This document shows positions 1 through 64,000 of a stretch of 64,000 nucleotides of DNA, piece by piece (the first letter of the stretch is position 1; each line of letters opens with the position of its first letter). The notes below the pieces were generated by a model. That model ran no database searches. It saw only the letters and a program-made list of their open reading frames with translations, and was not told the DNA's origin. The DNA is from a bacterium (lineage in GTDB: Bacteria > CAIWAD01): NCBI GenBank assembly GCA_030685015.1, contig JAUXWS010000041.1, forward strand, positions 42,478 to 106,477, written 5' to 3'. A program made the translations under genes and the position numbers.

Positions 1-2
1 AG

Positions 3-1388
3 CTGTGCCGCCTCAAGGACCGCTTCGCCGGCCTGGCCTGGGGGCGTGCCGACATGGCCCTGATGTGGGAATCCTGGTACCAGGACCGGCGGGAGCGGGT
101 CTGGCGGCTGGATCCCCGTTCCGGCCGCCGCACACTTCTGCTGGAGCGCAACAGCGAGGACGCCTGGACGGAGCCGGGCCGGCCGCAAATGGTGCGCAGC
201 AGCCAGGGGCGAAGCGTGCTGCGCTTTTCACCGGATGGTCGCCACATCTATTGGAGCGGACGGGGAGTCGGCCCCGAGGGGGTGCGACCATACCTGGATC
301 GCATGACCTTGCGCGATGGTGCGCGGGAGCGGATCTGGCAATGCCGCGATCCATGGTACGAGTCCCTTCAAGCCATGCTCGACGACAAGGGGGACCGCCT
401 GCTGGTCAGCCGCGAGTCGCGGGACACACCGGAAAACACCTGGCTGCTGGAGCGGCCCGCCCGGGGCGCGAAGCGACCACGCGAATCGGGCGATTACCAG
501 GCGCGGCAACTGACCCGCCACGAGGATCCGGCGCCCGTCCTGGCCGGCCTGCAGAAGGAGATCCTGCGCTACCAGCGGAGCGACGGGGTGGACCTGTCGG
601 CCACGCTTTACCTGCCGCCGGGCTACCGTCGCGGGGTGGACCCACCGCTGCCCGCGTTGTTCTGGGTCTATCCGCGGGAGTTCAAGTCGCGGGAGGCGGC
701 CGGGCGGGTCACATCGTCGGAGTTCACCTTCAGCCGGCCCGCCGGCATCTCGGTGCTCTTCCTGTTGACGCAGGGATATGCCGTGGTGGCGGATCCCACC
801 CTGCCCATCCTGGGGGAAGAGGGGGCCAAGGCCAACGACACCTATCTGGAACAACTGGCGGCCGGCGCCCGCGCCGCCGTGGAGCATGTGGCCAGCCTGG
901 GCGTGATCGACACCTCGCGCCTGGCCATCGGCGGCCACAGTTATGGCGCATTCACGGCGGCCAATCTGCTGGCGCACACCGGGTTGTTCCGCACGGCCCT
1001 CTGCCGCAGTGGAGCCTACAACCGCACCTTGACGCCCTTCGGCTTCCAGGGCGAGGATCGCAATCTGTGGGAGGCGCCCGAGACCTACCTGGCCATGTCC
1101 CCCTTTCTCGCCGCGGATCGCATCACGAGGCCCATTCTGCTGGTGCACGGCATGGAGGATCCCAATTCGGGGACCTATCCCATGCAGAGCGACCGCTTCT
1201 ACGATGCGCTGAAGGGACTGGGGGCCACCGTGCGGCTGGTCCGCCTGCCGGCCGAGGGGCATGACTACCGCGCCAGGGAGACGGTGGGGCACGTGCATTG
1301 GGAAACGATCGCCTGGTGCGACCGTTATCTCAAGGGCGTGATTGACGCGGGCGACGGCGACGCCTCCGCGGCCCGCCCAGGGGATTGA
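3..1388 (+). CDS. S9 family (prolyl oligopeptidase-type) peptidase, 5' truncated by window edge
   Basis: The reading frame is open from base 3 to the TGA at 1386-1388, so the gene begins outside the window. The last ~250 residues form an alpha/beta hydrolase domain of S9 serine peptidases: the nucleophile elbow GGHSYGAF (Ser codon 939-941), the acid loop HGMEDPNSG and the histidine in EGHDYR. The part before it is what remains of the N-terminal propeller (WYQDRRERVWRLDPRSG-type strands). These enzymes cleave peptides or acylaminoacyl substrates, usually in the periplasm. Any signal peptide would lie upstream of the window. Subfamily not resolved. Confidence 0.9.
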   Translation: MCRLKDRFAGLAWGRADMALMWESWYQDRRERVWRLDPRSGRRTLLLERNSEDAWTEPGRPQMVRSSQGRSVLRFSPDGRHIYWSGRGVGPEGVRPYLDRMTLRDGARERIWQCRDPWYESLQAMLDDKGDRLLVSRESRDTPENTWLLERPARGAKRPRESGDYQARQLTRHEDPAPVLAGLQKEILRYQRSDGVDLSATLYLPPGYRRGVDPPLPALFWVYPREFKSREAAGRVTSSEFTFSRPAGISVLFLLTQGYAVVADPTLPILGEEGAKANDTYLEQLAAGARAAVEHVASLGVIDTSRLAIGGHSYGAFTAANLLAHTGLFRTALCRSGAYNRTLTPFGFQGEDRNLWEAPETYLAMSPFLAADRITRPILLVHGMEDPNSGTYPMQSDRFYDALKGLGATVRLVRLPAEGHDYRARETVGHVHWETIAWCDRYLKGVIDAGDGDASAARPGD

Positions 1389-1415
1389 TGGTCCGCGCCG
1401 CGGACCGGCTCAGGC

Positions 1416-1628
1416 TCAGGTGAAGCCGCCCCCGCCGCCACAGGAGGAGGTGACGACCCCGCCCCGCAGGGGTGAACCGTGGACGGCGCTGGCGAAGGAG
1501 GCGCCGCTGCGGACGACGCGATCGTGGCCGCACTGCTCACAGCGGAGCGCATCGTCCCGCTGCGAGACGGGGCGGAGAAGTTCCAGTTCGCGCCCGCAAT
1601 CCGGGCAGTGGTAGACATAGAGAGGCAT
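1416..1628 (-). CDS. FmdB-type zinc ribbon protein
   Basis: 70-residue protein beginning MPLYVYHCPDCG, the hallmark start of the FmdB regulatory-protein family, with two CxxC knuckles (CPDC and CEQC) forming one zinc ribbon and a Gly/Ser-rich tail ending SSCGGGGGFT. An AGGAG stands a few bases before the ATG at 1626-1628, which fixes the start; the frame stays open further upstream but without family similarity. The family is widespread and usually called a putative regulator, though its molecular role is not established. It is divergent from the membrane protein at 1709. Confidence 0.9.
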   Translation of the reverse strand: MPLYVYHCPDCGRELELLRPVSQRDDALRCEQCGHDRVVRSGASFASAVHGSPLRGGVVTSSCGGGGGFT

Positions 1629-1708
1629 TGCGGTCTCCTGCCAATTGGCTGCTGCACGGCCTAAGAATAATAAACACCATGAAATATTTCCAAGCGAAAG
1701 GGACTTAG

Positions 1709-2065
1709 ATGGAGTGGATCCTGCACGTGGCCGGCTTGATGCTGTGGCTGGGCGGGCTGATGGCCGCCGGCCTGCTGCGAGGGCCCGAGCAACCCGGCCA
1801 GTCCTCCACCCAGCGACGACTGTTGGTGGCCCTGGCCTGGCCCGGATTCGCCCTGGTCCTGTTGACGGGCCTGGGGCTCCTCTTCCGTTCGGGTGGCGCC
1901 ATGGCATCCGACGGCTGGTTTCATGTCAAGATGACCCTTGTGCTCATCCTCCTGGCCCTGCAGATCCTGATGGCCGGCGGTCGACTGCGAGGCGCTTGGG
2001 TGACACCCGTGGTGGGGGCCGTGGCCCTGGGGGCGATCTTCCTGGCTCGAACCAAGCCCTTCTAG
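1709..2065 (+). CDS. Four-helix membrane protein, CopD/HemJ-like
   Basis: 118 residues that are almost entirely hydrophobic, with four likely membrane segments (about 3-22, 38-60, 68-88, 95-113). The N-terminal HVAGLMLWLGG and the WFHVK motif before the third segment resemble CopD and HemJ-type proteins, in which the histidines bind metal or haem. This is a similarity of pattern only; the exact family is uncertain. Its TAG stop (2063-2065) overlaps the stop of the convergent SDR gene on the other strand. The start at 1709 is chosen because the first membrane segment follows directly. Confidence 0.6.
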   Translation: MEWILHVAGLMLWLGGLMAAGLLRGPEQPGQSSTQRRLLVALAWPGFALVLLTGLGLLFRSGGAMASDGWFHVKMTLVLILLALQILMAGGRLRGAWVTPVVGAVALGAIFLARTKPF

Positions 2066-2108
2066 GAGTTTTTCGGGCTTGGACCCTCGAGGGGATCCGC
2101 TCCCATGG
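2062..2108. repeat. Dispersed 47-bp repeat, copy 1
   Basis: This segment matches 21682-21728 at about three quarters of positions, with an identical core CGGGCTTGGACC followed by TCGA, GGGAT and CGC blocks in the same order. Both copies begin CTAG and both lie at or just beyond the 3' end of a minus-strand gene. Here the copy overlaps the SDR stop codon and encodes its last residues. Confidence 0.6.
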
Positions 2109-2847
2109 GCGTCGACGCCAGGGGTCTGATCCAATGCCGCCCGCCGTCCACCGTCAGAATCTCGCCCGTGACGAAACGGGCTCCCAGCAGGTAGTCCAGG
2201 GCGCGGATCAATTCCGACGGCGAACCAACCCCGGCCGTCAGGCGCAAGGCCTCGACCCGCCGGTATGCCTCCGGGGCATTCTCGGGCGGAAGGATGAAGC
2301 CCGGCGCGATCCCGTTCACCCGCACATCAGGAGCCAGCTCCCTGGCCAAGGCCACCGTCGCATGGCCCAGCGCCTGCTTGCTGAGCGCGTATGGCAGATA
2401 GCCCGGCCAGTGCAGCTCCGCTCCGGCGTCCAGCATGGTGACCACCAATCCCCCCGCCTTGGCCAGGGCGGGGGCCAGATCCCTTGTCAACAGAAGCGGA
2501 GTCTTGACGTGCAGGGCGAAGAGGCCGTCAAACAGCGCGTCGTCCAAGTCGGCCAATCGGGCGTGGGGGAAGATAGACGCGTTGTGGATGAGCAAGTCCA
2601 GGGGGCGGTCGGCCAGAAGGGTCCACGCCTGTCGCGTCAGTGACTGGCGTCCGGTGCTTGTGCCCAGGTCGGCCTGCAGCAAGGTGACGCGGGCCGGCGC
2701 CAGGTCCCGGGCCAGAGCCTCGGCATCCTCCCGCGAGCGGCTCCAGTGCAGCAGCACGTCCCATCCGGCGGTGGCCAGATGGCGCGAGTAGGCGGCGCCC
2801 ACACGGCGGGCGCCGCCGGTGATGAGGGCGATGGGCGCGTTGTCCAT
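2062..2847 (-). CDS. SDR family oxidoreductase, pteridine reductase/FolM-like
   Basis: 261-residue short-chain dehydrogenase. The cofactor motif TGGARRVG with a following basic LHWSRSR segment suggests NADPH, and the NAG motif appears as HNAS. The catalytic region is LDAGAELHW...YLPYALSK: an Asp stands where most SDRs have Ser, while Tyr and Lys are kept. That Asp-Tyr-Lys pattern is characteristic of pteridine reductase (PTR1) and FolM dihydromonapterin reductase, so reduction of a pterin is the best guess. The ATG at 2845-2847 follows AAGGAT. After the usual SDR end (DGGRHWIRP) there is a ~19-residue tail ending ADPLEGPSPKNS that is encoded by a dispersed repeat. Confidence 0.85.
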   Translation of the reverse strand: MDNAPIALITGGARRVGAAYSRHLATAGWDVLLHWSRSREDAEALARDLAPARVTLLQADLGTSTGRQSLTRQAWTLLADRPLDLLIHNASIFPHARLADLDDALFDGLFALHVKTPLLLTRDLAPALAKAGGLVVTMLDAGAELHWPGYLPYALSKQALGHATVALARELAPDVRVNGIAPGFILPPENAPEAYRRVEALRLTAGVGSPSELIRALDYLLGARFVTGEILTVDGGRHWIRPLASTPMGADPLEGPSPKNS

Positions 2848-3052
2848 GCGGGATCCTTTCCGTCGATTGGACATGAGGCGGCCAAGTGGTCTGGGCGGCG
2901 ACGACGGCGACAAGCTAGTGAGACGCAGGGGCGCACGGGCCGATGGAGGCCAAGAGGAATGGTGGCGATCCGGATGGAAGGAGGGCATATTGAGCAAGCG
3001 ACCCGCCCAGGGTTGGCCCTTCGTTCTCACGCAGACCCTTGGACTGGAGACA

Positions 3053-3104
3053 ACCCTGGGACAGAGAGACATCCCGTACCGGGATGTCCACCCCTCAGGG
3101 GTGG
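3053..3104. repeat. REP-like double hairpin, copy A
   Basis: ACCCTGGGACA is followed by a perfect 9-bp inverted repeat GACATCCCG-TAC-CGGGATGTC (3068-3088) and a second hairpin CCACCCC-TCA-GGGGTGG (3088-3104). The first hairpin and its ACCCTGGGACA leader recur at 13874-13910. The element ends 57 bp before the Y1 transposase start, the arrangement seen for REP elements and RAYT genes. Confidence 0.55.
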
Positions 3105-3161
3105 TTGCTTGGTGCCAGGGTCGGCCGCAGGCCCACCCTGGCGCACATGCAAGGAGACGAG

Positions 3162-3617
3162 ATGCCTCAATCGCTTGCCGCCACCTATCTGCACTTGCTC
3201 TTTTCCACCAAGTGTTGCCAGCCCTTTCTCCAGGACGTGGAAACCCGCCAGGCCACCCATCGTTTCCTGCGCGGCATGTCCCGGCGGCTGGGATGCCCCG
3301 TTCTTGCCGTGGGCGGCGCGGCTGACCACGTCCATCTGCTGTCCCGCTTCAGCCGCGTCATCAGCCAGGCGGATTGGGTCAAGGAGTTGAAGCGCTGCTC
3401 CCATCTTTGGCTGGTGGACCGCCAATTGGTGCAGCGCGGATTCGCTTGGCAGAACGGCTACCTCAGCTTCTCCGTCAGCCACTCCCGGCTTGAGGATGTC
3501 CGCGCCTTCCTTCGCGGACAGGAGGCCCGCCACCGCAATCAGGGCTTCCAGGAGGAGGCACGCCGCTTGTTGATCCTGCACGACATGCGCTGGGACGAGC
3601 GCTTCCTCTGGGATTGA
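3162..3617 (+). CDS. Y1 (HUH) transposase, REP-associated/IS200-like
   Basis: 151 residues, the normal size of a single-domain IS200/RAYT-type transposase. The N-terminal ATYLHLLFSTK strand, the HUH metal site DHVHLL (H56, H58) and the C-terminal QNGYLSFSVS segment with candidate nucleophile Tyr100 followed by the QEARHRNQ helix are all family features. An AAGGAG six bases before the ATG supports the start. Enzymes of this family cut and rejoin single-stranded hairpin ends; the stand-alone gene next to a pair of hairpins fits a domesticated RAYT. No second transposase gene (tnpB) is present. It appears intact. Confidence 0.85.
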   Translation: MPQSLAATYLHLLFSTKCCQPFLQDVETRQATHRFLRGMSRRLGCPVLAVGGAADHVHLLSRFSRVISQADWVKELKRCSHLWLVDRQLVQRGFAWQNGYLSFSVSHSRLEDVRAFLRGQEARHRNQGFQEEARRLLILHDMRWDERFLWD

Positions 3618-3701
3618 TCAGAACGCCCCCCTCCGCTCCCCTCCCGCCGGCCCCTTTCCTACCTTGATCGCGCCGACCATCAAGCTGAGCAAGAGGATCC
3701 C

Positions 3702-5255
3702 ATGGATCGTGATCTGGCCTCCATCCAGGAAGTCCGGGAGATGTTGACGGCAGCCCGTGCCGCCGCCGACCAGTTCAAGCACTTCAGCCAGGACCAGGTG
3801 GACCGCGTCGTCCAGGCGATGGCGACGGCCGCGCTGAACAACGCCAAGCGCCTGGCCCGCATGGCCCACGAGGAAACGGGCTTCGGCCGCATCGAGGACA
3901 AGACGACCAAGAACGTCTTCTGCTCGAAGAACCTGATGGACTACGTGGGGCCGCTGAGAACCTGTGGCGTCATCGCCCACGACGAGCGGCGGCGCATCCA
4001 CGAGATCGCCGTGCCCATGGGCATCGTGGCGGCACTCATTCCCTGCACCAATCCCACCTCGACGGCCATCTTCAAGTCGATCATCTCGCTGAAGAGCCGC
4101 AACGCCATTGTGATGAGTCCGCACCCCAAGGCCCGGGGCTGCATCCTGGAGACCACCCGCCTGCTGCACGACGCCGCCAGCGCCGTGGGCGCGCCGCGCA
4201 GCCTGGTCCAATGCATGACCCTGCCCACCCTGGATGGTACCCAGGAGCTGATGCGCCACAAGCTCACCAGCGTCATCCTGGCCACCGGCGGCAGCGACAT
4301 GGTGCGGGCCGCCTACAGCGCCGGCAAGCCCGCCTACGGCGTGGGTCCGGGCAACGTGCCGGCCTATGTGGATCGCACGGCGGACGTGGGCAAGGCGGCG
4401 CGCGACATCGTGGCCGGCAAGAGCTTCGATTGGGGCACCGTCTGCGCCAGCGAGCAGAGTGTGGTGGCGGACCGGCCCATTGCCGGCAAGCTGATGGAGG
4501 AGATGCGCCGGGCGGGCGCCCACTTCTGCACAGCCGAGGAGAAGGCCAAACTGCAGGCCGTGATGGTGGACAAACGCGGCAAGATCAACGCCGAGATCGT
4601 GGGGCGCAGCCCGCAACACATCGGCGGCCTGGCCGGGATCAAGGTGCCGCCCGCCGTGCGCGCCCTGGTCGTCCTGCTGGACGAGGTGGGCGTGAAGGAT
4701 CCCCTCTCCTGCGAGAAGCTCAGCCCCGTGCTTGGCTTCTACGTGGTGGACGGCTGGAAGTCCGGCTGCGACCTCAGCGTGCGCATCCTCGAGTACGGCG
4801 GCGTGGGGCACACCTTCGCCATCCACTGCCTGGATCCCGACATCGTGATGGAGTTCGGACTGCACAAGCCGGCCTTCCGCATCATCGTCAACTCGCCGGC
4901 CACCCACGGCGCCATCGGCTACACGACCGGCCTGACACCCAGCATGACCCTGGGTCCGGGCACCTGGGGCGGCAGCATCACCAGCGACAACGTGGGGCCG
5001 CTCAACCTCGTCAACATCAAGCGCGTCGCCTGGGAGACCAATCCCCTGGAGGGCGCCACCCCGGGCGCCGCCACCAAGTGGGGTTACGACGAGCAATACC
5101 GCTACCGGCCCAGGGAGGAGGTCGCCCGGGCCAACGCCGAGAAGGCCGCCGGTGCAACGACAACCACCGCTTCGCGCACCGAAGCGCCCCAGTACGGCAA
5201 AAGCGGGATGAGCGACGAGGAGATCGACCGCATCGTCAAGGAATTCAAGGGCTGA
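3702..5255 (+). CDS. CoA-acylating aldehyde dehydrogenase (EutE/AdhE-N type) with C-terminal targeting-like helix
   Basis: 517 residues. The catalytic cysteine is C248 in FDWGTVCASEQSVV, as in the aldehyde domain of AdhE and in EutE/PduP-like enzymes that convert an aldehyde, NAD+ and CoA to acyl-CoA. The cofactor loop ATGGSDMVRAAY and VGPGNVPAYVD are conserved. After the catalytic domain (to about 465) comes a low-complexity linker rich in Ala and Thr and then a 15-residue amphipathic helix, MSDEEIDRIVKEFKG, which looks like the encapsulation peptides of bacterial microcompartment enzymes. The PduL-like gene follows after 7 bp, so acyl-CoA would be passed to acyl phosphate. No shell-protein gene is in the window; the substrate is unknown. 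Confidence 0.9.
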   Translation: MDRDLASIQEVREMLTAARAAADQFKHFSQDQVDRVVQAMATAALNNAKRLARMAHEETGFGRIEDKTTKNVFCSKNLMDYVGPLRTCGVIAHDERRRIHEIAVPMGIVAALIPCTNPTSTAIFKSIISLKSRNAIVMSPHPKARGCILETTRLLHDAASAVGAPRSLVQCMTLPTLDGTQELMRHKLTSVILATGGSDMVRAAYSAGKPAYGVGPGNVPAYVDRTADVGKAARDIVAGKSFDWGTVCASEQSVVADRPIAGKLMEEMRRAGAHFCTAEEKAKLQAVMVDKRGKINAEIVGRSPQHIGGLAGIKVPPAVRALVVLLDEVGVKDPLSCEKLSPVLGFYVVDGWKSGCDLSVRILEYGGVGHTFAIHCLDPDIVMEFGLHKPAFRIIVNSPATHGAIGYTTGLTPSMTLGPGTWGGSITSDNVGPLNLVNIKRVAWETNPLEGATPGAATKWGYDEQYRYRPREEVARANAEKAAGATTTTASRTEAPQYGKSGMSDEEIDRIVKEFKG

Positions 5256-5262
5256 TCAGCCG

Positions 5263-6036
5263 GTGAGCCTCCACCCCCGCATCCGCGTCATCGGCCCGCG
5301 GGCCTTTCTTGGCCGGGAGCACGTCGTCCGGCTCTTCGGAGAGGACGCCCGGCTGGAGTTCGCAGCGTCGCTGGGTTTGCAGGCGGGCTTCCTGGCGCGG
5401 CAGGAAGTGGCCGCCGCCACGGCGCTGGGTCGCCTGTCCGGCATTCCCGTGGTGGGACCTCCCCAGGAGCCGGCCCGCCTGGAGTGCCCGCTGGGACTGG
5501 CGCGCCAGCTTGGCCTGGAACCGCCGGTGCGCCACAGCGGGGACGTGGAGGGCGCGCCCCGTGTCACCCTCATCGGACCGTGCGGCCACCTGGAGCTGGC
5601 GCAAGGCGTGATCAGCCTGACGCGCCGTCTGGAGTGCTCAGCGGACAACGCCCGGCGTCTGGGCCTGCTGGATGGCGATCGCGTGGTTTGCGCCGTGCGC
5701 AGCCACCAGCGGACGGATCTGCGGGAGGCCGTGCGCGATGGCATCCTGGGCGAAGTCTTCGTGCGCGTCTCCGCCGACTACGATCTGGAACTCCATCTGG
5801 ATACGGACGATGCCACAGCCCTTCGCATACAGGATGGCGACATGGCCCGCTTGCTGACAGCCGGGCGCAGCGGCCAGGGACCCGGCCATCTGCCGGTGGG
5901 GCGCCTGGTGGGCGAGGCCGAGGTGCGCGCCGCCCGGGAACAGGGCCTGCGCATCCGGGTCGTCCGCGGCATGCTGCTCACCCCCTCCGCCCGCGACCTG
6001 GGCCGTGCCTGGGACCTGCTGGACCTGGAGGAGTGA
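5263..6036 (+). CDS. PduL-like phosphate acyltransferase lacking the metal-binding HxH motifs
   Basis: 257 residues in two PduL-type halves. Conserved PduL stretches are GPPQEPARLE, the LGLEPPVRHSGD segment containing the phosphate-binding Arg, VTLIGPCG, and LELHLDTDD. PduL enzymes convert acyl-CoA and phosphate to acyl phosphate and normally bind two zinc ions through RHxHxS motifs in each half. Here the first reads PRAFLG (residues 12-17) and the second RRLECS (121-126), so both His pairs are lost. The GTG start lies 7 bp after the dehydrogenase stop, implying co-transcription. Either a catalytically altered or non-catalytic PduL relative; the family call is firm, the activity is not. Confidence 0.75.
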   Translation: MSLHPRIRVIGPRAFLGREHVVRLFGEDARLEFAASLGLQAGFLARQEVAAATALGRLSGIPVVGPPQEPARLECPLGLARQLGLEPPVRHSGDVEGAPRVTLIGPCGHLELAQGVISLTRRLECSADNARRLGLLDGDRVVCAVRSHQRTDLREAVRDGILGEVFVRVSADYDLELHLDTDDATALRIQDGDMARLLTAGRSGQGPGHLPVGRLVGEAEVRAAREQGLRIRVVRGMLLTPSARDLGRAWDLLDLEE

Positions 6037-6140
6037 GAGCCCGCGGCCCGTCCCACCGCACGTCCAGCCGTCGCCGCCATCCCTTGACATGTTGCGAGGG
6101 AGAAGATACTCTTGGGGCTTCGTGACCCGAGGTGAGGCAA

Positions 6141-6341
6141 ATGAAGAGCGACATGCCCTTCGGCAGGACCAATTACCTGCTGTTCCTGGCGGGCTGCGCA
6201 CTGCTGGCCGTTGGCTTCATCTGTGCCGCCCAGGGTCCCCATGACGGGTTCGTCTCTTTGACCCTGTCGCCCCTGCTGCTGATGCTGGCCTACCTGGTCG
6301 TGCTGCCGGCATCCATTCTTGTCCGGAGCAAGGGCGATTAG
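6141..6341 (+). CDS. DUF3098 small membrane protein
   Basis: 66-residue protein with the FGRTNYLLFLAGCALLAVGF segment typical of DUF3098, a two-helix membrane protein of Bacteroidota and relatives with no known function. Two membrane segments lie at about 12-29 and 38-58. A GAGGTGAGG precedes the ATG. The gene ends SKGD and its TAG stop (6339-6341) is inside the tRNA-Val gene, so the last codons are also the first ten bases of the tRNA. Confidence 0.8.
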   Translation: MKSDMPFGRTNYLLFLAGCALLAVGFICAAQGPHDGFVSLTLSPLLLMLAYLVVLPASILVRSKGD

Positions 6342-6405
6342 CTCAGTTGGTCAGAGCACCTGCTTTACACGCAGGGGGTCACTGGTTCGAGCCCAGTATC
6401 GCCCA
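6332..6405 (+). tRNA. tRNA-Val (anticodon TAC)
   Basis: The cloverleaf is complete: acceptor GGGCGAT pairs with ATCGCCC, the D arm is TAGCTCAGTTGG, the anticodon stem CCTGC/GCAGG encloses TTTACAC, and the T arm contains GGTTCGAGCC. CCA is not encoded. The 5' end overlaps the last codons of the DUF3098 gene. Confidence 0.95.
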
Positions 6406-6410
6406 TTGTC

Positions 6411-6484
6411 GGACCGGTAGTTCAATCGGTTAGAGCGCCAGCCTGTCACGCTGGAAGTTGCGAGTTCGAGTCTCGTCCGGTCCG
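6411..6484 (+). tRNA. tRNA-Asp (anticodon GTC)
   Basis: Acceptor GGACCGG pairs with CCGGTCC and the discriminator is G. The anticodon stem CCAGC/GCTGG encloses CTGTCAC and the T arm has GAGTTCGAGTC. It lies 5 bp after tRNA-Val, so the two are surely one transcript. Confidence 0.95.
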
Positions 6485-6491
6485 TTCCTCC

Positions 6492-6516
6492 AGCCCCCGC
6501 CCGTCGGGGGCTTTTT
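6492..6516 (+). terminator. Rho-independent terminator after the tRNA pair
   Basis: AGCCCCCG and CGGGGGCT form an 8-bp stem directly followed by TTTTT. Confidence 0.85.
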
Positions 6517-6692
6517 CACAATGGTCAGGAATCTTCGTCTCCAGCTCAATGCATTTGATTAGTCGACCGCGGGCCCGTTGACGCTCGGATGAAGTCATAG
6601 CCATCAAGTGCGGGCGGACACATGAATCACAGACAGGCAAGGGCCGCGGAGACCAGTGGCTTCCATTAACTGCACAGTTGATGGAGGCCGAC

Positions 6693-6896
6693 ATGACCGT
6701 CTACTTCCGCAACCCGCGCACTCACCGTGAACGGGCCACCTGTTTCGGCTCGATCTGGAACGACGCGGGAGTCCGTGTCCGCACCCGGGGCCGGCGGCGG
6801 CCCGGGCGCCTGCCCAACGACTACGACGACATCTGGAAGTTGACCAGCAAGTGCTGGAAGAATTACCGCCAGCATCAGTACCGCCAGCAGCGCTAA
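6693..6896 (+). CDS. Small basic hypothetical protein
   Basis: 67 residues, strongly basic, with GRLPNDYDDIWKLTSKCWKN before a QHQYRQQR end. The ATG is chosen because GGAGG stands five bases upstream. Similar short Arg-rich proteins with a central acidic D-x-Y-D-D patch and a W-K-x-x-R end occur in many bacteria, but I know of no function. It follows the tRNA terminator and so has its own transcript. Confidence 0.55.
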   Translation: MTVYFRNPRTHRERATCFGSIWNDAGVRVRTRGRRRPGRLPNDYDDIWKLTSKCWKNYRQHQYRQQR

Positions 6897-7044
6897 CCGG
6901 TGATGCGGTCCCGGCCCAGGACCGCGCGCGTTCCGTCAGCTTCCCGGCCCGGTCGCCATGGCCGGGGACCGCATGCCTGTGGGTGATCGGGCTTGTGCGT
7001 GACCCTGCCTGGATAGATGTTGTCCCCGCAAGGTCGACGAGGCG

Positions 7045-7164
7045 ATGCTCAAGCCGCCCGGGCGTCCGGACATCGACCAGCTGGAGCTCGTCGTCTTCAC
7101 TGGACAATTCCACGAAGTGGGGCCGTTCCTGGAGAAGGCCTTCGCCATAGGCAAAGAGCTTTGA
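7045..7164 (+). pseudogene. Possible gene remnant or 39-residue ORF
   Basis: The frame reads MLKPPGRPDIDQLELVVF and ends EKAFAIGKEL; it looks protein-like (amphipathic strand then helix) and stays open a little upstream without another start. It fills most of the 297-base gap 6897-7193, which otherwise shows nothing recognisable. There is no clear ribosome binding site. It could be the end of a decayed gene or a chance ORF. Confidence 0.25.
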
Positions 7165-7193
7165 GCCGGTCCGATGCAGCAGGGGGAGGCACC

Positions 7194-7634
7194 ATGAGCC
7201 GCGCCGATCACGCCGTGCAGCTGTTCCAGGGCGGGCATGCCTGTTCCCAGGCCGTCCTGCTTGCCTGGGCGGTAGAGCAGGGACTGGATCCGGCCCTGGC
7301 CGCGCGGCTGGCCGCCGGGCTGGGCGGCGGTATGCACCAGGGCGGCCTCTGCGGCGCGGCCAGCGGCGCTGTCCTGGTGCTGGGGCTGGTCCTGGGCGGC
7401 GAGGCCTGTGTCACAAAGGAAGGCCGTGAGCCGGTCTTCGCGGCGGTGGAAGAGTTCATGCGCCGGTTTCGTGAACGGGCGGGGTCCTTGGATTGCCCGG
7501 AGATCCTTGGTTGCGACCTGTGCTCGCCGGATGGCTTGGCGAAGGCCCGCGCGGAGGACCGCTTCGCCAGCATCTGCGAACCGGTGGTGCGGATCGCGGT
7601 GGAAATCCTGGAGGACGAACTCGCCCAGGGGTGA
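7194..7634 (+). CDS. C_GCAxxG_C_C family redox-type protein
   Basis: 146 residues matching the C_GCAxxG_C_C family: GGHACSQAVL near the N terminus, GGGMHQGGLCGAASGA, then CPEILGCDL and a last Cys in FASICEPV. These spaced cysteines are thought to bind metal or act in redox chemistry; members are often found near transport or electron-transfer genes, and no reaction is established. The ATG at 7194 has AGGGGGAGG ahead of it. Confidence 0.85.
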   Translation: MSRADHAVQLFQGGHACSQAVLLAWAVEQGLDPALAARLAAGLGGGMHQGGLCGAASGAVLVLGLVLGGEACVTKEGREPVFAAVEEFMRRFRERAGSLDCPEILGCDLCSPDGLAKARAEDRFASICEPVVRIAVEILEDELAQG

Positions 7635-7800
7635 CCCGCGCGTCCGTCGCTGCCACGTCCTCCGTCCACCGGCTCCGCCGGTTTTCCTTCCATCGGGTTC
7701 GGCCATGGGACATGTGGCGGACGCTTGGTATGCTCTGCCGTCCCCCGACACGGCCGTCACCACCAGAATCAGCAACACAATTCACAAGGAGACATCACGA

Positions 7801-8183
7801 TGAAAGCGCTCGAGCGTTACGCCGACCATGCCTACGCCCTGCTCCGCATCGTGGCCGCCTTCATGTTCCTCTTCCACGGCGTGCAGAAGGTGCTCGGCCT
7901 GCTCAGCGAACTCCAGCCGCCCATGGGCAGCCAGTTGTGGCTGGGCGGCTTCATCGAGCTGGTGGCCGGCCTGGCCATCCTCATCGGCTGGCAGACCCGT
8001 TGGGCGGCCTTCCTCGCCAGCGGCACCATGGCCGTGGCCTACATCCAGTTCCACTGGCAGTTCCAGTTCGGCGAGGCCTTCCTGCCGGTGATCAACAAAG
8101 GCGAGCTGGCGGCTCTCTACAGCTTCGTCTTTCTTTACATCGCCTGTCGTGGCGCCGTGAAATGGGGCGTGGACAAGGCCTGA
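7801..8183 (+). CDS. DoxX family membrane protein
   Basis: 127 residues with four membrane segments. LLRIVAAFMFLFHGVQKV is the typical DoxX first helix, followed by GGFIELVAGLAILIGWQTR and AYIQFHW. DoxX proteins are small quinone-oxidoreductase-associated or stress-linked membrane proteins; no specific role can be given. AAGGAG precedes the ATG at the usual distance. A non-coding leader of about 165 bp separates it from the preceding gene. Confidence 0.9.
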
Positions 8184-8247
8184 GGCCGGCGCCCCCGCCG
8201 CCGCTCGATCGCCATCGGGCACGAGAGTATGACAGGAGGTACCCGGC

Positions 8248-9615
8248 ATGACTCGCCGCCACATCGGCATCCTGCATCCCGGCGCCATGGGAATCTCGCT
8301 GGCCGCCGCCGCCCGGAGGAACGGGCATGTTGTCCACTGGGTGTCGGCGGGACGCGGCCCACGTACACGGGAACGGGCGGAGGCCCACGGCCTGGTCGAA
8401 CATGGGAGCCTGGAGCAGCTCGGCGCGGCCTGCCAGCTGATCATCAGTGGTTGCCCGCCCCACGCCGCCGCAGAAGTGGCGGAGGCGGTGCGCGCCACGT
8501 CCTTCCGCGGCCTCTACGCGGATTGCAATGCCATCTCGCCCGAGCGGGCCAGACAGATCGGGCGACGGATGGCAGAGGCGGGCATCGCCTTCGTGGATGG
8601 CGGCATCATCGGTGGTCCCGCCTGGGAGCCCGGCGCCACGTGGCTCTACCTGTCCGGGGCGGCCGCTGCGGACGTGGCGGACTGCTTCGCCGCCGGACCC
8701 CTGGAGTGCGAGGTGATCGGACCGGAGCCCGGCCGCGCCTCCGCCCTCAAGATGTGCTACGCCGCCAATACCAAAGGCGGGACAGCCCTGCTTTGCGCCG
8801 TGGTCGCGGCGGCCGAGGCGCTGGGTGTGCGGCGCGAGCTGGAGGCGCAATGGACGCGGGAGCAGCCGGACAGCCCGACGCGCATCCACCAGCGACTCCG
8901 GCGTGTCACGGGCAAGGCCTGGCGCTTCGCGGGGGAGATGGAGGAGATCGCCGCCACCTTCACGGCGGCCGGATTGCCCGGCGGTTTCCACGAGGCCGCC
9001 GCCGAGCTCTACCAACGTCTCGCCCCCTTCAAGGAGGCCGCCGAGCCGCCCGCCCTGGAGGCCGTGTTGCATGTCCTGAAAGGATGTGGGACTGAGGAGG
9101 CGGGGCGTTGCGGCGGGGTTCTGCGCGTGGTCCGCGGCGACATCACGACCCTGGCGGTGGACGCCATCGTCAACGCCGCCAACATCCTGCTGCTGGGCGG
9201 CGGCGGCGTGGACGGGGCGATCCATCGCGCCGCCGGACCGCAGCTGCTGGAGGAGTGCCGTCTGCTGGGCGGATGCGAGACGGGCGAGGCGAGGGTCACT
9301 TACGGCTACAACCTGCCCTGCCACTTGGTGATCCACACGGTGGGCCCTGTCTGGCAGGGCGGCGACGCCGGCGAGGCGGCCTTGCTCTCTGCCTGCTACC
9401 GCAACAGCATCGAAGTGGCCGCTCTCACCGGGGTGCGCCGCCTGGCCTTCCCATGCATCAGCACGGGGGTCTTCAGCTATCCGCACGAACCGGCGGCCCG
9501 CATCGCCGTGGAGAGTGCGCGCCGGTCGCAGCGGGAGTTCCCCGCCGTGAGCGAGATCATCTTCTGCTGTTACTCGGACGAAGACGAAGAGATCTACCGC
9601 CGCCTGCTCGAATGA
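8248..9615 (+). CDS. Fusion: 3-hydroxyisobutyrate dehydrogenase-like (NAD-binding + DUF1932) and macro domain
   Basis: 455 residues in one uninterrupted frame. Residues 1 to about 285 form a 6PGDH/3-HIBADH-like protein: a Rossmann start IGILHPGAMGISLAAAARRN, the segment YADCNAISPERARQI, DGGIIGGPAW, and a helical C-terminal domain around KMCYAANTKG of DUF1932 type. From about residue 292 there is a complete macro domain: RGDITTLAVDAIVNAAN, LLLGGGGVDGAIHRAAG and CISTGVFSYPHEPAARIAV, all ADP-ribose-binding or deacetylase motifs. The linker is short. Macro domains remove ADP-ribose or O-acetyl-ADP-ribose adducts; a link with an NAD(P)-dependent dehydrogenase suggests a joint NAD-metabolite role, which is inference. 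Confidence 0.85.
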   Translation: MTRRHIGILHPGAMGISLAAAARRNGHVVHWVSAGRGPRTRERAEAHGLVEHGSLEQLGAACQLIISGCPPHAAAEVAEAVRATSFRGLYADCNAISPERARQIGRRMAEAGIAFVDGGIIGGPAWEPGATWLYLSGAAAADVADCFAAGPLECEVIGPEPGRASALKMCYAANTKGGTALLCAVVAAAEALGVRRELEAQWTREQPDSPTRIHQRLRRVTGKAWRFAGEMEEIAATFTAAGLPGGFHEAAAELYQRLAPFKEAAEPPALEAVLHVLKGCGTEEAGRCGGVLRVVRGDITTLAVDAIVNAANILLLGGGGVDGAIHRAAGPQLLEECRLLGGCETGEARVTYGYNLPCHLVIHTVGPVWQGGDAGEAALLSACYRNSIEVAALTGVRRLAFPCISTGVFSYPHEPAARIAVESARRSQREFPAVSEIIFCCYSDEDEEIYRRLLE

Positions 9616-9649
9616 ACAAGCGGCGGCTGTCAGACGGGAGGGGCTTGGG

Positions 9650-10702
9650 ATGACACACAAGCGATGGCGGAGTGGAGAACGGGGCTGGTTGACGGCCATG
9701 CTGGCCCTCCTGCTTGCCGCGGGCAGCGCGGCGGCCGGGATTTCGGGGCACTACGCGGCCACGGCCAATGGCAGGAATCTGCTCCTGGAGTTGACCGAAG
9801 CCACCGACGGCACCCTGGCCGGCAGCCTGGGCGGCTATCTGGATGGGCCGCTGCAGCTGGACGGCGTGGTCGAGGAAGAGGTGGGGATGGGGGTCTGTCT
9901 CACGCCGGATCTGGTCGGCTACTTCCAGGCGGAGGTAGGGGCGGAAGGACTTCTGCTGACCTTGATCGCCGCTGATCCCAATGGCGTGCCCCTGCCCGAC
10001 CAGATGGACGAGATCTCGTTCCGGCGGAGCCAGATATCCCGTGCGGCGCCGGCCAACCCGCCTCCCGTGGCGGCAGTCCCCACCACCGGGATGCAGGCGG
10101 GCGGCGTGGCCGGAGGCGCCAGCGGCCAGGGCCTGCTCGGGATCTGGGAGCACCAAGGTCCCGAGGCCATTTCCATCGCCGTCTTCCTCAGTGATGATCA
10201 GCTGGTCTTCGACGGGGAGCGGGCCGCATATCGCCGCGAGGGCAATCGTCTGCTGGTCCAGACAAGCGAGGGCGCGCTTGACCTGCCCTTCCAGCTCGAC
10301 GGCGCGGCGCTTCTGCTTCAGCACAACGGCCGGGAAACCCGCTTCACACGACTGGTCGAGGCGGAGACCGGGTTGCTCCAGGGACGCTTCTGCTCCTGGT
10401 CGGGATCCTCCAGCTCCAGTGGATCCTACAGCACGACGCGCCGCGTCTGGTTCGACGGGCAGGGCGGCTTCTGCACCCGCAGCGAAAGCTCCTTCTCCGT
10501 GACCACGGCGGATGTGTCCGGCCTGGGGGCGACCAGCGGCGACCCGGACGCGGGGCGCTACCGGTTGGCCGGCGACAAGGTCTTCCTCTTCTTCGGCGAC
10601 GGCAGCGTGGACTGGGCGAGCATCCACAACCGAGGCGATGGCGGCCGCATCACGGAGCTGATGTACAACGCGAAAGTCTTTGCCGGAGCCTTGTGCGACT
10701 GA
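9650..10702 (+). CDS. Secreted hypothetical protein
   Basis: 350 residues. A signal peptide is evident (basic start, hydrophobic AMLALLLAAG, Ala-rich cleavage region near residue 26). The mature part starts GISGHYAATANGRN and appears to be two beta-rich modules, each describing something like a lipocalin-type strand set, joined by a Pro/Ala/Gly-rich linker around residues 128-158. A Ser-rich stretch SWSGSSSSSGSYS lies near residue 250. I recognise no family. The start is the ATG that begins the signal peptide. Confidence 0.65.
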   Translation: MTHKRWRSGERGWLTAMLALLLAAGSAAAGISGHYAATANGRNLLLELTEATDGTLAGSLGGYLDGPLQLDGVVEEEVGMGVCLTPDLVGYFQAEVGAEGLLLTLIAADPNGVPLPDQMDEISFRRSQISRAAPANPPPVAAVPTTGMQAGGVAGGASGQGLLGIWEHQGPEAISIAVFLSDDQLVFDGERAAYRREGNRLLVQTSEGALDLPFQLDGAALLLQHNGRETRFTRLVEAETGLLQGRFCSWSGSSSSSGSYSTTRRVWFDGQGGFCTRSESSFSVTTADVSGLGATSGDPDAGRYRLAGDKVFLFFGDGSVDWASIHNRGDGGRITELMYNAKVFAGALCD

Positions 10703-10767
10703 GGCGTGGCCCGACCCGCAGGCCGCGTCGCGCCCCGGCAACCCCTTGAACAGGACAGGAGGATCCC

Positions 10768-12410
10768 ATGCGCCATCAAATCATGATCTCCCTGATGCTC
10801 GCCCTCGTTCTGCCCGGCTGGGGCCGGCTCTTTGTCGGCTTGGAGGATGAGACCCTTCCCGTGAAATCCAGCGACCTGGCCGGCTTTCCCGCGGTCACCT
10901 GGACCAGCCATCCCGCCTTCGAGGTGAATGGCCTCGCCGCCGCGCCCGATGGCACCATCTACGCGTGTCGCGGCCCCTTCACAACGCAGATCCATCGCTT
11001 CCGGCCAGACGGACCCGCCGAATACCTGTGCAACGCCGGGGTGGACCTGCACGGGCTGGGCTACGGCAACGGCACCCTCTACGGCTTCGCCAACTTCGCC
11101 AGCCCCATGGGGATCTACACCATCGACCCGGCCACCGGCCAGGCCGCCCTCGCCGTCGATCTCAGCAGCCCGGGCTACCGCTATTTCGCGCTGGATTTCA
11201 ACCCCGCCGATGGCCTGCTTTACGGTTACACCGAGTACGGCTCGCCCAGCGGCCTTCATTCCATTGATCCCACCAGCGGCGCCATCACGCCCATCGCCGG
11301 ACCCATTCCCGCGGTGAACAGCCAGGGCCGGGCGCTGGCCGTGGGCAACGGCGTGGTCTACCTGGCCGCCACGCGCGGGGACGACGGCGTGCCGCTATAT
11401 GCCTGGGATCTTGTGGCGGGAGGACCGTGGACAGCCTTCACCCAGCCCTTTCCCGACCATCACAACACGGGCGGTGCCGCCTGGTTGCCCGCGCCGGCTC
11501 CCCGCTGCGAAGTGGAGCCGGGCCTGATCGACCTGGGCGTGCTGCTGGCCGGCGGTTTGCGCAGCGGCAGCTTCACGGTGACGAACGCGGGGAGCGGCAT
11601 GTTGACGGGCGCCGCCACGGCCGACTGCCCCGGGCTGGAGCTGGACAACAATGCCTACAGCCTGGGGCCGGGGGAATCGCAGACGGTGGTGGCAAGCTAC
11701 ACCGGGACGGCGGCGGGCGATCTCGAGTGTCTCATCGACGTGGGCGCGGAGTGTGATCCGGTCATCTGCCGAGCCGCCGTCGTCTGGGTGGCGCCCCTGA
11801 CCGGCGAAGCCTCCCCCTGCGGCACGGTGGACGACCTGGGCCACCTGCCGGGAGCGGTCACCGGTTTCATGGTGGACTGGAACGCGGGCGATGTGGGCTG
11901 CAACTATTCAACGGCGAAGGGCACCCCCTCGGCGTATCCTTGCGGGTCAATGGGCAGGAGGTGTGGAACGGGACCGTCTCCACCGCCATCTGGCCTGCGG
12001 CCGCGTCGGGAATCGATCCTGCCGCCCTGGCGGAGGACATCGTCCTGCATCTTGAAGTCACGGACGGCACGGACGTCTGGAACGATGGAGGCGGGGAGTG
12101 CGCCTGGGACCTGGCCTTCGCGGACCTGTCCCACACCACGCGACCGGCGGCCTTCCGGCTGGAGGCTCCCGTCCCCAATCCCTTCAATCCTGGCACCACC
12201 ATTCGCCTTGTGATGCCCACCCCCCAGGCGGCGAGGCTGCGTGTGGTTGATCTGGCCGGGCGCACCATGGCCCAACTTCATGACGGCGCCCTGCCGGCAG
12301 GGGAGCACGTCTTTGTCTGGCGGCCTGGAAGCCAGGGCGGCGGGCTTTACTTCGCGGTGGCGGAGAGCGGGGGCGTGACCAGGACGCGGCGCTTGCTCTA
12401 CATCCGGTGA
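10768..12410 (+). pseudogene. Secreted beta-propeller-like protein with PNPFNP sorting domain, frameshifted
   Basis: The first frame (10768 to about 11906) encodes a signal peptide, propeller-like repeats (NGLAAAPDGTIYACR, IDPTSGAITPIAG) and an immunoglobulin-like CEVEPGLIDLGVLL domain. It then runs into nonsense sequence, while the next frame continues the protein as FNGEGHPLGVSLRVNGQEVW and ends with PVPNPFNPGTTIRLVMPTPQ...LLYIR, a FlgD-type domain used as an outer-membrane sorting signal in FCB bacteria. One missing base near 11905-11908 (TATTC where TATTTC would restore the frame) explains the break. It may be a true mutation or a sequencing error. Confidence 0.75.
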
Positions 12411-12605
12411 TGGGAGGTGACGGCTCGACGGAAACGGCGTGAAGGGGTGCCCGTGGAGCCTGAGATGCGCCGACGATTGGAGACACAGGCCGGCGAGCCC
12501 TGTCTGGCGGCGGCGCGGGCGAAGGATGCGCCCGCAGTGGCTGGGCCGCCGCGGAGTGGTTGCTGGCGCAGTGGGAGGAGAAGAGCCATTGAAAGGAGCC
12601 AAGAC

Positions 12606-13466
12606 ATGACCTTCTGGTTGAAGGTCTACGGAGGCGCCTTCGCCGCCTTCCTTGCCTTGGACCTGCTCTGGCTGGGCGTGGTGGCCAAGGGCTTCCACCA
12701 CCGCCAGATCGGCTTCCTCATGGCCGACAGCCCCAACTGGACCGCGGCCCTCCTCTTCTACCTGCTCTTCGTGGCCGGCATCCTCGTCTTCGTCATCCAG
12801 CCGGGGCTGGCCGCCGGCACCTTGAAGTCGACCATTTTGCGTGGCGCCTTCTTTGGCGTGGTCACCTACGCAGCCTTCGATCTCACCCGCCAGGCCGTGC
12901 TGAAGAACTGGCCGGTGGCGCTCACCGAGGTGGACCTCTGCTGGGGCATGATCCTGACGGGCTCCGCCAGCGCGGTCGGCCACCTCTTTGGATCCCGCGT
13001 GGCATGGGGCAAGGACTGGTTCCCTGGCTGTCGGGGTGGTGGTGGGATCCCATTCATGACGAAGCCGACCGCAGTCGTGAGGCCAGCATTCCGGTTGGCG
13101 GTTTGGGGCGGACGGCTCCGCCGGGAGCTGGATGTCTGGATCCTGGTTTCTCGGCATCCCGGCACGCCGCGGGCGCCCAGGTTGGTGCTGATCCTGACCC
13201 TGGCCTATGCGGCAAGCCCCATTGATCTCGTTCCCGACGTCATCCCCGTGCTGGGGCATCTGGACGATTTGCTGTTGGTGCCCTTAGGCCTGTGGCTGGC
13301 TTCCCGCATGGTGCCACCGTGGGTGTTGGTCGAGTGCCGGGCGCGCGCGGGCGCCGGAGAGCCGACCTTGGCCCGGGGCGGCCGCTGGGTGGCGGCCGGA
13401 GTGGTCCTGCTGTGGCTGCTGGCCATCATCCTGCTGGCCAGGCGGTGGGTGCGGGCAGGCACGTAG
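12606..13466 (+). CDS. DUF2177 membrane protein fused to a DUF1232 (YkvA-like) domain
   Basis: 286 residues from the ATG preceded by AAAGGAGCC. Residues 1-140 are DUF2177: [20 protein letters not shown], a second helix pair, [20 protein letters not shown]. After a Gly-rich hinge and basic segment comes DUF1232 at about 190-235, with its signature [20 protein letters not shown], then a C-terminal membrane helix. Both families are small membrane proteins of unknown function, normally separate and each about 130 residues. The frame continues without a stop between them, so the fusion is direct, though an internal ATG at 13057 could give the second half alone. Confidence 0.7.
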
Positions 13467-13480
13467 AGGGGAGGGAGGAC

Positions 13481-13801
13481 ATGGCCTGGACCATGCTGTT
13501 ACTGGCGGGACTGTTCGAGATTGTCTGGGCCATCCGCCTGAAGGACACGGACGGATTCTCCCGTTTGCGGCCAACGGTGGCGACCCTGGTGGCGATGATC
13601 CTCAGCATGGGCCTGATCGGCTTGGCCGTGCGCTCGCTTCCCGTGGACACGGCCGATGCCGCGTGGACCGGCATCGGCGCGGCGGGCACGGTCATCCTGG
13701 GCATCCTGTTGCTGCGGGAATCAGCCCACCCTGGTCGTCTGGCGTGTGTGGGACTCATCCTGGCGGGCATCGTCGGCCTCAAGCTGCTGACCCCCTCCTG
13801 A
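13481..13801 (+). CDS. SMR family transporter, guanidinium exporter (Gdx/SugE)-like
   Basis: 106 residues with four membrane helices. The Gdx pattern FEIVWAI supplies the coupling Glu13 and Trp16, Ser42 is in ILSMG, and WTGIGAAGT is the Gdx form of the third-helix motif. Gdx proteins exchange guanidinium for two protons as antiparallel dimers. One strong departure: the segment that usually reads GTAYAVW is DTADAAW, so the conserved Tyr59 is Asp and the Gly before it is Asp as well. GGAGGGAGG lies just before the ATG. No partner SMR gene is adjacent. Confidence 0.85.
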
Positions 13802-13873
13802 GCACACGATGATCCATCAGGCCCAGGGTGGACGCCACCAGACTCGGCGCGAGGGGAGCCTCCCGCGGCGTCG

Positions 13874-13910
13874 ACCCTGGGACAAGGCGGACATCCCCGT
13901 CGGGGATGTC
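13874..13910. repeat. REP-like hairpin, copy B
   Basis: ACCCTGGGACA leader followed by a perfect inverted repeat GACATCCCC-GTC-GGGGATGTC (13890-13910), the same size and outer bases as the hairpin at 3068-3088. It lies 38 bp before the next gene's start codon and just after the SMR gene. Confidence 0.55.
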
Positions 13911-13947
13911 CGGCCGACGATCACAGACAACGAAGGAGAGCCCCATC

Positions 13948-14616
13948 GTGCGAGTGATCCTCTTCGGCGCCTCCGGCATGGTGGGCATGGGTGTCCTGCT
14001 GGAATGCCTGGACGACCCGCGGGTGGAATCCGTGCTGGCGGTGGGCCGGCGCCCCTGCGGCCTGACCCACGGCAAGCTGCGGGAATGGCTGCGGGAGGAC
14101 TTCTTCGACTGGTCCGACGCCGGGGACAGGCTGGCCGACCTCGACGCCTGCTTCTTCTGCCTGGGCGTCTCCGCGGCCGGACTGGACGAGGCGGCCTACA
14201 CGCGCCTCACCCATGATCTCACCCTGGCGGTGGCCGAAGCCCTCCTGGTCGCCAACCCCGGCCTTGTCTTCTGCTATGTGTCGGGCCAGGGCACGGACTC
14301 CAGTGAGCGGGGCCGGATGATGTGGGCGCGGGTCAAGGGCCGCACCGAGAATCGGCTGCTGGCCATGCCCTTCCCCTCAGCCTTCATGTTCCGAGCGGGT
14401 CTCATCCAGCCGCTGCGCGGGGTGCGTTCGCGTACCCGGCTCTACCAGGCCCTCATCACCATGATGATGCCCCTTTTCCCGCTCCTGCGGCGGCTGTTTC
14501 CAAACCAGATCTGCACCAGCGCCAGCCTGGGGCGCGCCATGATCAAGGTGGCCGGCAAGGGCTGGCCCGGCCCGGTGCTGGAAGCCCGCGACATCCAGGC
14601 GGCGGGGGGACAATGA
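13948..14616 (+). CDS. NAD(P)-binding Rossmann protein (atypical SDR, HTATIP2-like)
   Basis: 222 residues starting at a GTG preceded by GAAGGAGAG. The N terminus RVILFGASGMVGMGVLLECL is a dinucleotide-binding turn; CYVSGQGTDSSERGRMMWAR and KGRTENRLL match the atypical SDR group that contains human HTATIP2/CC3 and bacterial epimerase-like proteins. The usual Tyr-x-x-x-Lys is represented loosely by the MMWARVKG segment, so catalysis is unsure. Its last bases overlap a possible small gene by ATGA. Confidence 0.75.
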   Translation: MRVILFGASGMVGMGVLLECLDDPRVESVLAVGRRPCGLTHGKLREWLREDFFDWSDAGDRLADLDACFFCLGVSAAGLDEAAYTRLTHDLTLAVAEALLVANPGLVFCYVSGQGTDSSERGRMMWARVKGRTENRLLAMPFPSAFMFRAGLIQPLRGVRSRTRLYQALITMMMPLFPLLRRLFPNQICTSASLGRAMIKVAGKGWPGPVLEARDIQAAGGQ

Positions 14617-14845
14617 AGGAGACGGACTCCCCGACGGGTTGCAGCTGCCAGCCGGCGTCCGCCGGTGACGTGCGCGTCCATCATCATGGCCGCCGTGCTT
14701 CGTGGGAAGGCCGCGCACCGGCTTCCGGCCAGACCTGGCCGGACAGGACGAGGAGGGGCGGCAGCGGCTGCTGGCCCGCGTCTCGGGCAGCTATCGGCGC
14801 GGCAACGAGCGGGCCACGGCCCGGCATCCCCGCAACACGTGGTGA
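14613..14845 (+). pseudogene. Possible small frameshifted gene
   Basis: An ATG overlaps the preceding stop as ATGA and begins MKETDSPTGCSCQP. About 100 bases on, this frame loses protein character while another frame reads TGFRPDLAGQDEEGRQ and continues to RHPRNTW before a TGA at 14843. A one-base indel would join them into a peptide of about 77 residues. No family is recognised. It occupies most of the 317-base stretch 14617-14933; the remainder holds nothing I can identify beyond the next gene's leader. Confidence 0.3.
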
Positions 14846-14933
14846 TGGACACGGCGTTAGGCCTTGGAGCACGGCGGAGTTTATTCGTACCATTGCCGTC
14901 TGAAATTCACCTCAAGAGTTCAGGAAAACCACA

Positions 14934-15317
14934 GTGGACAATCCGCGCCTCGTCTTCGACCGCCTGGACCAACGCATCACCGCCTGGATGGCCGAGCACG
15001 GCCTGGCCCTGCTGTGCGTCAGCGTCGGTTTCATCTTCTTCTGGTTCGGCCTGCTCAGATTCTTCGCCGGTCTCAGCCCGGCGCAGGAGCTGGCCACCCG
15101 CACGATCAGCCTGCTCAGCTTCTCGCTGGTGCCGCCCGCCGTCGCCATCATCGTGCTGGCGGCCTGGGAGACGGCCATCGGGCTGGGCCTGGTCTTTCGC
15201 ATCCAGCTGCGCGCCACCGTGCGCGACGGACGCCTGCTGGTGGCCGGCCCCCGCAGTGGCCGGGCGCAGACCGCCCACGGCTGGAGCGACATGAAGCCAG
15301 CGGGAGGCCGCCCATGA
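14934..15317 (+). CDS. DoxX-like membrane protein, probably C-terminally truncated
   Basis: 127 residues from a [23 protein letters not shown] and [16 protein letters not shown] are the strongly conserved first and third helix regions of a DoxX-like family. After about residue 90 the expected fourth helix is missing; instead there is a polar tail [20 protein letters not shown] with no hydrophobic stretch. The tail may come from an old frameshift. Its stop overlaps the cysE start as ATGA. Confidence 0.6.
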
Positions 15318-16261
15318 GCGCCCGACCCCGACCCATCCAGACCGGCCTGCCCGACTACACCAGCCGCCTGGTCGAGACTTTCTTCACGGAAGGCCCCGCC
15401 GCCCAGTATTTGGACGGCCGGCGCCGCCTGCCCTCGGCGGACAAGACGGTGGACCTGCTGGGACGCATCTTCTCCGTGCTCTATCCCGGCTATTTCGGCA
15501 GCCAGCATCTCACGCCCGAGAACGTGGCCTACCACGTGGGCGCCCTGCTGGACGACATCGCCGCCGGGCTGGACGAGCTGGCCTACCTGGCCTACCGCAG
15601 CGAATGCGGCGAGGACGATCCCTGCGAGCACTGCGCCCGCGAAGCGGACCGCGCCGTGGAGGGGTTCACCGCCCGCCTGCCGGAGGTGCGCCGCCTCCTC
15701 GTGCTGGATCTGCAGGCCGCCCACGACGGCGACCCGGCCGCCCGCAACATGGCCGAGATCCTGCTCGCCTACCCGGGCATGGAGGCGGTCACCGTCTACC
15801 GCATCGCCCATCTGCTCCACGAGCAGGGCGTGCCGCTCATCCCGCGCATCATGACGGAGCACGCCCACCGCCGCACGGGCATCGACATCCACCCCGGGGC
15901 GCGCATCGGGCGCAGCTTCTTCATCGACCACGGCACGGGCGTGGTGATCGGCGAGACAACGGACATCGGCGACAACGTGAAGATCTACCAGGGCGTGACC
16001 CTGGGGGCGCTCTCCTTCCCCAAGGACGAGCGGGGCCGCCTCATCCGCGGCGCCAAGCGCCATCCCACCATCGAGGACGGCGTGGTCATCTATGCCGGCG
16101 CCACCATCCTGGGCGGAGGCACGGTCATCGGCAAAGGCGCCGTGATCGGCGGCAACACCTGGGTGACGCACTCCATCCCGGCGGGGGGACGGGTGATCAG
16201 CACGCCCCAGGAGCAGCGCATCGAGGCGGGATCCACCGGAGAGGGGACGGATTCCCTTTGA
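15314..16261 (+). CDS. cysE: Serine O-acetyltransferase, long form
   Basis: 315 residues. It transfers acetyl from acetyl-CoA to L-serine, giving O-acetylserine for cysteine synthesis. The C-terminal half is a left-handed hexapeptide beta-helix: [20 protein letters not shown] and [19 protein letters not shown] contain the catalytic His and acetyl-CoA contacts. The N-terminal 150 residues are the helical region, longer than in E. coli CysE and resembling the EpsC-like long forms. The start is the ATG overlapping the previous stop. The following cysK copy is broken, so the local pair is no longer a working pathway unless another cysK exists. Confidence 0.92.
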
Positions 16262-16406
16262 TGGGTGATGCATCGCGGCGTCACGTGGCGGCGCCGGGCG
16301 AGGCAGGACAAGCGGAGCAGCCACTTCATCAGATCGGCGGCGCCATCACGCCAGGGACGGAGTCGCCGGAGCAAACACACAGCGTGAATGGAGCAAGGGA
16401 GGGCGC

Positions 16407-17369
<963 letters not shown>

Positions 17370-17416
17370 GGGCGGGTGCGGCCGCGGCGGTCGGCGGGGC
17401 GACTGTCCCGGATCGG

Positions 17417-17950
17417 TCAGGTCTCGACGGGCGCCGGGTGCAACACCCTCCAACAGCGCCGCAGGCCCACCGCGCTGCTGATGCTGACCAGCGTGTCGGA
17501 AAGCAGCCCGGGGAGGGATCCCACCAGCAGGTTGTGTCCCACCCAGAAGGGGATCGTCACAAGCAGGATGATGCGGAAGGGCAGGACCTTCGTCTGGTAG
17601 CGCCCCAGGCTGATGCCCGCCATGCCCAGGGCGGCATAGACGCTGGCCGCCCCCGACCAGGTGAAGACCAGGCCAAGGCCGATGGCGGGCAGGGTGAGCA
17701 GATAGACAGTGCGGAAGCCGGGCCTGGTGCCCAGGGGGATGGCGGCCAGGGCCTGCAGGGCGGCCAGGGCGTTCATGAGGCTGCCCGTGAAAGCGCCGAT
17801 CAGGGCGTAGTGGGCCAGGAAGCAGAGCCCCGCGACGGCTTGCACCAGCAGCATGACACCCCGCCGGCCGAGCAGGGGCCACAGGATGTTGAGCAGGACG
17901 CCGGCCAGTCCCAGCAGCAGCGCCGTCGTGCTCGCAGGCAAGTTCTCCAT
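17417..17950 (-). CDS. YgjV family inner membrane protein
   Basis: 177 residues with five or six membrane segments. The order LGLAGVLLNILWPLLGRRGV, LLVQAVAGLCFLAHYALIGA, then NALAALQALAAIPLG, fits the YgjV/Imp-YgjV family, whose function is unknown. The ATG at 17948-17950 gives the usual length. The upstream DNA (17951-18106) carries no other gene and separates it from the divergent deacetylase remnant. Confidence 0.75.
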   Translation of the reverse strand: MENLPASTTALLLGLAGVLLNILWPLLGRRGVMLLVQAVAGLCFLAHYALIGAFTGSLMNALAALQALAAIPLGTRPGFRTVYLLTLPAIGLGLVFTWSGAASVYAALGMAGISLGRYQTKVLPFRIILLVTIPFWVGHNLLVGSLPGLLSDTLVSISSAVGLRRCWRVLHPAPVET

Positions 17951-18106
17951 TGGGCTCCCGGCCTGGTCATGACCCCGGCCGCGCTCCACGCCGCGGCGGC
18001 GTCCCAATGTCGGCAAGGACGAGCGCAGGCCCAATGCAGACGGGGGACCATCCTACTTTGAGTGACCGGGTCCGAGCATCCAAGGCTGGTTCCAGCGAGA
18101 GCGACC

Positions 18107-18834
18107 ATGCGATCATCGCTTCAGTCAGAAGGCAGGGCCGTCGTCTGCGTTGTGATGCTGTCGGTCAACATGGTGGCCGTGGCCCTGCCCGTCGGCGCCA
18201 CCACGCCGGATCCTGTCCCGGCACATGACCGCGCCGTCGCCATAGGCAGGAGGAGACGTGACGCGTCGCCCGGCTGTTGGAGCCGTTGTGTGAAGGCCGC
18301 GGCGCCAAGCTGCGCTGGTTCCGCCACCCCATGCTCAACACGGGACCGGACCGGGAGACCAAGGCCGCGTTCGAGGACTGGCTGGCGCAACGGGGTTGGC
18401 GCGTCGCCCCCGTCACCTTCGACAACGACGAGTACGTGTTCGACCGGGCCCACGATCCGGCCCGCGAACGGGGCGAGATGGATCTGCAGCGGCGGCTGGC
18501 CACCGGTTACCTGCGCTACATGGAATCTGTTGCCGACCACTACGAGGAGCTGTCCCGCCGCCTGTTGGGGCACGAGCCGGCCCAGGTCCTGCTCCTGCAC
18601 GCCAACTGGCTGAACGCGGAGCACCTGGACGGACTGGTCGCCATGCTCCACGGCCGCGGCTGCCGCTTCGTGCCGCTGGAAGAAGCCCTGGCGGACACGG
18701 CCTATCAGCTGCCCGACGCCTTCATTGGAAAGCGCGGCATCTCCTGGTTGGAGCGTTGGGCGATCACCCGGGGGATCGATCCCGGTCCCATGCCTGCGGC
18801 TCTCCCCTGGGTGCGACAGGCCGCGGGCTTGTAG
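18107..18834 (+). pseudogene. Polysaccharide deacetylase missing its catalytic N-terminal half
   Basis: The start encodes a signal-peptide-like MRSSLQSEGRAVVCVVMLSV and a short mature end (PVPAHDRAVAI) in one frame. From 18270 another frame reads LLEPLCEGRGAKLRWFRHPM and continues through WRVAPVTFDNDEYVF, LLLHANWLNAEHLDGL and GISWLERWAITRG to a TAG at 18832. This is the C-terminal half of a NodB-type deacetylase. The segment that should hold the catalytic DD and HxxxH motifs, roughly 100 residues, is absent between about 18240 and 18265. A deletion with frame change is the simplest reading; the remaining protein cannot be active. Confidence 0.75.
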
Positions 18835-18943
18835 GAAAGGATTCCTGGACTTCCCCATGTTGTGGCCGCCGGGCGGCGAGGCGGAGCGGCGTCGGGGAAG
18901 TGCCCGCGCCGGAGGCCGAACCTGCCGAAAAGAGAAAGGGCGC

Positions 18944-19447
18944 ATGATGCGCATCGCAACGACGAGCGGAACCCTGGCGCTGCTGGCCGGACTTCTGTGG
19001 GCCGGCGCGGCCAGCGCAGAATGGCTGGGACTGGGCGTGATGCTGGGCGAGCCCACCGGCTTGTCGGCCAAGACCTGGCTGGACAAGACGCGGGCCCTGG
19101 ATTTCGGCCTGGCCTGGACCCTGTCCGACGACCAGGATCTCCACCTCCACGCCGACTACCTGCTGCACAACCGCACGCTGCTCGCCCAGAGCGGCGTCCC
19201 GGGCGGCCTCACCTTCTACTACGGGGTGGGAGGACGCCTGCAGCTGCGCGATGACGACGACGGCCGCGGCCGCGACAACGACGACGACAAGGACCGGCTG
19301 GGCCTGCGCATCCCGCTGGGCATCGCCTGGACGCCGCCCGCCACGCCCCTCGATGTCTTCCTGGAGGTGGTGCCGGTCGTGGACATCATCCCGGACACGG
19401 AGGCGGGCTTCAACGGCGCCTTGGGCGTGCGCTTCTGGTTCAAGTAG
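18944..19447 (+). CDS. Exported beta-barrel-like protein, paralog 1
   Basis: 167 residues: signal peptide (to about 24, ending AASA), then [61 protein letters not shown] and a terminal GVRFWFK. Alternating hydrophobic strands and a C-terminal aromatic suggest a small eight-strand outer-membrane barrel of a type found in FCB genomes (DUF3996-like). Between strands lies an Asp-rich loop RDDDDGRGRDNDDDKD that could bind calcium. A second copy follows at 19655. Two adjacent ATGs; the first is used. Confidence 0.65.
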   Translation: MMRIATTSGTLALLAGLLWAGAASAEWLGLGVMLGEPTGLSAKTWLDKTRALDFGLAWTLSDDQDLHLHADYLLHNRTLLAQSGVPGGLTFYYGVGGRLQLRDDDDGRGRDNDDDKDRLGLRIPLGIAWTPPATPLDVFLEVVPVVDIIPDTEAGFNGALGVRFWFK

Positions 19448-19513
19448 TCCCGGCGCTGCCCGCAGCACATCCGTCTGGCACGCACCCTTAGCCCAAGCTT
19501 CACATTTCTGCGA

Positions 19514-19538
19514 GCGGAAACATCCGCGCGCCTTTTTT
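19514..19538 (+). terminator. Weak terminator-like hairpin
   Basis: GCGGA-AACA-TCCGC is followed within five bases by TTTTTT. The stem is short, so activity is uncertain, but it sits at the expected place after paralog 1. Confidence 0.4.
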
Positions 19539-19540
19539 CA

Positions 19541-19654
19541 TTGTCCGTATATGACGATTTTGATGTCATAACTCAATCAATAGTGTTTTCTTTAGTACGA
19601 AAATTGATGAAGAGAAAAATTGAAGGAAGAATCAAAAAAGGATTGGAGCAGATT
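19541..19654 (+). promoter_or_regulatory. AT-rich leader with inverted repeats ahead of paralog 2
   Basis: About 115 bases with a base composition unlike the rest of the window (mostly A and T). It contains TATGAC-(9)-GTCATA (19549-19569) and a wider ATCAAT...ATTGAT pair, plus poly-A tracts. It probably holds the promoter and an operator for the gene at 19655. The frame is open through it, but no initiation site there is convincing. Confidence 0.45.
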
Positions 19655-20140
19655 ATGCGGAAATTATGGAGCCTACTCCTGTTGAGTCTGGCTGTACAGC
19701 CGGTCGCGGCAAGGCTGGGAGTCGGGGTCATGATTGGCGAGCCGACGGGCCTGAACGCCAAGCTCTGGCTGGACAAGACGCACGCCCTGGACTTCGGGTT
19801 GGCATGGTCGCTGTCGGAACACCAGGACATGCATGTGCATGCCGACTACCTCTTCCACAACAACAACGTGTTCGCGAACAGCGGCGCTTCGGGGCTCCTC
19901 TCCCTCTTCTACGGGATCGGCGGGCGCATGCGCATCCATGACGACAACAACGACCATAATGGCAACGACAACGACCGCGACAAGAACCGGGTGGGCGTTC
20001 GCATCCCCGTCGGGATCGACTGGGTGCTGCCGCGCGCGCCGGTCGACTTCTTCATGGAACTGGCGCCGGTGGTTGATCTGATGCCTGACACGCACCTGGA
20101 CGTGGAGGGCGGCATCGGCGTGCGCTTCTGGTTTAGGTGA
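19655..20140 (+). CDS. Exported beta-barrel-like protein, paralog 2
   Basis: 161 residues from an ATG preceded by GGATTGGAG. Signal peptide [13 protein letters not shown], then [64 protein letters not shown] and [10 protein letters not shown]: the same plan as the gene at 18944, with about half the residues identical. The acidic loop is kept but rewritten with Asn ([17 protein letters not shown]). Its stop overlaps the end of the convergent trpB2 by 8 bp. Confidence 0.65.
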
Positions 20141-21512
20141 GCGACGCCAGGCCGGTGACCTTCGGCAGCTGTTCCATTGCCTCGTCGACCTGCTCCTGCG
20201 AGTAGGTGTGGTTCTCCAGCTGCCCGGCCAAGTAGGCGTCATAGGCCATCATGTCGAAGTGGCCGTGGCCGGACAAGTTGAAGGCGATCACCTTGCGGAC
20301 GCCATCGCGCTTGCAGATGAGGGCCTCATCGATGGCGGCGCGCACGGCGTGTGCCGATTCCGGGGCCGGGATGATCCCCTCGGCGCGGATGAATTGCACG
20401 GCGGCGTCGAAAGTCTCCAGCTGTCCCACGGCCCGCGCTTCAATGTCGCCATGATCGACCAGCGCGCTGACGCTGGGCGCCATGCCGTGGTAACGCAGTC
20501 CGCCCGCATGGATGGCCGGCGGGACGAACCCGTGCCCCAGGGTGTGCATCCGGACGACCGGCGCCGTGGCTGCCGCATCGCCGAAATCGTAGGTGTAGCG
20601 GCCCCGGGTGAGGGACGGACAGGAGGCCGGCTCCACGGCCACCACGCGGACCCGCGCGCCCGTGGCGAACTTCTTCCACAGGAAGGGATAGGCGAAGCCG
20701 GCGAAGTTTGACCCACCGCCGGCGCAGGCGATCACCACGTCCGGGTACTCGCCGGCCATCTCCATTTGCTCCAGGGCCTCCAGGCCGATCACCGTCTGGT
20801 GCATGAGGACATGCCCCAACACGCTTCCCAGGCTGTACTTCTTGGCGCCCCCCGAGGAGGCCGCCACCTCCACCGCCTCCGAGATGGCCATGCCCAGCGA
20901 CCCCGGCGAGTCCGGCGACTCGGCCAACACCCGCCGGCCATAGGCCGTGCGATCCGTGGGGCTGGCGTGGACCTCGGCCCCATAGGTCTGCATGATGACC
21001 CGGCGGTAGGGCTTTTGGTGGAAGGAGACCTTCACCATGTAGATCTCCAGGGCCAGGCCGAAGAAATGGCAGGCCATGGCCAGTGCGCTTCCCCATTGAC
21101 CAGCGCCGGTCTCTGTCGTCAAGGCCTTGGTGCCGGCTTCCTTGTTGAAGAAGGCCTGTGCCACGGCGGTGTTGGGTTTGTGCGAGCCCACCGGGGAGAC
21201 GCCCTCGTACTTGAAATAGATGTGAGCCGGTGTATCCAGAGCCCGTTCCAGCCGGATGGCCCGGATCATGGGCGTGGGGCGCCACAGGCGATAGACTTCG
21301 CGCACCGGCTCGGGAATCTCCACCCAGCGCTCGGTGCTGACCTCCTGTTGGATCAAGGACATGGGAAAGAGCACCGACAGGAAGTCCGGCGTGACGGGCT
21401 CCAAGGTGGCGGGATGCAACACGGGCGCCGGCGGCACGGGCATGTCGGCATTGATGTTGTACCAGGTTCGCGGCAGGCGGTCGGCGGGCAGGCTGTAGCG
21501 ATGCTCACTCAT
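20133..21512 (-). CDS. Tryptophan synthase beta-like protein, TrpB2 type
   Basis: 459 residues, a fold-type II PLP enzyme. [13 protein letters not shown] carries the PLP lysine, [13 protein letters not shown] and [15 protein letters not shown] the phosphate and substrate loops. The extra N-terminal region ([12 protein letters not shown]) and length around 450 mark the TrpB2 group rather than the 400-residue TrpB1. TrpB2 makes tryptophan from indole and serine, often without a TrpA partner; none is present here. GGAGG precedes the ATG at 21510-21512. Confidence 0.9.
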
Positions 21513-21681
21513 GGGGACCTCCACGTTGATCTCGATGCCATGGGTCTGGAGCCCGTGTCAAGGAAGCGCCAATGTCCGCAATGCCACGTGGGAAAGCGAC
21601 AGATGCGCCTGTGTCAATCTTAACAGCCCCTGATCGCCGCGGGGGTCGTCAAGCCGTGGCACGGTCCACCGTGTAGGAATT

Positions 21682-21728
21682 CTAGCAGCCTGTCGGGCTT
21701 GGACCTTCGATGGGATTCGCGACCATGC
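21682..21728. repeat. Dispersed 47-bp repeat, copy 2
   Basis: Starts CTAGCAGCCTGTCGGGCTTGG and matches the element at 2062-2108. It lies 52-98 bp beyond the nosY stop. Read on the minus strand it would encode ANPIEGPSPTGC before a TAG, similar to the SDR tail ADPLEGPSPKNS, although here it is outside any real gene. Confidence 0.6.
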
Positions 21729-21779
21729 CCAACGCGGTGCGCGGGTCGGGCGACAGTACCTCCAGCGTGGGGAATCCGG

Positions 21780-22562
21780 TCAGAAATCGCGACGGGAGAA
21801 GACCCGCCCGGCCAGCGCCAGCGGCCCCGCCACCCAGAGCGCCAGCATCAGCCCCGCCAGCGCCATGCCCAGCGGCCCCTGGAAGAAAAGGCGGAAGACG
21901 GCGCCCGTGTAGCCCATCATGGCGCCCAGATCGAAGCGCAGGAGCACCAGCACGCGCGCCAGGTCCACCGGGTTGGCCAGGCAGAGGGCCAGAACGGGCC
22001 CTTCCAGCGGCCAATCGGACAGCCAGTAGCTCAGCATGAGAATCATGCCGTCCCAGGCCACGGCCACGGCCAGCCACAGCACGATGGCCAGGCCCAGGCC
22101 GCGCAGGCGGTTCTCCACCGTCACCGCGATGAGGAAGGCCAGGGCGCAGAAGGAGAGGCAGAGGCCGGCCCCGGCGCCCAGCAGCAGGGCCAGCGCCGTG
22201 CCGTCCCGCACGCCGGCGGCCAGCAGCGGCAGGAGGCAACCCAGCATCCAGGACAGGGTGAGGGGCAGGGCCAGCCCGGCGTAGAGGGCGAGGAAGAGGC
22301 GGAGGCGCGGCACGGGCTGCGCCAGCAGCAGCTCGATGAAGCGGCGCGCCTGGTAGAGGTGGCTGACGCCGAAGACGAGGCTGACCAGCGGCACCAGGGC
22401 CAGGCTGAGGCTGAGCAGGCCGAGCAGGGCCTGGTCGCCGTCCCCGCCCAGGCGCAGCATCATCCAGCCGGCCGCCAGGAAGAAGAGGCCGAAGCCGTAG
22501 ACGATGCGGCTGCGCAGGCCGTCCCGCAGCGCGGCGGCGAGGAGGATGCCGGTCTGGCTCAT
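21780..22562 (-). CDS. nosY: ABC transporter permease of the nitrous oxide reductase system
   Basis: 260 residues with six membrane segments, ending VFSRRDF as NosY proteins do. NosDFY with NosL supplies copper (and sulfur) for the CuZ centre of NosZ. LLAAALRDGLRSRIVYGFG at the start and VSHLYQARRFIELLLAQP in the middle are typical. Its ATG overlaps the nosF stop (ATGA), so the two are translated together. It is the last gene of the operon. Confidence 0.9.
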   Translation of the reverse strand: MSQTGILLAAALRDGLRSRIVYGFGLFFLAAGWMMLRLGGDGDQALLGLLSLSLALVPLVSLVFGVSHLYQARRFIELLLAQPVPRLRLFLALYAGLALPLTLSWMLGCLLPLLAAGVRDGTALALLLGAGAGLCLSFCALAFLIAVTVENRLRGLGLAIVLWLAVAVAWDGMILMLSYWLSDWPLEGPVLALCLANPVDLARVLVLLRFDLGAMMGYTGAVFRLFFQGPLGMALAGLMLALWVAGPLALAGRVFSRRDF

Positions 22563-23302
22563 GCCGCCCCCTGCCGCATGAGGGAGGCCACCGCGCGCTC
22601 CAGGCGCTCCTCGCCGGTGGCGCGCAGGAGGTCGGACAAGGGACCGGCGAAGCGGACGCGCCCCTCGAGCAGGAAGATGACCTGGTCGGCCAGCTCCTGC
22701 AGGTCGGCCAGCACATGGGAACTGATGAGGACGGTGCGGCCGGCGGCGCGGTCCTCCAGCAGGCGGTCCTTGAGATGGCTGCTGGCCAGCGGATCCAGGC
22801 CGGCGGTGGGTTCGTCCAGCACCAGCAGGGGCGCCGCGCTGCGCCAGGCCAGTTCGGCTCCCACCCGTTGCCGCGTGCCCCCCGACAGTCCGCGCAGCTT
22901 GCGGCCCTGGATCGCGGCCAGGCTGAAGATGCTGTCGGACCAGGGCGGGTTGGCACCGGGCGCGCGCGCGGCCCGGCCGGCCTTTTCCGCGGCGGCGCGG
23001 CGCACGCCGCCGATCAGCTCCACCAGCTCCTCCACGCTCAGGTTGTCGGGATAGTGGGGCAGCTGGGGCATGTAACCGATGTCCAGGCGCGCCGCGGCGG
23101 TGCCGTCCATGGGGCGGCCGTCCAGCAGGATGCGCCCGGCATCAGGTCTGACCAGACCCAGCAGGCACTTCATCAGGGTGGTCTTGCCCGAGCCGTTGGG
23201 TCCCACCAGCGCCGTGACCAGGCCGCGCGGGCAGCCGGCGCTGATTCCCTTCAAGGCCTCGATGCGACCGAAGCGCTTGGCCAATCCTTCCACCTGGATC
23301 AT
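22559..23302 (-). CDS. nosF: ABC transporter ATP-binding protein of the nitrous oxide reductase system
   Basis: 247 residues. Walker A GPNGSGKTT, signature LSGGTRQRV, Walker B PLLVLDEPTAGLDPLA and switch SSHVLADLQ are complete. The C-terminal segment after residue 210 is NosF-like. It would energise NosY in transferring a maturation factor across the inner membrane. Start is the ATG that overlaps the nosD stop; its own stop overlaps the nosY start. Confidence 0.92.
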   Translation of the reverse strand: MIQVEGLAKRFGRIEALKGISAGCPRGLVTALVGPNGSGKTTLMKCLLGLVRPDAGRILLDGRPMDGTAAARLDIGYMPQLPHYPDNLSVEELVELIGGVRRAAAEKAGRAARAPGANPPWSDSIFSLAAIQGRKLRGLSGGTRQRVGAELAWRSAAPLLVLDEPTAGLDPLASSHLKDRLLEDRAAGRTVLISSHVLADLQELADQVIFLLEGRVRFAGPLSDLLRATGEERLERAVASLMRQGAA

Positions 23303-24546
23303 GGTTCCCTCATGCGCGGCTGGCTGTCCTCGAGGGTGGGCGGCGTGAGCAGGGGGAAGGCGCGCTCGCCCAGGTCGAGCAGGTCGAGGAAGAGGCTGCG
23401 CAGCAGGACGAGGGCGGGGGCCTGATCCTCCACCACGCGGGCGAAGACGCTCACCGGACGGTGCGGGGCGTCGCCGTAGCCGTCGCGGTCCAGATCGTAG
23501 CCGCGATGGCGGTCCCAGTAGTTGCGGGCGAAGGTGCTGTAATTCTGCCGGCCGTTGACCGCCACGTCGAAGGCGTTGGCGACGAAGCGGTTGTCCTCGT
23601 AGCGGCCATCGGTGGAGTTGGCCATCAGGCGCAGGGCCCAGCCATTGCGGCGGAAGTCGTTGTCGAAAACTCGCAGCCGGTTGGAGGCCTCCACGTGCAG
23701 GCCTGTCGTGTTGCCGCGGAAGGTGTTGCCGCGGATGACGCTGTCGCTGATGTCCTTCAGCAGCACGCCGTAGGAGGCCGGACCCCAGTTGTCGTGGAAG
23801 TCGTTGCCGCTCATCTCCACGTGACGGGAGTACATCACGGCCACGCCGGCGCCGTTGCCGTCGAACTCGTTCTCCAGGTAGTGGCAGGAGTCCGAGAACA
23901 TGAAGTGCAGGCCATAGCGCAGGTTGCGGTGGCCATGGTTGCCCTTGATGACGGCCTGGCGCACGAACTCGAGGTAGATGCCGTCGCGGTGGCCGCCCAC
24001 CTGGTTGGCGGAGATCTCCACCTCGCGGCAGTGCCAGAGGTGCACGCCGTTGCCGCTGGCCGTCTCCCTGTTCTCGCGGGCAACCATCGTGTTGCCGCGG
24101 ATCACCGCCGCCCGGCAGCGCGCCAGGTAGACGCCGAAAAAGTTGTCCTCGAAGCGGCAGTCCTCCACCTGCAGCCCGGCGCAGTTCTCGGCCATGAGGG
24201 CGGCATGGTCGGCGCGATAACTCAGGCTGGCGCCGCGGAAGGCCAGGCCGCGCACCTCCACGCCATCCGCCCGCACGATCATCAGATGTCCGCCCCCGCT
24301 GCCGTCCACCTCGGCGCCGGGGCGGCCGATGATGGTGAGGCGGCGATCCACCAGCACACTGTCTTCGCGGTAGACGCCGGGCTCCACCCACACGGTGTCC
24401 CCCGCCGCGGCGCGGGCGACGGTGGCGCCCAGGCCTGTGTCAGGAGCGGCCCGCCAGGTGCGTCCCTCCGCTGCCGCCGTCAGGAGCAGCAACAGAAGGA
24501 GCGCAGCCCGGCGGGCCGGTGAGCGGTGCGGTTTGGGCGCCATCAT
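23299..24546 (-). CDS. nosD: Periplasmic copper-site maturation protein NosD
   Basis: 415 residues. A signal peptide (RRAALLLLLLLTAAAEG) leads into a right-handed beta-helix built from about a dozen CASH-type repeats such as RYEDNRFVAN and VIRGNTFRGNTTGLHVEASN. NosD works with NosF, NosY and NosL in copper delivery to NosZ. Two adjacent ATGs lie 6 bases after the nosL stop; the first is used. The C terminus runs PLLTPPTLEDSQPRMREP to an overlap with nosF. Confidence 0.92.
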   Translation of the reverse strand: MMAPKPHRSPARRAALLLLLLLTAAAEGRTWRAAPDTGLGATVARAAAGDTVWVEPGVYREDSVLVDRRLTIIGRPGAEVDGSGGGHLMIVRADGVEVRGLAFRGASLSYRADHAALMAENCAGLQVEDCRFEDNFFGVYLARCRAAVIRGNTMVARENRETASGNGVHLWHCREVEISANQVGGHRDGIYLEFVRQAVIKGNHGHRNLRYGLHFMFSDSCHYLENEFDGNGAGVAVMYSRHVEMSGNDFHDNWGPASYGVLLKDISDSVIRGNTFRGNTTGLHVEASNRLRVFDNDFRRNGWALRLMANSTDGRYEDNRFVANAFDVAVNGRQNYSTFARNYWDRHRGYDLDRDGYGDAPHRPVSVFARVVEDQAPALVLLRSLFLDLLDLGERAFPLLTPPTLEDSQPRMREP

Positions 24547-24551
24547 GCCGG

Positions 24552-25613
24552 TCAGGGAATGCGCCAGGCGATCCGGACATGGTCCAGCACCTGCGGCCAG
24601 CTGAGCAGTTCGCCGCTGTGCCGGGCGCGCAGGGCGACCGCCTCCGCCGTGTCGGCGCAGGCGGTCAATCCCAGTCCCATCGGGCTGGGCAGATCGGTCG
24701 ACTTGAGATAGACGCTGCCTTCGGCGGTGGCCAGCTGCCGCGGCCGGGCGTGGTGCGTCACGAGCAGGGCTTGCGCCTCCTTGGCGTCCTTGGGGCTTTC
24801 CAGGGTGTGGGCGGCCAGGCATTCCGCCGAGTCGAAGGTGAGCACCTTGCCGCGTTTGGTCACCAGTTCAGCGCCGTAGCGCTCGTCCATGACGAACATG
24901 CGGCAGCGGGCGCAGGTGTCCTGCCGGTAGCGGATGTCCCGCGGGCCGGCCTGGCAGCTGCCGCCGACGGATGCCAGCATGAGGACGCCCAGGGCCAGCG
25001 CGGCGCGGCCCCGGGGCGCCATGGCGGAACCTTTGCGCGGAGCCGACGCGGGACGCGGGGAGCGCCAGGCGAAGAGGCCGATGGCCAGCCCCGCCCCGAT
25101 GGCGAGCGCCCCCAGCCCCGGCATGGCCGTGGTGCGCATGTTGAGCAGCTGCTTCGTGCCGATCAGCGGCGGCTGGTAGCTCATCCCCGGTACCTTGATG
25201 GCGGCGTTGGGGTCCAGGTTGTGGCCGTAGTCGTACTCCCACCACCAGAAGTCGGCCAGACCGGCGAGGCTGCCCGCCAGAAGCAGGAGCAGCCAGGTGG
25301 TGAGCAGCCAGCGACGGCCCCACCAGGCTCCGATCATGCCCAGGAGGGAGAGGCCGACCAGGGCCGGCGGCAGGATGCGCAGCTCGGGGATGCTGTCCGG
25401 CTCGATCGTCTTCATCCCGATATAGTGGTTGAGGCCGTTGATGTTGCGCAGGTCGTGCTCCTTCTGGCCCGTGATCTGGTGCGCCCAGATCTTGAGGCCG
25501 ATGCCCTCCGGATACTGGGGCGCCGCGAGGGAGATCGTCCACAACGGGAAGAGCAGGGCCAGCAGCAGGCAGAGGGCTGCCGCGGCGAAGAGCAGGCGGG
25601 CGCGCACCGTCAT
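24552..25613 (-). CDS. nosL: Fusion: nos-cluster membrane protein and NosL copper chaperone
   Basis: 353 residues in one frame. Residues 1 to about 205 are a multi-helix membrane protein with the segment YPEGIGLKIWAHQITGQ and INGLNHYIGMKTI, which in other clade II nos clusters is a separate gene beside nosL. From about 210 the frame continues as NosL: a lipoprotein-like signal segment (ALALGVLMLASVGGSC), then TCARCRMFVMDERYGAELV (CxxCxM copper site) and AWRIP end. Either the two are fused, with an internal signal-like helix, or NosL is made from an internal ATG preceded by AAAGG. NosL carries Cu(I) for NosZ. Confidence 0.85.
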   Translation of the reverse strand: MTVRARLLFAAAALCLLLALLFPLWTISLAAPQYPEGIGLKIWAHQITGQKEHDLRNINGLNHYIGMKTIEPDSIPELRILPPALVGLSLLGMIGAWWGRRWLLTTWLLLLLAGSLAGLADFWWWEYDYGHNLDPNAAIKVPGMSYQPPLIGTKQLLNMRTTAMPGLGALAIGAGLAIGLFAWRSPRPASAPRKGSAMAPRGRAALALGVLMLASVGGSCQAGPRDIRYRQDTCARCRMFVMDERYGAELVTKRGKVLTFDSAECLAAHTLESPKDAKEAQALLVTHHARPRQLATAEGSVYLKSTDLPSPMGLGLTACADTAEAVALRARHSGELLSWPQVLDHVRIAWRIP

Positions 25614-25669
25614 GGCAACCCCCGGGGATAGGGGCCGGGGGGCGGGCCTGCGCCCCCCGGCCTGATGAG

Positions 25670-27637
25670 TCACTGACCCAGGCTCCAGGCCAATTCCGTG
25701 GCGGAGCCGGCCGGGGAGACCCGCACATAGCCCTGCATCTCCTGGTGGAGGGCGGAGCAGAAGTCGGTGCAATAGAAGGGATAGATGCCGGCCTTCTTCG
25801 GCTCCCAGCGGAGGGTGCGCGTCTCACCCGGCATGATGAGCAGCTCGGCCGTGGGGGCGCCCAGGATGGCGAAGCCGTGGGGCACGTCCCAGTCCTGCTC
25901 CAGGTTGGTGACGTGCCAGTAGACGGTGTCGCCGGCGCGGATGCCCTCGATGTTGTCCGGCGCGAAGTGGCTGCGTGAGGAACTCATGTAGACGCGCACG
26001 ACGTTGCCCTGCCGCTCCACCCGCGTCTCCTTCTCCGACTTGACGGCCTGGGGATGGGTGTTGTCCTCGATGCGGAAGAAACGGACGGACTTCTCCTTGA
26101 GCAGTTCCGCCGGGCAGGCCTGGGCGTAGTGCGGCTCGCCGATGGTCGGGAAATCCAGCAGCAGTTTCATCTTGTCACCGCTGATGTCGATCAACTGCGC
26201 GCTGTGGGCCAGTTCGGGGCCGGTGGGCAGGTAGCGGTCCTTGGTGATCTTGTTGAGGGCGACGACGTACTTGCCCCAGGGTTTGGCGCTGTTGCCGCCC
26301 GGGATGCAGAGGTGGCCGATGGAGTAGTAGGTGGGAATGCGGTCCACCACCTCCCAGGTGCCCACTTTCCACTTGACGACTTCACTGCTGATGAAGGAGG
26401 ATGTGTAGGCGTAGCCCTTGCCGTCAAATTCCGTGTGCAGCGGTCCCAGGCCCGGATCCTTCACCTCGCCGGCCATCACCGCATCGTACTTGAGGACGGG
26501 AATGCCGTCGATCTCGCCGTCGAAGGCCTTGGCCTCGATGGCGGCCAGCATCTTGCTGAAGGAATGGACCGGGATGACCGTGGCCAGCTTGCCGCCCGCC
26601 GCGATGTACTCGCCGGTGGGATCCACGTCCACGCCATGGGGCGACTTGGGCGTGGGCAGATAGTAGATGAGACCGGGGCAGTCGGCCGGATCCAACACCA
26701 GCACCGAGTTGTGGCTGGTGCTGGACGCCACGCGGGACTTCTCATCCATGCGGTTCGTCACATAGCTGGCCGGCATGGTGCGGGCCTTGCCCTGGGCCAG
26801 ATAGTCCTCGGCCTTCTTCCAGTTGACCGCCGCGATGAAGTCCTTGTCGTTCTTGGAGGCGTTCACCTCCAGCAGCGAGTTGGCCTTCTCGCTGTTGTAA
26901 CAGGTGAAGAAGGACCAGCCGTGGGAGGGGCCGCGCCCGGCGCGGGAGAGGTCGTAGTTGAAACCGGGCACGAGGATCTGGAAGGCCAGCTCCATGTGGC
27001 CGTGTTCCGGGTCCACCTTGATGAAGGAGATCGTCCCCTTGAAGTTCTCGGCGTAGCTCTTGATTGCCACGTCCGCCTGGGGCACGGGTACGCTGAAGCG
27101 CGTGGAGGCCACCACGTACTCCGTGCTCTCGGTGAGGAAGGGCGAGCCGTGGTTGCCCGCGGAGTTGGGGATCTCGATGATCTCCGCCGTCTCGAAAGTG
27201 GTGAGATCGATGCGGGCGATGCGGGGCGTATTGTTGCCGTTGATGAAGATCCAGCGGCCGTCGGGCACACCCTTGGTCTGGGAAAGCTCGGGATGGTGGG
27301 CGTCGTCCCAGGGCACGAAGCCGTGGGAGGTGTTGAACATGGCCAGGGTTTCCTCGGCGTAGCCCCAGCCCTTCTCCGGGTACTGGCTGAAGACGGCGAT
27401 GTCCTTCAGGTGGCGGCCGGAGGGCAGGCCGTAGACGGTCATGTTGCCGCTGAAGCCCCCCGAGCAGAACAGGTAGTAGTCGTCGTGGGAACCGGGCGCC
27501 ACATAGACGGCGGCCGCCGCCCCGGCGTCTCCCAACATCGCGCGGTTGCCACCGCCGCAGGAATGGAGCAGCAGGCCCGCGCCCGCCATGCAGGCCGCGG
27601 CGATCAGGGCGCTCCGCGCCAAAGAATGCTGTTTCAT
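25670..27637 (-). CDS. nosZ: Nitrous oxide reductase, clade II (atypical)
   Basis: 655 residues. It reduces N2O to N2 at a tetranuclear CuZ centre with electrons entering through CuA. CuZ ligand regions include AEETLAMFNTSHG, DAHHPE, SPHGVDVDPTG and HTEFDGKGYAYTSSF. The C-terminal cupredoxin has DVPHGFAILG and the CuA motif YCTDFCSALHQEM. The N terminus lacks a twin-arginine motif and instead shows a Sec signal ending LLLHSCGGG, possibly a lipoprotein; this and the downstream membrane gene are clade II features. The gene begins 20 bp after the cytochrome stop. Confidence 0.97.
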   Translation of the reverse strand: MKQHSLARSALIAAACMAGAGLLLHSCGGGNRAMLGDAGAAAAVYVAPGSHDDYYLFCSGGFSGNMTVYGLPSGRHLKDIAVFSQYPEKGWGYAEETLAMFNTSHGFVPWDDAHHPELSQTKGVPDGRWIFINGNNTPRIARIDLTTFETAEIIEIPNSAGNHGSPFLTESTEYVVASTRFSVPVPQADVAIKSYAENFKGTISFIKVDPEHGHMELAFQILVPGFNYDLSRAGRGPSHGWSFFTCYNSEKANSLLEVNASKNDKDFIAAVNWKKAEDYLAQGKARTMPASYVTNRMDEKSRVASSTSHNSVLVLDPADCPGLIYYLPTPKSPHGVDVDPTGEYIAAGGKLATVIPVHSFSKMLAAIEAKAFDGEIDGIPVLKYDAVMAGEVKDPGLGPLHTEFDGKGYAYTSSFISSEVVKWKVGTWEVVDRIPTYYSIGHLCIPGGNSAKPWGKYVVALNKITKDRYLPTGPELAHSAQLIDISGDKMKLLLDFPTIGEPHYAQACPAELLKEKSVRFFRIEDNTHPQAVKSEKETRVERQGNVVRVYMSSSRSHFAPDNIEGIRAGDTVYWHVTNLEQDWDVPHGFAILGAPTAELLIMPGETRTLRWEPKKAGIYPFYCTDFCSALHQEMQGYVRVSPAGSATELAWSLGQ

Positions 27638-27656
27638 GAAACCTCCCTGTGTGTGG

Positions 27657-28130
27657 TCACTGTGCGGCGCGGCTGGCGTCCTGCGCCGGATTCGAGCGGA
27701 TGTATTCGAGAACGGCCCGCGCCTCGTCCTGGCTCAGGTTCTGCTGGGCCATGGGAGCCAGGTACTCGGCGAGCAGCTTTTTGGCCTCCGGGTGGCGCCT
27801 CACCATCTCCTCGGGGTTGAGGATCATGTTGAGCACGTAGCGGGGCGAACGCCGGGAGAGGATGCCGGTCAGGTCGGGGCCGATGAAGCGCTCACCCAGC
27901 TTGTGGCAGGCCAGGCACTTGGAATCGAAGACTTCCTGGCCGCGGGCGGTCAGCGTGGCGTCCAGCTCGCCCAGGGGGCCGGGATCAACGGCGGGTCCGA
28001 TGCCGTGCTCCAGCTCGGTTGCGCTAAGGCCACCGGTCTCGGGGGAGGGGCCATCCGCCTCCTGGGGCGGCTTGGAACAGCCCATGACCAAGGCCAGGGC
28101 AACACTCAGAAAGAGATGGGTCGGGCGCAT
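27657..28130 (-). CDS. Monohaem cytochrome c lipoprotein of the nos operon
   Basis: 157 residues. Lipobox ALVMGC near residue 18 predicts membrane anchoring on the periplasmic side. One haem site KCLACHKLG (about 71-79), the helix GPDLTGILSRRSP and the distal Met in YLAPMAQQNLS are standard for class I cytochromes c. As first gene of the operon it is the likely electron donor to NosZ. The start is the ATG at 28128-28130. Confidence 0.92.
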   Translation of the reverse strand: MRPTHLFLSVALALVMGCSKPPQEADGPSPETGGLSATELEHGIGPAVDPGPLGELDATLTARGQEVFDSKCLACHKLGERFIGPDLTGILSRRSPRYVLNMILNPEEMVRRHPEAKKLLAEYLAPMAQQNLSQDEARAVLEYIRSNPAQDASRAAQ

Positions 28131-28170
28131 GGATTCTCCAGCTCGTGGTTAAATCAGGATCAACAGGTCC

Positions 28171-28200
28171 AAATTAGGCGGCTTGAAGGCGAAAAATCAA
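28171..28200 (-). promoter_or_regulatory. Candidate promoter of the nos operon
   Basis: On the minus strand TTGATT (28195-28200) and TAATTT (28171-28176) are separated by 18 bases and stand about 40 bases before the first start codon. The surrounding 28150-28210 is locally AT-rich. Both boxes are only partial matches to a sigma-70 promoter. Confidence 0.3.
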
Positions 28201-28260
28201 CACTATCAGGCAGCAGGTCCGGAATATACCCCAATTGAGTAATGAGTCTGGAGGTGGGAG

Positions 28261-29688
28261 ATGAGAGAGCCGCCGCCATCCGGACATCCTACATTTGAAG
28301 CCGGTCAAACAGAGGCGGACGTGGACTTCGCCAGCATCAATCCAGCCTCGGGGGAATGTCTGGCCCACCATGCGCCGACCACCGCGGCACAGCTGGAGGC
28401 CTCCCTTGCCTTGGCCGCCGCGGCCCAGGCGGACTGGGAGGGGCGGGGTCTGGAGGAGCGGCTGGCCGTGGCCGGACGCGCCACCGACCTGCTGCGGGCA
28501 CGCGCCCCCGCCCTGGCCGGGCTGATGGCCGACGAGATGGGCAAACCGGTGGCGCAGGGACGGGCGGAGGCGGAGAAGTGCGCCTGGGTCTGCGCGGATC
28601 TGGTGGAGCGCGCCCCCCTGGTGCTGGCCGACCAGCCGGTGGCGACCGAGGCCCGTCGCAGTCTTGTCTGTTTTCGGCCGGTGGGCCTCGTGCTGGCGAT
28701 CATGCCCTGGAACTTCCCGCTCTGGCAGGTGGTGCGGGCCGCCCTGCCGGCGCTGGCGGCGGGCAACGGCGTTCTGCTCAAGCACGCGCCCTCCACCCAG
28801 GGCTGCGCCGCGGCGCTGCTGGACCTGCTGACCGAGGCCGGCCTGCCGGCGGGCCTCATGCCCAGCCTGCGCCTCCACCCGCCGGCCATCGCCGCCCTCA
28901 TCGGGGACCGCCGGGTGGCGGCCATCACCCTTACCGGGAGCACGGCGGCCGGGCGCGCCGTGGCGGAGGCGGCGGGGCGGCACCTCAAGAAGTGCGTGCT
29001 GGAGCTGGGTGGCAGCGATCCGGCCGTGGTGCTGGACGATGCCGACCTGGAGCTGGCGGCGCGTGTGATGGTGGCCGGCCGCATGATCAACAACGGCCAG
29101 AGCTGCATCGCGGCCAAGCGCTTCATCGTGATCGAGCGCCATCGACAGGCCTTCGAGCAGCGGGTCGTCGCGCTGATGGCCGAGCACGTGGGCGAGGATC
29201 CGCGGCGGGAGTCCTGCCGCCTGGGTCCCCTGGCCCGCGCCGACCTGCGCCGGGTCCTGCACGGACAGGTGGAGCGCAGCGTGGCGGCGGGGGCGCGCCT
29301 GCTGCTGGGCGGCCGGCTCCCGGACGGCCCCGGCTTCTGGTATCCGGCCACCGTGTTGAGCGAGGTGCGGCCCGGCATGCCCGCCTTCGACGAGGAGCTG
29401 TTCGGGCCGGTGGCGGCCCTCTGCTGGGCCAAGGACGAGGAGGAGGCCCTGGCCCTGGCGAACCAGAGCGAGTTCGGCCTGGGGGCCAGTGTTTTCACGG
29501 CGGATCGGGTCCGCGGCGAGCGCATCGCCCGGGAGCGCCTGCCCGCCGGCGGAGCCTTCGTCAACGCGCTGGTCAAGTCGGATCCCCGCCTGCCCTTCGG
29601 CGGCATCCGGGACTCCGGCTACGGGCGCGAGCTGGCCGACTTCGGCCTGCGCGAGTTCGTCAACATCAAGTCGCTCTGGATCGACTGA
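28261..29688 (+). CDS. NAD(P)-dependent aldehyde dehydrogenase, succinate-semialdehyde dehydrogenase-like
   Basis: 475 residues of the ALDH superfamily, non-acylating. [20 protein letters not shown] binds the cofactor, [17 protein letters not shown] contains the general base Glu, and [12 protein letters not shown] holds the catalytic Cys282. [20 protein letters not shown] at the C terminus is typical of GabD/Sad-type succinate-semialdehyde dehydrogenases. No GABA transaminase gene is near, so the substrate remains open. The ATG follows GGAGGTGGGAG; the gene diverges from the nos operon. Confidence 0.9.
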
Positions 29689-29702
29689 ACGAGGAGGCAC
29701 CG

Positions 29703-30443
29703 ATGCACAAGCTGGTCCTGTTGCGCCACGGACAGAGTGGCTGGAACCTGGAGAATCGCTTCACGGGCTGGACGGACATCGACCTGTCTCCCCAGGGGCT
29801 GACAGAGGCCGCCGAGGCCGGCCAGGAATTGAAGAAGGAGGGCCTCGTCTTCGACCTGGCCTACACCTCGGTGCTGAAGCGGGCCATCCGCACCCTGTGG
29901 ATCACGCTGGACCAAATGGACCTGATGTGGATCCCGGTGATGCGCAGCTGGCGCCTGAACGAGCGCCACTACGGCGCCCTGCAGGGCCTCAACAAGATCG
30001 AGATGGTGGAGCGCCACGGGAAGGAGCAGGTGCAGATCTGGCGCCGCTCCTTCGACACGCCGCCCCCCGCCCTTGGCGTGGACGATCCGCGCCACCCGCG
30101 CTTCGATCCCCGCTATGCCGGAGTCCCCGCCGCCGAGCTGCCCGCCACCGAATCGCTCAAGGAGACGATCGCCCGCTTCCTGCCGCTCTGGAACGGGGAG
30201 ATCGCCCCCGCCATCCGCGCCGGAAAGCGCGTGCTCATCACGGCCCACGGCAACAGCCTGCGGGCGCTGGTCAAGCATCTGGACGGCATCGACGAAAAAG
30301 AGATCACGGGCCTCAACATCCCCACCGGCATTCCCCTCCTCTATGAATTGGACAAGGACCTGAACCCCCTGGACAAGCGCTACCTGGGCGACCCCGAGGC
30401 TGCGCTCCGCGCCGCGGAGGCCGTCGCCAAGCAGACCGGATGA
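29703..30443 (+). CDS. gpmA: 2,3-bisphosphoglycerate-dependent phosphoglycerate mutase
   Basis: 246 residues, the standard length. [20 protein letters not shown] has the phosphorylated His9, [18 protein letters not shown] the substrate loop and [18 protein letters not shown] the second catalytic His. It interconverts 3- and 2-phosphoglycerate in glycolysis. It lies 14 bp after the aldehyde dehydrogenase and its TGA overlaps the ATG of the large regulator, so the three are probably co-transcribed. Confidence 0.97.
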
Positions 30444-33400
30444 GGGCCGTCCCCCGCCTGCCCGGCCGCGCGGCTCTCCTGGATCGGCTGACGCAGCACG
30501 TCGACGACCCGACCATCCGCCTGGCGGTGTTGACGGGGCCGGCCGGCATCGGCAAGAGCGCGCTGCTGCAGGCCCTGGAGGCGCGCCTGGACAGTGCCGT
30601 GCTTTGGCTGGACCACTCCTGCCGTCCCCACGATGCCGGTCCGGGCGGCGCCCTGGGAGGCTTGCTGGGCCGCCTCAGCCTCCGGCTCACGCCGGCCGAG
30701 CTGGGACAACTGCACGATGATCCCGGCCTGTCCCGCCTGTCGGGAGCCGGTTTCGCCTGGGCCTGGACAAGGATTGCGGCGGCGCCGGCACCGGACGGCC
30801 ACCTTTCCTCTCTGGAGGAGCTGGCCGGACTGCTGGACCGCCTGGGCCGCCTGCGCCCCCTCGTCCTGGTCCTGGACGATCTGCACCACATGGACGAGGC
30901 CAGCCGCTGCCTGATCGAAGGCCTGCTGGCCCACCCCGCCCTTGACGAGTCACGGCTCACGCTGCTGGCCGCCTGCCGCGACCTGACGGCCCTCTCCTTC
31001 ATCGAGGACTGGCGGCGGCTGCTGGAGGGCGAGCCAGGCTTGACCTGCCTGGATGTGACGCCCCTGAACGAGACGGGATTGACGGAGCTGGTGGCCCGCG
31101 AATTGGACGACAGCGCGCCCCCGGCGCTGCCGGCCTTGTTGTCCGAGCTGATGACGCACAGCGCCGGCCTGCCCTTCCTTGCCCTCAACCTGCTGCGGGA
31201 GGCCCGCCGTTCCGGCCTGGTGCGCGCCACGCCGGTCGGTTGGCAGGCCGCCTCCATCGCGCCCCTGGTGCATGGTGCGGCGGGGAGCCTGAATGAGGCC
31301 CTGGCCGGCACCCTGCTGGCGCGCCGCCCCCAATCCCGCTTCCTGCTGACGTGGTTGGAGGCGGCGGGACATCCGGCCCCCCTCGACGTCCTCCACGGCA
31401 TTCCCGCCGCGGTGGACTGGGAGGAGCTGGCCGGCGAGCTGCATGGCCAGGGCGTGGTGCGCCACGATGAGGAGGCCGGCGGCTGGGTCCTGGCCCACGA
31501 CCTGTGGGCGGTAGCGGTGCGACATCTGCTCCAGCCGGAGGAGCGACGCGCCTTCCTGCTGGAGGTGGCGAATCGCCTGGACGGCCCGGAGGCCGTCCGG
31601 CGCCTGCTGAGGGCGGAGCTGCTCTGCCGGATCCGGGAGGAGGACGCGGACGGCGACGGAGGGCTGCGGACCGGCGCCGCCGGGCTGATCGCCGGCCTGT
31701 TGGAAGACGGAGGCGGCGCCTCGCCCGATCTCCAACTGCGTCTGGCCGAGCGCCTGTCGACTCTGGCGGAGGACAAGGACCACTACAATCTGGCCATCCG
31801 CGTCCTGCTTGAGACCCATCAGCGCCTGGGCAGCGCCAACGGATTGGCGGACTGGCTGGAGCGGGCCGACCCGCGGCGCTTGTCGGGGGAGACGCGTCTG
31901 CTCTGGCTGCGGCTCATGCCCCGCGCCTTCACCATCCGCGGACGGCTCGCGGAATTGCCGCCCTGGCTGGATCGCATGGAGGCGACACCGGATCTGGAGC
32001 CGGCCGAGCAAGCCACCCTGGTGCTGGCCCGCCTGCAGCGCCGTTATGCCGCGTCCGACTGGGAAGGGGCGGCGGCGGAGTTCGACCGCCTCGAGCGCTT
32101 GGCGACCCTGCCCGGCCAGCGGGACTGGGGCCGCTGCCTGCGCTGGATGATGCCCGCCACGCCGGACGACCCCCTGGCCCGCTTCGCCGGCCTGGAGCGG
32201 GAGTTGGCGGCCCGGGGCGGCCAGCTGGACGACACCCAGCTGCTCGCCATCCATTTCGAGCTGCAGAGCCTGGCCCACATCTCCGGCCGGCGCGATCTGA
32301 TGAAGCCGCACCACGACCGCATGGTGGAGATCTCCGGCCGGGCGCCGGCCCCCAGCCTCCGCCTGCAGCGGGAGCGGCATGCCCGCGTGCTGGCCATGGC
32401 CGGGCGCTGGAGCGAGGCGGAGCAGATCCTCCGCGACAACCTCGACCATGCCCTGCGCCACGGGGAACGCGCCCTGGCCACTGAGACCGCATTGACCCTG
32501 ATCAACCTGCTGCGCCAGCAGCGGCGGCTGGCCGACGCCCTGGCCGTGTCGGAGCTTCTGACGGAGGAGGTGGCGGGGCCGGGAAACTCCTATGCCCACA
32601 AGGCCTTGCGGCTGACCGCGCTTTCCCTTCTTTGGCGCCTGCACCGGACCCGCGAGGCGGCCGTCCTGCTGGAACACCTGGAGGGCGACCTGGGGGAGGA
32701 GGCTTCCCGCGAGTTGTGCCTGTCGCTGGGCTATTGCCGCGCCATGGTCCGCCTCCAGGAGGCGGAGGCGGGGGGGGATTGGCGCGCAGCCGGCGAAGCG
32801 GCGCAGGCGATGGTCGATTTCTATGCCACGCTGGGTCGCACCGACACGGAGGCCCTGCAGTTCGCCATCATCCGCGACCGGGCGGATGCCCGCCGCGGTC
32901 TGCTGGATGCCGGCCGGCGAGCCGCGGACTGGCTCCCCGCCGTCGAGACGGCCCGCGCCCGCAACGAGTTCGATCTGGTGCGCTTCATGACGCAGATCGG
33001 CGAACTGGCCCTTGACAGCGGCGAGCCCGCGGTGGCGGCCCGACTGGTGGACGAGCTGCTTCAGGTGGAGCGCGACGAGGAGCTGACGGCGGCCTTCCGT
33101 GTGTCCGTGGCCGAGCGCGACGGTCGGCGGGAGGAGGCCGCCCTGGCCCTCCTCGAAACCGCTTGTCACGCCCGGCGGCGCGGGCAGGACGGCCTGCTCA
33201 CGCACCTGTCCGGCCGCTTTCCCGGGTTGACGGCCTGGCCCTTGCCCGACGCCCTGCCCGCGCCGACGCTTTGCCTGTGGGCCTGGACGCTGGCGGAATG
33301 GCTGGGGGCCGGGTTGGCCATCAGCCTGCCCGGCTTGGTGGTGGACAACGACGGATGGGAGGACTTCGTCCGCGCGACGCTGGCGGACTGCGCGGTGCGA

Positions 33401-34093
33401 CGCGATCACCTGACGACGGCGGAGGCGGCGCGACTGGACAAGGAGCTGGCACGCCTGCGCGCCTGGCTGGATCGGCAGGGCGGGCGCGATCCCGGCCTGC
33501 GCCTGCAGCTGCTGGGTGGGCCGCGTCTGTGGCTGGGCGAGGGGGAGCTGGACGCCGCCCGCCTGCGGACCCGGGTGGGGCTGGAGCTGCTTGCCCTGTT
33601 GGCCGTGCGAGCCTGGCAGGGCCGTGGGCTCATGACGCGGGAAGAGATCCTGGCGGCGATGACCATGGGTGGCCGGCCCGTGCTGGGGGATGGCAGCCTG
33701 CGCGTGGTGGTCAGCCGCCTGCGCAAGGCGCTGCAGCCAATCTCAGCCGAGCTGTTTCAGCACACGGAGCGCCAGGGCTACGCCCTGGGCGGCCACCTGC
33801 CGCTGGATGTCCAGGACTTCGAGCGGGCCTGGACGCAAGCCCAGACGGCCCTGCGCGGCAGGCGGCGGGCGGAGGCGGCCCGCTGTCTGGACACCTGCCT
33901 CGGCCTCTACCGCGGCCCCTTCCTGCCGGGCGGATCCGCCTGGACGGAGCCCCTGCGGGCGCACTTCGAGCAGCGTTTCATGGCGGCGGCCACGGAGCGG
34001 TTGAAGCTGCTCGACGATCAGGAGGAGGCCCGCCGCGAGCTGCTGGCCCGCTTGCGCAACCAGCGGCCGGAACTGGCGGAGTTCCTGGCCTGA
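30440..34093 (+). CDS. Large ATPase-BTAD transcriptional regulator (SARP/LAL-like)
   Basis: 1217 residues. An N-terminal AAA/STAND ATPase has Walker [12 protein letters not shown] (33-43) and Walker [16 protein letters not shown] long helical middle part (about 380-1000) looks like TPR-type repeats. The C terminus has an OmpR-like winged helix ([15 protein letters not shown] ... [13 protein letters not shown]) followed by a bacterial transcriptional activator domain ([28 protein letters not shown]). DNA-binding plus BTAD at the C terminus behind the ATPase is the reverse of AfsR. It likely senses a ligand and activates nearby or unlinked genes; target unknown. The start overlaps the gpmA stop (ATGA). 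Confidence 0.85.
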
Positions 34094-34149
34094 CACGACC
34101 GGCGTCGGGATCGAAACTCGAATCAGATCATGGGTGAGGGGGAGTCGGC

Positions 34150-34748
34150 ATGGCGCTGGTGATCAAGCAGGCGGATTTCCTCATCAGTGTGGCCGACCCC
34201 GCCCGGCTGCCGGAGCCGGCCTGGCCGGAGATCGTCTTCGCCGGACGCTCCAACGTGGGCAAGAGCAGCCTGATCAACCTGCTGCTGGGCCGCAGAGCGC
34301 TGGCCAAGGTCTCGGCCGCCCCCGGCAAGACGAGGCTGGTCAACTACTTCATCGTCAACGAGACGCTCTACTTCGTCGATCTCCCCGGCTATGGCTACGC
34401 CAAGACCAGCCAGGAGCTTCGCCGGGAGTGGGGCGTGCTCATCGAGCGCTACCTGCTAACGGCGCGGACCCGCCTGGTCGTGCAGCTGCTCGACATCCGC
34501 CACACCCCCACCCGGCAGGACCTGGACAGCCTGGCCTGGCTTTGCCACAACATGGTGCCGGTGGTGGTGGTGCTGACCAAGGCGGACAAGCTGGGGCGCC
34601 AGGCCCAGCGCGAGGCGCTGCTGGGCATGAAACAGCGCCTTCATTCCCTTCCCATTCTCCAGATTCTGACCAGTTCGGTGCGGGCCCGCAGCGGCAGGGA
34701 CGATCTGCTGGGCTTCCTGGGCGCCTGGCTCAAGAAAGGACACGCGAG

Positions 34749-34752
<4 letters not shown>
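34150..34752 (+). CDS. engB: Ribosome biogenesis GTPase EngB/YsxC
   Basis: 200 residues. G1 GRSNVGKSSLIN, G2/G3 PGKTRLVNYF and FVDLPGYGYAK, G4 LTKADKLG and G5 SSVRARSG are all present in the EngB spacing. EngB assists late assembly of the large ribosomal subunit and is usually essential. GGGGGAGT precedes the ATG. Its stop overlaps the GTG of the next gene (GTGA), opening a tightly coupled run of envelope genes. Confidence 0.96.
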
Positions 34753-35741
<989 letters not shown>

Positions 35742-35742
35742 G

Positions 35743-36627
35743 ATGGCCACCCTCCTGACGCCCGAGCGCATCGCCCGGCTGCGCAGCCTGGACCTGATCG
35801 CGCGGCACGTGGTGGAGGGCTTCATCACGGGCCTCCACCGCTCCCCCTACCACGGCTTCAGCGTGGAGTTCAGCGAGCACCGGCCCTATCAGCGCGGGGA
35901 CGAGATCCGCCACATCGACTGGCGGCTCTTCGCACGCAGCGAGCGCTTCCAGGTCAAGCAGTACGAGGAGGAGACGAACCTGCGCTGCTACGTGCTGCTC
36001 GACGGCAGCGCTTCCATGGGCTTCGGCAGCGCGGGCGTGACCAAGTTCACCTGGGCCTCCATCCTGGCCGCCGCCCTCATGTACCTCATGGTGCGCCAGC
36101 AGGACGCGGTGGGCCTCGCCCTCTTCGACGAGGAGCTGCGCCGCCTCATCCCGCCACGCAGCACGCGGGGCCATCTGCGCCTGCTGCTCCACGAGCTGGA
36201 GCATTGGCAGCCCTCCGGCGGCACCCGCACCGAAGCCACCCTCCACCGCATGGCGGAATCGCTCAAGCGCCGCGGCCTCGTCATTCTCATCAGCGACCTC
36301 TACGACGAGGAGAGCGCCGTGCTGCGCGGCCTCAAGCACTTCCGCCACCAGGGCCACGAGGTGATCGTCTTCCAACCCCTCGACCCGGCGGAGTTGGACT
36401 TCTCCCGCTTCGACGGGGGTCGCTTCCGCGACATGGAGAGCGGCGCCGAGCTGTCCGCCGACCCCCGCCTCGTGGCGGCCGAGGTGAACCGCCAGGTGGC
36501 CACCTTTGTGCGGAGCCTGCGCTCCCGCTGCCTGGGGGAGGGTATCGATTTTGCCACCTTGAGCACAGGCCGCGCCGTGGACCACGCCCTGCTCGAGTAC
36601 CTGATCAAGCGGCGGCGCATGGCATGA
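35743..36627 (+). CDS. DUF58 domain protein
   Basis: 294 residues. FSEHRPYQRGDEIRHIDWRL and ARSERFQVKQYEEETNL are the DUF58 core, followed by a VWA-like segment CYVLLDGSASMGFGS with an intact DxSxS metal site. DUF58 proteins are regular partners of MoxR ATPases, probably in envelope assembly or stress response; biochemical role unproven. No membrane anchor is visible. The start lies one base after the moxR stop. Confidence 0.93.
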   Translation: MATLLTPERIARLRSLDLIARHVVEGFITGLHRSPYHGFSVEFSEHRPYQRGDEIRHIDWRLFARSERFQVKQYEEETNLRCYVLLDGSASMGFGSAGVTKFTWASILAAALMYLMVRQQDAVGLALFDEELRRLIPPRSTRGHLRLLLHELEHWQPSGGTRTEATLHRMAESLKRRGLVILISDLYDEESAVLRGLKHFRHQGHEVIVFQPLDPAELDFSRFDGGRFRDMESGAELSADPRLVAAEVNRQVATFVRSLRSRCLGEGIDFATLSTGRAVDHALLEYLIKRRRMA

Positions 36628-36673
36628 GGGGATCCGCCCGCCTGTCCGGCCGGGCCACGTTGATCGAAGGGAC

Positions 36674-37480
36674 ATGTCGCCTATCCTGCAACACCTGGAA
36701 TCCCGTCGCCTGCTGAGGGACGCCGCCTGGGTCGCCGCCCTGGCGGCCCTGCTCTGGAGTCCCCTGCCCGAGATCATCCTGGGGCACTGGCTGCAGCTGG
36801 GCAACGCGGGGCGCCCGGAGACGGGCCGCGCCCACGATCGGCTCGACCTGCTGCAGGAGAGCGACAGCCAGGCCGTCGTGCGCAGCACCGTCATCGAGCA
36901 TGAGAAAGTGGAGCGCGCGCGGGTCGTGACCCTGGGGCAGATGCGACAGCATTTGACGCGCAACCCGGAACTCGACATGGGGCTGGCCGCCTTTCGCGAG
37001 TTCTACGGGAGCCTCACCGCTTGGCAGCAGGACCAGATCATCCCGCCCGACGACCTCTCGCACCTGACGCGACGCGGGCTGGCCCAGGTGCTGGTCACCC
37101 GCCATGGACCGCATGCCCGCTTCGCCTTCCTGGACGAGAGCCACAACCGCCTGGCCGGAGCCGAGGCCGACCTGCTGCAGCTGCAGGTCCTGCCCCTTGG
37201 CCTCAGTCCGGTGGCGCCGGCGGACACGGCGGAGGCCCTGCGTGATCCCGCCTTGGCGGAGGTGGGCTCCGGCCAGGAGGAGGCTGGTCTGGTGCCCGGC
37301 CATCGCGAGCTGCTCAAGCGGTTGCGCCTCCTGCCCGGACTGGCCGTGGCCCGGGTCTGGCAGGTGGAGGGCCGCATCGTGCTGCTGGAAGTGGCCGCCG
37401 CCGGCCGCCGCCAGTGGCTGCGTCCCGCCGGCGTGGCCCAGACCTACATGGACAAGAACGGCCGGGAGCTGGGCCCGTGA
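36674..37480 (+). CDS. Membrane-anchored hypothetical protein between DUF58 and PBP genes
   Basis: 268 residues with a single N-terminal membrane helix (about 17-35, AAWVAALAALLWSPLPEIIL) and a mainly periplasmic remainder. No motif is recognisable. The stretch GLAAFREFYGSLTAWQQDQI and the C-terminal VARVWQVEGRIVLLEVAAAG look like a compact alpha/beta domain. Because it lies in the DUF58-PBP run and its stop overlaps the PBP start as GTGA, a role in envelope synthesis is plausible but not shown. Confidence 0.7.
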   Translation: MSPILQHLESRRLLRDAAWVAALAALLWSPLPEIILGHWLQLGNAGRPETGRAHDRLDLLQESDSQAVVRSTVIEHEKVERARVVTLGQMRQHLTRNPELDMGLAAFREFYGSLTAWQQDQIIPPDDLSHLTRRGLAQVLVTRHGPHARFAFLDESHNRLAGAEADLLQLQVLPLGLSPVAPADTAEALRDPALAEVGSGQEEAGLVPGHRELLKRLRLLPGLAVARVWQVEGRIVLLEVAAAGRRQWLRPAGVAQTYMDKNGRELGP

Positions 37481-39426
37481 ACGAGAACCTGCTGCGCGTC
37501 CTGCGCCTGTTCCTCTATGCCTCGATGACGGGCCTTGGCCTGTTCCTGGCCGGGCTGCTGGTCTACACGGCGTTCGTCCAGCAGCAGTTGCCCCATCTGC
37601 CGGAGCGGTTGGGGGATCTGGAGCCGCCCCGCCGCACCACCATCCTGGATCGCAACGGCTTGGTCATCAGCCGCATCGGTTCCTCGCTGCCCGTCTCCCT
37701 GGAGGAGGTGTCGCCCCTCTTCGTCAAGGCGCTCCTGGCCACCGAGGACGATGACTTCCTGGGCCACCATGGCATCGACAAGCAGGCCCTCCTGCGGGCC
37801 TTGCTCAGCCAGATGCTGCCCGGGCGGCGCAGCGGCGGTTCCACCCTGACCCAGCAGCTGGCCAAGAACATGTTCTTCACCTTCGAGAAAAAGGTGGACC
37901 GCAAGCTGCGCGAAATCCTGCTGGCGGTGGCGATGGAGGCCCGCTATGACAAGCGGGACATCCTGGAGGCCTACTGCAACACGGTGGACTTCGGCGCCGG
38001 CAGCATGGGCGTGGAGGCGGCCGCGCAAGAGTATTTCGACCGCTCCGCCTCGGAGCTGGATGTGACGGAGGCCGCCACGCTGGTGGCCATCCTCAACGCG
38101 CCCACCCGCTACAATCCCCGCGCCAACCCGGCCGCCTGCCGCGACCGGCGCAACCTCGTGCTGTCGCGCATGGAGCACCAGGGACACCTGGACCGGGAGA
38201 CGGCGGCCCGCCTCAAAGGCGGCCCGCTCAAGGTCCGGCCGGGCCGGCGCAACAACGCCGGGCACCTGCGGGACTGGATCCTGGCCGACCTGGAGAAGGA
38301 GTACCGGGAAATGGGCCTGGATCCCGAGACCATCCCCTATGCCGGACTGGAGATCCACACCAGCGTGGACGGACGCCTGCAGGACCTGGCCCAGCAATCG
38401 CTCAGCACCTTCTGCGACGGCCTGGAGACCCGCCTGGGCGCCAATGCCACCTCGCTGGACGGCGCGGTGGTGGCGCTGGATCCGCGCAATGGCGAGGTGC
38501 TGGCCCTGGTGGGCGGTCGAGACTACTTGACCAGCGCCTTCAACTGCGCGCTGAGCCCCAACCGCCAGCCGGGGAGCAGCTTCAAGCCCTTCTTCTATTA
38601 CACCACGCTGCGCAACGGCTGGTCGCCCCTGGACATCGTGGTGGACAGCGTGCAGAGCTACCGCCTGCCCGACATGACCTGGACGCCGCGCAATTGGGAC
38701 TACAGCGAGAGCGGCTCGCAGACCTGGGTCTACGGCCTGATGAAGAGTCTCAACGTGGTGGTGGCCGGCGTGGCCATGCGCAGCGACCTGGCCCAGACGA
38801 TCCGCACCGCCCGCGACGCCGGCATCACGGCCCCGCTGGAGCGGAGCCCCAGCCTCACGCTGGGGACTTTCCCTGTCCGGCCGCTGGAGCTGGCCCAGGC
38901 CTACGGCGTCTTCGTCAACCGCGGCATCCGCTCCGACGCCTTCGTCGTGCGGCACGTGACAGACCGCTTCGGGCGCGAGGTGCTGCGCCACAAAGCCCGG
39001 CAACGGCAGGCCTTTGATCCGGTGGAGAGCTACCTGGTGCTGGACATGCTGCGGGGCGCCGTGCGTTACGGCACGGGCGGCGATTTGCTCTCCGTGCCCT
39101 TCACGGGCGATCTGGGGGGCAAGACGGGCACCACCGACGATTACCGGGACAGCTGGTTCTGCGCCGTGATGCCGCGCCTGGTCTGTGTGAGCTGGGTGGG
39201 CAACCGCGACAACCACCCCATGCGCTTCTCCCGCGAGGCGGGCGTGACCGGGGCGGCGGGCGGCCTCAAGGTCTTCAAGGCCATGCTGCCGCAACTGGAG
39301 GAGATTCTGGGCCGGCAGGGAAATTTCCCTGTGCCCGATGGGGTCGAGTTCCGCAGCGTCAACCTGTGGAGCGGCCGCGAGGACGCCAATGGGCCGCGCC
39401 TTGCCCTGCGCATGATCGACTTGTGA
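37477..39426 (+). CDS. Class A penicillin-binding protein (PBP1-type)
   Basis: 649 residues. After one N-terminal membrane helix the GT51 glycosyltransferase has ATEDDDFLGHHGID (catalytic Glu) and GGSTLTQQLAKNMFF. The transpeptidase has the Ser of SSFK at residue 367, SLN in MKSLNVVVAG, and KTGTTDDYRDSWF. It polymerises and cross-links peptidoglycan. Length is short for E. coli PBP1a but normal for PBP1C/2c-like forms. The GTG start overlaps the upstream stop. Confidence 0.95.
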   Translation: MNENLLRVLRLFLYASMTGLGLFLAGLLVYTAFVQQQLPHLPERLGDLEPPRRTTILDRNGLVISRIGSSLPVSLEEVSPLFVKALLATEDDDFLGHHGIDKQALLRALLSQMLPGRRSGGSTLTQQLAKNMFFTFEKKVDRKLREILLAVAMEARYDKRDILEAYCNTVDFGAGSMGVEAAAQEYFDRSASELDVTEAATLVAILNAPTRYNPRANPAACRDRRNLVLSRMEHQGHLDRETAARLKGGPLKVRPGRRNNAGHLRDWILADLEKEYREMGLDPETIPYAGLEIHTSVDGRLQDLAQQSLSTFCDGLETRLGANATSLDGAVVALDPRNGEVLALVGGRDYLTSAFNCALSPNRQPGSSFKPFFYYTTLRNGWSPLDIVVDSVQSYRLPDMTWTPRNWDYSESGSQTWVYGLMKSLNVVVAGVAMRSDLAQTIRTARDAGITAPLERSPSLTLGTFPVRPLELAQAYGVFVNRGIRSDAFVVRHVTDRFGREVLRHKARQRQAFDPVESYLVLDMLRGAVRYGTGGDLLSVPFTGDLGGKTGTTDDYRDSWFCAVMPRLVCVSWVGNRDNHPMRFSREAGVTGAAGGLKVFKAMLPQLEEILGRQGNFPVPDGVEFRSVNLWSGREDANGPRLALRMIDL

Positions 39427-39512
39427 GCGCGCCGGACTGTGGCGGTCGGACTTGATGGCTGGCGCAAAGCGGATGCGGGAGGGATGACCGCGGCTGAGGA
39501 CGAAGGACTGAG

Positions 39513-40844
39513 GTGGCGATGAGGATGGGCCTGGAACAGGGGTTGGAGACGGCGCGCCTGGCCGGCAAGCTTACGCTGGCCTATGCCGTGGCGGCCTGGC
39601 TGCTCTACCTGCTGCTGGGGCTGGCGCTCCCCGGTCTGCTTGCCAAGGGTGGCTGGCTTCTTGCGCTGGCCCTGATCCTGGCCCTGCCCGTGCCCCGCCT
39701 GCTCACCCGCCGGCGGGAAGGGCGCGAGCCCGCCGCCCTCGCCGCCGCCTGGGAGGCGATCGACCGGCGCGACGCCGTCCAGCTGGCCGCCTTCCATCAG
39801 AGCCGGATCCAATGGGCGGGCATGTCCCCCGGACGCCGAGTCCAGTGGGAGGACCAGCTGCTTGAGGCTTGGACGCGCCTGCCCGGCGGCCAGATCAGCG
39901 CGGGGGCGGGGTCCCTGCTCGAGCTGCTGCACCGGCGCCCCCTCCTGGCGGCGCGCGAGGTGGAGCTGCTGCGCCGCCTGGATCCGGCCCAGGTTGATCC
40001 TTTGGACCTGCTGGGTCTCTGGAACAGGGTGGATGCCGCCGGCCTGCCCCTCGACCATGCCTGCCTCAATCGTGTCCTGCGTGGCCTGCCGGCCCCCCAG
40101 CGGTGGCGCGCCCTGCGCCGGGTGCGGCCCCTCCTGTTTCAGCTGGCCCGGGAGGGCCACGAAGCGGCCGGCGAATTGCTGCGCGGCGCGCTGGACCGCG
40201 GCGCCCTGGTGCGGGCGGATCTGCCCGAGGATCTCAGCGTCGCCCTGGGCGAAGGGGAAGAGGCGAGGCCGGAGGCGCCGCCAGAAGGAAGGATCAGCCC
40301 CAGTGCCATGGGTCTGCTGGGGAAGGCCATGAGCCAGGTGTCCCGACAGGCGGGCACGGGCGCCCGCCAGCTGCGCGCCTCCTGGGTGCGGCCCGCCATC
40401 CTCGCCAGTGCGGTGGTCCTGGCCCTGCTGGCCAGCCGCGGATTGCGCCAGCCAAGCCCCACGCTCCAGGCCCCTTCCGTCTCGAAGCTGGCATACGCGC
40501 CACCGGCCAATGTCCACGGCGGTTTTACCCTGCAGGTGACGGCCAGCCGGGACAGTCTGCAGGTGGTTCACCAGGTGGAGGCCCTGCATCAGGCGGAGAT
40601 CTATGCCTACGCCCTGCCGCCGCGCCAGAACTCGACCTGGTATCGGGTGCGCCTCGGCTGGTTCGCCGAGCGCGCCGCGGCGGATTCCACGGCATCGCTG
40701 CTGAAGGCCCGGGGCCACATCGATGAATGGTACGTGGCCAACTTCGATCTTGCCGGTCGGCTGCATGAGCCGTCGCCCGGCGTTCCCGGTGGCGGGACGA
40801 CCCTTGAGATGCGGGGAGGACCCGCCGGGAAGGAGCATCCATGA
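39513..40844 (+). CDS. Membrane protein with C-terminal SPOR domain
   Basis: 443 residues. Two N-terminal membrane segments (about 22-62), a long charged helical cytoplasmic part, another membrane helix at about 294-311, then a periplasmic SPOR-like domain GGFTLQVTASRDS ... TWYRVRLGWFAERAAADSTA (about 332-410). SPOR domains bind denuded glycan strands at division sites. The position after a PBP agrees with a septal or cell-wall role. Start is a GTG; an ATG two codons later is equally possible. The stop overlaps the next start (ATGA). Confidence 0.75.
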   Translation: MAMRMGLEQGLETARLAGKLTLAYAVAAWLLYLLLGLALPGLLAKGGWLLALALILALPVPRLLTRRREGREPAALAAAWEAIDRRDAVQLAAFHQSRIQWAGMSPGRRVQWEDQLLEAWTRLPGGQISAGAGSLLELLHRRPLLAAREVELLRRLDPAQVDPLDLLGLWNRVDAAGLPLDHACLNRVLRGLPAPQRWRALRRVRPLLFQLAREGHEAAGELLRGALDRGALVRADLPEDLSVALGEGEEARPEAPPEGRISPSAMGLLGKAMSQVSRQAGTGARQLRASWVRPAILASAVVLALLASRGLRQPSPTLQAPSVSKLAYAPPANVHGGFTLQVTASRDSLQVVHQVEALHQAEIYAYALPPRQNSTWYRVRLGWFAERAAADSTASLLKARGHIDEWYVANFDLAGRLHEPSPGVPGGGTTLEMRGGPAGKEHP

Positions 40845-42601
40845 CGAGCCGAGCCGTGGCGCGAGGTCTGTTGGCAATAGTGCTGGCGCTGCCGGCGGCC
40901 GGGTTGGACATGCCCGTCCTCATCCGCGAATTGAGTTCGCCCGCCTATCAGGGCCGGCGCGCCGGGGAGCCGGGCGGAGCCCTGGCCGCGAAGCGCCTGG
41001 AGCAGGAGCTGGCGGCCCTGGGCCTGGCGCCGCTGGCGGGCTTCCCGGACCACAGCCATTACTTCAGCTTCCGGGAAGAGGCACGGGTGCAGCAGGCGCG
41101 CCTGGGCCGGCTGGATGCCGCGGGCGGCGTGCGGGACCTCCCCGCCGCCACGTGGCAGCCCATGGCCGCCTCGTCCTCGGGCTTCATCCACGCCCCCGTC
41201 CTCTTCTGTGGATTCGGCATTGTGGCGCCGGAGCTGGGTTGGAACGATCTGCAGGGCGCCACCCTGGCGGGCAAGGCCGTCCTCATCGTGCGCCAGGTGC
41301 CCGATGGACTGGGCGACGGCTCGCCGGCCTGGCGGGAGGCCTGCCGGCTGGAGCGGCGTCTGGCCGCGGCGCGGGCGGGCGGCGCCGCCGCCGTGCTGGT
41401 GGCGGACAGCCCCTTCACCGAGCGGGCGGAGCTGCTGCGCCTGGGCAGACTGGACGCCGCCCTGGACACGGGCGGGCCGCTCCTGGCCTCCCTTTCCGCC
41501 AGCGCCGCCGACAGCCTCCTGGCCCCCGCCGGACAGGCCTTGCGCACCCTGGTGTCAAAAGCCTCCCGGTCGCGCAAGGCGCAGCCGCCCCTTGCCGTGC
41601 CGGGCCTGGTGGAGCTGGAGATCCGCCAACAGGCGGCGGAGCGCCACAGCCGCAACCTGGGCGCCGCCATCCCGGGCAACGGCCGGGCGGCGGATCGCTG
41701 GATCCTGCTGGGCGCCCACTACGACCACCTGGGGATGGGGGCCGATGGCCGCACGCTCCACCCCGGCGCCGACGACAACGCCAGCGGCACGGCCATGCTG
41801 TTGGAGACGGCCCGGCGCCTGCAGGCCTCCCTTGCGGGGAAGGAGGGCGAGCGCCGCTCCCTGGCCCTTGTGCTCTTCGGTGGGGAGGAGTTGGGTCGCC
41901 TCGGCTCGCGCAGCCTGCTCCGCGCCAGGCCGGCCTGGATCGACTCGCTGGACCTGATGGTCAACCTCGACATGGTGGGCCGCCTGCGGGACGAGGCGCT
42001 GCAGGTGCTGGGCGGCGGGGAGCATCCCGAGCTGACGCCCTCCCTGGAGCGGGCCGCGGCGGAGGCGGGGCTGCGCGCCCTGCCCTGCCCAGAAGCCCCC
42101 GGCGGCGACCACGAGAGTTTCCGCGAGGCGGACATCCCCGCCCTCATGCTCTTCACCGGCCCCCACGAGGACTACCACCAGCCAACGGACACGGCCGACC
42201 GCCTCAACCTGGAGGGCCTGGAGCCCGTGGCGCGCACCCTGGCGGGGTGGATCCCGGCCCTGCTGGATCCAGGGCTGGCCGTGGGGCGGGTCGCGCCAAC
42301 GGCGCGGAAGCAGCCGGAGGGCGGCGCCCCCATCCGGGTGGCCCTTGGCATCGTGCCCGGTTACGAGAGTGCGGGCGAAGGAATGACGGTCCAGGACGTG
42401 AAGGCGGGCAGCGCGGCGGAGCGGGCCGGCCTCAGGCCAGGCGACCGCATCGTCGCCCTGGGGCGCCACCCCGTGGCCAACATCCATGACTACACCTTCG
42501 CCCTGCGCCACTTCGCGTCCGGAGACGAGGCGCAGGTGGCGCTGCTGCGCGAGGGCCGTCGCCTGCAGCTGTCGATCCGACTTGAGGAGCGTGTGCGATG
42601 A
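40841..42601 (+). CDS. M28 family metallopeptidase with PA-like insert and C-terminal PDZ
   Basis: 586 residues. Signal peptide at the N terminus; a protease-associated-like region around 100-240 (LQGATLAGKAVLIVRQVPDG); then the zinc aminopeptidase core with ligands in GAHYDHLG, HPGADDNASGT, FGGEELGRLGS, LMVNLDMVG and EDYHQPTDTADR. A PDZ domain ends the protein (GMTVQDVKAGSAAERAGLRP). Such enzymes trim N-terminal residues from peptides outside the cytoplasm. Its ATG overlaps the preceding stop and its TGA overlaps the hutH start. Confidence 0.93.
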   Translation: MTSRAVARGLLAIVLALPAAGLDMPVLIRELSSPAYQGRRAGEPGGALAAKRLEQELAALGLAPLAGFPDHSHYFSFREEARVQQARLGRLDAAGGVRDLPAATWQPMAASSSGFIHAPVLFCGFGIVAPELGWNDLQGATLAGKAVLIVRQVPDGLGDGSPAWREACRLERRLAAARAGGAAAVLVADSPFTERAELLRLGRLDAALDTGGPLLASLSASAADSLLAPAGQALRTLVSKASRSRKAQPPLAVPGLVELEIRQQAAERHSRNLGAAIPGNGRAADRWILLGAHYDHLGMGADGRTLHPGADDNASGTAMLLETARRLQASLAGKEGERRSLALVLFGGEELGRLGSRSLLRARPAWIDSLDLMVNLDMVGRLRDEALQVLGGGEHPELTPSLERAAAEAGLRALPCPEAPGGDHESFREADIPALMLFTGPHEDYHQPTDTADRLNLEGLEPVARTLAGWIPALLDPGLAVGRVAPTARKQPEGGAPIRVALGIVPGYESAGEGMTVQDVKAGSAAERAGLRPGDRIVALGRHPVANIHDYTFALRHFASGDEAQVALLREGRRLQLSIRLEERVR

Positions 42602-44151
42602 ATCCCGTGATACAGGTGGGCAGCAGCTGGCTGGACATCGCGACGCTGGCCGAAGTGGCCGCCGGGGCGGGCACCTTCGAGTTGACCGCCGAGGCGAGGC
42701 GGGCCGTGGAGGAGAGCCGCGCCTTCGTGGACGCCGCCGTCGTCCGCGGGGACGTCATCTATGGCATCACCACCGGCTTCGGCGCCCTGCAGCAGGTGCA
42801 GATCGCCCCCGAGGACCAAGGCCGCCTCCAGCACAACCTGCTGGTCAGCCACGCCGTCTCAACCGGTCAACCGCTGGCGCCGGAGGTGGTGCGGGCCATG
42901 CTGCTCCTGCGCGCCCACAGCCTGGCCCAGGGTTGCAGCGGCGTGCGTCCAGTCGTGATCGAACGATTGCTGGAGCTGCTGCACCGCGATCTGCTGCCCC
43001 ATGTGCCGGCCCTGGGCTCGGTGGGGGCCTCGGGGGACCTGTCCCCCCTGTCCCACATGGCGCTTCCCCTCATCGGCGAGGGCAAGCTCATGTATCACGG
43101 GGCCTGGAAGCCCGCCTCCTGGGTGCTGGAGATCGAGGGGCTGGCGCCCCTGGTGCTCGAGGCGAAGGAGGGCCTGGCCCTCAACAACGGCACCCAGTTC
43201 ATGACGGCCGCCGCCGCCCTGCTCCTGCACAAGGCCGAGCGGCTGGCCCGCACGGCCGACATCGCCCTCGCCCTGACCCTGGAGGCCCTCCAGGGCAAGT
43301 CCGCCGCCTTTGATCCACGCATCCACGCCCTGCGCCGACACCCGGGCCAGGAGGCGGTGGCGGACAATGTGCGCCGGTTGACCGTCGGATCGGATCGGGT
43401 GGACGCGCGGGATCCCGCCCATCCGCGGGTGCAGGACTCCTACAGTGTGCGCTGCGCTCCCCAGGTGCACGGGGCCTGCCGCGACACCTTCACCCAGCTG
43501 CGCGCCGCCGTGGAGCGCGAGATGAACGCCGTCACGGACAACCCCCTCGTCTTCGCGGCGGATGGCGAGTTCTTGAGCGGCGGCAACTTCCACGGCGAGC
43601 CGATGGCCTTCTGCCTGGACTTCCTCAAAGTGGCCCTCTGCGAGTTGGCCAGCATCTCGGAGCGCCGCACGGCCAAGCTGATGGACGCCTCCCAGAACCA
43701 CGGGCTGCCGCCCTTCCTCGTCACGCGTAGCGGGATCAACTCCGGCATGATGATCTGCCAGTACACGGCGGCGGCCCTCGTCTCCAAGAACAAGACCCTG
43801 GCCCATCCTGACAGCGTGGACTCCATTCCCACCAGCGCCAATCAGGAGGACCATGTCAGCATGGGCGCCAACGCGGCCCTGCACGCGCTCGAGATCGCCG
43901 ACCACGTGGGCACGGTGCTGGCCATCGAGGTGCTGGCCGGGCATTACGGCAACCGCTTCCGCGGCGGGCAGCCCGGCCGTGGCAGTGCCGCGGCGCTGAT
44001 GGCGGCCGCCACCTGCCTGGCGGGGGAGGCCGCCCGCGGCGACGAGGTGGTGGACCACGACTTCCGCAGCGAGTACCACGCCCTCAAGCAGCTGATCGAG
44101 TCGGGGGCCCTCCTGCGCGCCGTGGAGGGCGAGGTGGGCGGCTTGGCTTGA
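42598..44151 (+). CDS. hutH: Histidine ammonia-lyase family enzyme
   Basis: 517 residues. SVGASGDLSPLSHMALPLIG holds the Ala144-Ser145-Gly146 triad that cyclises to the MIO cofactor. YGITTGFGALQQVQI, QDSYSVRCAPQVHGACRDT and GGNFHGEPMAF are histidase-type signatures. The reaction is L-histidine to urocanate and ammonia. No other hut genes are present; it sits in an envelope gene run, joined to the peptidase gene by ATGA. A different aromatic amino-acid lyase activity cannot be excluded. Confidence 0.9.
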   Translation: MNPVIQVGSSWLDIATLAEVAAGAGTFELTAEARRAVEESRAFVDAAVVRGDVIYGITTGFGALQQVQIAPEDQGRLQHNLLVSHAVSTGQPLAPEVVRAMLLLRAHSLAQGCSGVRPVVIERLLELLHRDLLPHVPALGSVGASGDLSPLSHMALPLIGEGKLMYHGAWKPASWVLEIEGLAPLVLEAKEGLALNNGTQFMTAAAALLLHKAERLARTADIALALTLEALQGKSAAFDPRIHALRRHPGQEAVADNVRRLTVGSDRVDARDPAHPRVQDSYSVRCAPQVHGACRDTFTQLRAAVEREMNAVTDNPLVFAADGEFLSGGNFHGEPMAFCLDFLKVALCELASISERRTAKLMDASQNHGLPPFLVTRSGINSGMMICQYTAAALVSKNKTLAHPDSVDSIPTSANQEDHVSMGANAALHALEIADHVGTVLAIEVLAGHYGNRFRGGQPGRGSAAALMAAATCLAGEAARGDEVVDHDFRSEYHALKQLIESGALLRAVEGEVGGLA

Positions 44152-44163
44152 CGGAGACCGTTC

Positions 44164-45738
44164 ATGGGTGCCTACAACCTCTACCTGCTGGATGAGACGC
44201 GCGATCCCAAGGTGATCGCCCGCCTGGCCCGCATCACCGGCCTATCGGAACCCCTGGTGCGGCGCGAGCTGCGGCATCCTCCCTTCCTTGTCCTGCGCGA
44301 GCACGGCCTCTCCCAGGCCGTGGCCGTGCGCCGGGACTTCGAGCAGATGGGCCTCACCCTCCGCCTCGAGTTGGTGGAGGAGCCCAGCGGTGATCGCACC
44401 CATCCTTTGGCCGGCCAGCAGGCTCCGGCCGATGGTGGGGAGATCGTGCTGGAGGAGGGCGCCGGCTTCACCCGCAGCGGCGCCGCGCCGGCCGGACCCC
44501 CGGCTGGTCGCGCCAGGCGGGCCTGGCAGCCCCGCCTTCGCCGGCGCTCGCTGCTCTGGGTGATGGCGGCCCTGGTGGTGGCCGCCCTGCTGCAATGGTC
44601 CCTCCGTCCGGCGTCGCCCCGCCCCGCCGGACTGGAGCCCCCGCCCGACCTGGCCAGGGAGATGCCGCTTCTGCAGGAAGGGCTGGCCGCCGCCCTGGCG
44701 GCGGGCAACACTGACAAGGCGCTGATGGACAGCTTGATTCGATGCGTAGGCGAGCTGGAGGGCAGGGTCCGCCCCGTCTGGGAGAGCCTGTCCCGCCGCG
44801 AGCGCGAGATGGTGGAGGACCTGCTTGCCCAACGCCAGACCCTGGTCCTGCGCCGGGCGGCGAGCAGGGAGCCGCCGGCGGTGGTCTGGAGCGCCCGGGA
44901 TCTGCGCGAAGTGGAGGCCGGCGGACCGGGCCGCGAGGAGTTCTGGCACAGAGTGGCGGTTCAGTGGGGCCGGCGCGAGGCGCCGGCCAGCCTGGGCGAA
45001 CAGATGGCCCTGGAGCGCCTGGAGGCGGAACTGGAAAGGATCGCCGCCGGGCGCGCCGACCCGGAGGCCCGCGCCCGCCTGGCCGGCCTGGAGCGGCAGG
45101 ATCCCGCGGGTCGGCAGCGCCTGGGCGCCCTGCGCCTGGCCGGAAGTTTGCGCCAGAAGGGCATTGTCTGGACGGGGGAGGGCGCCGCCGCCCTGGGCTG
45201 GGCGGATCTGCCCGATTCCACCGTGCTGGAGGTGCGCGGCGACCAGGGAGCCCTGCAGACGGCCCAGGTGGTGGATGGCCGGCTGGTCTTCGATCCGGCC
45301 GGCGAGGTCCTGACCGGCGTCTCCGTGCGCCTGGCCGCCCTGGAACGGCAGCCCCGCGGCCTGCGGCGCCTGCTGGAGGCCGGCCTGCTCCTGCTGGAGC
45401 CCGGCCTCTTTTTCGGCACCATCCCCGGCGGCAGCCTGCCCCGGCTGGACCCTGCCCTGGCCGCGGCCCAGTGGGAGAAATCCGGCGACCCGGCCCTCAA
45501 GGAGGAACTGCGCCGCCTGGGCCTGCAAGGGGACGACCTGCGCCGGCCCGTCCTGGCGCTGGATTCCGGGGAGGGCGTCGCGGAGCCCGATCTGGCGGAT
45601 TGGCTGCGGGCCGCCGCCGCGCGCTATCGCCAAGCCCGCACCTGGCCGCAGCGCCTCGAGCTGCGTACGCCCACCGGCCGCTATCGGGTCACGGGCTGCG
45701 AGCTTTGGCACCTGACCCGGCAGGGGACCGAAGAGTGA
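44164..45738 (+). CDS. Membrane-anchored hypothetical protein with ribosomal L7/L12-CTD-like N terminus
   Basis: 524 residues. Residues 1-75 (YNLYLLDETRDPKVIARLARITGLSEPLVRREL, split here by position only) look like the small alpha/beta fold of L7/L12 C-terminal domains. A Gly/Pro/Arg-rich linker leads to one membrane helix at about 135-150 (LLWVMAALVVAALLQWSL). The outer part is helical and charged, then beta-rich with LRTPTGRYRVTGCELWHLTR near the end. No known family. It starts 12 bp after hutH and closes the run. Confidence 0.6.
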   Translation: MGAYNLYLLDETRDPKVIARLARITGLSEPLVRRELRHPPFLVLREHGLSQAVAVRRDFEQMGLTLRLELVEEPSGDRTHPLAGQQAPADGGEIVLEEGAGFTRSGAAPAGPPAGRARRAWQPRLRRRSLLWVMAALVVAALLQWSLRPASPRPAGLEPPPDLAREMPLLQEGLAAALAAGNTDKALMDSLIRCVGELEGRVRPVWESLSRREREMVEDLLAQRQTLVLRRAASREPPAVVWSARDLREVEAGGPGREEFWHRVAVQWGRREAPASLGEQMALERLEAELERIAAGRADPEARARLAGLERQDPAGRQRLGALRLAGSLRQKGIVWTGEGAAALGWADLPDSTVLEVRGDQGALQTAQVVDGRLVFDPAGEVLTGVSVRLAALERQPRGLRRLLEAGLLLLEPGLFFGTIPGGSLPRLDPALAAAQWEKSGDPALKEELRRLGLQGDDLRRPVLALDSGEGVAEPDLADWLRAAAARYRQARTWPQRLELRTPTGRYRVTGCELWHLTRQGTEE

Positions 45739-45941
45739 CCATTCCGGGCATGGACGCCTTCCCTGCACGCCCCACGCCCCCGTGGCCCACACAGAACCGG
45801 CCCTGGGGCTTCGACGTCGACCACCCGGACTGGGTGTCTCAGAAATGGGCCGGCATGTGCGGCACATGGTGGACATTCCGTCATGGGGCGTGGGCGTTGA
45901 AGCTCGTTTCTTGCCCGATCATCAGCAGGAGGGATCACACC

Positions 45942-48311
45942 ATGAACAAGATGTTTGGCCTCGCCGTCCTGGCGCTCGCCACCGCGGGCCTGGCGGCACA
46001 ACGGGTGCCGGTGGACGGTCGCTTCCCCCTTGTCGAGCGGCACCCGGGCAAGACGGCCTGGCAGTCCTTCAACGTGGACGCTCCTTCCATCGCGGCCGGG
46101 AAGGGCGACGGGAGCACTTTCGTGGATTGGCCCTACGGACAGATTGTCGTGGTGGGCACCAGCCGCTATGATCTCCAGCACAACGGCTCCTACGGCAAGA
46201 TGATCGCCGTCAGCGCCGACGGCGTCAGCCACGGCTCCTTCATGGGCGGCATCAATGTAACAACCGGTCGGCGCGTGAAGGCCTGGTGCGTGAATCCGAA
46301 CCTCACGGTGATTCCCGCCCTCAATGTGACGGCCATCCATTCCGGCTACACCACCCACGCCGTCATCAGCCCCAACCCGCCCAACGGACTGCCTCCCAAC
46401 ATCAGCGTGGTGGGCTTCCACGGCAGCGCCGGCTGCTGGTTCGGCTTTGACTTCGGGGACTGCTCGCTGGCCTTCGTCCTGTACCAGAACACGGAGAACG
46501 CGAACATTGTCTGGCCGCACATCGCCGTGGACTACCGGGACAAGGTGCACATGGTCTCCAGCGAAGCCGGGACGGTGACTCAAGGTGCTGTGTGGTACAA
46601 CGCCAGCAGCAACCTGTCCACCTGGGACGGCGCTTACGCCCAGGTCACCGGCGCCTGCGGCACGATCAGCGCCACCATGACCGCGGCCAAGCATGCCCCT
46701 GGCGCGGCCATCATTTTCGGCCCGGACGCCCTGGCCTCCCCTTCCGTCTATGACGACGCTCTCTTCGGCGCCGGCCAGTGGCACCACGACGTGTTGGTCT
46801 ACGAGGCGCGGGACGCCAACAACAACCTCTTCGCCCGCATCGCCCAGGGCAATCCGCTCAACATCACCAAGTACCACGATCCCGCCTCGACGGCTCCCTT
46901 CCGGGTGGGCGTCTTCGGCTACGCGGACATGGACGCCATCTACGACTCGGCGGAGACCCCCAACCTGCACGTCGCCTGGCCGACGCCCGTCACCTACGCG
47001 GACAGCCTGCTCTTCATCGACCTGGCGGACGACACCTATTACATGACCGAGTTCAGCCACGTGGACTACCACAGCGCCATCTGGCACTACAACGCCACCA
47101 CCGGCCAGTACGGCCACATCGCCGGTTGGCTGACCGCCGACGACGAGGCGGGCGACCTGCCCTATCCCTTCAGCGGCGTCTTCCGCATCAAGGAGGACCG
47201 CGTCCAGCTCGCCCACGACCCGGCCACCGGCCACCTCTATGCCCTGTGGAACGTCTACGACAAGAACGACCGGCGCGCCCCCGGTTCGGACAACAAGCGG
47301 ATGGCCAACGGCGAGCTCTTCATGGCCTGCTCCACCGACAACGGCCTGACCTGGGGCCCGCGCGTCAACATCACCCAGACCCCCAGCCCCGGCTGCGAGT
47401 CCCCCAACTGCTGGAGCGAGACCTACGGCTCCCTGGCCGAGGTGGTGGACAACGGCCACCTGCACCTCAGTTTCATGCTGGACCGGCACGCCGGCTCCTC
47501 CATTCGAAGCTCGGAGGCCCAAGACGGCTCCCTCGAGACGGAGAACAACATCTACTACATGCGCATCCCGGTGACGGATGTGCCGCCCCATGCAGGCACG
47601 CCCTGGAACGCGGCGGGCCACATCGGCCTCAGCCACTACAACAGCCACCGTGGCGCGGTGTGGACCAACGGCGCTCTGGACAGCGTCCTCTATTATGACC
47701 GTATCTGCGTCTTCAACGAGGGCAGCCAGGTCCGCCACCTCCAGCGCCTCACCATGTACCATGACGCACTGGATGTCTTCGGCACGGAGGACCTCTTTTT
47801 CACCTGGGAGGTGAAGCCGGGCGATCCGCTGGCGGACACGGAGTGGATCGTGGACCCCGCCAACGGCGACGATTGGAACGGCGCCCTGGCCCCCAACAGC
47901 ATCCTGCAGGTGCATCTGGGCGTCGGTCGCCAGGGCTTTCCGGTGCGTGAGCATGCCTTCAAGTTCGAGTTCGACGACGGCACCGTGCGCACTTACCGCT
48001 ACGAGTACTATGGTCCCAGTGGCCAAGGCTCACAGGTCGCCTTGATCGACCTGGACGACCTGGACTCCTACCCTCGGCAAGTGCTCTACGTGCGGCTGGA
48101 AGCCCCGCATGTCCGGATCGGCCCGCCGTCGGGCGGACAGGTCCTCCTTCATTGGGATGTGGTTCCAGAGGCCGATTGGTACGAGATCTGGTCGTCCTCG
48201 GACCAGGGCTCAAGCTGGCAGCGGGTGGCGACAACCACCTCAACGCAGTGGACAACAAGCACCGGGGGAAATCTGCAGACCTTGTTCAGAGTCCGCGCCG
48301 GGTCGGAGTGA
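45942..48311 (+). CDS. Large secreted protein, tandem paralog 1 (FN3-like C terminus)
   Basis: 789 residues with signal peptide (MNKMFGLAVLALATAGLAAQ) and AGGAGGG before the ATG. The body has sialidase/BNR-type phrases such as NIVWPHIAVDYRDKVHMVSS and CSTDNGLTWGPRVNITQTPS, suggesting a propeller of sequence-similar blades. The last ~80 residues (LEAPHVRIGPPSGGQVLLHW ... TLFRVRAG) are a fibronectin type III-like module in place of a sorting domain. The next gene is almost the same protein with a different end. Function unknown; probably surface-located or released. Confidence 0.75.
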   Translation: MNKMFGLAVLALATAGLAAQRVPVDGRFPLVERHPGKTAWQSFNVDAPSIAAGKGDGSTFVDWPYGQIVVVGTSRYDLQHNGSYGKMIAVSADGVSHGSFMGGINVTTGRRVKAWCVNPNLTVIPALNVTAIHSGYTTHAVISPNPPNGLPPNISVVGFHGSAGCWFGFDFGDCSLAFVLYQNTENANIVWPHIAVDYRDKVHMVSSEAGTVTQGAVWYNASSNLSTWDGAYAQVTGACGTISATMTAAKHAPGAAIIFGPDALASPSVYDDALFGAGQWHHDVLVYEARDANNNLFARIAQGNPLNITKYHDPASTAPFRVGVFGYADMDAIYDSAETPNLHVAWPTPVTYADSLLFIDLADDTYYMTEFSHVDYHSAIWHYNATTGQYGHIAGWLTADDEAGDLPYPFSGVFRIKEDRVQLAHDPATGHLYALWNVYDKNDRRAPGSDNKRMANGELFMACSTDNGLTWGPRVNITQTPSPGCESPNCWSETYGSLAEVVDNGHLHLSFMLDRHAGSSIRSSEAQDGSLETENNIYYMRIPVTDVPPHAGTPWNAAGHIGLSHYNSHRGAVWTNGALDSVLYYDRICVFNEGSQVRHLQRLTMYHDALDVFGTEDLFFTWEVKPGDPLADTEWIVDPANGDDWNGALAPNSILQVHLGVGRQGFPVREHAFKFEFDDGTVRTYRYEYYGPSGQGSQVALIDLDDLDSYPRQVLYVRLEAPHVRIGPPSGGQVLLHWDVVPEADWYEIWSSSDQGSSWQRVATTTSTQWTTSTGGNLQTLFRVRAGSE

Positions 48312-48576
48312 GGCCCTTCCTGCTTTGCCGCGAACGGTAGAAGGTGGGCCCGGATACGGCTGACGGAGAGTAGACGGAGGGTGGCGCTTCCGCCAAGCCT
48401 TGACCGGGCGAACTGGCATGTTGATTGCGATAAACTCCCCAGGGTCATGCCCCAGCTTGATTCGTGGCGGGTGAATCGCAACCTTTTACAAGGTGTTAAT
48501 GGAGAGAACTCCAGCCCCCGCCACTTCGGGAGCCGCTGAACACAATCGTCTAAACTCTAAAGGATGCGAGGCAAAC

Positions 48577-51030
48577 ATGCGCAAGACACTTGTATTCGCC
48601 TCCCTGGCACTGGGATCGGCCGCCCTGGCGGCACAACTGGTGCCGGTGGACGGGCGTTTCCCCCTCAGCGAGCGGCACCCGGGCAAGACGGCCTGGCAGT
48701 CCTTCAATGTGGACGCCCCCTCCGTCGCGGCCCAGAAGGGCGACGGGAGCACCTTCGTGGATTGGCCCTACGGACAAAATGTCGTGGTGGGCACCAGCCG
48801 CTATGACTACCAGCACAACGGGTCCTACGGCAAGATGATCGCCGTCAGCACCGACGGCGTCAGCCACGGCTCCTTCATGGGCGGCATCAACGTGTCCACC
48901 GGCCGCCGTGTGCGGGCCTGGTGCGTGAATCCCAATCTCACCGTCGTCCCCGCCGCCGATGTGATGTCCACCCATGCCGGTTACACGACCCACGCCGTCG
49001 CCAGCGCCAACCCGTCCAACGGGATGGCCCCCAACACCGGTGTGGTGGGCTTCCACAGCGGCGCCGGCTCCTGGTTCGGCATGGACTTCGGGGACTGCTC
49101 GCTGGCCTTCAACCTGCTCCAGAACACGGAGAACGCGGACATCCTGTGGCCGCACATCGCCGTGGACTACAACGACAAAGTCCATATGGTGAGCAGCGAC
49201 TCGCGCATCACGGGCGCCTACGTCGACGCCGTGTGGTACAACGCCAGCACGAGCAGCGCCTCCTGGGATGGCACCTATGTCCTGGTCACCAACGCCAGCA
49301 ACACGCTGAGCGCCACCATGACCGCGGCCAAGAATGCGCCGGGGGCGGCCGTCGTTTTCGGACCTGACGCTCCGGCCACGCCCTCCATTTTCTACGACGC
49401 CAGCTACGGCGCCGGCCAGTGGCACCATGACGTGATGGTCTACGAGGCGCGTGACGCGAGCAACAATGTCTTCGCCCGCATCGCCCAGGGCAATCCGCTC
49501 AACATCACCAAGTACCATGATCCCGCCTCGACGGCCCCCTTCCGGGTGGGCGTGTTCGGCTACGCGGACATGGACGCCATCTACGACACGGCGGAGACGC
49601 CCAACCTGCACGTGGCCTGGCCGACGCCCGTGTCTTATGCGGACAGCCTGCTCTTCATCGACCTGGCGGACGACACCTATTACATGACCGAGTTCAGCCA
49701 TGTGGACTACCACAGCTCCATCTGGCACTACAACGCCACCACGGGCCAGTTCGGCCACATTGCCGGCTGGCTGACCGCCGACGACGAGGCGGGCGACCTG
49801 CCCTATCCCTTCAGCGGCGTCTTCCGCATCAAGGAGGACCGCGTCCAGCTGGCCCACGACCCGGCCACCGGTTACCTCTACGCCCTGTGGAACGCCTACG
49901 ACAAGAACGACCGGCGCGCCCCCGGTTCGGACAACAAGCGGATGGCCAACGGTGAGTTCTTCATGGCCTGCTCCGCCGACAATGGCCTGACCTGGGGCCC
50001 GCGCGTCAACATCACCCAGACGCCCAGCCCCGGCTGCGAGTCCCCCAACTGCTGGAGCGAGACCTTCGGCTCCCTGGCCGAGGTGGTGGACAACGGCTAC
50101 CTGCACCTCAGCTTCATGCTGGACCTGCACGCCGGCGCCTCCATCCGCAACTCGAACGACAACGACGGCTCCATCGAGACGGAGAACAACATCTACTACA
50201 TGCGCATCCCGGTGACGGACGTGCCGCCCCATACAGGCACGCCCTGGAACGCCGAGGGCCACATCGGCCTCAGCCACTACAACAGCCACCGCGGCGTGTA
50301 TTGGACCAACGGGGCCCTGGACAGCGTCCTCTATTATGACCGTATCTGTGTCTTCAACGAGGGCAGCCAGGTCCGCCACCTCCAGCGTCTCACCATGTAT
50401 CATGACATGCTGGACGTCTTCGGCACCGCCGACCTCTTCTTCACCTGGGAGGTGAAGCCGGGCGATCCGCTGGCGAACACGGAGTGGATCGTGGACCCGG
50501 CCGACTGCGACGAGTGGAACGGCGCCATGGCTCCCCAAAGCATCCTGCAGGTGCATCTGGGCGTCGGCCGCCAGGGGTTCCCGGTGAGGCAGCACGCCTT
50601 CAAGTTCGAGTTCGATGACGGCACCACCCGCCTCTACCGCTACGAGTACTATGGCCCCAACGCCGAAGGCTCACTGGTCGAGCTGATCGACCTCGAGAAC
50701 CTGGCCCAGTACGAGAGCCAGATCATTTACGAGTGCACCTCGGACTTGGCGGAGCCGGTGGCCCCCGCCTCCTTCGCCCTGGCCCAGAACGTGCCCAACC
50801 CCTTCAATCCGGCGACGGAGATCAGCTTCACGCTGGAGAAGGCCGGACAGGCCAGCCTGAAGGTGCACAACCTGCGCGGCGAGACGGTGGCGACGCTGGT
50901 CAACGGCCAGCTGGGCGCCGGCCGCCATGCCGTGAGCTTCGACGGCAGCCAGCTCTCCAGCGGCGTGTACTTCTACACCCTGGAGGCCGCCGGTACGAGC
51001 GAGACGCGGAAGATGCTGCTGACCAAGTAG
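48577..51030 (+). CDS. Large secreted protein, tandem paralog 2 (FlgD-type sorting domain)
   Basis: 817 residues. The signal peptide and first ~735 residues follow paralog 1 closely, with long identical runs such as ARIAQGNPLNITKYHDPAST. The end differs: after YECTSDLAEPVAPASFALAQ comes NVPNPFNPATEISFTLEKAG and SSGVYFYTLEAAGTSETRKM, a FlgD-like domain used for type IX-like sorting in FCB bacteria. A 265-bp intergenic region with its own leader precedes it, and a strong terminator follows. BNR-like phrases are kept, so the two are likely propeller proteins with different anchoring. Confidence 0.8.
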   Translation: MRKTLVFASLALGSAALAAQLVPVDGRFPLSERHPGKTAWQSFNVDAPSVAAQKGDGSTFVDWPYGQNVVVGTSRYDYQHNGSYGKMIAVSTDGVSHGSFMGGINVSTGRRVRAWCVNPNLTVVPAADVMSTHAGYTTHAVASANPSNGMAPNTGVVGFHSGAGSWFGMDFGDCSLAFNLLQNTENADILWPHIAVDYNDKVHMVSSDSRITGAYVDAVWYNASTSSASWDGTYVLVTNASNTLSATMTAAKNAPGAAVVFGPDAPATPSIFYDASYGAGQWHHDVMVYEARDASNNVFARIAQGNPLNITKYHDPASTAPFRVGVFGYADMDAIYDTAETPNLHVAWPTPVSYADSLLFIDLADDTYYMTEFSHVDYHSSIWHYNATTGQFGHIAGWLTADDEAGDLPYPFSGVFRIKEDRVQLAHDPATGYLYALWNAYDKNDRRAPGSDNKRMANGEFFMACSADNGLTWGPRVNITQTPSPGCESPNCWSETFGSLAEVVDNGYLHLSFMLDLHAGASIRNSNDNDGSIETENNIYYMRIPVTDVPPHTGTPWNAEGHIGLSHYNSHRGVYWTNGALDSVLYYDRICVFNEGSQVRHLQRLTMYHDMLDVFGTADLFFTWEVKPGDPLANTEWIVDPADCDEWNGAMAPQSILQVHLGVGRQGFPVRQHAFKFEFDDGTTRLYRYEYYGPNAEGSLVELIDLENLAQYESQIIYECTSDLAEPVAPASFALAQNVPNPFNPATEISFTLEKAGQASLKVHNLRGETVATLVNGQLGAGRHAVSFDGSQLSSGVYFYTLEAAGTSETRKMLLTK

Positions 51031-51051
51031 GCAGCGCCCCAGACAGCGTAC

Positions 51052-51085
51052 AGCGCCCCCGGTCCCCGATCGGGGGCGCTTTTCT
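51052..51085 (+). terminator. Rho-independent terminator
   Basis: AGCGCCCCCG pairs with CGGGGGCGCT across a 9-base loop and is followed by TTTTCTT. It ends the paralog 2 transcript ahead of obg. Confidence 0.85.
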
Positions 51086-51127
51086 TGACAGGCCGCTGGC
51101 GAGCGGGCCGGTGGCGGGAGGAGGTCC

Positions 51128-52252
51128 ATGTTCATCGATCATGTGCGGATCATCGTGCGCAGCGGCAGCGGAGGTGACGGCTGCGTCAGCCTGCACCGCG
51201 CCAAGTACCTGCCCAAGGGCGGGCCGGACGGCGGCGACGGCGGCCGCGGCGGCGACGTGGTGGTGGAGGTGGACGAAGGCCGCATGAACCTGCTGGATTT
51301 CAAGTGGAGCCGCACCTTCGAGGCGGAGAACGGCAAGCCGGGGTCCGGCCGCCTGCGGCGGGGCCGGGGCGGGCGGGACATCGTCATCCACGTGCCGCCC
51401 GGCACCCAGGTGCGCAACGCGGCCACGGGCGCCCTGCTCCTGGACATGACAACGCCGGGCCAGAGCGAGGTTCTGCTCAACGGCGGCCACGGCGGCAAGG
51501 GCAACGCCCGCTTCAAATCCGCCACCCAGCAGACGCCACGCCATGCCACGCCGGGCGGCCCGGGTCAGGAGCTGGAGATCGAGCTGGAGTTGAAGATCCT
51601 GGCCGACGTCGGCCTGGTGGGCTTCCCCAACGCAGGCAAATCCACCCTGCTGGCCGCCCTCAGCGCGGCGCGGCCCAAGGTGGCGGACTATCCCTTCACC
51701 ACCCTGGTGCCCAACATCGGCATCGTGCCTTACGCCGAGTACAAGTCCTTCGCCCTGGCGGACATCCCCGGCCTGATCGAGGGCGCCCACGAGGGCCGTG
51801 GCCTGGGCCACCAGTTCCTGCGCCACGTGGAGCGCTGCCGCCTGCTCATCTATCTGGTGGATGTGAGCGCCGAGGATCCGACTGATCAATTGCGCGTCCT
51901 GCGCGAGGAACTGGCCCGCTACTCGCCGGAACTGGCAGCGCGCCCCTCCCTCGTCGTGCTCAACAAATGCGACGTGACCACGCCCAGCCGCCGGCGCCTC
52001 AAGCTGGACTACGACCTGCTGGTCAGCGCCGCCACCGGCACCCGTCTCAAGTCCCTCACCCGGCGGGTGGGCACCCTGCTCGAAGAACAGGAGGCGCGCC
52101 AGCCGCGCCAGCTCTTCCGACCGCGCCGGGAGGAGAATCCCCCACCCGCGGCGGAGCCGGCTCAGCATCCCGACCAAGCGGCCACGGAGCGCTGGCGCAC
52201 GCCGCCGGAGGATCCTGAGGACACGGCCCGCCGTCGCCGCAAGCGCAAGTGA
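51128..52252 (+). CDS. obg: GTPase Obg/CgtA
   Basis: 374 residues. The glycine-rich Obg fold (SGGDGCVSLHRAKYLPKGGP, GGDGGRGGDVVVEVDEG) occupies 1-158, then the G domain with GFPNAGKSTLLAALS, ADIPGLIEGAHEGRGLG, NKCDVTT. The C-terminal extension is charged and disordered. Obg acts in ribosome maturation and stringent control. GGGAGGAGG stands before the ATG. No rpmA/rplU upstream, which is unusual but not rare. Confidence 0.96.
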   Translation: MFIDHVRIIVRSGSGGDGCVSLHRAKYLPKGGPDGGDGGRGGDVVVEVDEGRMNLLDFKWSRTFEAENGKPGSGRLRRGRGGRDIVIHVPPGTQVRNAATGALLLDMTTPGQSEVLLNGGHGGKGNARFKSATQQTPRHATPGGPGQELEIELELKILADVGLVGFPNAGKSTLLAALSAARPKVADYPFTTLVPNIGIVPYAEYKSFALADIPGLIEGAHEGRGLGHQFLRHVERCRLLIYLVDVSAEDPTDQLRVLREELARYSPELAARPSLVVLNKCDVTTPSRRRLKLDYDLLVSAATGTRLKSLTRRVGTLLEEQEARQPRQLFRPRREENPPPAAEPAQHPDQAATERWRTPPEDPEDTARRRRKRK

Positions 52253-52283
52253 CACGAAGGGATCTTGGAAGACGGAGAGGTGG

Positions 52284-52802
52284 ATGGAACTGGTCTACTA
52301 TGCGGCGGCCAGCCTGGACGGCCACATCGCCACCCCGGAGGGCGGGGTGGACTGGCTGTCCCCCTACGAGGGCGGGCAGGACGATTACGGTTACGGCGAC
52401 TTCTACGCCTCGGTGGACTGCCTGGTGATGGGCGGTCGCACCTACCGGCACGCCCTCGGCCTGGGACCCTGGCTCTGGAAGGACAAGGCCACGAGGGTCT
52501 TCACCCGGCAGGCGCTCCATGCGCCACCGCCCGGCGTGGCGGCGGCGCAGGGTTCACCCGGGGAGGTGCTGGCCCACCTTGGGCAGGAGGATCACCACCG
52601 GGCCTGGCTGGTGGGCGGCGGCGAGTTGGCGGCGGCCTGTCTGGCCGAGGGGCTGATCACCGAGCTGATCCTCACCACCGTGCCCGTGGTCCTGGGTGGC
52701 GGCATTCCCCTCTTCGGCGGTGCGGCGGCCGGCGGCCTGGAGCTGGTGTCCAGCCGCGTGCTCGGCCAGGGCCTGGTGCAGAACCGCTATCGCTTCGTGT
52801 GA
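52284..52802 (+). CDS. RibD C-terminal/dihydrofolate reductase-like protein
   Basis: 172 residues. ELVYYAAASLDGHIATPEGG, DCLVMGGRTYRHAL and HRAWLVGGGELAAACL are the landmarks of the RibD_C/DHFR-like fold. Such stand-alone proteins are NADPH-dependent reductases with unknown substrates; similar ones are called YyaP/YwjB in Bacillus. It starts 31 bp after obg and is closed by a terminator. Confidence 0.88.
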   Translation: MELVYYAAASLDGHIATPEGGVDWLSPYEGGQDDYGYGDFYASVDCLVMGGRTYRHALGLGPWLWKDKATRVFTRQALHAPPPGVAAAQGSPGEVLAHLGQEDHHRAWLVGGGELAAACLAEGLITELILTTVPVVLGGGIPLFGGAAAGGLELVSSRVLGQGLVQNRYRFV

Positions 52803-52844
52803 CAGGACCCGCGCCGTCCCGGCCCTGGAGCCTGCGCGCAACAA

Positions 52845-52877
52845 AGCCCCGACGCCAGACACGCCGGGGCTCCTTTT
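52845..52877 (+). terminator. Rho-independent terminator
   Basis: AGCCCCGACG and CGCCGGGGCT form a mostly paired stem followed by CCTTTTC. It ends the obg operon. Confidence 0.75.
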
Positions 52878-53082
52878 CTCGAGTAGGGGTTCCGTCCAGC
52901 GTGCAGCCTGGCGGACATGGTCGCTTCGCGGTCTTCATCGCACCACCGGGCGCTGGCCTCCGGCCAGGCGGTCCGGCATTCGCGCAGCCTTCTTGCACAT
53001 GCCGCCAGCATGCGCGGCGAAAGCTCCGAAGCACCGGCCTCGACCTGGGCGCCAACCCTATCGACAGCCCTGGGACCAGCGG

Positions 53083-53538
53083 CTAGAAGGGCAGGTCCTC
53101 GTCGTCGGCCATGGCGTCCACCGGGGCCTTTCCGGCCGGCAGGTTGCTCTCGATGCCGGGGGCCGGGCGCTCCTGGCTGGTGGTGCGGTCCACGTTGTCC
53201 CCGCCGCGGTCGGAGCGGCTGTCCAGCATCTGGAAGTTGTCACCCAGGATCTCAGTGGTGTAGACCTTCTGGCCTTCCTTGTTCTCGTAGCTGTCGTAGT
53301 GGATCTTCCCTTCCAGGTAAATGAGCGATCCCTTGCGCAGGTAGTCGCGGGCGATCTCCGCCGGACGGCGGAACAGCACGATGCGGTGCCACTCCGTCTT
53401 CGATGTCAGCTCGCCGTTCTCGTTCTTGCGCCGCTCATCGGTGGCCAGGGAGAAGTGGGCCACGGCAATGCCGGTGGGCGTGGTGCGGAATTCGGGATCC
53501 TTCCCCAGGCGCCCGATCAGCATGACCTTGTTAACCAT
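53083..53538 (-). CDS. ssb: Single-stranded DNA-binding protein
   Basis: 151 residues. The OB fold starts MVNKVMLIGRLGKDPEFR and includes TSKTEWHRIVLFRRPAEIA and KGSLIYLEGKIHYDSYENKE. The C-terminal tip is DDEDLPF, the protein-interaction peptide of SSB. GGAGG precedes the ATG. It coats single-stranded DNA in replication and repair. It stands alone, not beside rpsF/rpsR. The 211 bases upstream (53539-53749) show no gene. Confidence 0.97.
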   Translation of the reverse strand: MVNKVMLIGRLGKDPEFRTTPTGIAVAHFSLATDERRKNENGELTSKTEWHRIVLFRRPAEIARDYLRKGSLIYLEGKIHYDSYENKEGQKVYTTEILGDNFQMLDSRSDRGGDNVDRTTSQERPAPGIESNLPAGKAPVDAMADDEDLPF

Positions 53539-53749
53539 GTTCGTCCTCCATTCGTGTGGTTGATACGGACGCCGGTGACGGACCGGCGCAGTCAGGCCCG
53601 CCCAACGCCCGGGGCCGGCCATCGGTTTCCAACGAGGGCCTCTGATTCACCCTTGAGTCGAACCCTGTCCCGATTCGCGCACGGTCGGGGTCGCGGCGGC
53701 TGATGGGGATCGTGCCTGTCCTCCCCCTGGAACATAAGGAAGGTGACGC

Positions 53750-54496
53750 TCAGCCGGGCTTGTGCCCCCAGCGCAGGTGGAGGGGCCAGCGCACCAGGCG
53801 GCGCTCCTCCCGCGGCCAGTGGGCGGACAGCTCTTCGGCGCATTCCGCCAGGGGATCCCCCGCCCCGCCCCGCCGCGCCCGGCGCAGAGCCGACCAGGTG
53901 CCCAGATAGCCCAGGTAGTCCGCCCGGTCCAGCTCCCCTTCCATGGTCCAGCTTTCGGTCGGCAGGTCGGGGTAAGGGAAAGGCAGGCCGCGGTAGCCCT
54001 CGTCCACCCAACGCCGCTCCGGCGGCCACCAGGGATCCAGCCGCCGGTGGAGATCGCGCACCAGGCCATCCACTTCGGCATCCACGATGGCCAGCCCATA
54101 GGCCCAAACCGCCAGTAGCCCGCCCGGCCTCAGCGCCCGGTCCGCCTCCTGGTGGAAGCGCCCGTGGTCGAACCAGTGGGCGGCCTGGGCGGCGCAGACG
54201 AGGTCCGCCGCGCCATCGGCCAAACCCGACTCATCCTCCCGGCCCAGCTGGTAATCAACCCGGGGGTGGGACAAGGCTTGGCGCAGCTGGTCGGCACTGG
54301 CGTCGGTGGCGCGCACCCGCTCGAAATGCGCGGCCAACAGGAGGGCGGCCTGGCCGTTGCCTGTCCCCACGTCCCAGGCCAGGCGGTGGTCCGGGGCGGA
54401 CTGGGCCAGGCGCCGGATGAAGGACGCGGGGTAGCTCGGGCGGTAGGCGGAGTAGTCCGGGGCGTGGCCGGAGAAATGGTCGGCGAACTCCTTCAC
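53750..54496 (-). CDS. SAM-dependent methyltransferase, class I
   Basis: 248 residues. DHFSGHAPDYSAYRPSYPAS is a characteristic start of a methyltransferase-11 group; the SAM site is AWDVGTGNGQAALLLAAHF, with the acidic strand end ATDASADQL and AAQAAHWFDHGRFHQEADRA. Related proteins are annotated as trans-aconitate- or ubiquinone-type methyltransferases; substrate unknown. The GTG start overlaps the stop of the VanZ-like gene (GTGA). Confidence 0.88.
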   Translation of the reverse strand: MKEFADHFSGHAPDYSAYRPSYPASFIRRLAQSAPDHRLAWDVGTGNGQAALLLAAHFERVRATDASADQLRQALSHPRVDYQLGREDESGLADGAADLVCAAQAAHWFDHGRFHQEADRALRPGGLLAVWAYGLAIVDAEVDGLVRDLHRRLDPWWPPERRWVDEGYRGLPFPYPDLPTESWTMEGELDRADYLGYLGTWSALRRARRGGAGDPLAECAEELSAHWPREERRLVRWPLHLRWGHKPG

Positions 54497-54912
54497 GGGC
54501 GGGCGTCGCGGCGCTCCACGGCCCGGACCAGGGCGACGGCCAGCAGCAGGCCGGCCACATCGGCCAGCCAGTCCCACAGGCTGCAGTCACGGCCCACGAA
54601 GAGCTGGTGGACTTCATCGGTCAGCGCCCAGAGCGCCCCCGGCAGCACCACGCCCAGCAGCAGGGCGGACAGGGCGGAGCCGGTCCGTGCCTGGATGCGC
54701 GGCAGCCAGCGGCGCCGCCCCACCAGCCAGAGGGCCGATCCCAGCCCCAGGTATTCCAGCAGGTGGAGCAGCTTGTCGTAGCTGAAGATGCCCAGATCAG
54801 GGAACTCGGCAGGAGGGATGGAGCTGCCCAGCCAGATGGCGGCCAGCACCAGCCCCAGGGCGCACCACTCCGCCCACGGCGGCATGCGGTCGAGGCGGGC
54901 GGCCAGGCTCAT
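54493..54912 (-). CDS. VanZ family membrane protein
   Basis: 139 residues, four membrane segments. SYDKLLHLLEYLGLGSALWL, WALTDEVHQLFVGRDCSLWDWLAD (cited in two parts) and LGSSIPPAEFP match VanZ-like proteins, in which conserved Asp, His and Glu line the membrane face. Function is undefined; some members affect teicoplanin resistance. The start overlaps the nnrE/D stop (ATGA) and the stop overlaps the methyltransferase start. Confidence 0.85.
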   Translation of the reverse strand: MSLAARLDRMPPWAEWCALGLVLAAIWLGSSIPPAEFPDLGIFSYDKLLHLLEYLGLGSALWLVGRRRWLPRIQARTGSALSALLLGVVLPGALWALTDEVHQLFVGRDCSLWDWLADVAGLLLAVALVRAVERRDARP

Positions 54913-56531
54913 GCCGCGTCGCCCTGATGATGATGGGTCGCGCAGTCGCAGCCTTCGTGACTGTGGGATCCCGCCCCGCTCCCATGGGCGGACCGGCCAT
55001 CGCCCTGCTCCAGGTGCCGCAAAGCTGCCGGGATGTAGCGCAGCAGATCCGGCGAGATGACGGAATGGGCGCCCAGCTCCGCCGCCGCCAGGTCGCCGCT
55101 GAGGCCATGCAGATCGCAAGCCAGGAGGGCGGCCTGGTCCAACTCCACGCCCTGGGCGGCCAGGCCGGCGATCATGCCGGTCAGCACGTCGCCGGCTCCC
55201 CCTGTCGCCAGGGCATGGCTGCCCGTGCGGTTGATCAGGATGTCCCCCGTGCTGTAGCAGACGACGGTGGGAGCGCCTTTCAGGACCAGGGTCAGCTCGT
55301 GCCGGGCGGCCAGCTCGCGGGCGGCCAGGACGCGGCGGAAGGGCGACAAGGACGGGTCGCCACCGGTCAGGCGGTCGAACTCGGCGGCGTGGGGCGTCAG
55401 GCAGAGGTCGGCCTCCACCTCGCCCAGCAGCTCCAGCTGTCCGCGGAAGGCGTCCAGGCCGTCGGCGTCCAGGATGACCGGCACCGGCGCGTGCAGCACC
55501 AGGTCGCGCACCAGGCTGCGTGTCTCCTCGGCGCGGCCCAGGCCGGGACCCAGGGCCAGCACGTCGGCCCACTCCAACGCCTTGAGCAGGCGCTCCAGGC
55601 GCTTCTTGCCGCTTTCCGCGGGGAGGGGCAGCGTCATCACCTCCGGCATGTGGCCGGCGATCTGGCGGATCGTCTCCTCGTCGCTGGCCAGCCGGGCCAG
55701 CCCGGCGCCGCAGCGCAGCACGGCCTTGGCGCAGAGCAGGGCGGCGCCCGCCATGCCGGGCGAGCCGGCCAGCAGCACCACCTTGCCGAAGTCGCCCTTG
55801 TGGGCGCTGGGGGCGCGCGGCGGCACCAAGGCGGCGATCTCGTGCCCGTCGGCGCGGGCCCAGGGCTCGCCCTCGAGCAGCTGCTCCACGGAGTAACCGA
55901 TGTCCACCACCGTCACCTCACCGGCGAAGTCACGGCCGGGCGGCAGCAGGAGGCCGCGCTTGGGGGCGGCCATGGTCAGGGTCTGCGCGGCCTGGATGAC
56001 CACGCCGGGGACCTCGCCGCTGTCGGCCTCCACGCCGGAGGGGAGGTCGATGGACCAGACGGGCAGGTCCAGATCGCCGATGGCGGCGATGAGGCGCTGG
56101 ATCAGGCCACGGGGAGCGCCCGTGCTCCCGGAGCCCAGCAGCGCGTCGACGAGGAGGTCCGTGTCGCGCAGTTCGGGCAGGTCGCCCTCGGGGTCCAGGT
56201 CGATGATCTCAAGGCCCATCCGCTCCGCCACGCCACGCATGACGGCGGCGTCCCCCTTGAGCTGGTCGCCCCTGACCGTGGACAGCACGCGCACGGCAAT
56301 GCCGGCGTTGGCCAGGCAGCGGGCGGCCACGTAACCGTCGCCGCCGTTGTTGCCGCCGCCGCAGCAAACCGTGACGTGGGTGCCGCCGCTCTCCTCCAGA
56401 TGGTCCAGGATGGCCTCGGCACAACCGCGTCCGGCGTTTTCCATCAGGCAGACGGAGGGCAGGCCCAGCTCGCCGCTGGCGCGGCGGTCGCAGGCCTGCA
56501 TCTCCTCCACGGACAGGATCCAATCCATCAT
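54909..56531 (-). CDS. nnr: Bifunctional NAD(P)HX epimerase/dehydratase
   Basis: 540 residues. The N-terminal YjeF_N epimerase has MENAGRGCAEAILDHLE, CGGGNNGGDGYVAARCLANA and WSIDLPSGVEADSG. The C-terminal ADP-dependent dehydratase has PSAHKGDFGKVVLLAGSPGM, LALGPGLGRAEETRSLV and THALATGGAGDVLTG-like end loops (ALATGGAGDVLTGMIAG). It repairs hydrated NADH and NADPH. The tail is His-rich (SHSHEGCDCATHHH) and could bind metal. AAGGAG lies before two adjacent ATGs. Confidence 0.95.
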   Translation of the reverse strand: MMDWILSVEEMQACDRRASGELGLPSVCLMENAGRGCAEAILDHLEESGGTHVTVCCGGGNNGGDGYVAARCLANAGIAVRVLSTVRGDQLKGDAAVMRGVAERMGLEIIDLDPEGDLPELRDTDLLVDALLGSGSTGAPRGLIQRLIAAIGDLDLPVWSIDLPSGVEADSGEVPGVVIQAAQTLTMAAPKRGLLLPPGRDFAGEVTVVDIGYSVEQLLEGEPWARADGHEIAALVPPRAPSAHKGDFGKVVLLAGSPGMAGAALLCAKAVLRCGAGLARLASDEETIRQIAGHMPEVMTLPLPAESGKKRLERLLKALEWADVLALGPGLGRAEETRSLVRDLVLHAPVPVILDADGLDAFRGQLELLGEVEADLCLTPHAAEFDRLTGGDPSLSPFRRVLAARELAARHELTLVLKGAPTVVCYSTGDILINRTGSHALATGGAGDVLTGMIAGLAAQGVELDQAALLACDLHGLSGDLAAAELGAHSVISPDLLRYIPAALRHLEQGDGRSAHGSGAGSHSHEGCDCATHHHQGDAA

Positions 56532-56812
56532 CGACTCCTTTATGCGGCGCTGACGCGCCAAGCTCTTGCCACCCTTTTTCTCGCGAGAAGAACGATGGCG
56601 CCAAAGAAGCGCACTCCAAGGCATTCAGGGCCCCGACCAGGCGGCCGCGAGGCCGCCGTCGAACAGACGGCCCTATCACCTCGTGCCATCACCTTGGCGA
56701 TTGGTTCAGGCCGAGGCCAACCGCAGGTTGGCCCGTGGCCTTCACCTTCATGTCATCAAACAAGTTTGTCCCAGCGAAAGCTGGGATCCCATGGGCCTCT
56801 CAAGCCCTGACA

Positions 56813-57172
56813 TCACACGCACCGACCGGCGTCCTCTTCCACCACCAGCAGCGCCGCCGCATGGGTGCGGCTGTGGGCGAGCGAGACGTGCCAGTGGCAA
56901 GCGGGCGGCGCCACGTCCTCCGGCAACCGCAACAGCGGCGGGCCGGGATCGGGTCCAGCGGGCGGCAGCACCTCGATGAGGGCGGCGGCCACCTCCCGGC
57001 CCTGTGCGGCCAGCCACTCCCGCACCAGCTCCTTCAGAAGCTGCCGGGCCGCCCGCGAGCCCCGCCCATGGCCGGCCCGGGCAAGGTAGCGCTCCTCCTC
57101 CTCGCTGAAGGAGGCGGGGTGAGGGCGCAGCTCATCCAGGGGGGCTTCGCGGAAGGCGCGGTGCAGGATCAC
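56813..57172 (-). CDS. 4'-phosphopantetheinyl transferase (ACPS-type), divergent
   Basis: 119 residues. FSEEEERYLARAGHGRGSRA followed by ARQLLKELVREWLAAQG matches the E-x(n)-KE-x-x-K region of ACPS-type transferases, and HVSLAHSRTHAAALLVVEED the C-terminal strand pair. The usual N-terminal GxDxxxxxR metal segment is not recognisable; MILHRAFREAPLDELRP stands in its place. It could activate an acyl carrier protein by attaching phosphopantetheine. It follows the HAD gene by 4 bp. The 281 bases between it and nnr hold no clear gene. Confidence 0.55.
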   Translation of the reverse strand: MILHRAFREAPLDELRPHPASFSEEEERYLARAGHGRGSRAARQLLKELVREWLAAQGREVAAALIEVLPPAGPDPGPPLLRLPEDVAPPACHWHVSLAHSRTHAAALLVVEEDAGRCV

Positions 57173-57176
57173 GGGA

Positions 57177-57884
57177 TCAGTCGCTCCAGCCCGGATGGCA
57201 GCCCTTGTTCAGCGTGTCGAGGATGGGCAGCAACTCGTCGATGCTGTGCAAAAGGAAGTCGGCGCCGCTGTTCTCCGTGTCGAAGTCCGAGCCGTAGATG
57301 GCCAGGGCGGTGCGGATGTGCAGGTTGCGGGCGCCCTGGATGTCGCGGTCCGGCCAGTCCCCCACCATCAGCACCTCGTCGTGGCCCAGCTTCAGCAGCT
57401 CCAGCATGCTGCGGAAGGGGGCAGGGTCGGGCTTCCACTTGCCCGTGTCGTCGTGGGTGATGACGTGCTGGAAGTAGTGGAGCAGGCCAAGGCTGGCCAG
57501 GCGCAGCCAGGCCTGGCGCGCCGGCGCGTCGGACAGCACGCCCAGCTTGTAGCCGCGGCGAATCAGCTCCATCAGCGTCAGCTTGACGTGCGGATAGAGG
57601 ACCATGTTGGCCTCGCGCGCCCGCCGGTAGGCCACCACCCCGGCGGCCAGCAGGCGGTGGTCGAGGCGGCCCAGCTCCTCGGCCAGGAAATGGTCCAGCA
57701 CCTCCTGATATTCGATGCCGCGCCGGTCGTAGATGTCGAAGAGGCGCGTCACCGCCTCCTCCTCTTTCATGGGCAGGCCGTGGTCCACCATCGCCCGCGC
57801 CGCGGCGGCCACCGCCTCGCGCTTCATCTTCATGAAATCGACCAGGGTGTTGTCCAGGTCGAAAATGACGGCCTTGATCTGCAT
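57177..57884 (-). CDS. HAD superfamily hydrolase, subfamily IA
   Basis: 235 residues. VIFDLDNTLVDFMKMKREAV carries the nucleophile Asp9 and Asp11; GVLSDAPARQAWLRLASLGL motif II; KWKPDPAPFRSML the Lys; VLMVGDWPDRDIQGARNLHI motif IV. Helical cap in 20-90. It belongs to the group with TIGR02253-type members, often phosphoglycolate-phosphatase-like; substrate unproven. It diverges from hicA. Confidence 0.92.
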   Translation of the reverse strand: MQIKAVIFDLDNTLVDFMKMKREAVAAAARAMVDHGLPMKEEEAVTRLFDIYDRRGIEYQEVLDHFLAEELGRLDHRLLAAGVVAYRRAREANMVLYPHVKLTLMELIRRGYKLGVLSDAPARQAWLRLASLGLLHYFQHVITHDDTGKWKPDPAPFRSMLELLKLGHDEVLMVGDWPDRDIQGARNLHIRTALAIYGSDFDTENSGADFLLHSIDELLPILDTLNKGCHPGWSD

Positions 57885-57948
57885 GGAGGCCTCCTTGGCG
57901 GGGAAGATAGGACTCGATGTCCGCGGTGTCAGACGCCTGGCGCGCTGT

Positions 57949-57978
57949 TATGATGGAATGGTACCAGAGTGATACCAT
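57949..57978 (+). promoter_or_regulatory. Promoter -10 box and 21-bp operator palindrome of hicAB
   Basis: TATGAT (57949-57954) is followed by ATGGTACCA-GAG-TGATACCAT (57958-57978), an inverted repeat with one mismatch in nine. The palindrome covers the expected transcription start and ends 5 bases before the hicA ATG. HicB proteins with a C-terminal ribbon-helix-helix repress their own promoters through such sites. A weak GTGTCA -35 lies 17 bases upstream. Confidence 0.55.
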
Positions 57979-57983
57979 GGGCC

Positions 57984-58142
57984 ATGCCCAGAAAAGTCAG
58001 GGATCTTTTGCGGGATTTGGCCCGGGCCGGCTTCGTGTCGCGTGGCGGGATGGGCGGCGGGCGGATCACCATCAGTGGTGCGCCTGGCGACGACGCCCTG
58101 CCATTCCAGGCCTTGGCGGAGGTGCGCAATGAAGAAGAGTGA
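57984..58142 (+). CDS. HicA-like toxin with its catalytic segment deleted
   Basis: 52 residues. MPRKVRDLLRDLARAGFVSR is the HicA helix, and ITISGAPGDDALPFQALAEV the last strand and helix of the longer HicA subfamily that ends in GDDAxPYQ. The piece in between, normally GGKGSHRNFxHP plus a few residues, is reduced to GGMGGGR, so the active-site His is gone. HicA is a double-stranded-RNA-binding mRNA interferase; this version should not cleave. It overlaps hicB by 14 bp. Confidence 0.75.
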   Translation: MPRKVRDLLRDLARAGFVSRGGMGGGRITISGAPGDDALPFQALAEVRNEEE

Positions 58143-58476
58143 CCAGTACCTGAAGCTTGTCGAGTGGTCCGAGGAGGACGGGTGCTATGTGGGAAGCTGT
58201 CCGGGCCTGATGCTGGGCGGCGTGCATGGCCCCGACGAGGTTCTCGTCTATCGCCGACTTGTCAAGGCCGTCGAGGATTGGCTGGCCTCTCTTGAAGAAG
58301 ATGGCCTCCCCCTGCCTCCCGCCACGGCCGGCCGCACCTACAGCGGCAAACTGGTGATGCGCCTGGGGCCGGACCTGCACAAGGATCTGGCCCTTGAGGC
58401 CATGCGCGTGAAGGAAAGCCTCAACAGCTACTGCGTGAGGGTGCTGAAGAGCCGGCGAGAATCTGGGCGGACATGA
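58129..58476 (+). CDS. hicB: HicB-family antitoxin with C-terminal RHH
   Basis: 115 residues. The N-terminal partial RNase H-like fold reads LKLVEWSEEDGCYVGSCPGL and AVEDWLASLEEDGLPLPPAT. The C terminus KLVMRLGPDLHKDLALEAMR, then VKESLNSYCVRVL, is a ribbon-helix-helix DNA-binding domain. It would bind HicA and repress the promoter. It is complete, in contrast to hicA. The start overlaps the hicA end, as usual for the locus. Confidence 0.88.
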   Translation: MKKSDQYLKLVEWSEEDGCYVGSCPGLMLGGVHGPDEVLVYRRLVKAVEDWLASLEEDGLPLPPATAGRTYSGKLVMRLGPDLHKDLALEAMRVKESLNSYCVRVLKSRRESGRT

Positions 58477-58627
58477 CGGCCATGCCGCCGGGCCGTCGTG
58501 GGCCGTCGTGGCTTGGCACAGAGTTGAGCATCAACCACAAAGCCCTTGCTGTTTAGCCAGAAGAGCAGCACTCTCCCGCCGGAACTCCACTCCACACAGC
58601 ACCACTAGTCCAAAAGCCGAGGTTGAA

Positions 58628-59695
58628 ATGAAAGGAATGCTGCCTTTTGCCGGCGCCTGCCTGCTGCTGTCCGTCCAGGCGGCCCAGGCCGGCCAGCCCA
58701 GCGTCACCAATGTGACGGCCCAGCAACTGCCCGGCACCGAGATCATCCAGATCACTTACGACCTGGCCGAGGACGAGGGCCTGCCTTGCTGGATCAGCGT
58801 GCGGGTGGACCGCGACAACATGGGCGCCTGGCTGGTGCCGGTCTGGTCCCTGAGCGGCGATGCGGGCCCGAACATCCTGCCCGGCGCGGGCAAGACCATC
58901 CAGTGGAACGCCGGACGGGACTACGACCGCCATATGGCCAACGCCCAGGTGCGCGTCACGGCCCACAGTCTGGTGGACGGCCTGCCCCAGGACATGGTGC
59001 TGGTGCCGGCCGGCGAATTCGTGATGGGTTCAACGACCGTGGGCGGCGACGCCATTCCCGAGCACACGGTCTATCTGGACGCCTACTGGATCGATGTCCA
59101 CGAGGTGACCAACCACGAGTACAAGATCTTCTGCGACGCCACCAGCCGTGCCTACCCGCCCGATCCCGGCTTCACCGGCATGCCCAGCTACTTCCTCAAC
59201 TACCCCGACTATCCGGTCGTCATGGTGGACTGGGCGGATGCCACCGCCTACGCCGCCTGGGCGGGCAAGCGCCTGCCCACGGAGGCCGAATGGGAACGCG
59301 CCGCCAAGGGCGCCGTGGACAACCGCCTGTACCCCTGGGGCAACCAGTTCAACGCCATGATCGGTGGTACCATCCACCACGCCAACACCACCGAGGCGGG
59401 GGATGGCTTTACCTACACGGCGCCTGTGGGCAGTTACACCACGGGGATCAGCCCCGCCGGCTGCCTGGACATGGCGGGCAATGTCTGGGAATGGTGCAGC
59501 GACTGGTACTCCAGCAGTTACTACAGCAGTTTACCCTACGCCAATCCACAGGGACCAGCCTCCGGCACCACCCGGGTGGTACGTGGCGGCAGCTGGAACT
59601 ACGGCAGTTCGAACGCCCGACGTGCCTCTCGGGGCAGCTACACGCCCGCGAACCGCTACCACAACCTGGGTTTCCGCTGTGCCAGGACTCCGTAA
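58628..59695 (+). CDS. Secreted SUMF1/formylglycine-generating-enzyme-domain protein
   Basis: 355 residues: signal peptide (FAGACLLLSVQAAQA), a beta domain (PSVTNVTAQQLPGTEIIQIT to about 115), then the FGE-sulfatase fold. Landmarks are VLVPAGEFVMGS, AYWIDVHEVTNHEYKIFC, KRLPTEAEWERAAKG, YPWGNQFNAM, DMAGNVWEWCSDWY, RVVRGGSWNYGSSNARRASR and GFRCAR. The two Cys of true formylglycine enzymes are not clearly present, so it is more likely one of the many binding or structural members. A ribosome site is not obvious. Confidence 0.85.
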   Translation: MKGMLPFAGACLLLSVQAAQAGQPSVTNVTAQQLPGTEIIQITYDLAEDEGLPCWISVRVDRDNMGAWLVPVWSLSGDAGPNILPGAGKTIQWNAGRDYDRHMANAQVRVTAHSLVDGLPQDMVLVPAGEFVMGSTTVGGDAIPEHTVYLDAYWIDVHEVTNHEYKIFCDATSRAYPPDPGFTGMPSYFLNYPDYPVVMVDWADATAYAAWAGKRLPTEAEWERAAKGAVDNRLYPWGNQFNAMIGGTIHHANTTEAGDGFTYTAPVGSYTTGISPAGCLDMAGNVWEWCSDWYSSSYYSSLPYANPQGPASGTTRVVRGGSWNYGSSNARRASRGSYTPANRYHNLGFRCARTP

Positions 59696-59924
59696 TCCTT
59701 TGTCCCTTGGGTCCTCGCCCTTGGGCTTGGAGTGTGTCACGAGATCAGTTTGGGTGAAGGGGCAAATCTGCAGCGAGGCCGCGTGCCGTCGGCCGGATCT
59801 GGATGAGGACCTGTCCGATGTTGGCCTGATCGGCGTGAGCCAACCAGCGGTTGCGCGACAGATCCATTCATAGACGGCTCGTGGAACCCGTCGCCCGGTG
59901 TCCTGAAGAGAGGTGAACACAACC

Positions 59925-60623
59925 ATGTACACACACAAGGCGCGGCTCGGCTTCCTCCTGCCCGCGGCCGCCCTGGCCGGCGGCGTGCACAGCGGGGATT
60001 CCGGCTCATTCAACATGGACACGGTCGGCTCGTCCAATGTGCCCTGGGCCAGTGCCACGGCCAGCTTCGTGCTGGATACCTGGAACCCCTGCTGCAGCGC
60101 GGTGGCCAGCGGGGTCGGCAACTTGTTCGACTTCGCCGCCTTTCCTGCCGAGACCTTCCTCGCCGGTGATGTGCGCGATACGGCCAGCGGCCTGCCCATT
60201 CCCGGTGCCCAGCTGGTTCTGGCTCCCGGTGGCGGAACGGTGGCCAGCGGTCCCAACGGCGTCTTCCGGCTCGATCCGGTGACGGTGGGTGAAGGGTACC
60301 AGTTGTCCGCCCAGCACCCCGGCCATCACACGGCCAACGTGTCCGGCATCGAGGTGGAGGAGCACCGCCCGGCCTTCCACCGTATCCTGCTCGAGCCTGT
60401 GCGCCCGCCCGCTGTGACCGGTCTCACCATCTCCGCGACCTCCCAGGCCTGCTTCCTGGATTGGGAACCCATGCCCGGCATTGCGACCTACCGCATCCGC
60501 GCCGCTTGGGACCCCTACGGCTACTGGAGCCCTGTGGCCACCACCGGCCAAACCCAGTACGAGACCCCCTTGCCGGCGGGGGTGGATCTGACCCGCCTCT
60601 TTCGTGTGACCGCGATCCAGTGA
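59925..60623 (+). CDS. Secreted protein with carboxypeptidase-regulatory-like and FN3-like modules
   Basis: 232 residues. Signal-like start (ARLGFLLPAAALAGGVHS), then FLAGDVRDTASGLPIPGAQL with GPNGVFRLDPVTVGEGYQ, a CarboxypepD_reg-type Ig fold, and a C-terminal FN3-like unit RPPAVTGLTISATSQACFLD ... LTRLFRVTAIQ. No sorting domain at the end. Probably a surface or matrix component. AGAGGTGA precedes the ATG; the gap 59696-59924 before it has no firm gene. Confidence 0.65.
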   Translation: MYTHKARLGFLLPAAALAGGVHSGDSGSFNMDTVGSSNVPWASATASFVLDTWNPCCSAVASGVGNLFDFAAFPAETFLAGDVRDTASGLPIPGAQLVLAPGGGTVASGPNGVFRLDPVTVGEGYQLSAQHPGHHTANVSGIEVEEHRPAFHRILLEPVRPPAVTGLTISATSQACFLDWEPMPGIATYRIRAAWDPYGYWSPVATTGQTQYETPLPAGVDLTRLFRVTAIQ

Positions 60624-60662
60624 CGGTGGTTGGCGAAGTCAGGTGCGGCGCCTGACCTTGAT

Positions 60663-61859
60663 TCACGTTGTGGCGGCGGATGGCGCGGGTGTGGTCAGGG
60701 CCTGCCACAGGTTGTCCACCCGCCAGGGATTCATCACACGCATGCCCCTCACCAGCAGGTCTTCCTTGCAGTTGGCCAGGACGACCCCCTGGTCCAGGGC
60801 CTCCAGGCCGGTGGCCCGCAGGTGGTCCAGGCCTTTGAGGAAATCGATGGAGAAGGTGGCGGAGGACTTGATCTCCACCGGCACCAGGCGCCCCGCCTCC
60901 CTCACCAGGAGATCCACCTCGTTGCCATGGGAGTCGCGATAAAAGGAGAGGTCCGGACGAAGACCGCGATTGGCCGCTCCCTTCAGAACTTCGGCGATGA
61001 CCATGTTTTCGTACAAGGGGCCGCGCAGGGGGTGCTGGAGGGCCTGTGTCCCGTCGTGGATGCCCAGCAGGGCGGCGGCCAGTCCCACGTCGGTGAAGTA
61101 AGGCTTGGGCGCCTTCACCAGCCGCTTGCGAAGATTCCCCGAAAAGGGCGGCAGGGAGAACAGCACGTGGGATGCCGTCAGAACGGAAATCCAGGCGCGC
61201 AGGGTCGTGGCGGACAGGCCCAGATCGCTGGAGAGGGCGGCAAGGTTGGCCGGCTGGCCCACCCGGCCGGCCATCAACACCAGGAAGTGCTGGAAGCTGG
61301 TCAGGTCCCGCACGTTCAACAGCAGGCGGACATCCCGCTCCAGGTAGGTCTGCAGGTAGTTGCTGTAAAAGCGGCGAGGGTCCAGCTTCTCCTCGTGAAG
61401 CCGGGGATAAAAACCGCGGACCAGGAGCGGGAAGGGGTCGTCCAGGGCGCCGTAATGACGCAGCTCGGAGACGCTGAAGGGCAGGAGGTGGAGGACCGCC
61501 GTGCGACCGGCCAGGGACTGCGATATGGCCTGTTGCAGTAGGGGCTGATGGCTGCCGGTGAGAATGAACAGGCCGCGGCCGGATTGCGCATCCACCGCTT
61601 CCTGGAGGTAGGACAACAGGTCCGGGAGGCGTTGCACCTCGTCCAGTACGGCGCCGTCGGGGAGGTGGTCCAGGAAGGATCTGGGGTCGGCCGCCACGGC
61701 GGCGCGGGTGTCCGGACTCTCCAGCGAGTAGTACGGCTTTTCAGGAAAGCAGGTACGCGCCAAGGTGGTCTTGCCGGATTGCCGGGGCCCGGTGATGGTC
61801 ACGATGGGATACTCAGCGGCGGCGCGCCGCAGCTCCGGAATGATGTCGCGGGTCACCAT
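60663..61859 (-). CDS. AAA_14/DUF4143 ATPase
   Basis: 398 residues. The N-terminal P-loop domain has TITGPRQSGKTTLARTCFPE, AVLDEVQRLPDLLSYLQEAV and LFILTGSHQPLLQQAISQSL. The DUF4143 part follows, with YLERDVRLLLNVRDLTSFQ, GPLYENMVIAEVLKGAANRG and FYRDSHGNEVDLLVREAGRL, an endonuclease-fold-like end. These ATPases are frequent, often accessory, genes of unknown role. It overlaps nothing; 238 bases of featureless DNA lie between it and the next gene. Confidence 0.9.
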   Translation of the reverse strand: MVTRDIIPELRRAAAEYPIVTITGPRQSGKTTLARTCFPEKPYYSLESPDTRAAVAADPRSFLDHLPDGAVLDEVQRLPDLLSYLQEAVDAQSGRGLFILTGSHQPLLQQAISQSLAGRTAVLHLLPFSVSELRHYGALDDPFPLLVRGFYPRLHEEKLDPRRFYSNYLQTYLERDVRLLLNVRDLTSFQHFLVLMAGRVGQPANLAALSSDLGLSATTLRAWISVLTASHVLFSLPPFSGNLRKRLVKAPKPYFTDVGLAAALLGIHDGTQALQHPLRGPLYENMVIAEVLKGAANRGLRPDLSFYRDSHGNEVDLLVREAGRLVPVEIKSSATFSIDFLKGLDHLRATGLEALDQGVVLANCKEDLLVRGMRVMNPWRVDNLWQALTTPAPSAATT

Positions 61860-62097
61860 GGCACAAAACTATGATGGCCATGTGCAAATCGCAAGTTCAA
61901 GTGGTGAATTTCACAAAACCATCGAGTCGCCGCAGGTCAGATGATTGGTCAGACCACAAAGCTATCGGCCAACCCGGAAGCATCGATAGGAGCTGGTCAG
62001 GAAGCCGGAGCCCCAGGCGGCTGATTCCAGCGGTGCTCTGCAGGTCGACAATACAACGCATCCCGTCTGTTCCTCCGGGCAGTACGAACTGGACCTG

Positions 62098-62319
62098 ATG
62101 CTGGGCCGAGGCATCGTCATCTCCCTCATTTGGTTGGCCGGCTTCGGCTCGCTTGATGCCTTCCGCAACTGCTTGAATGCCCGCCACCACAGCTCGGCCT
62201 CGGCAGGAGAGCTGCAGGGGATGGGAAAGGCCCGGTGGTGTCTGATTGTCGGCGGCATCGGCATGTTCCTCTGGTTTCCCGTCATCATCATCGGGATCAT
62301 GAACAAGCTGCGCGGATAA
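62098..62319 (+). CDS. Small two-helix membrane protein
   Basis: 73 residues with hydrophobic segments at about 4-16 and 49-67 (CLIVGGIGMFLWFPVIIIGI). The frame is open for another ~35 codons upstream without a start, so the gene may have lost an N-terminal part. No family is recognised and there is no clear ribosome site. The A/T content is slightly higher than that of its neighbours. Confidence 0.4.
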   Translation: MLGRGIVISLIWLAGFGSLDAFRNCLNARHHSSASAGELQGMGKARWCLIVGGIGMFLWFPVIIIGIMNKLRG

Positions 62320-62452
62320 CCAGTGTTCTGGCGTCAGGTCCAGACTGTCAGCCGGTTGAAGCTCTGATCAACAAGGGTGCCGAAGTGGACAGGCTCAGCT
62401 CCGCAAAGCTCCAGGCCAGCCTGGCGACCACTGAAGGGCGTGGCGAAAAGGC

Positions 62453-62552
62453 GCGATAGATGGATAAGATCAAGCAAGATTTCCATAATTGGATCGGGCA
62501 GGGTTGCGCACACAAGGGCACGATAGATTGGTAAGACCGCGATAGATTCCTC
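62453..62552. repeat. Three short direct repeats upstream of an ATPase gene
   Basis: GCGATAGATGGATAAGA (62453), ACGATAGATTGGTAAGA (62520) and GCGATAGATTCCTC (62539) share CGATAGAT. All lie in the 257-base gap before the start at 62577, which otherwise shows nothing definite. They could be binding sites for a regulator. Confidence 0.35.
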
Positions 62553-62576
62553 AAACGACGAAGCGCTGGAGTCCAG

Positions 62577-63761
62577 ATGGATCCTCTGCGGAACCCCTTC
62601 GCACCGGGCGCCGGGGCGCCCCCGCCGGAACTGGCCGGCCGCGACGCCGTCATCGAGGCGGCCCGAATCGCGCTCTACCGCATCCGCGCCGGCCGGCCGG
62701 AACGGAGCCAGATGTTGCTGGGGCTCCGAGGTGTAGGGAAGACGGTCCTGTTGAACCGCATCGGCGAGATGGCCGAGGAGTTGGGTTACCACGTCGCACC
62801 ATTGGAGGCGCCGGAAGGGCAACGGCTGGCGGTCTTTCTCGCCCCTGCGCTGAAAGGCATGCTGCTGCGTCTCAGCCGCGTGGAACGGGCCAAGGACACT
62901 GCCGCCCGCGCCATGGCCGCACTACGCGGCTTTGCCAGCGCCTTCAAGGTCACCATCGGCGAGGTCGAAGTGGGAGTCAACGAGCCGCCTTTGGCGGACA
63001 GCGGCAACCTCGAGGTGGATCTCCCAGCCTTGCTGCTGAGCGTTGGCCAGGCCGCCCAGGCCGCGGAGACGAGCGTCGCCCTCCTCGTGGACGAGGTGCA
63101 GTACCTCCAAAAGGAGGATTTGCGGGCGCTCATCGTCGCTTGCCATGCCATCTCCCAACGGGGCCTGCCGGTTGTGCTGTTCGGGGCCGGCTTGCCCCAA
63201 GTCGCGGCCCTGGCCGGTGATGCCAAGTCCTACGCCGAGCGCCTCTTCGACTTTCCCACCATCGGGGCACTCGTCCCCGAGGCGGCGCGGCTGGCAATCC
63301 GGCAGCCGGTCTGCGACGAGGGGGCTGAGATCCTGGCCGACGCCCTGGACAGCATTGTGGCGGTGACGAAAGGCTACCCCTATCTCCTGCAGGAATGGGG
63401 CAAGCACTCATGGAACGCCGCGGCGGCCTCGCCCATCACCTTGTCCGACGTGCAAGCCGCCGGCCAAGCGGCGACCACGGCCTTGGACCGGAGCTTCTTC
63501 CGCGTCCGCTTCGACCGGTTGACGCCGCGCGAACAGGACTACCTGCGTGCCATGGCGGAACTGGGTCCCGGCCCCCACCGCTCCGGCTCCATCGCCGCAA
63601 CCCTGGGACGGACTGTGGAGAGCATCGCGCCGCTCCGCAGCGGACTGATCCGGAAAGGCATGATCTGGAGCCCGACTCACGGTGAGACGGCCTTCACTGT
63701 CCCACTTTTCGATGACTTCATGCACCGTGCCATCCCCGAGTGGAGACCGCCGGTCCGCTGA
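62577..63761 (+). CDS. AAA+ ATPase (ATP-binding protein, AAA_16-like)
   Basis: 394 residues. NPFAPGAGAPPPELAGRDAV is a typical start of this group; Walker A is LLGLRGVGKTVLLNRIGEMA, Walker B VALLVDEVQYLQKEDLRAL, sensor FGAGLPQVAALAG. The C terminus (LTPREQDYLRAMAELGPGPH ... IRKGMIWSPTHGETAFTVPL) is a winged helix. Proteins of this kind are common in mobile or defence neighbourhoods but no partner gene is visible before the window ends. The function is unknown. Confidence 0.85.
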   Translation: MDPLRNPFAPGAGAPPPELAGRDAVIEAARIALYRIRAGRPERSQMLLGLRGVGKTVLLNRIGEMAEELGYHVAPLEAPEGQRLAVFLAPALKGMLLRLSRVERAKDTAARAMAALRGFASAFKVTIGEVEVGVNEPPLADSGNLEVDLPALLLSVGQAAQAAETSVALLVDEVQYLQKEDLRALIVACHAISQRGLPVVLFGAGLPQVAALAGDAKSYAERLFDFPTIGALVPEAARLAIRQPVCDEGAEILADALDSIVAVTKGYPYLLQEWGKHSWNAAAASPITLSDVQAAGQAATTALDRSFFRVRFDRLTPREQDYLRAMAELGPGPHRSGSIAATLGRTVESIAPLRSGLIRKGMIWSPTHGETAFTVPLFDDFMHRAIPEWRPPVR

Positions 63762-63884
63762 GGCGGGAAGTCCATGGCCGCCTGCCGATGTGTGTGCTCG
63801 GGGAGACCTTGGGGCTACCGGCCAGAGTTATTGGGTAGTGGAGCGTGCGCATTTGAGGGCAATCACGGTGTTGCGGCCGGGCAA

Positions 63885-64000
63885 GGGCCTCCCCCGGGCT
63901 TCCCCTGGGCTTCCCCCGGGCTTCCCCTGGGCTTCCCCCGGGCTTCCCCCGGGCTTCCCCCGGGCTTCCCCCGGGCTTCCCCCGGGCTTCCCCCGGGCTT
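63885..64000. repeat. 11-bp tandem repeat array, open at the window end
   Basis: About ten and a half units of GGGCTTCCCCC, with the variants GGGCCTCCCCC (first) and GGGCTTCCCCT (units 2 and 4). The rest are identical and the array continues past 64000. Each unit junction makes CCCCCGGG. The 123 bases between the ATPase stop and the array contain no gene. Confidence 0.95.

Follow-up and report, generated by a model that had tools for sequence, protein, structure and literature searches.

Dehydrogenases of the DUF1932 type (PF09130), such as MTH1747 (PDB 1i36) and 3qsg, comprise an NAD_binding_2 domain followed by a DUF1932 domain and carry a conserved lysine. MacroD-type macro domains are represented by MACROD1 and MACROD2, E. 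coli YmdB and the NCBIfam equivalog NF001664 (O-acetyl-ADP-ribose deacetylase). Macro domains joined to other sequence have also been catalogued (e.g., the protein-ADP-ribose hydrolase PRK04143 and the AAA ATPase-macro protein NF009880 in NCBIfam), but none of those partners is related to the DUF1932 dehydrogenases. A literature search for DUF1932 or macro-6PGDH fusions returned no relevant open-access paper.

In the window (the whole 64,000-nucleotide stretch of bacterial DNA analysed here), both kinds of domain are encoded by a single uninterrupted open reading frame on the forward strand (8248-9615; 455 amino acids plus stop). The frame starts with ATG at 8248, is preceded 8 nt upstream by a Shine-Dalgarno-like AGGAGG (8234-8239, forward strand) and has no internal stops. 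It is the only copy in its genome and gives the top codon score along its whole length in a codon scan. We read this gene as a real but recent in-frame fusion, confined to its lineage, of two genes that lay side by side, with a probability of roughly 0.6.

Two enzymes in one frame

Pfam, NCBIfam and PDB sequence searches split the protein cleanly in two: residues 1 to about 280 form a dehydrogenase with NAD_binding_2 and DUF1932 domains, and residues from about 290 to 455 form a MacroD-type macro domain, with some 10 linker residues between them. The halves were aligned separately because macro domains aligned to the Rossmann domain in a mixed alignment and made it unusable; AlphaFold2 folded each half with high confidence from that half's own alignment.

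The dehydrogenase part (8248-9087, forward strand) contains NAD_binding_2 at residues 6-138 (E 2.9e-7; 31.1 bits against a gathering score of 21) and DUF1932 at residues 189-258 (E 8e-16; 58.1 bits against 25), so both Pfam gathering scores are exceeded and the domain order is that of the DUF1932 type. The GAMG loop and E230 are conserved, and an alignment of 38 sequences shows no variation in the cofactor-loop residues or at R36, K168 and K176; the glycine-rich cofactor loop together with K168/K176 again places the protein among DUF1932-type dehydrogenases. The nearest solved structures by sequence are 1i36 and 3qsg, which share the domain order, the conserved lysine and the fold (Foldseek E about 1e-16). 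In the AlphaFold2 model built on the dehydrogenase alignment, the mean pLDDT is about 96 over residues 1-280 and values are low at residues 284-290; the top structural matches of this model are 3qsg, 4ezb and 1i36, followed by imine reductases and 3-hydroxyisobutyrate dehydrogenases. Identity to stand-alone DUF1932 proteins of Chloroflexi and others reaches 63%; however, known DUF1932 dehydrogenases stop at about residue 280, whereas the present protein continues into the macro domain. Judged by sequence, the N-terminal half is most likely an ordinary NAD(P)-dependent DUF1932-type dehydrogenase of the 6-phosphogluconate/3-hydroxyisobutyrate dehydrogenase superfamily. Its Rossmann domain would bind the cofactor, with NADP suiting R36, which is invariant and follows the second strand, and K168 is the likely general acid/base. 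By analogy with the family, the putative substrate of NAD(P)-dependent turnover may be a small hydroxyacid- or imine-like compound.

The macro part (9115-9612, forward strand) exceeds the Macro gathering score by a wide margin (residues 308-420, E 5e-42; 143 bits against 22) and the curated NF001664 cut-off (220 bits against 200), which together assign it to the MacroD type. The first-pass annotation had described all catalytic-looking motifs as present, and alignment to MACROD1/2 and nine bacterial macro domains confirms this: VNAAN (residues 308-312), GGGGVDGAIH (ending at H326) and ISTGVFSYP are intact in the catalytic loops. Like those of MACROD1/2, YmdB and NF001664 members, the domain is complete. 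MACROD2, MACROD1 and YmdB are the nearest solved structures by sequence, and in the model built on the macro alignment residues 291-455 have a mean pLDDT of about 93. Matches to PRK04143 and NF009880 are limited to the macro part. Bacterial stand-alone macro domains are up to 60% identical, but the present domain sits behind a dehydrogenase and has no separate start codon in the usual position. Family knowledge suggests an ordinary MacroD-type hydrolase that would cleave ADP-ribose esters (protein Asp/Glu-ADP-ribose or O-acetyl-ADP-ribose).

The earlier description of a complete dehydrogenase and a complete macro domain in one frame is therefore upheld by the 455-codon frame, Pfam, NCBIfam and the models. 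Its view that the pair is apparently novel also stands, as no other example was found.

The junction and the surrounding assembly

Stand-alone dehydrogenases stop about where the linker begins. The junction stretch (9082-9126, forward strand) is not codon-like: GC content by codon position is 0.80/0.73/0.67, so that GC3 falls below GC2 (0.73/0.67 for GC2/GC3, against 0.57/0.85 on one flank and 0.49/0.90 on the other), and the codon score drops. It is probably a former intergenic region whose 3' end already encodes the first residues of macro strand beta 1. The linker carries TGAGGAGG out of frame; in the third frame, a TGA (9093-9095) overlaps an AGGAGG (9095-9100), and this forward-strand element (9093-9100) is probably what is left of one gene's end and of the following gene's ribosome site. 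Its position is the one expected for the ribosome site of a stand-alone macro gene. AGGAGG occurs inside the genes of the window at 0.8 per kb, which predicts 0.03 occurrences in 40 nt. By itself the motif is weak evidence, because the codon pair GAG GAG is frequent.

In nine stand-alone macro genes, translation begins about 9-19 residues N-terminal to the conserved D298, which corresponds to 9082-9114 in the window. No in-frame ATG, GTG or TTG of the macro frame occurs in 9070-9126. The in-frame candidates are 9064 and 9067, which lie inside the dehydrogenase, and GTG 9127, which would cut strand beta 1 (residues 291-296). A well-spaced TTG at 9108 is usable only with two compensating errors within about 35 nt. 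With no in-frame start at the usual position, translation of the macro half apparently relies on the start of the dehydrogenase. At the level of sequence, the linker reads as a former two-gene junction with stop, ribosome site and macro start, although the sequence behind these arguments is a few dozen bases long and comes from a single genome. The stop or frameshift near 9100 that the first-pass annotation had named as the sign of two genes is absent from the assembly, yet the region keeps marks of a former gene boundary.

The main rival explanation is that ordinary adjacent dehydrogenase and macro genes were joined by one or more indel errors in the G-rich linker, which we regard as possible but rather unlikely. 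The direct overlap of the out-of-frame TGA with AGGAGG would fit such an error, as would the uniqueness of the architecture and the state of the same contig downstream. A codon-model scan of the window gave one well-supported one-base frameshift, at about 11905 and 2.8 kb downstream of the junction, which splits a gene with a C-terminal FlgD/T9SS-like tail (10768-12410) into two frames; two further calls at the edges of doubtful genes were not credited. The homologue in a same-genus genome (G001, L104:8869-11805) is a single 978-aa open reading frame covering both frames. A second in-frame join reads DUF2177 and DUF1232 as one open reading frame (12606-13466), and in G001 (C203, locus L120) these are adjacent separate genes in different frames. 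One frameshift and two joins thus lie inside 5 kb of this contig, a cluster that can reflect either fusion of genes in this lineage or indel errors in this region. Against an artefact, indels are rare, with only one well-supported frameshift in approximately 57 kb of coding sequence. Moreover, a single error would not yield two healthy genes, because the macro gene would be left with the starts at 9064, 9067 or 9127 only, and the TTG at 9108 would come into use only through the paired errors described above. This favours a real fusion, short of proof.

The two homologues around 11905 also differ in their N-terminal unit, which is present twice in tandem in L104:8869-11805 and once in the window gene.

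Distribution among relatives

No second fused protein was found among more than 100 dehydrogenase relatives, so the recurrence in more than one species expected of a conserved bifunctional family is not seen. Short peptide patterns, which find close relatives and could miss distant fusions, were scanned against 84,980 species genomes and returned 70 loci, nearly all (about 69) dehydrogenases of 35-65% identity. None of these had a macro domain within the up to 5 kb searched on each side. Where the end of a relative could be read, the protein finishes at about residue 280 or has a short unrelated tail beyond it. Further searches gave the dehydrogenase in 17 genomes out of 386, 35 out of 301 and 10 out of 247, and the fusion was seen in none. 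For the first set the three longest open reading frames were read and contain no macro domain; those of the other two reach 406 codons at the most, and all but the longest of them are too small to hold both domains. Among 72,556 plasmids, no record spanned 80% of the fused protein. Long open reading frames around DUF1932 in three genomes (G088, G115 and G278; 593, 608 and 466 codons) were rejected as fusions, being upstream read-through of open GC-rich sequence with no macro domain.

Closer to the source genome, both domains are absent from the two same-genus genomes. A same-family genome (G003) has a stand-alone dehydrogenase of approximately 55% identity; a TGA seemingly inside this match was rejected as an internal stop, as it marks where the stand-alone gene normally ends. 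The macro domain of the fused gene is the only one found with this query in its own genome and five genomes of its phylum. An unfused adjacent dehydrogenase-macro pair, the presumed ancestral state, was sought in relatives and none was found.

Origin and significance of the join

A recent fusion is supported by the intact motifs of both domains, a linker that resembles a relic, the nearby DUF2177+DUF1232 join and the lack of the architecture in the other genomes searched. Counting against it are the single genome and draft assembly, the indels on the contig (errors or real) and the lack of the unfused pair elsewhere. In the proposed order of events, two adjacent genes would have been joined when a small indel arose upstream of the old stop, and the macro start would have been lost by later drift. 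Tethered by the short linker, the halves would most probably work independently, each in its usual role.

A selected bifunctional enzyme, whose halves share a metabolite or ADP-ribose adduct through channelling or redox coupled to de-ADP-ribosylation, appears improbable. Both catalytic sites appear intact, the macro domain is the sole one that this query recovered from this genome and five of its phylum, and a sirtuin encoded elsewhere in the genome could be the source of O-acetyl-ADP-ribose for it. However, the fusion is conserved nowhere, no macro gene stands beside any dehydrogenase relative examined with its flanks, nothing connects the sirtuin to the dehydrogenase, and the genes next to the dehydrogenase in other genomes are unrelated and differ from case to case (S9 and M20 peptidases, GNAT, Ldh_2, luciferase-like). 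We know of no chemical step linking the two reactions. The suggestion of the first-pass annotation that NAD(P)-dependent oxidation is coupled to ADP-ribose handling thus went unsupported, given an architecture seen once, macro-free flanks at about 69 loci and a linker that looks formerly intergenic. That the two enzymes act in sequence on one ADP-ribose-linked or acyl metabolite, tying NADP redox to ADP-ribose ester removal, and fused since they already cooperated, is likewise improbable.

The fusion most likely represents a recent accidental join, not a conserved two-step machine. If real, it adds a new domain pair and a Rosetta-stone hint linking an uncharacterised dehydrogenase family to ADP-ribose turnover; the hint is weak, since it comes from one case whose linker looks like a relic. 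Its main value is one of caution, as single-genome fusions need reads and recurrence before mechanisms are built on them.

Synteny of the fused gene with G001-G003 was sought and none is conserved; nor was a common operon partner of the dehydrogenase found among 20 neighbours, or a DarT-type partner in the genome. Just upstream of the fused gene (7017-8183) lie a C_GCAxxG_C_C putative redox protein and then a DoxX-family membrane protein. Further upstream (3702-6036), an acetylating aldehyde dehydrogenase (EutE-like) is encoded immediately 5' of a PduL-type phosphate propanoyltransferase; such pairs are characteristic of pathways housed in bacterial microcompartments.
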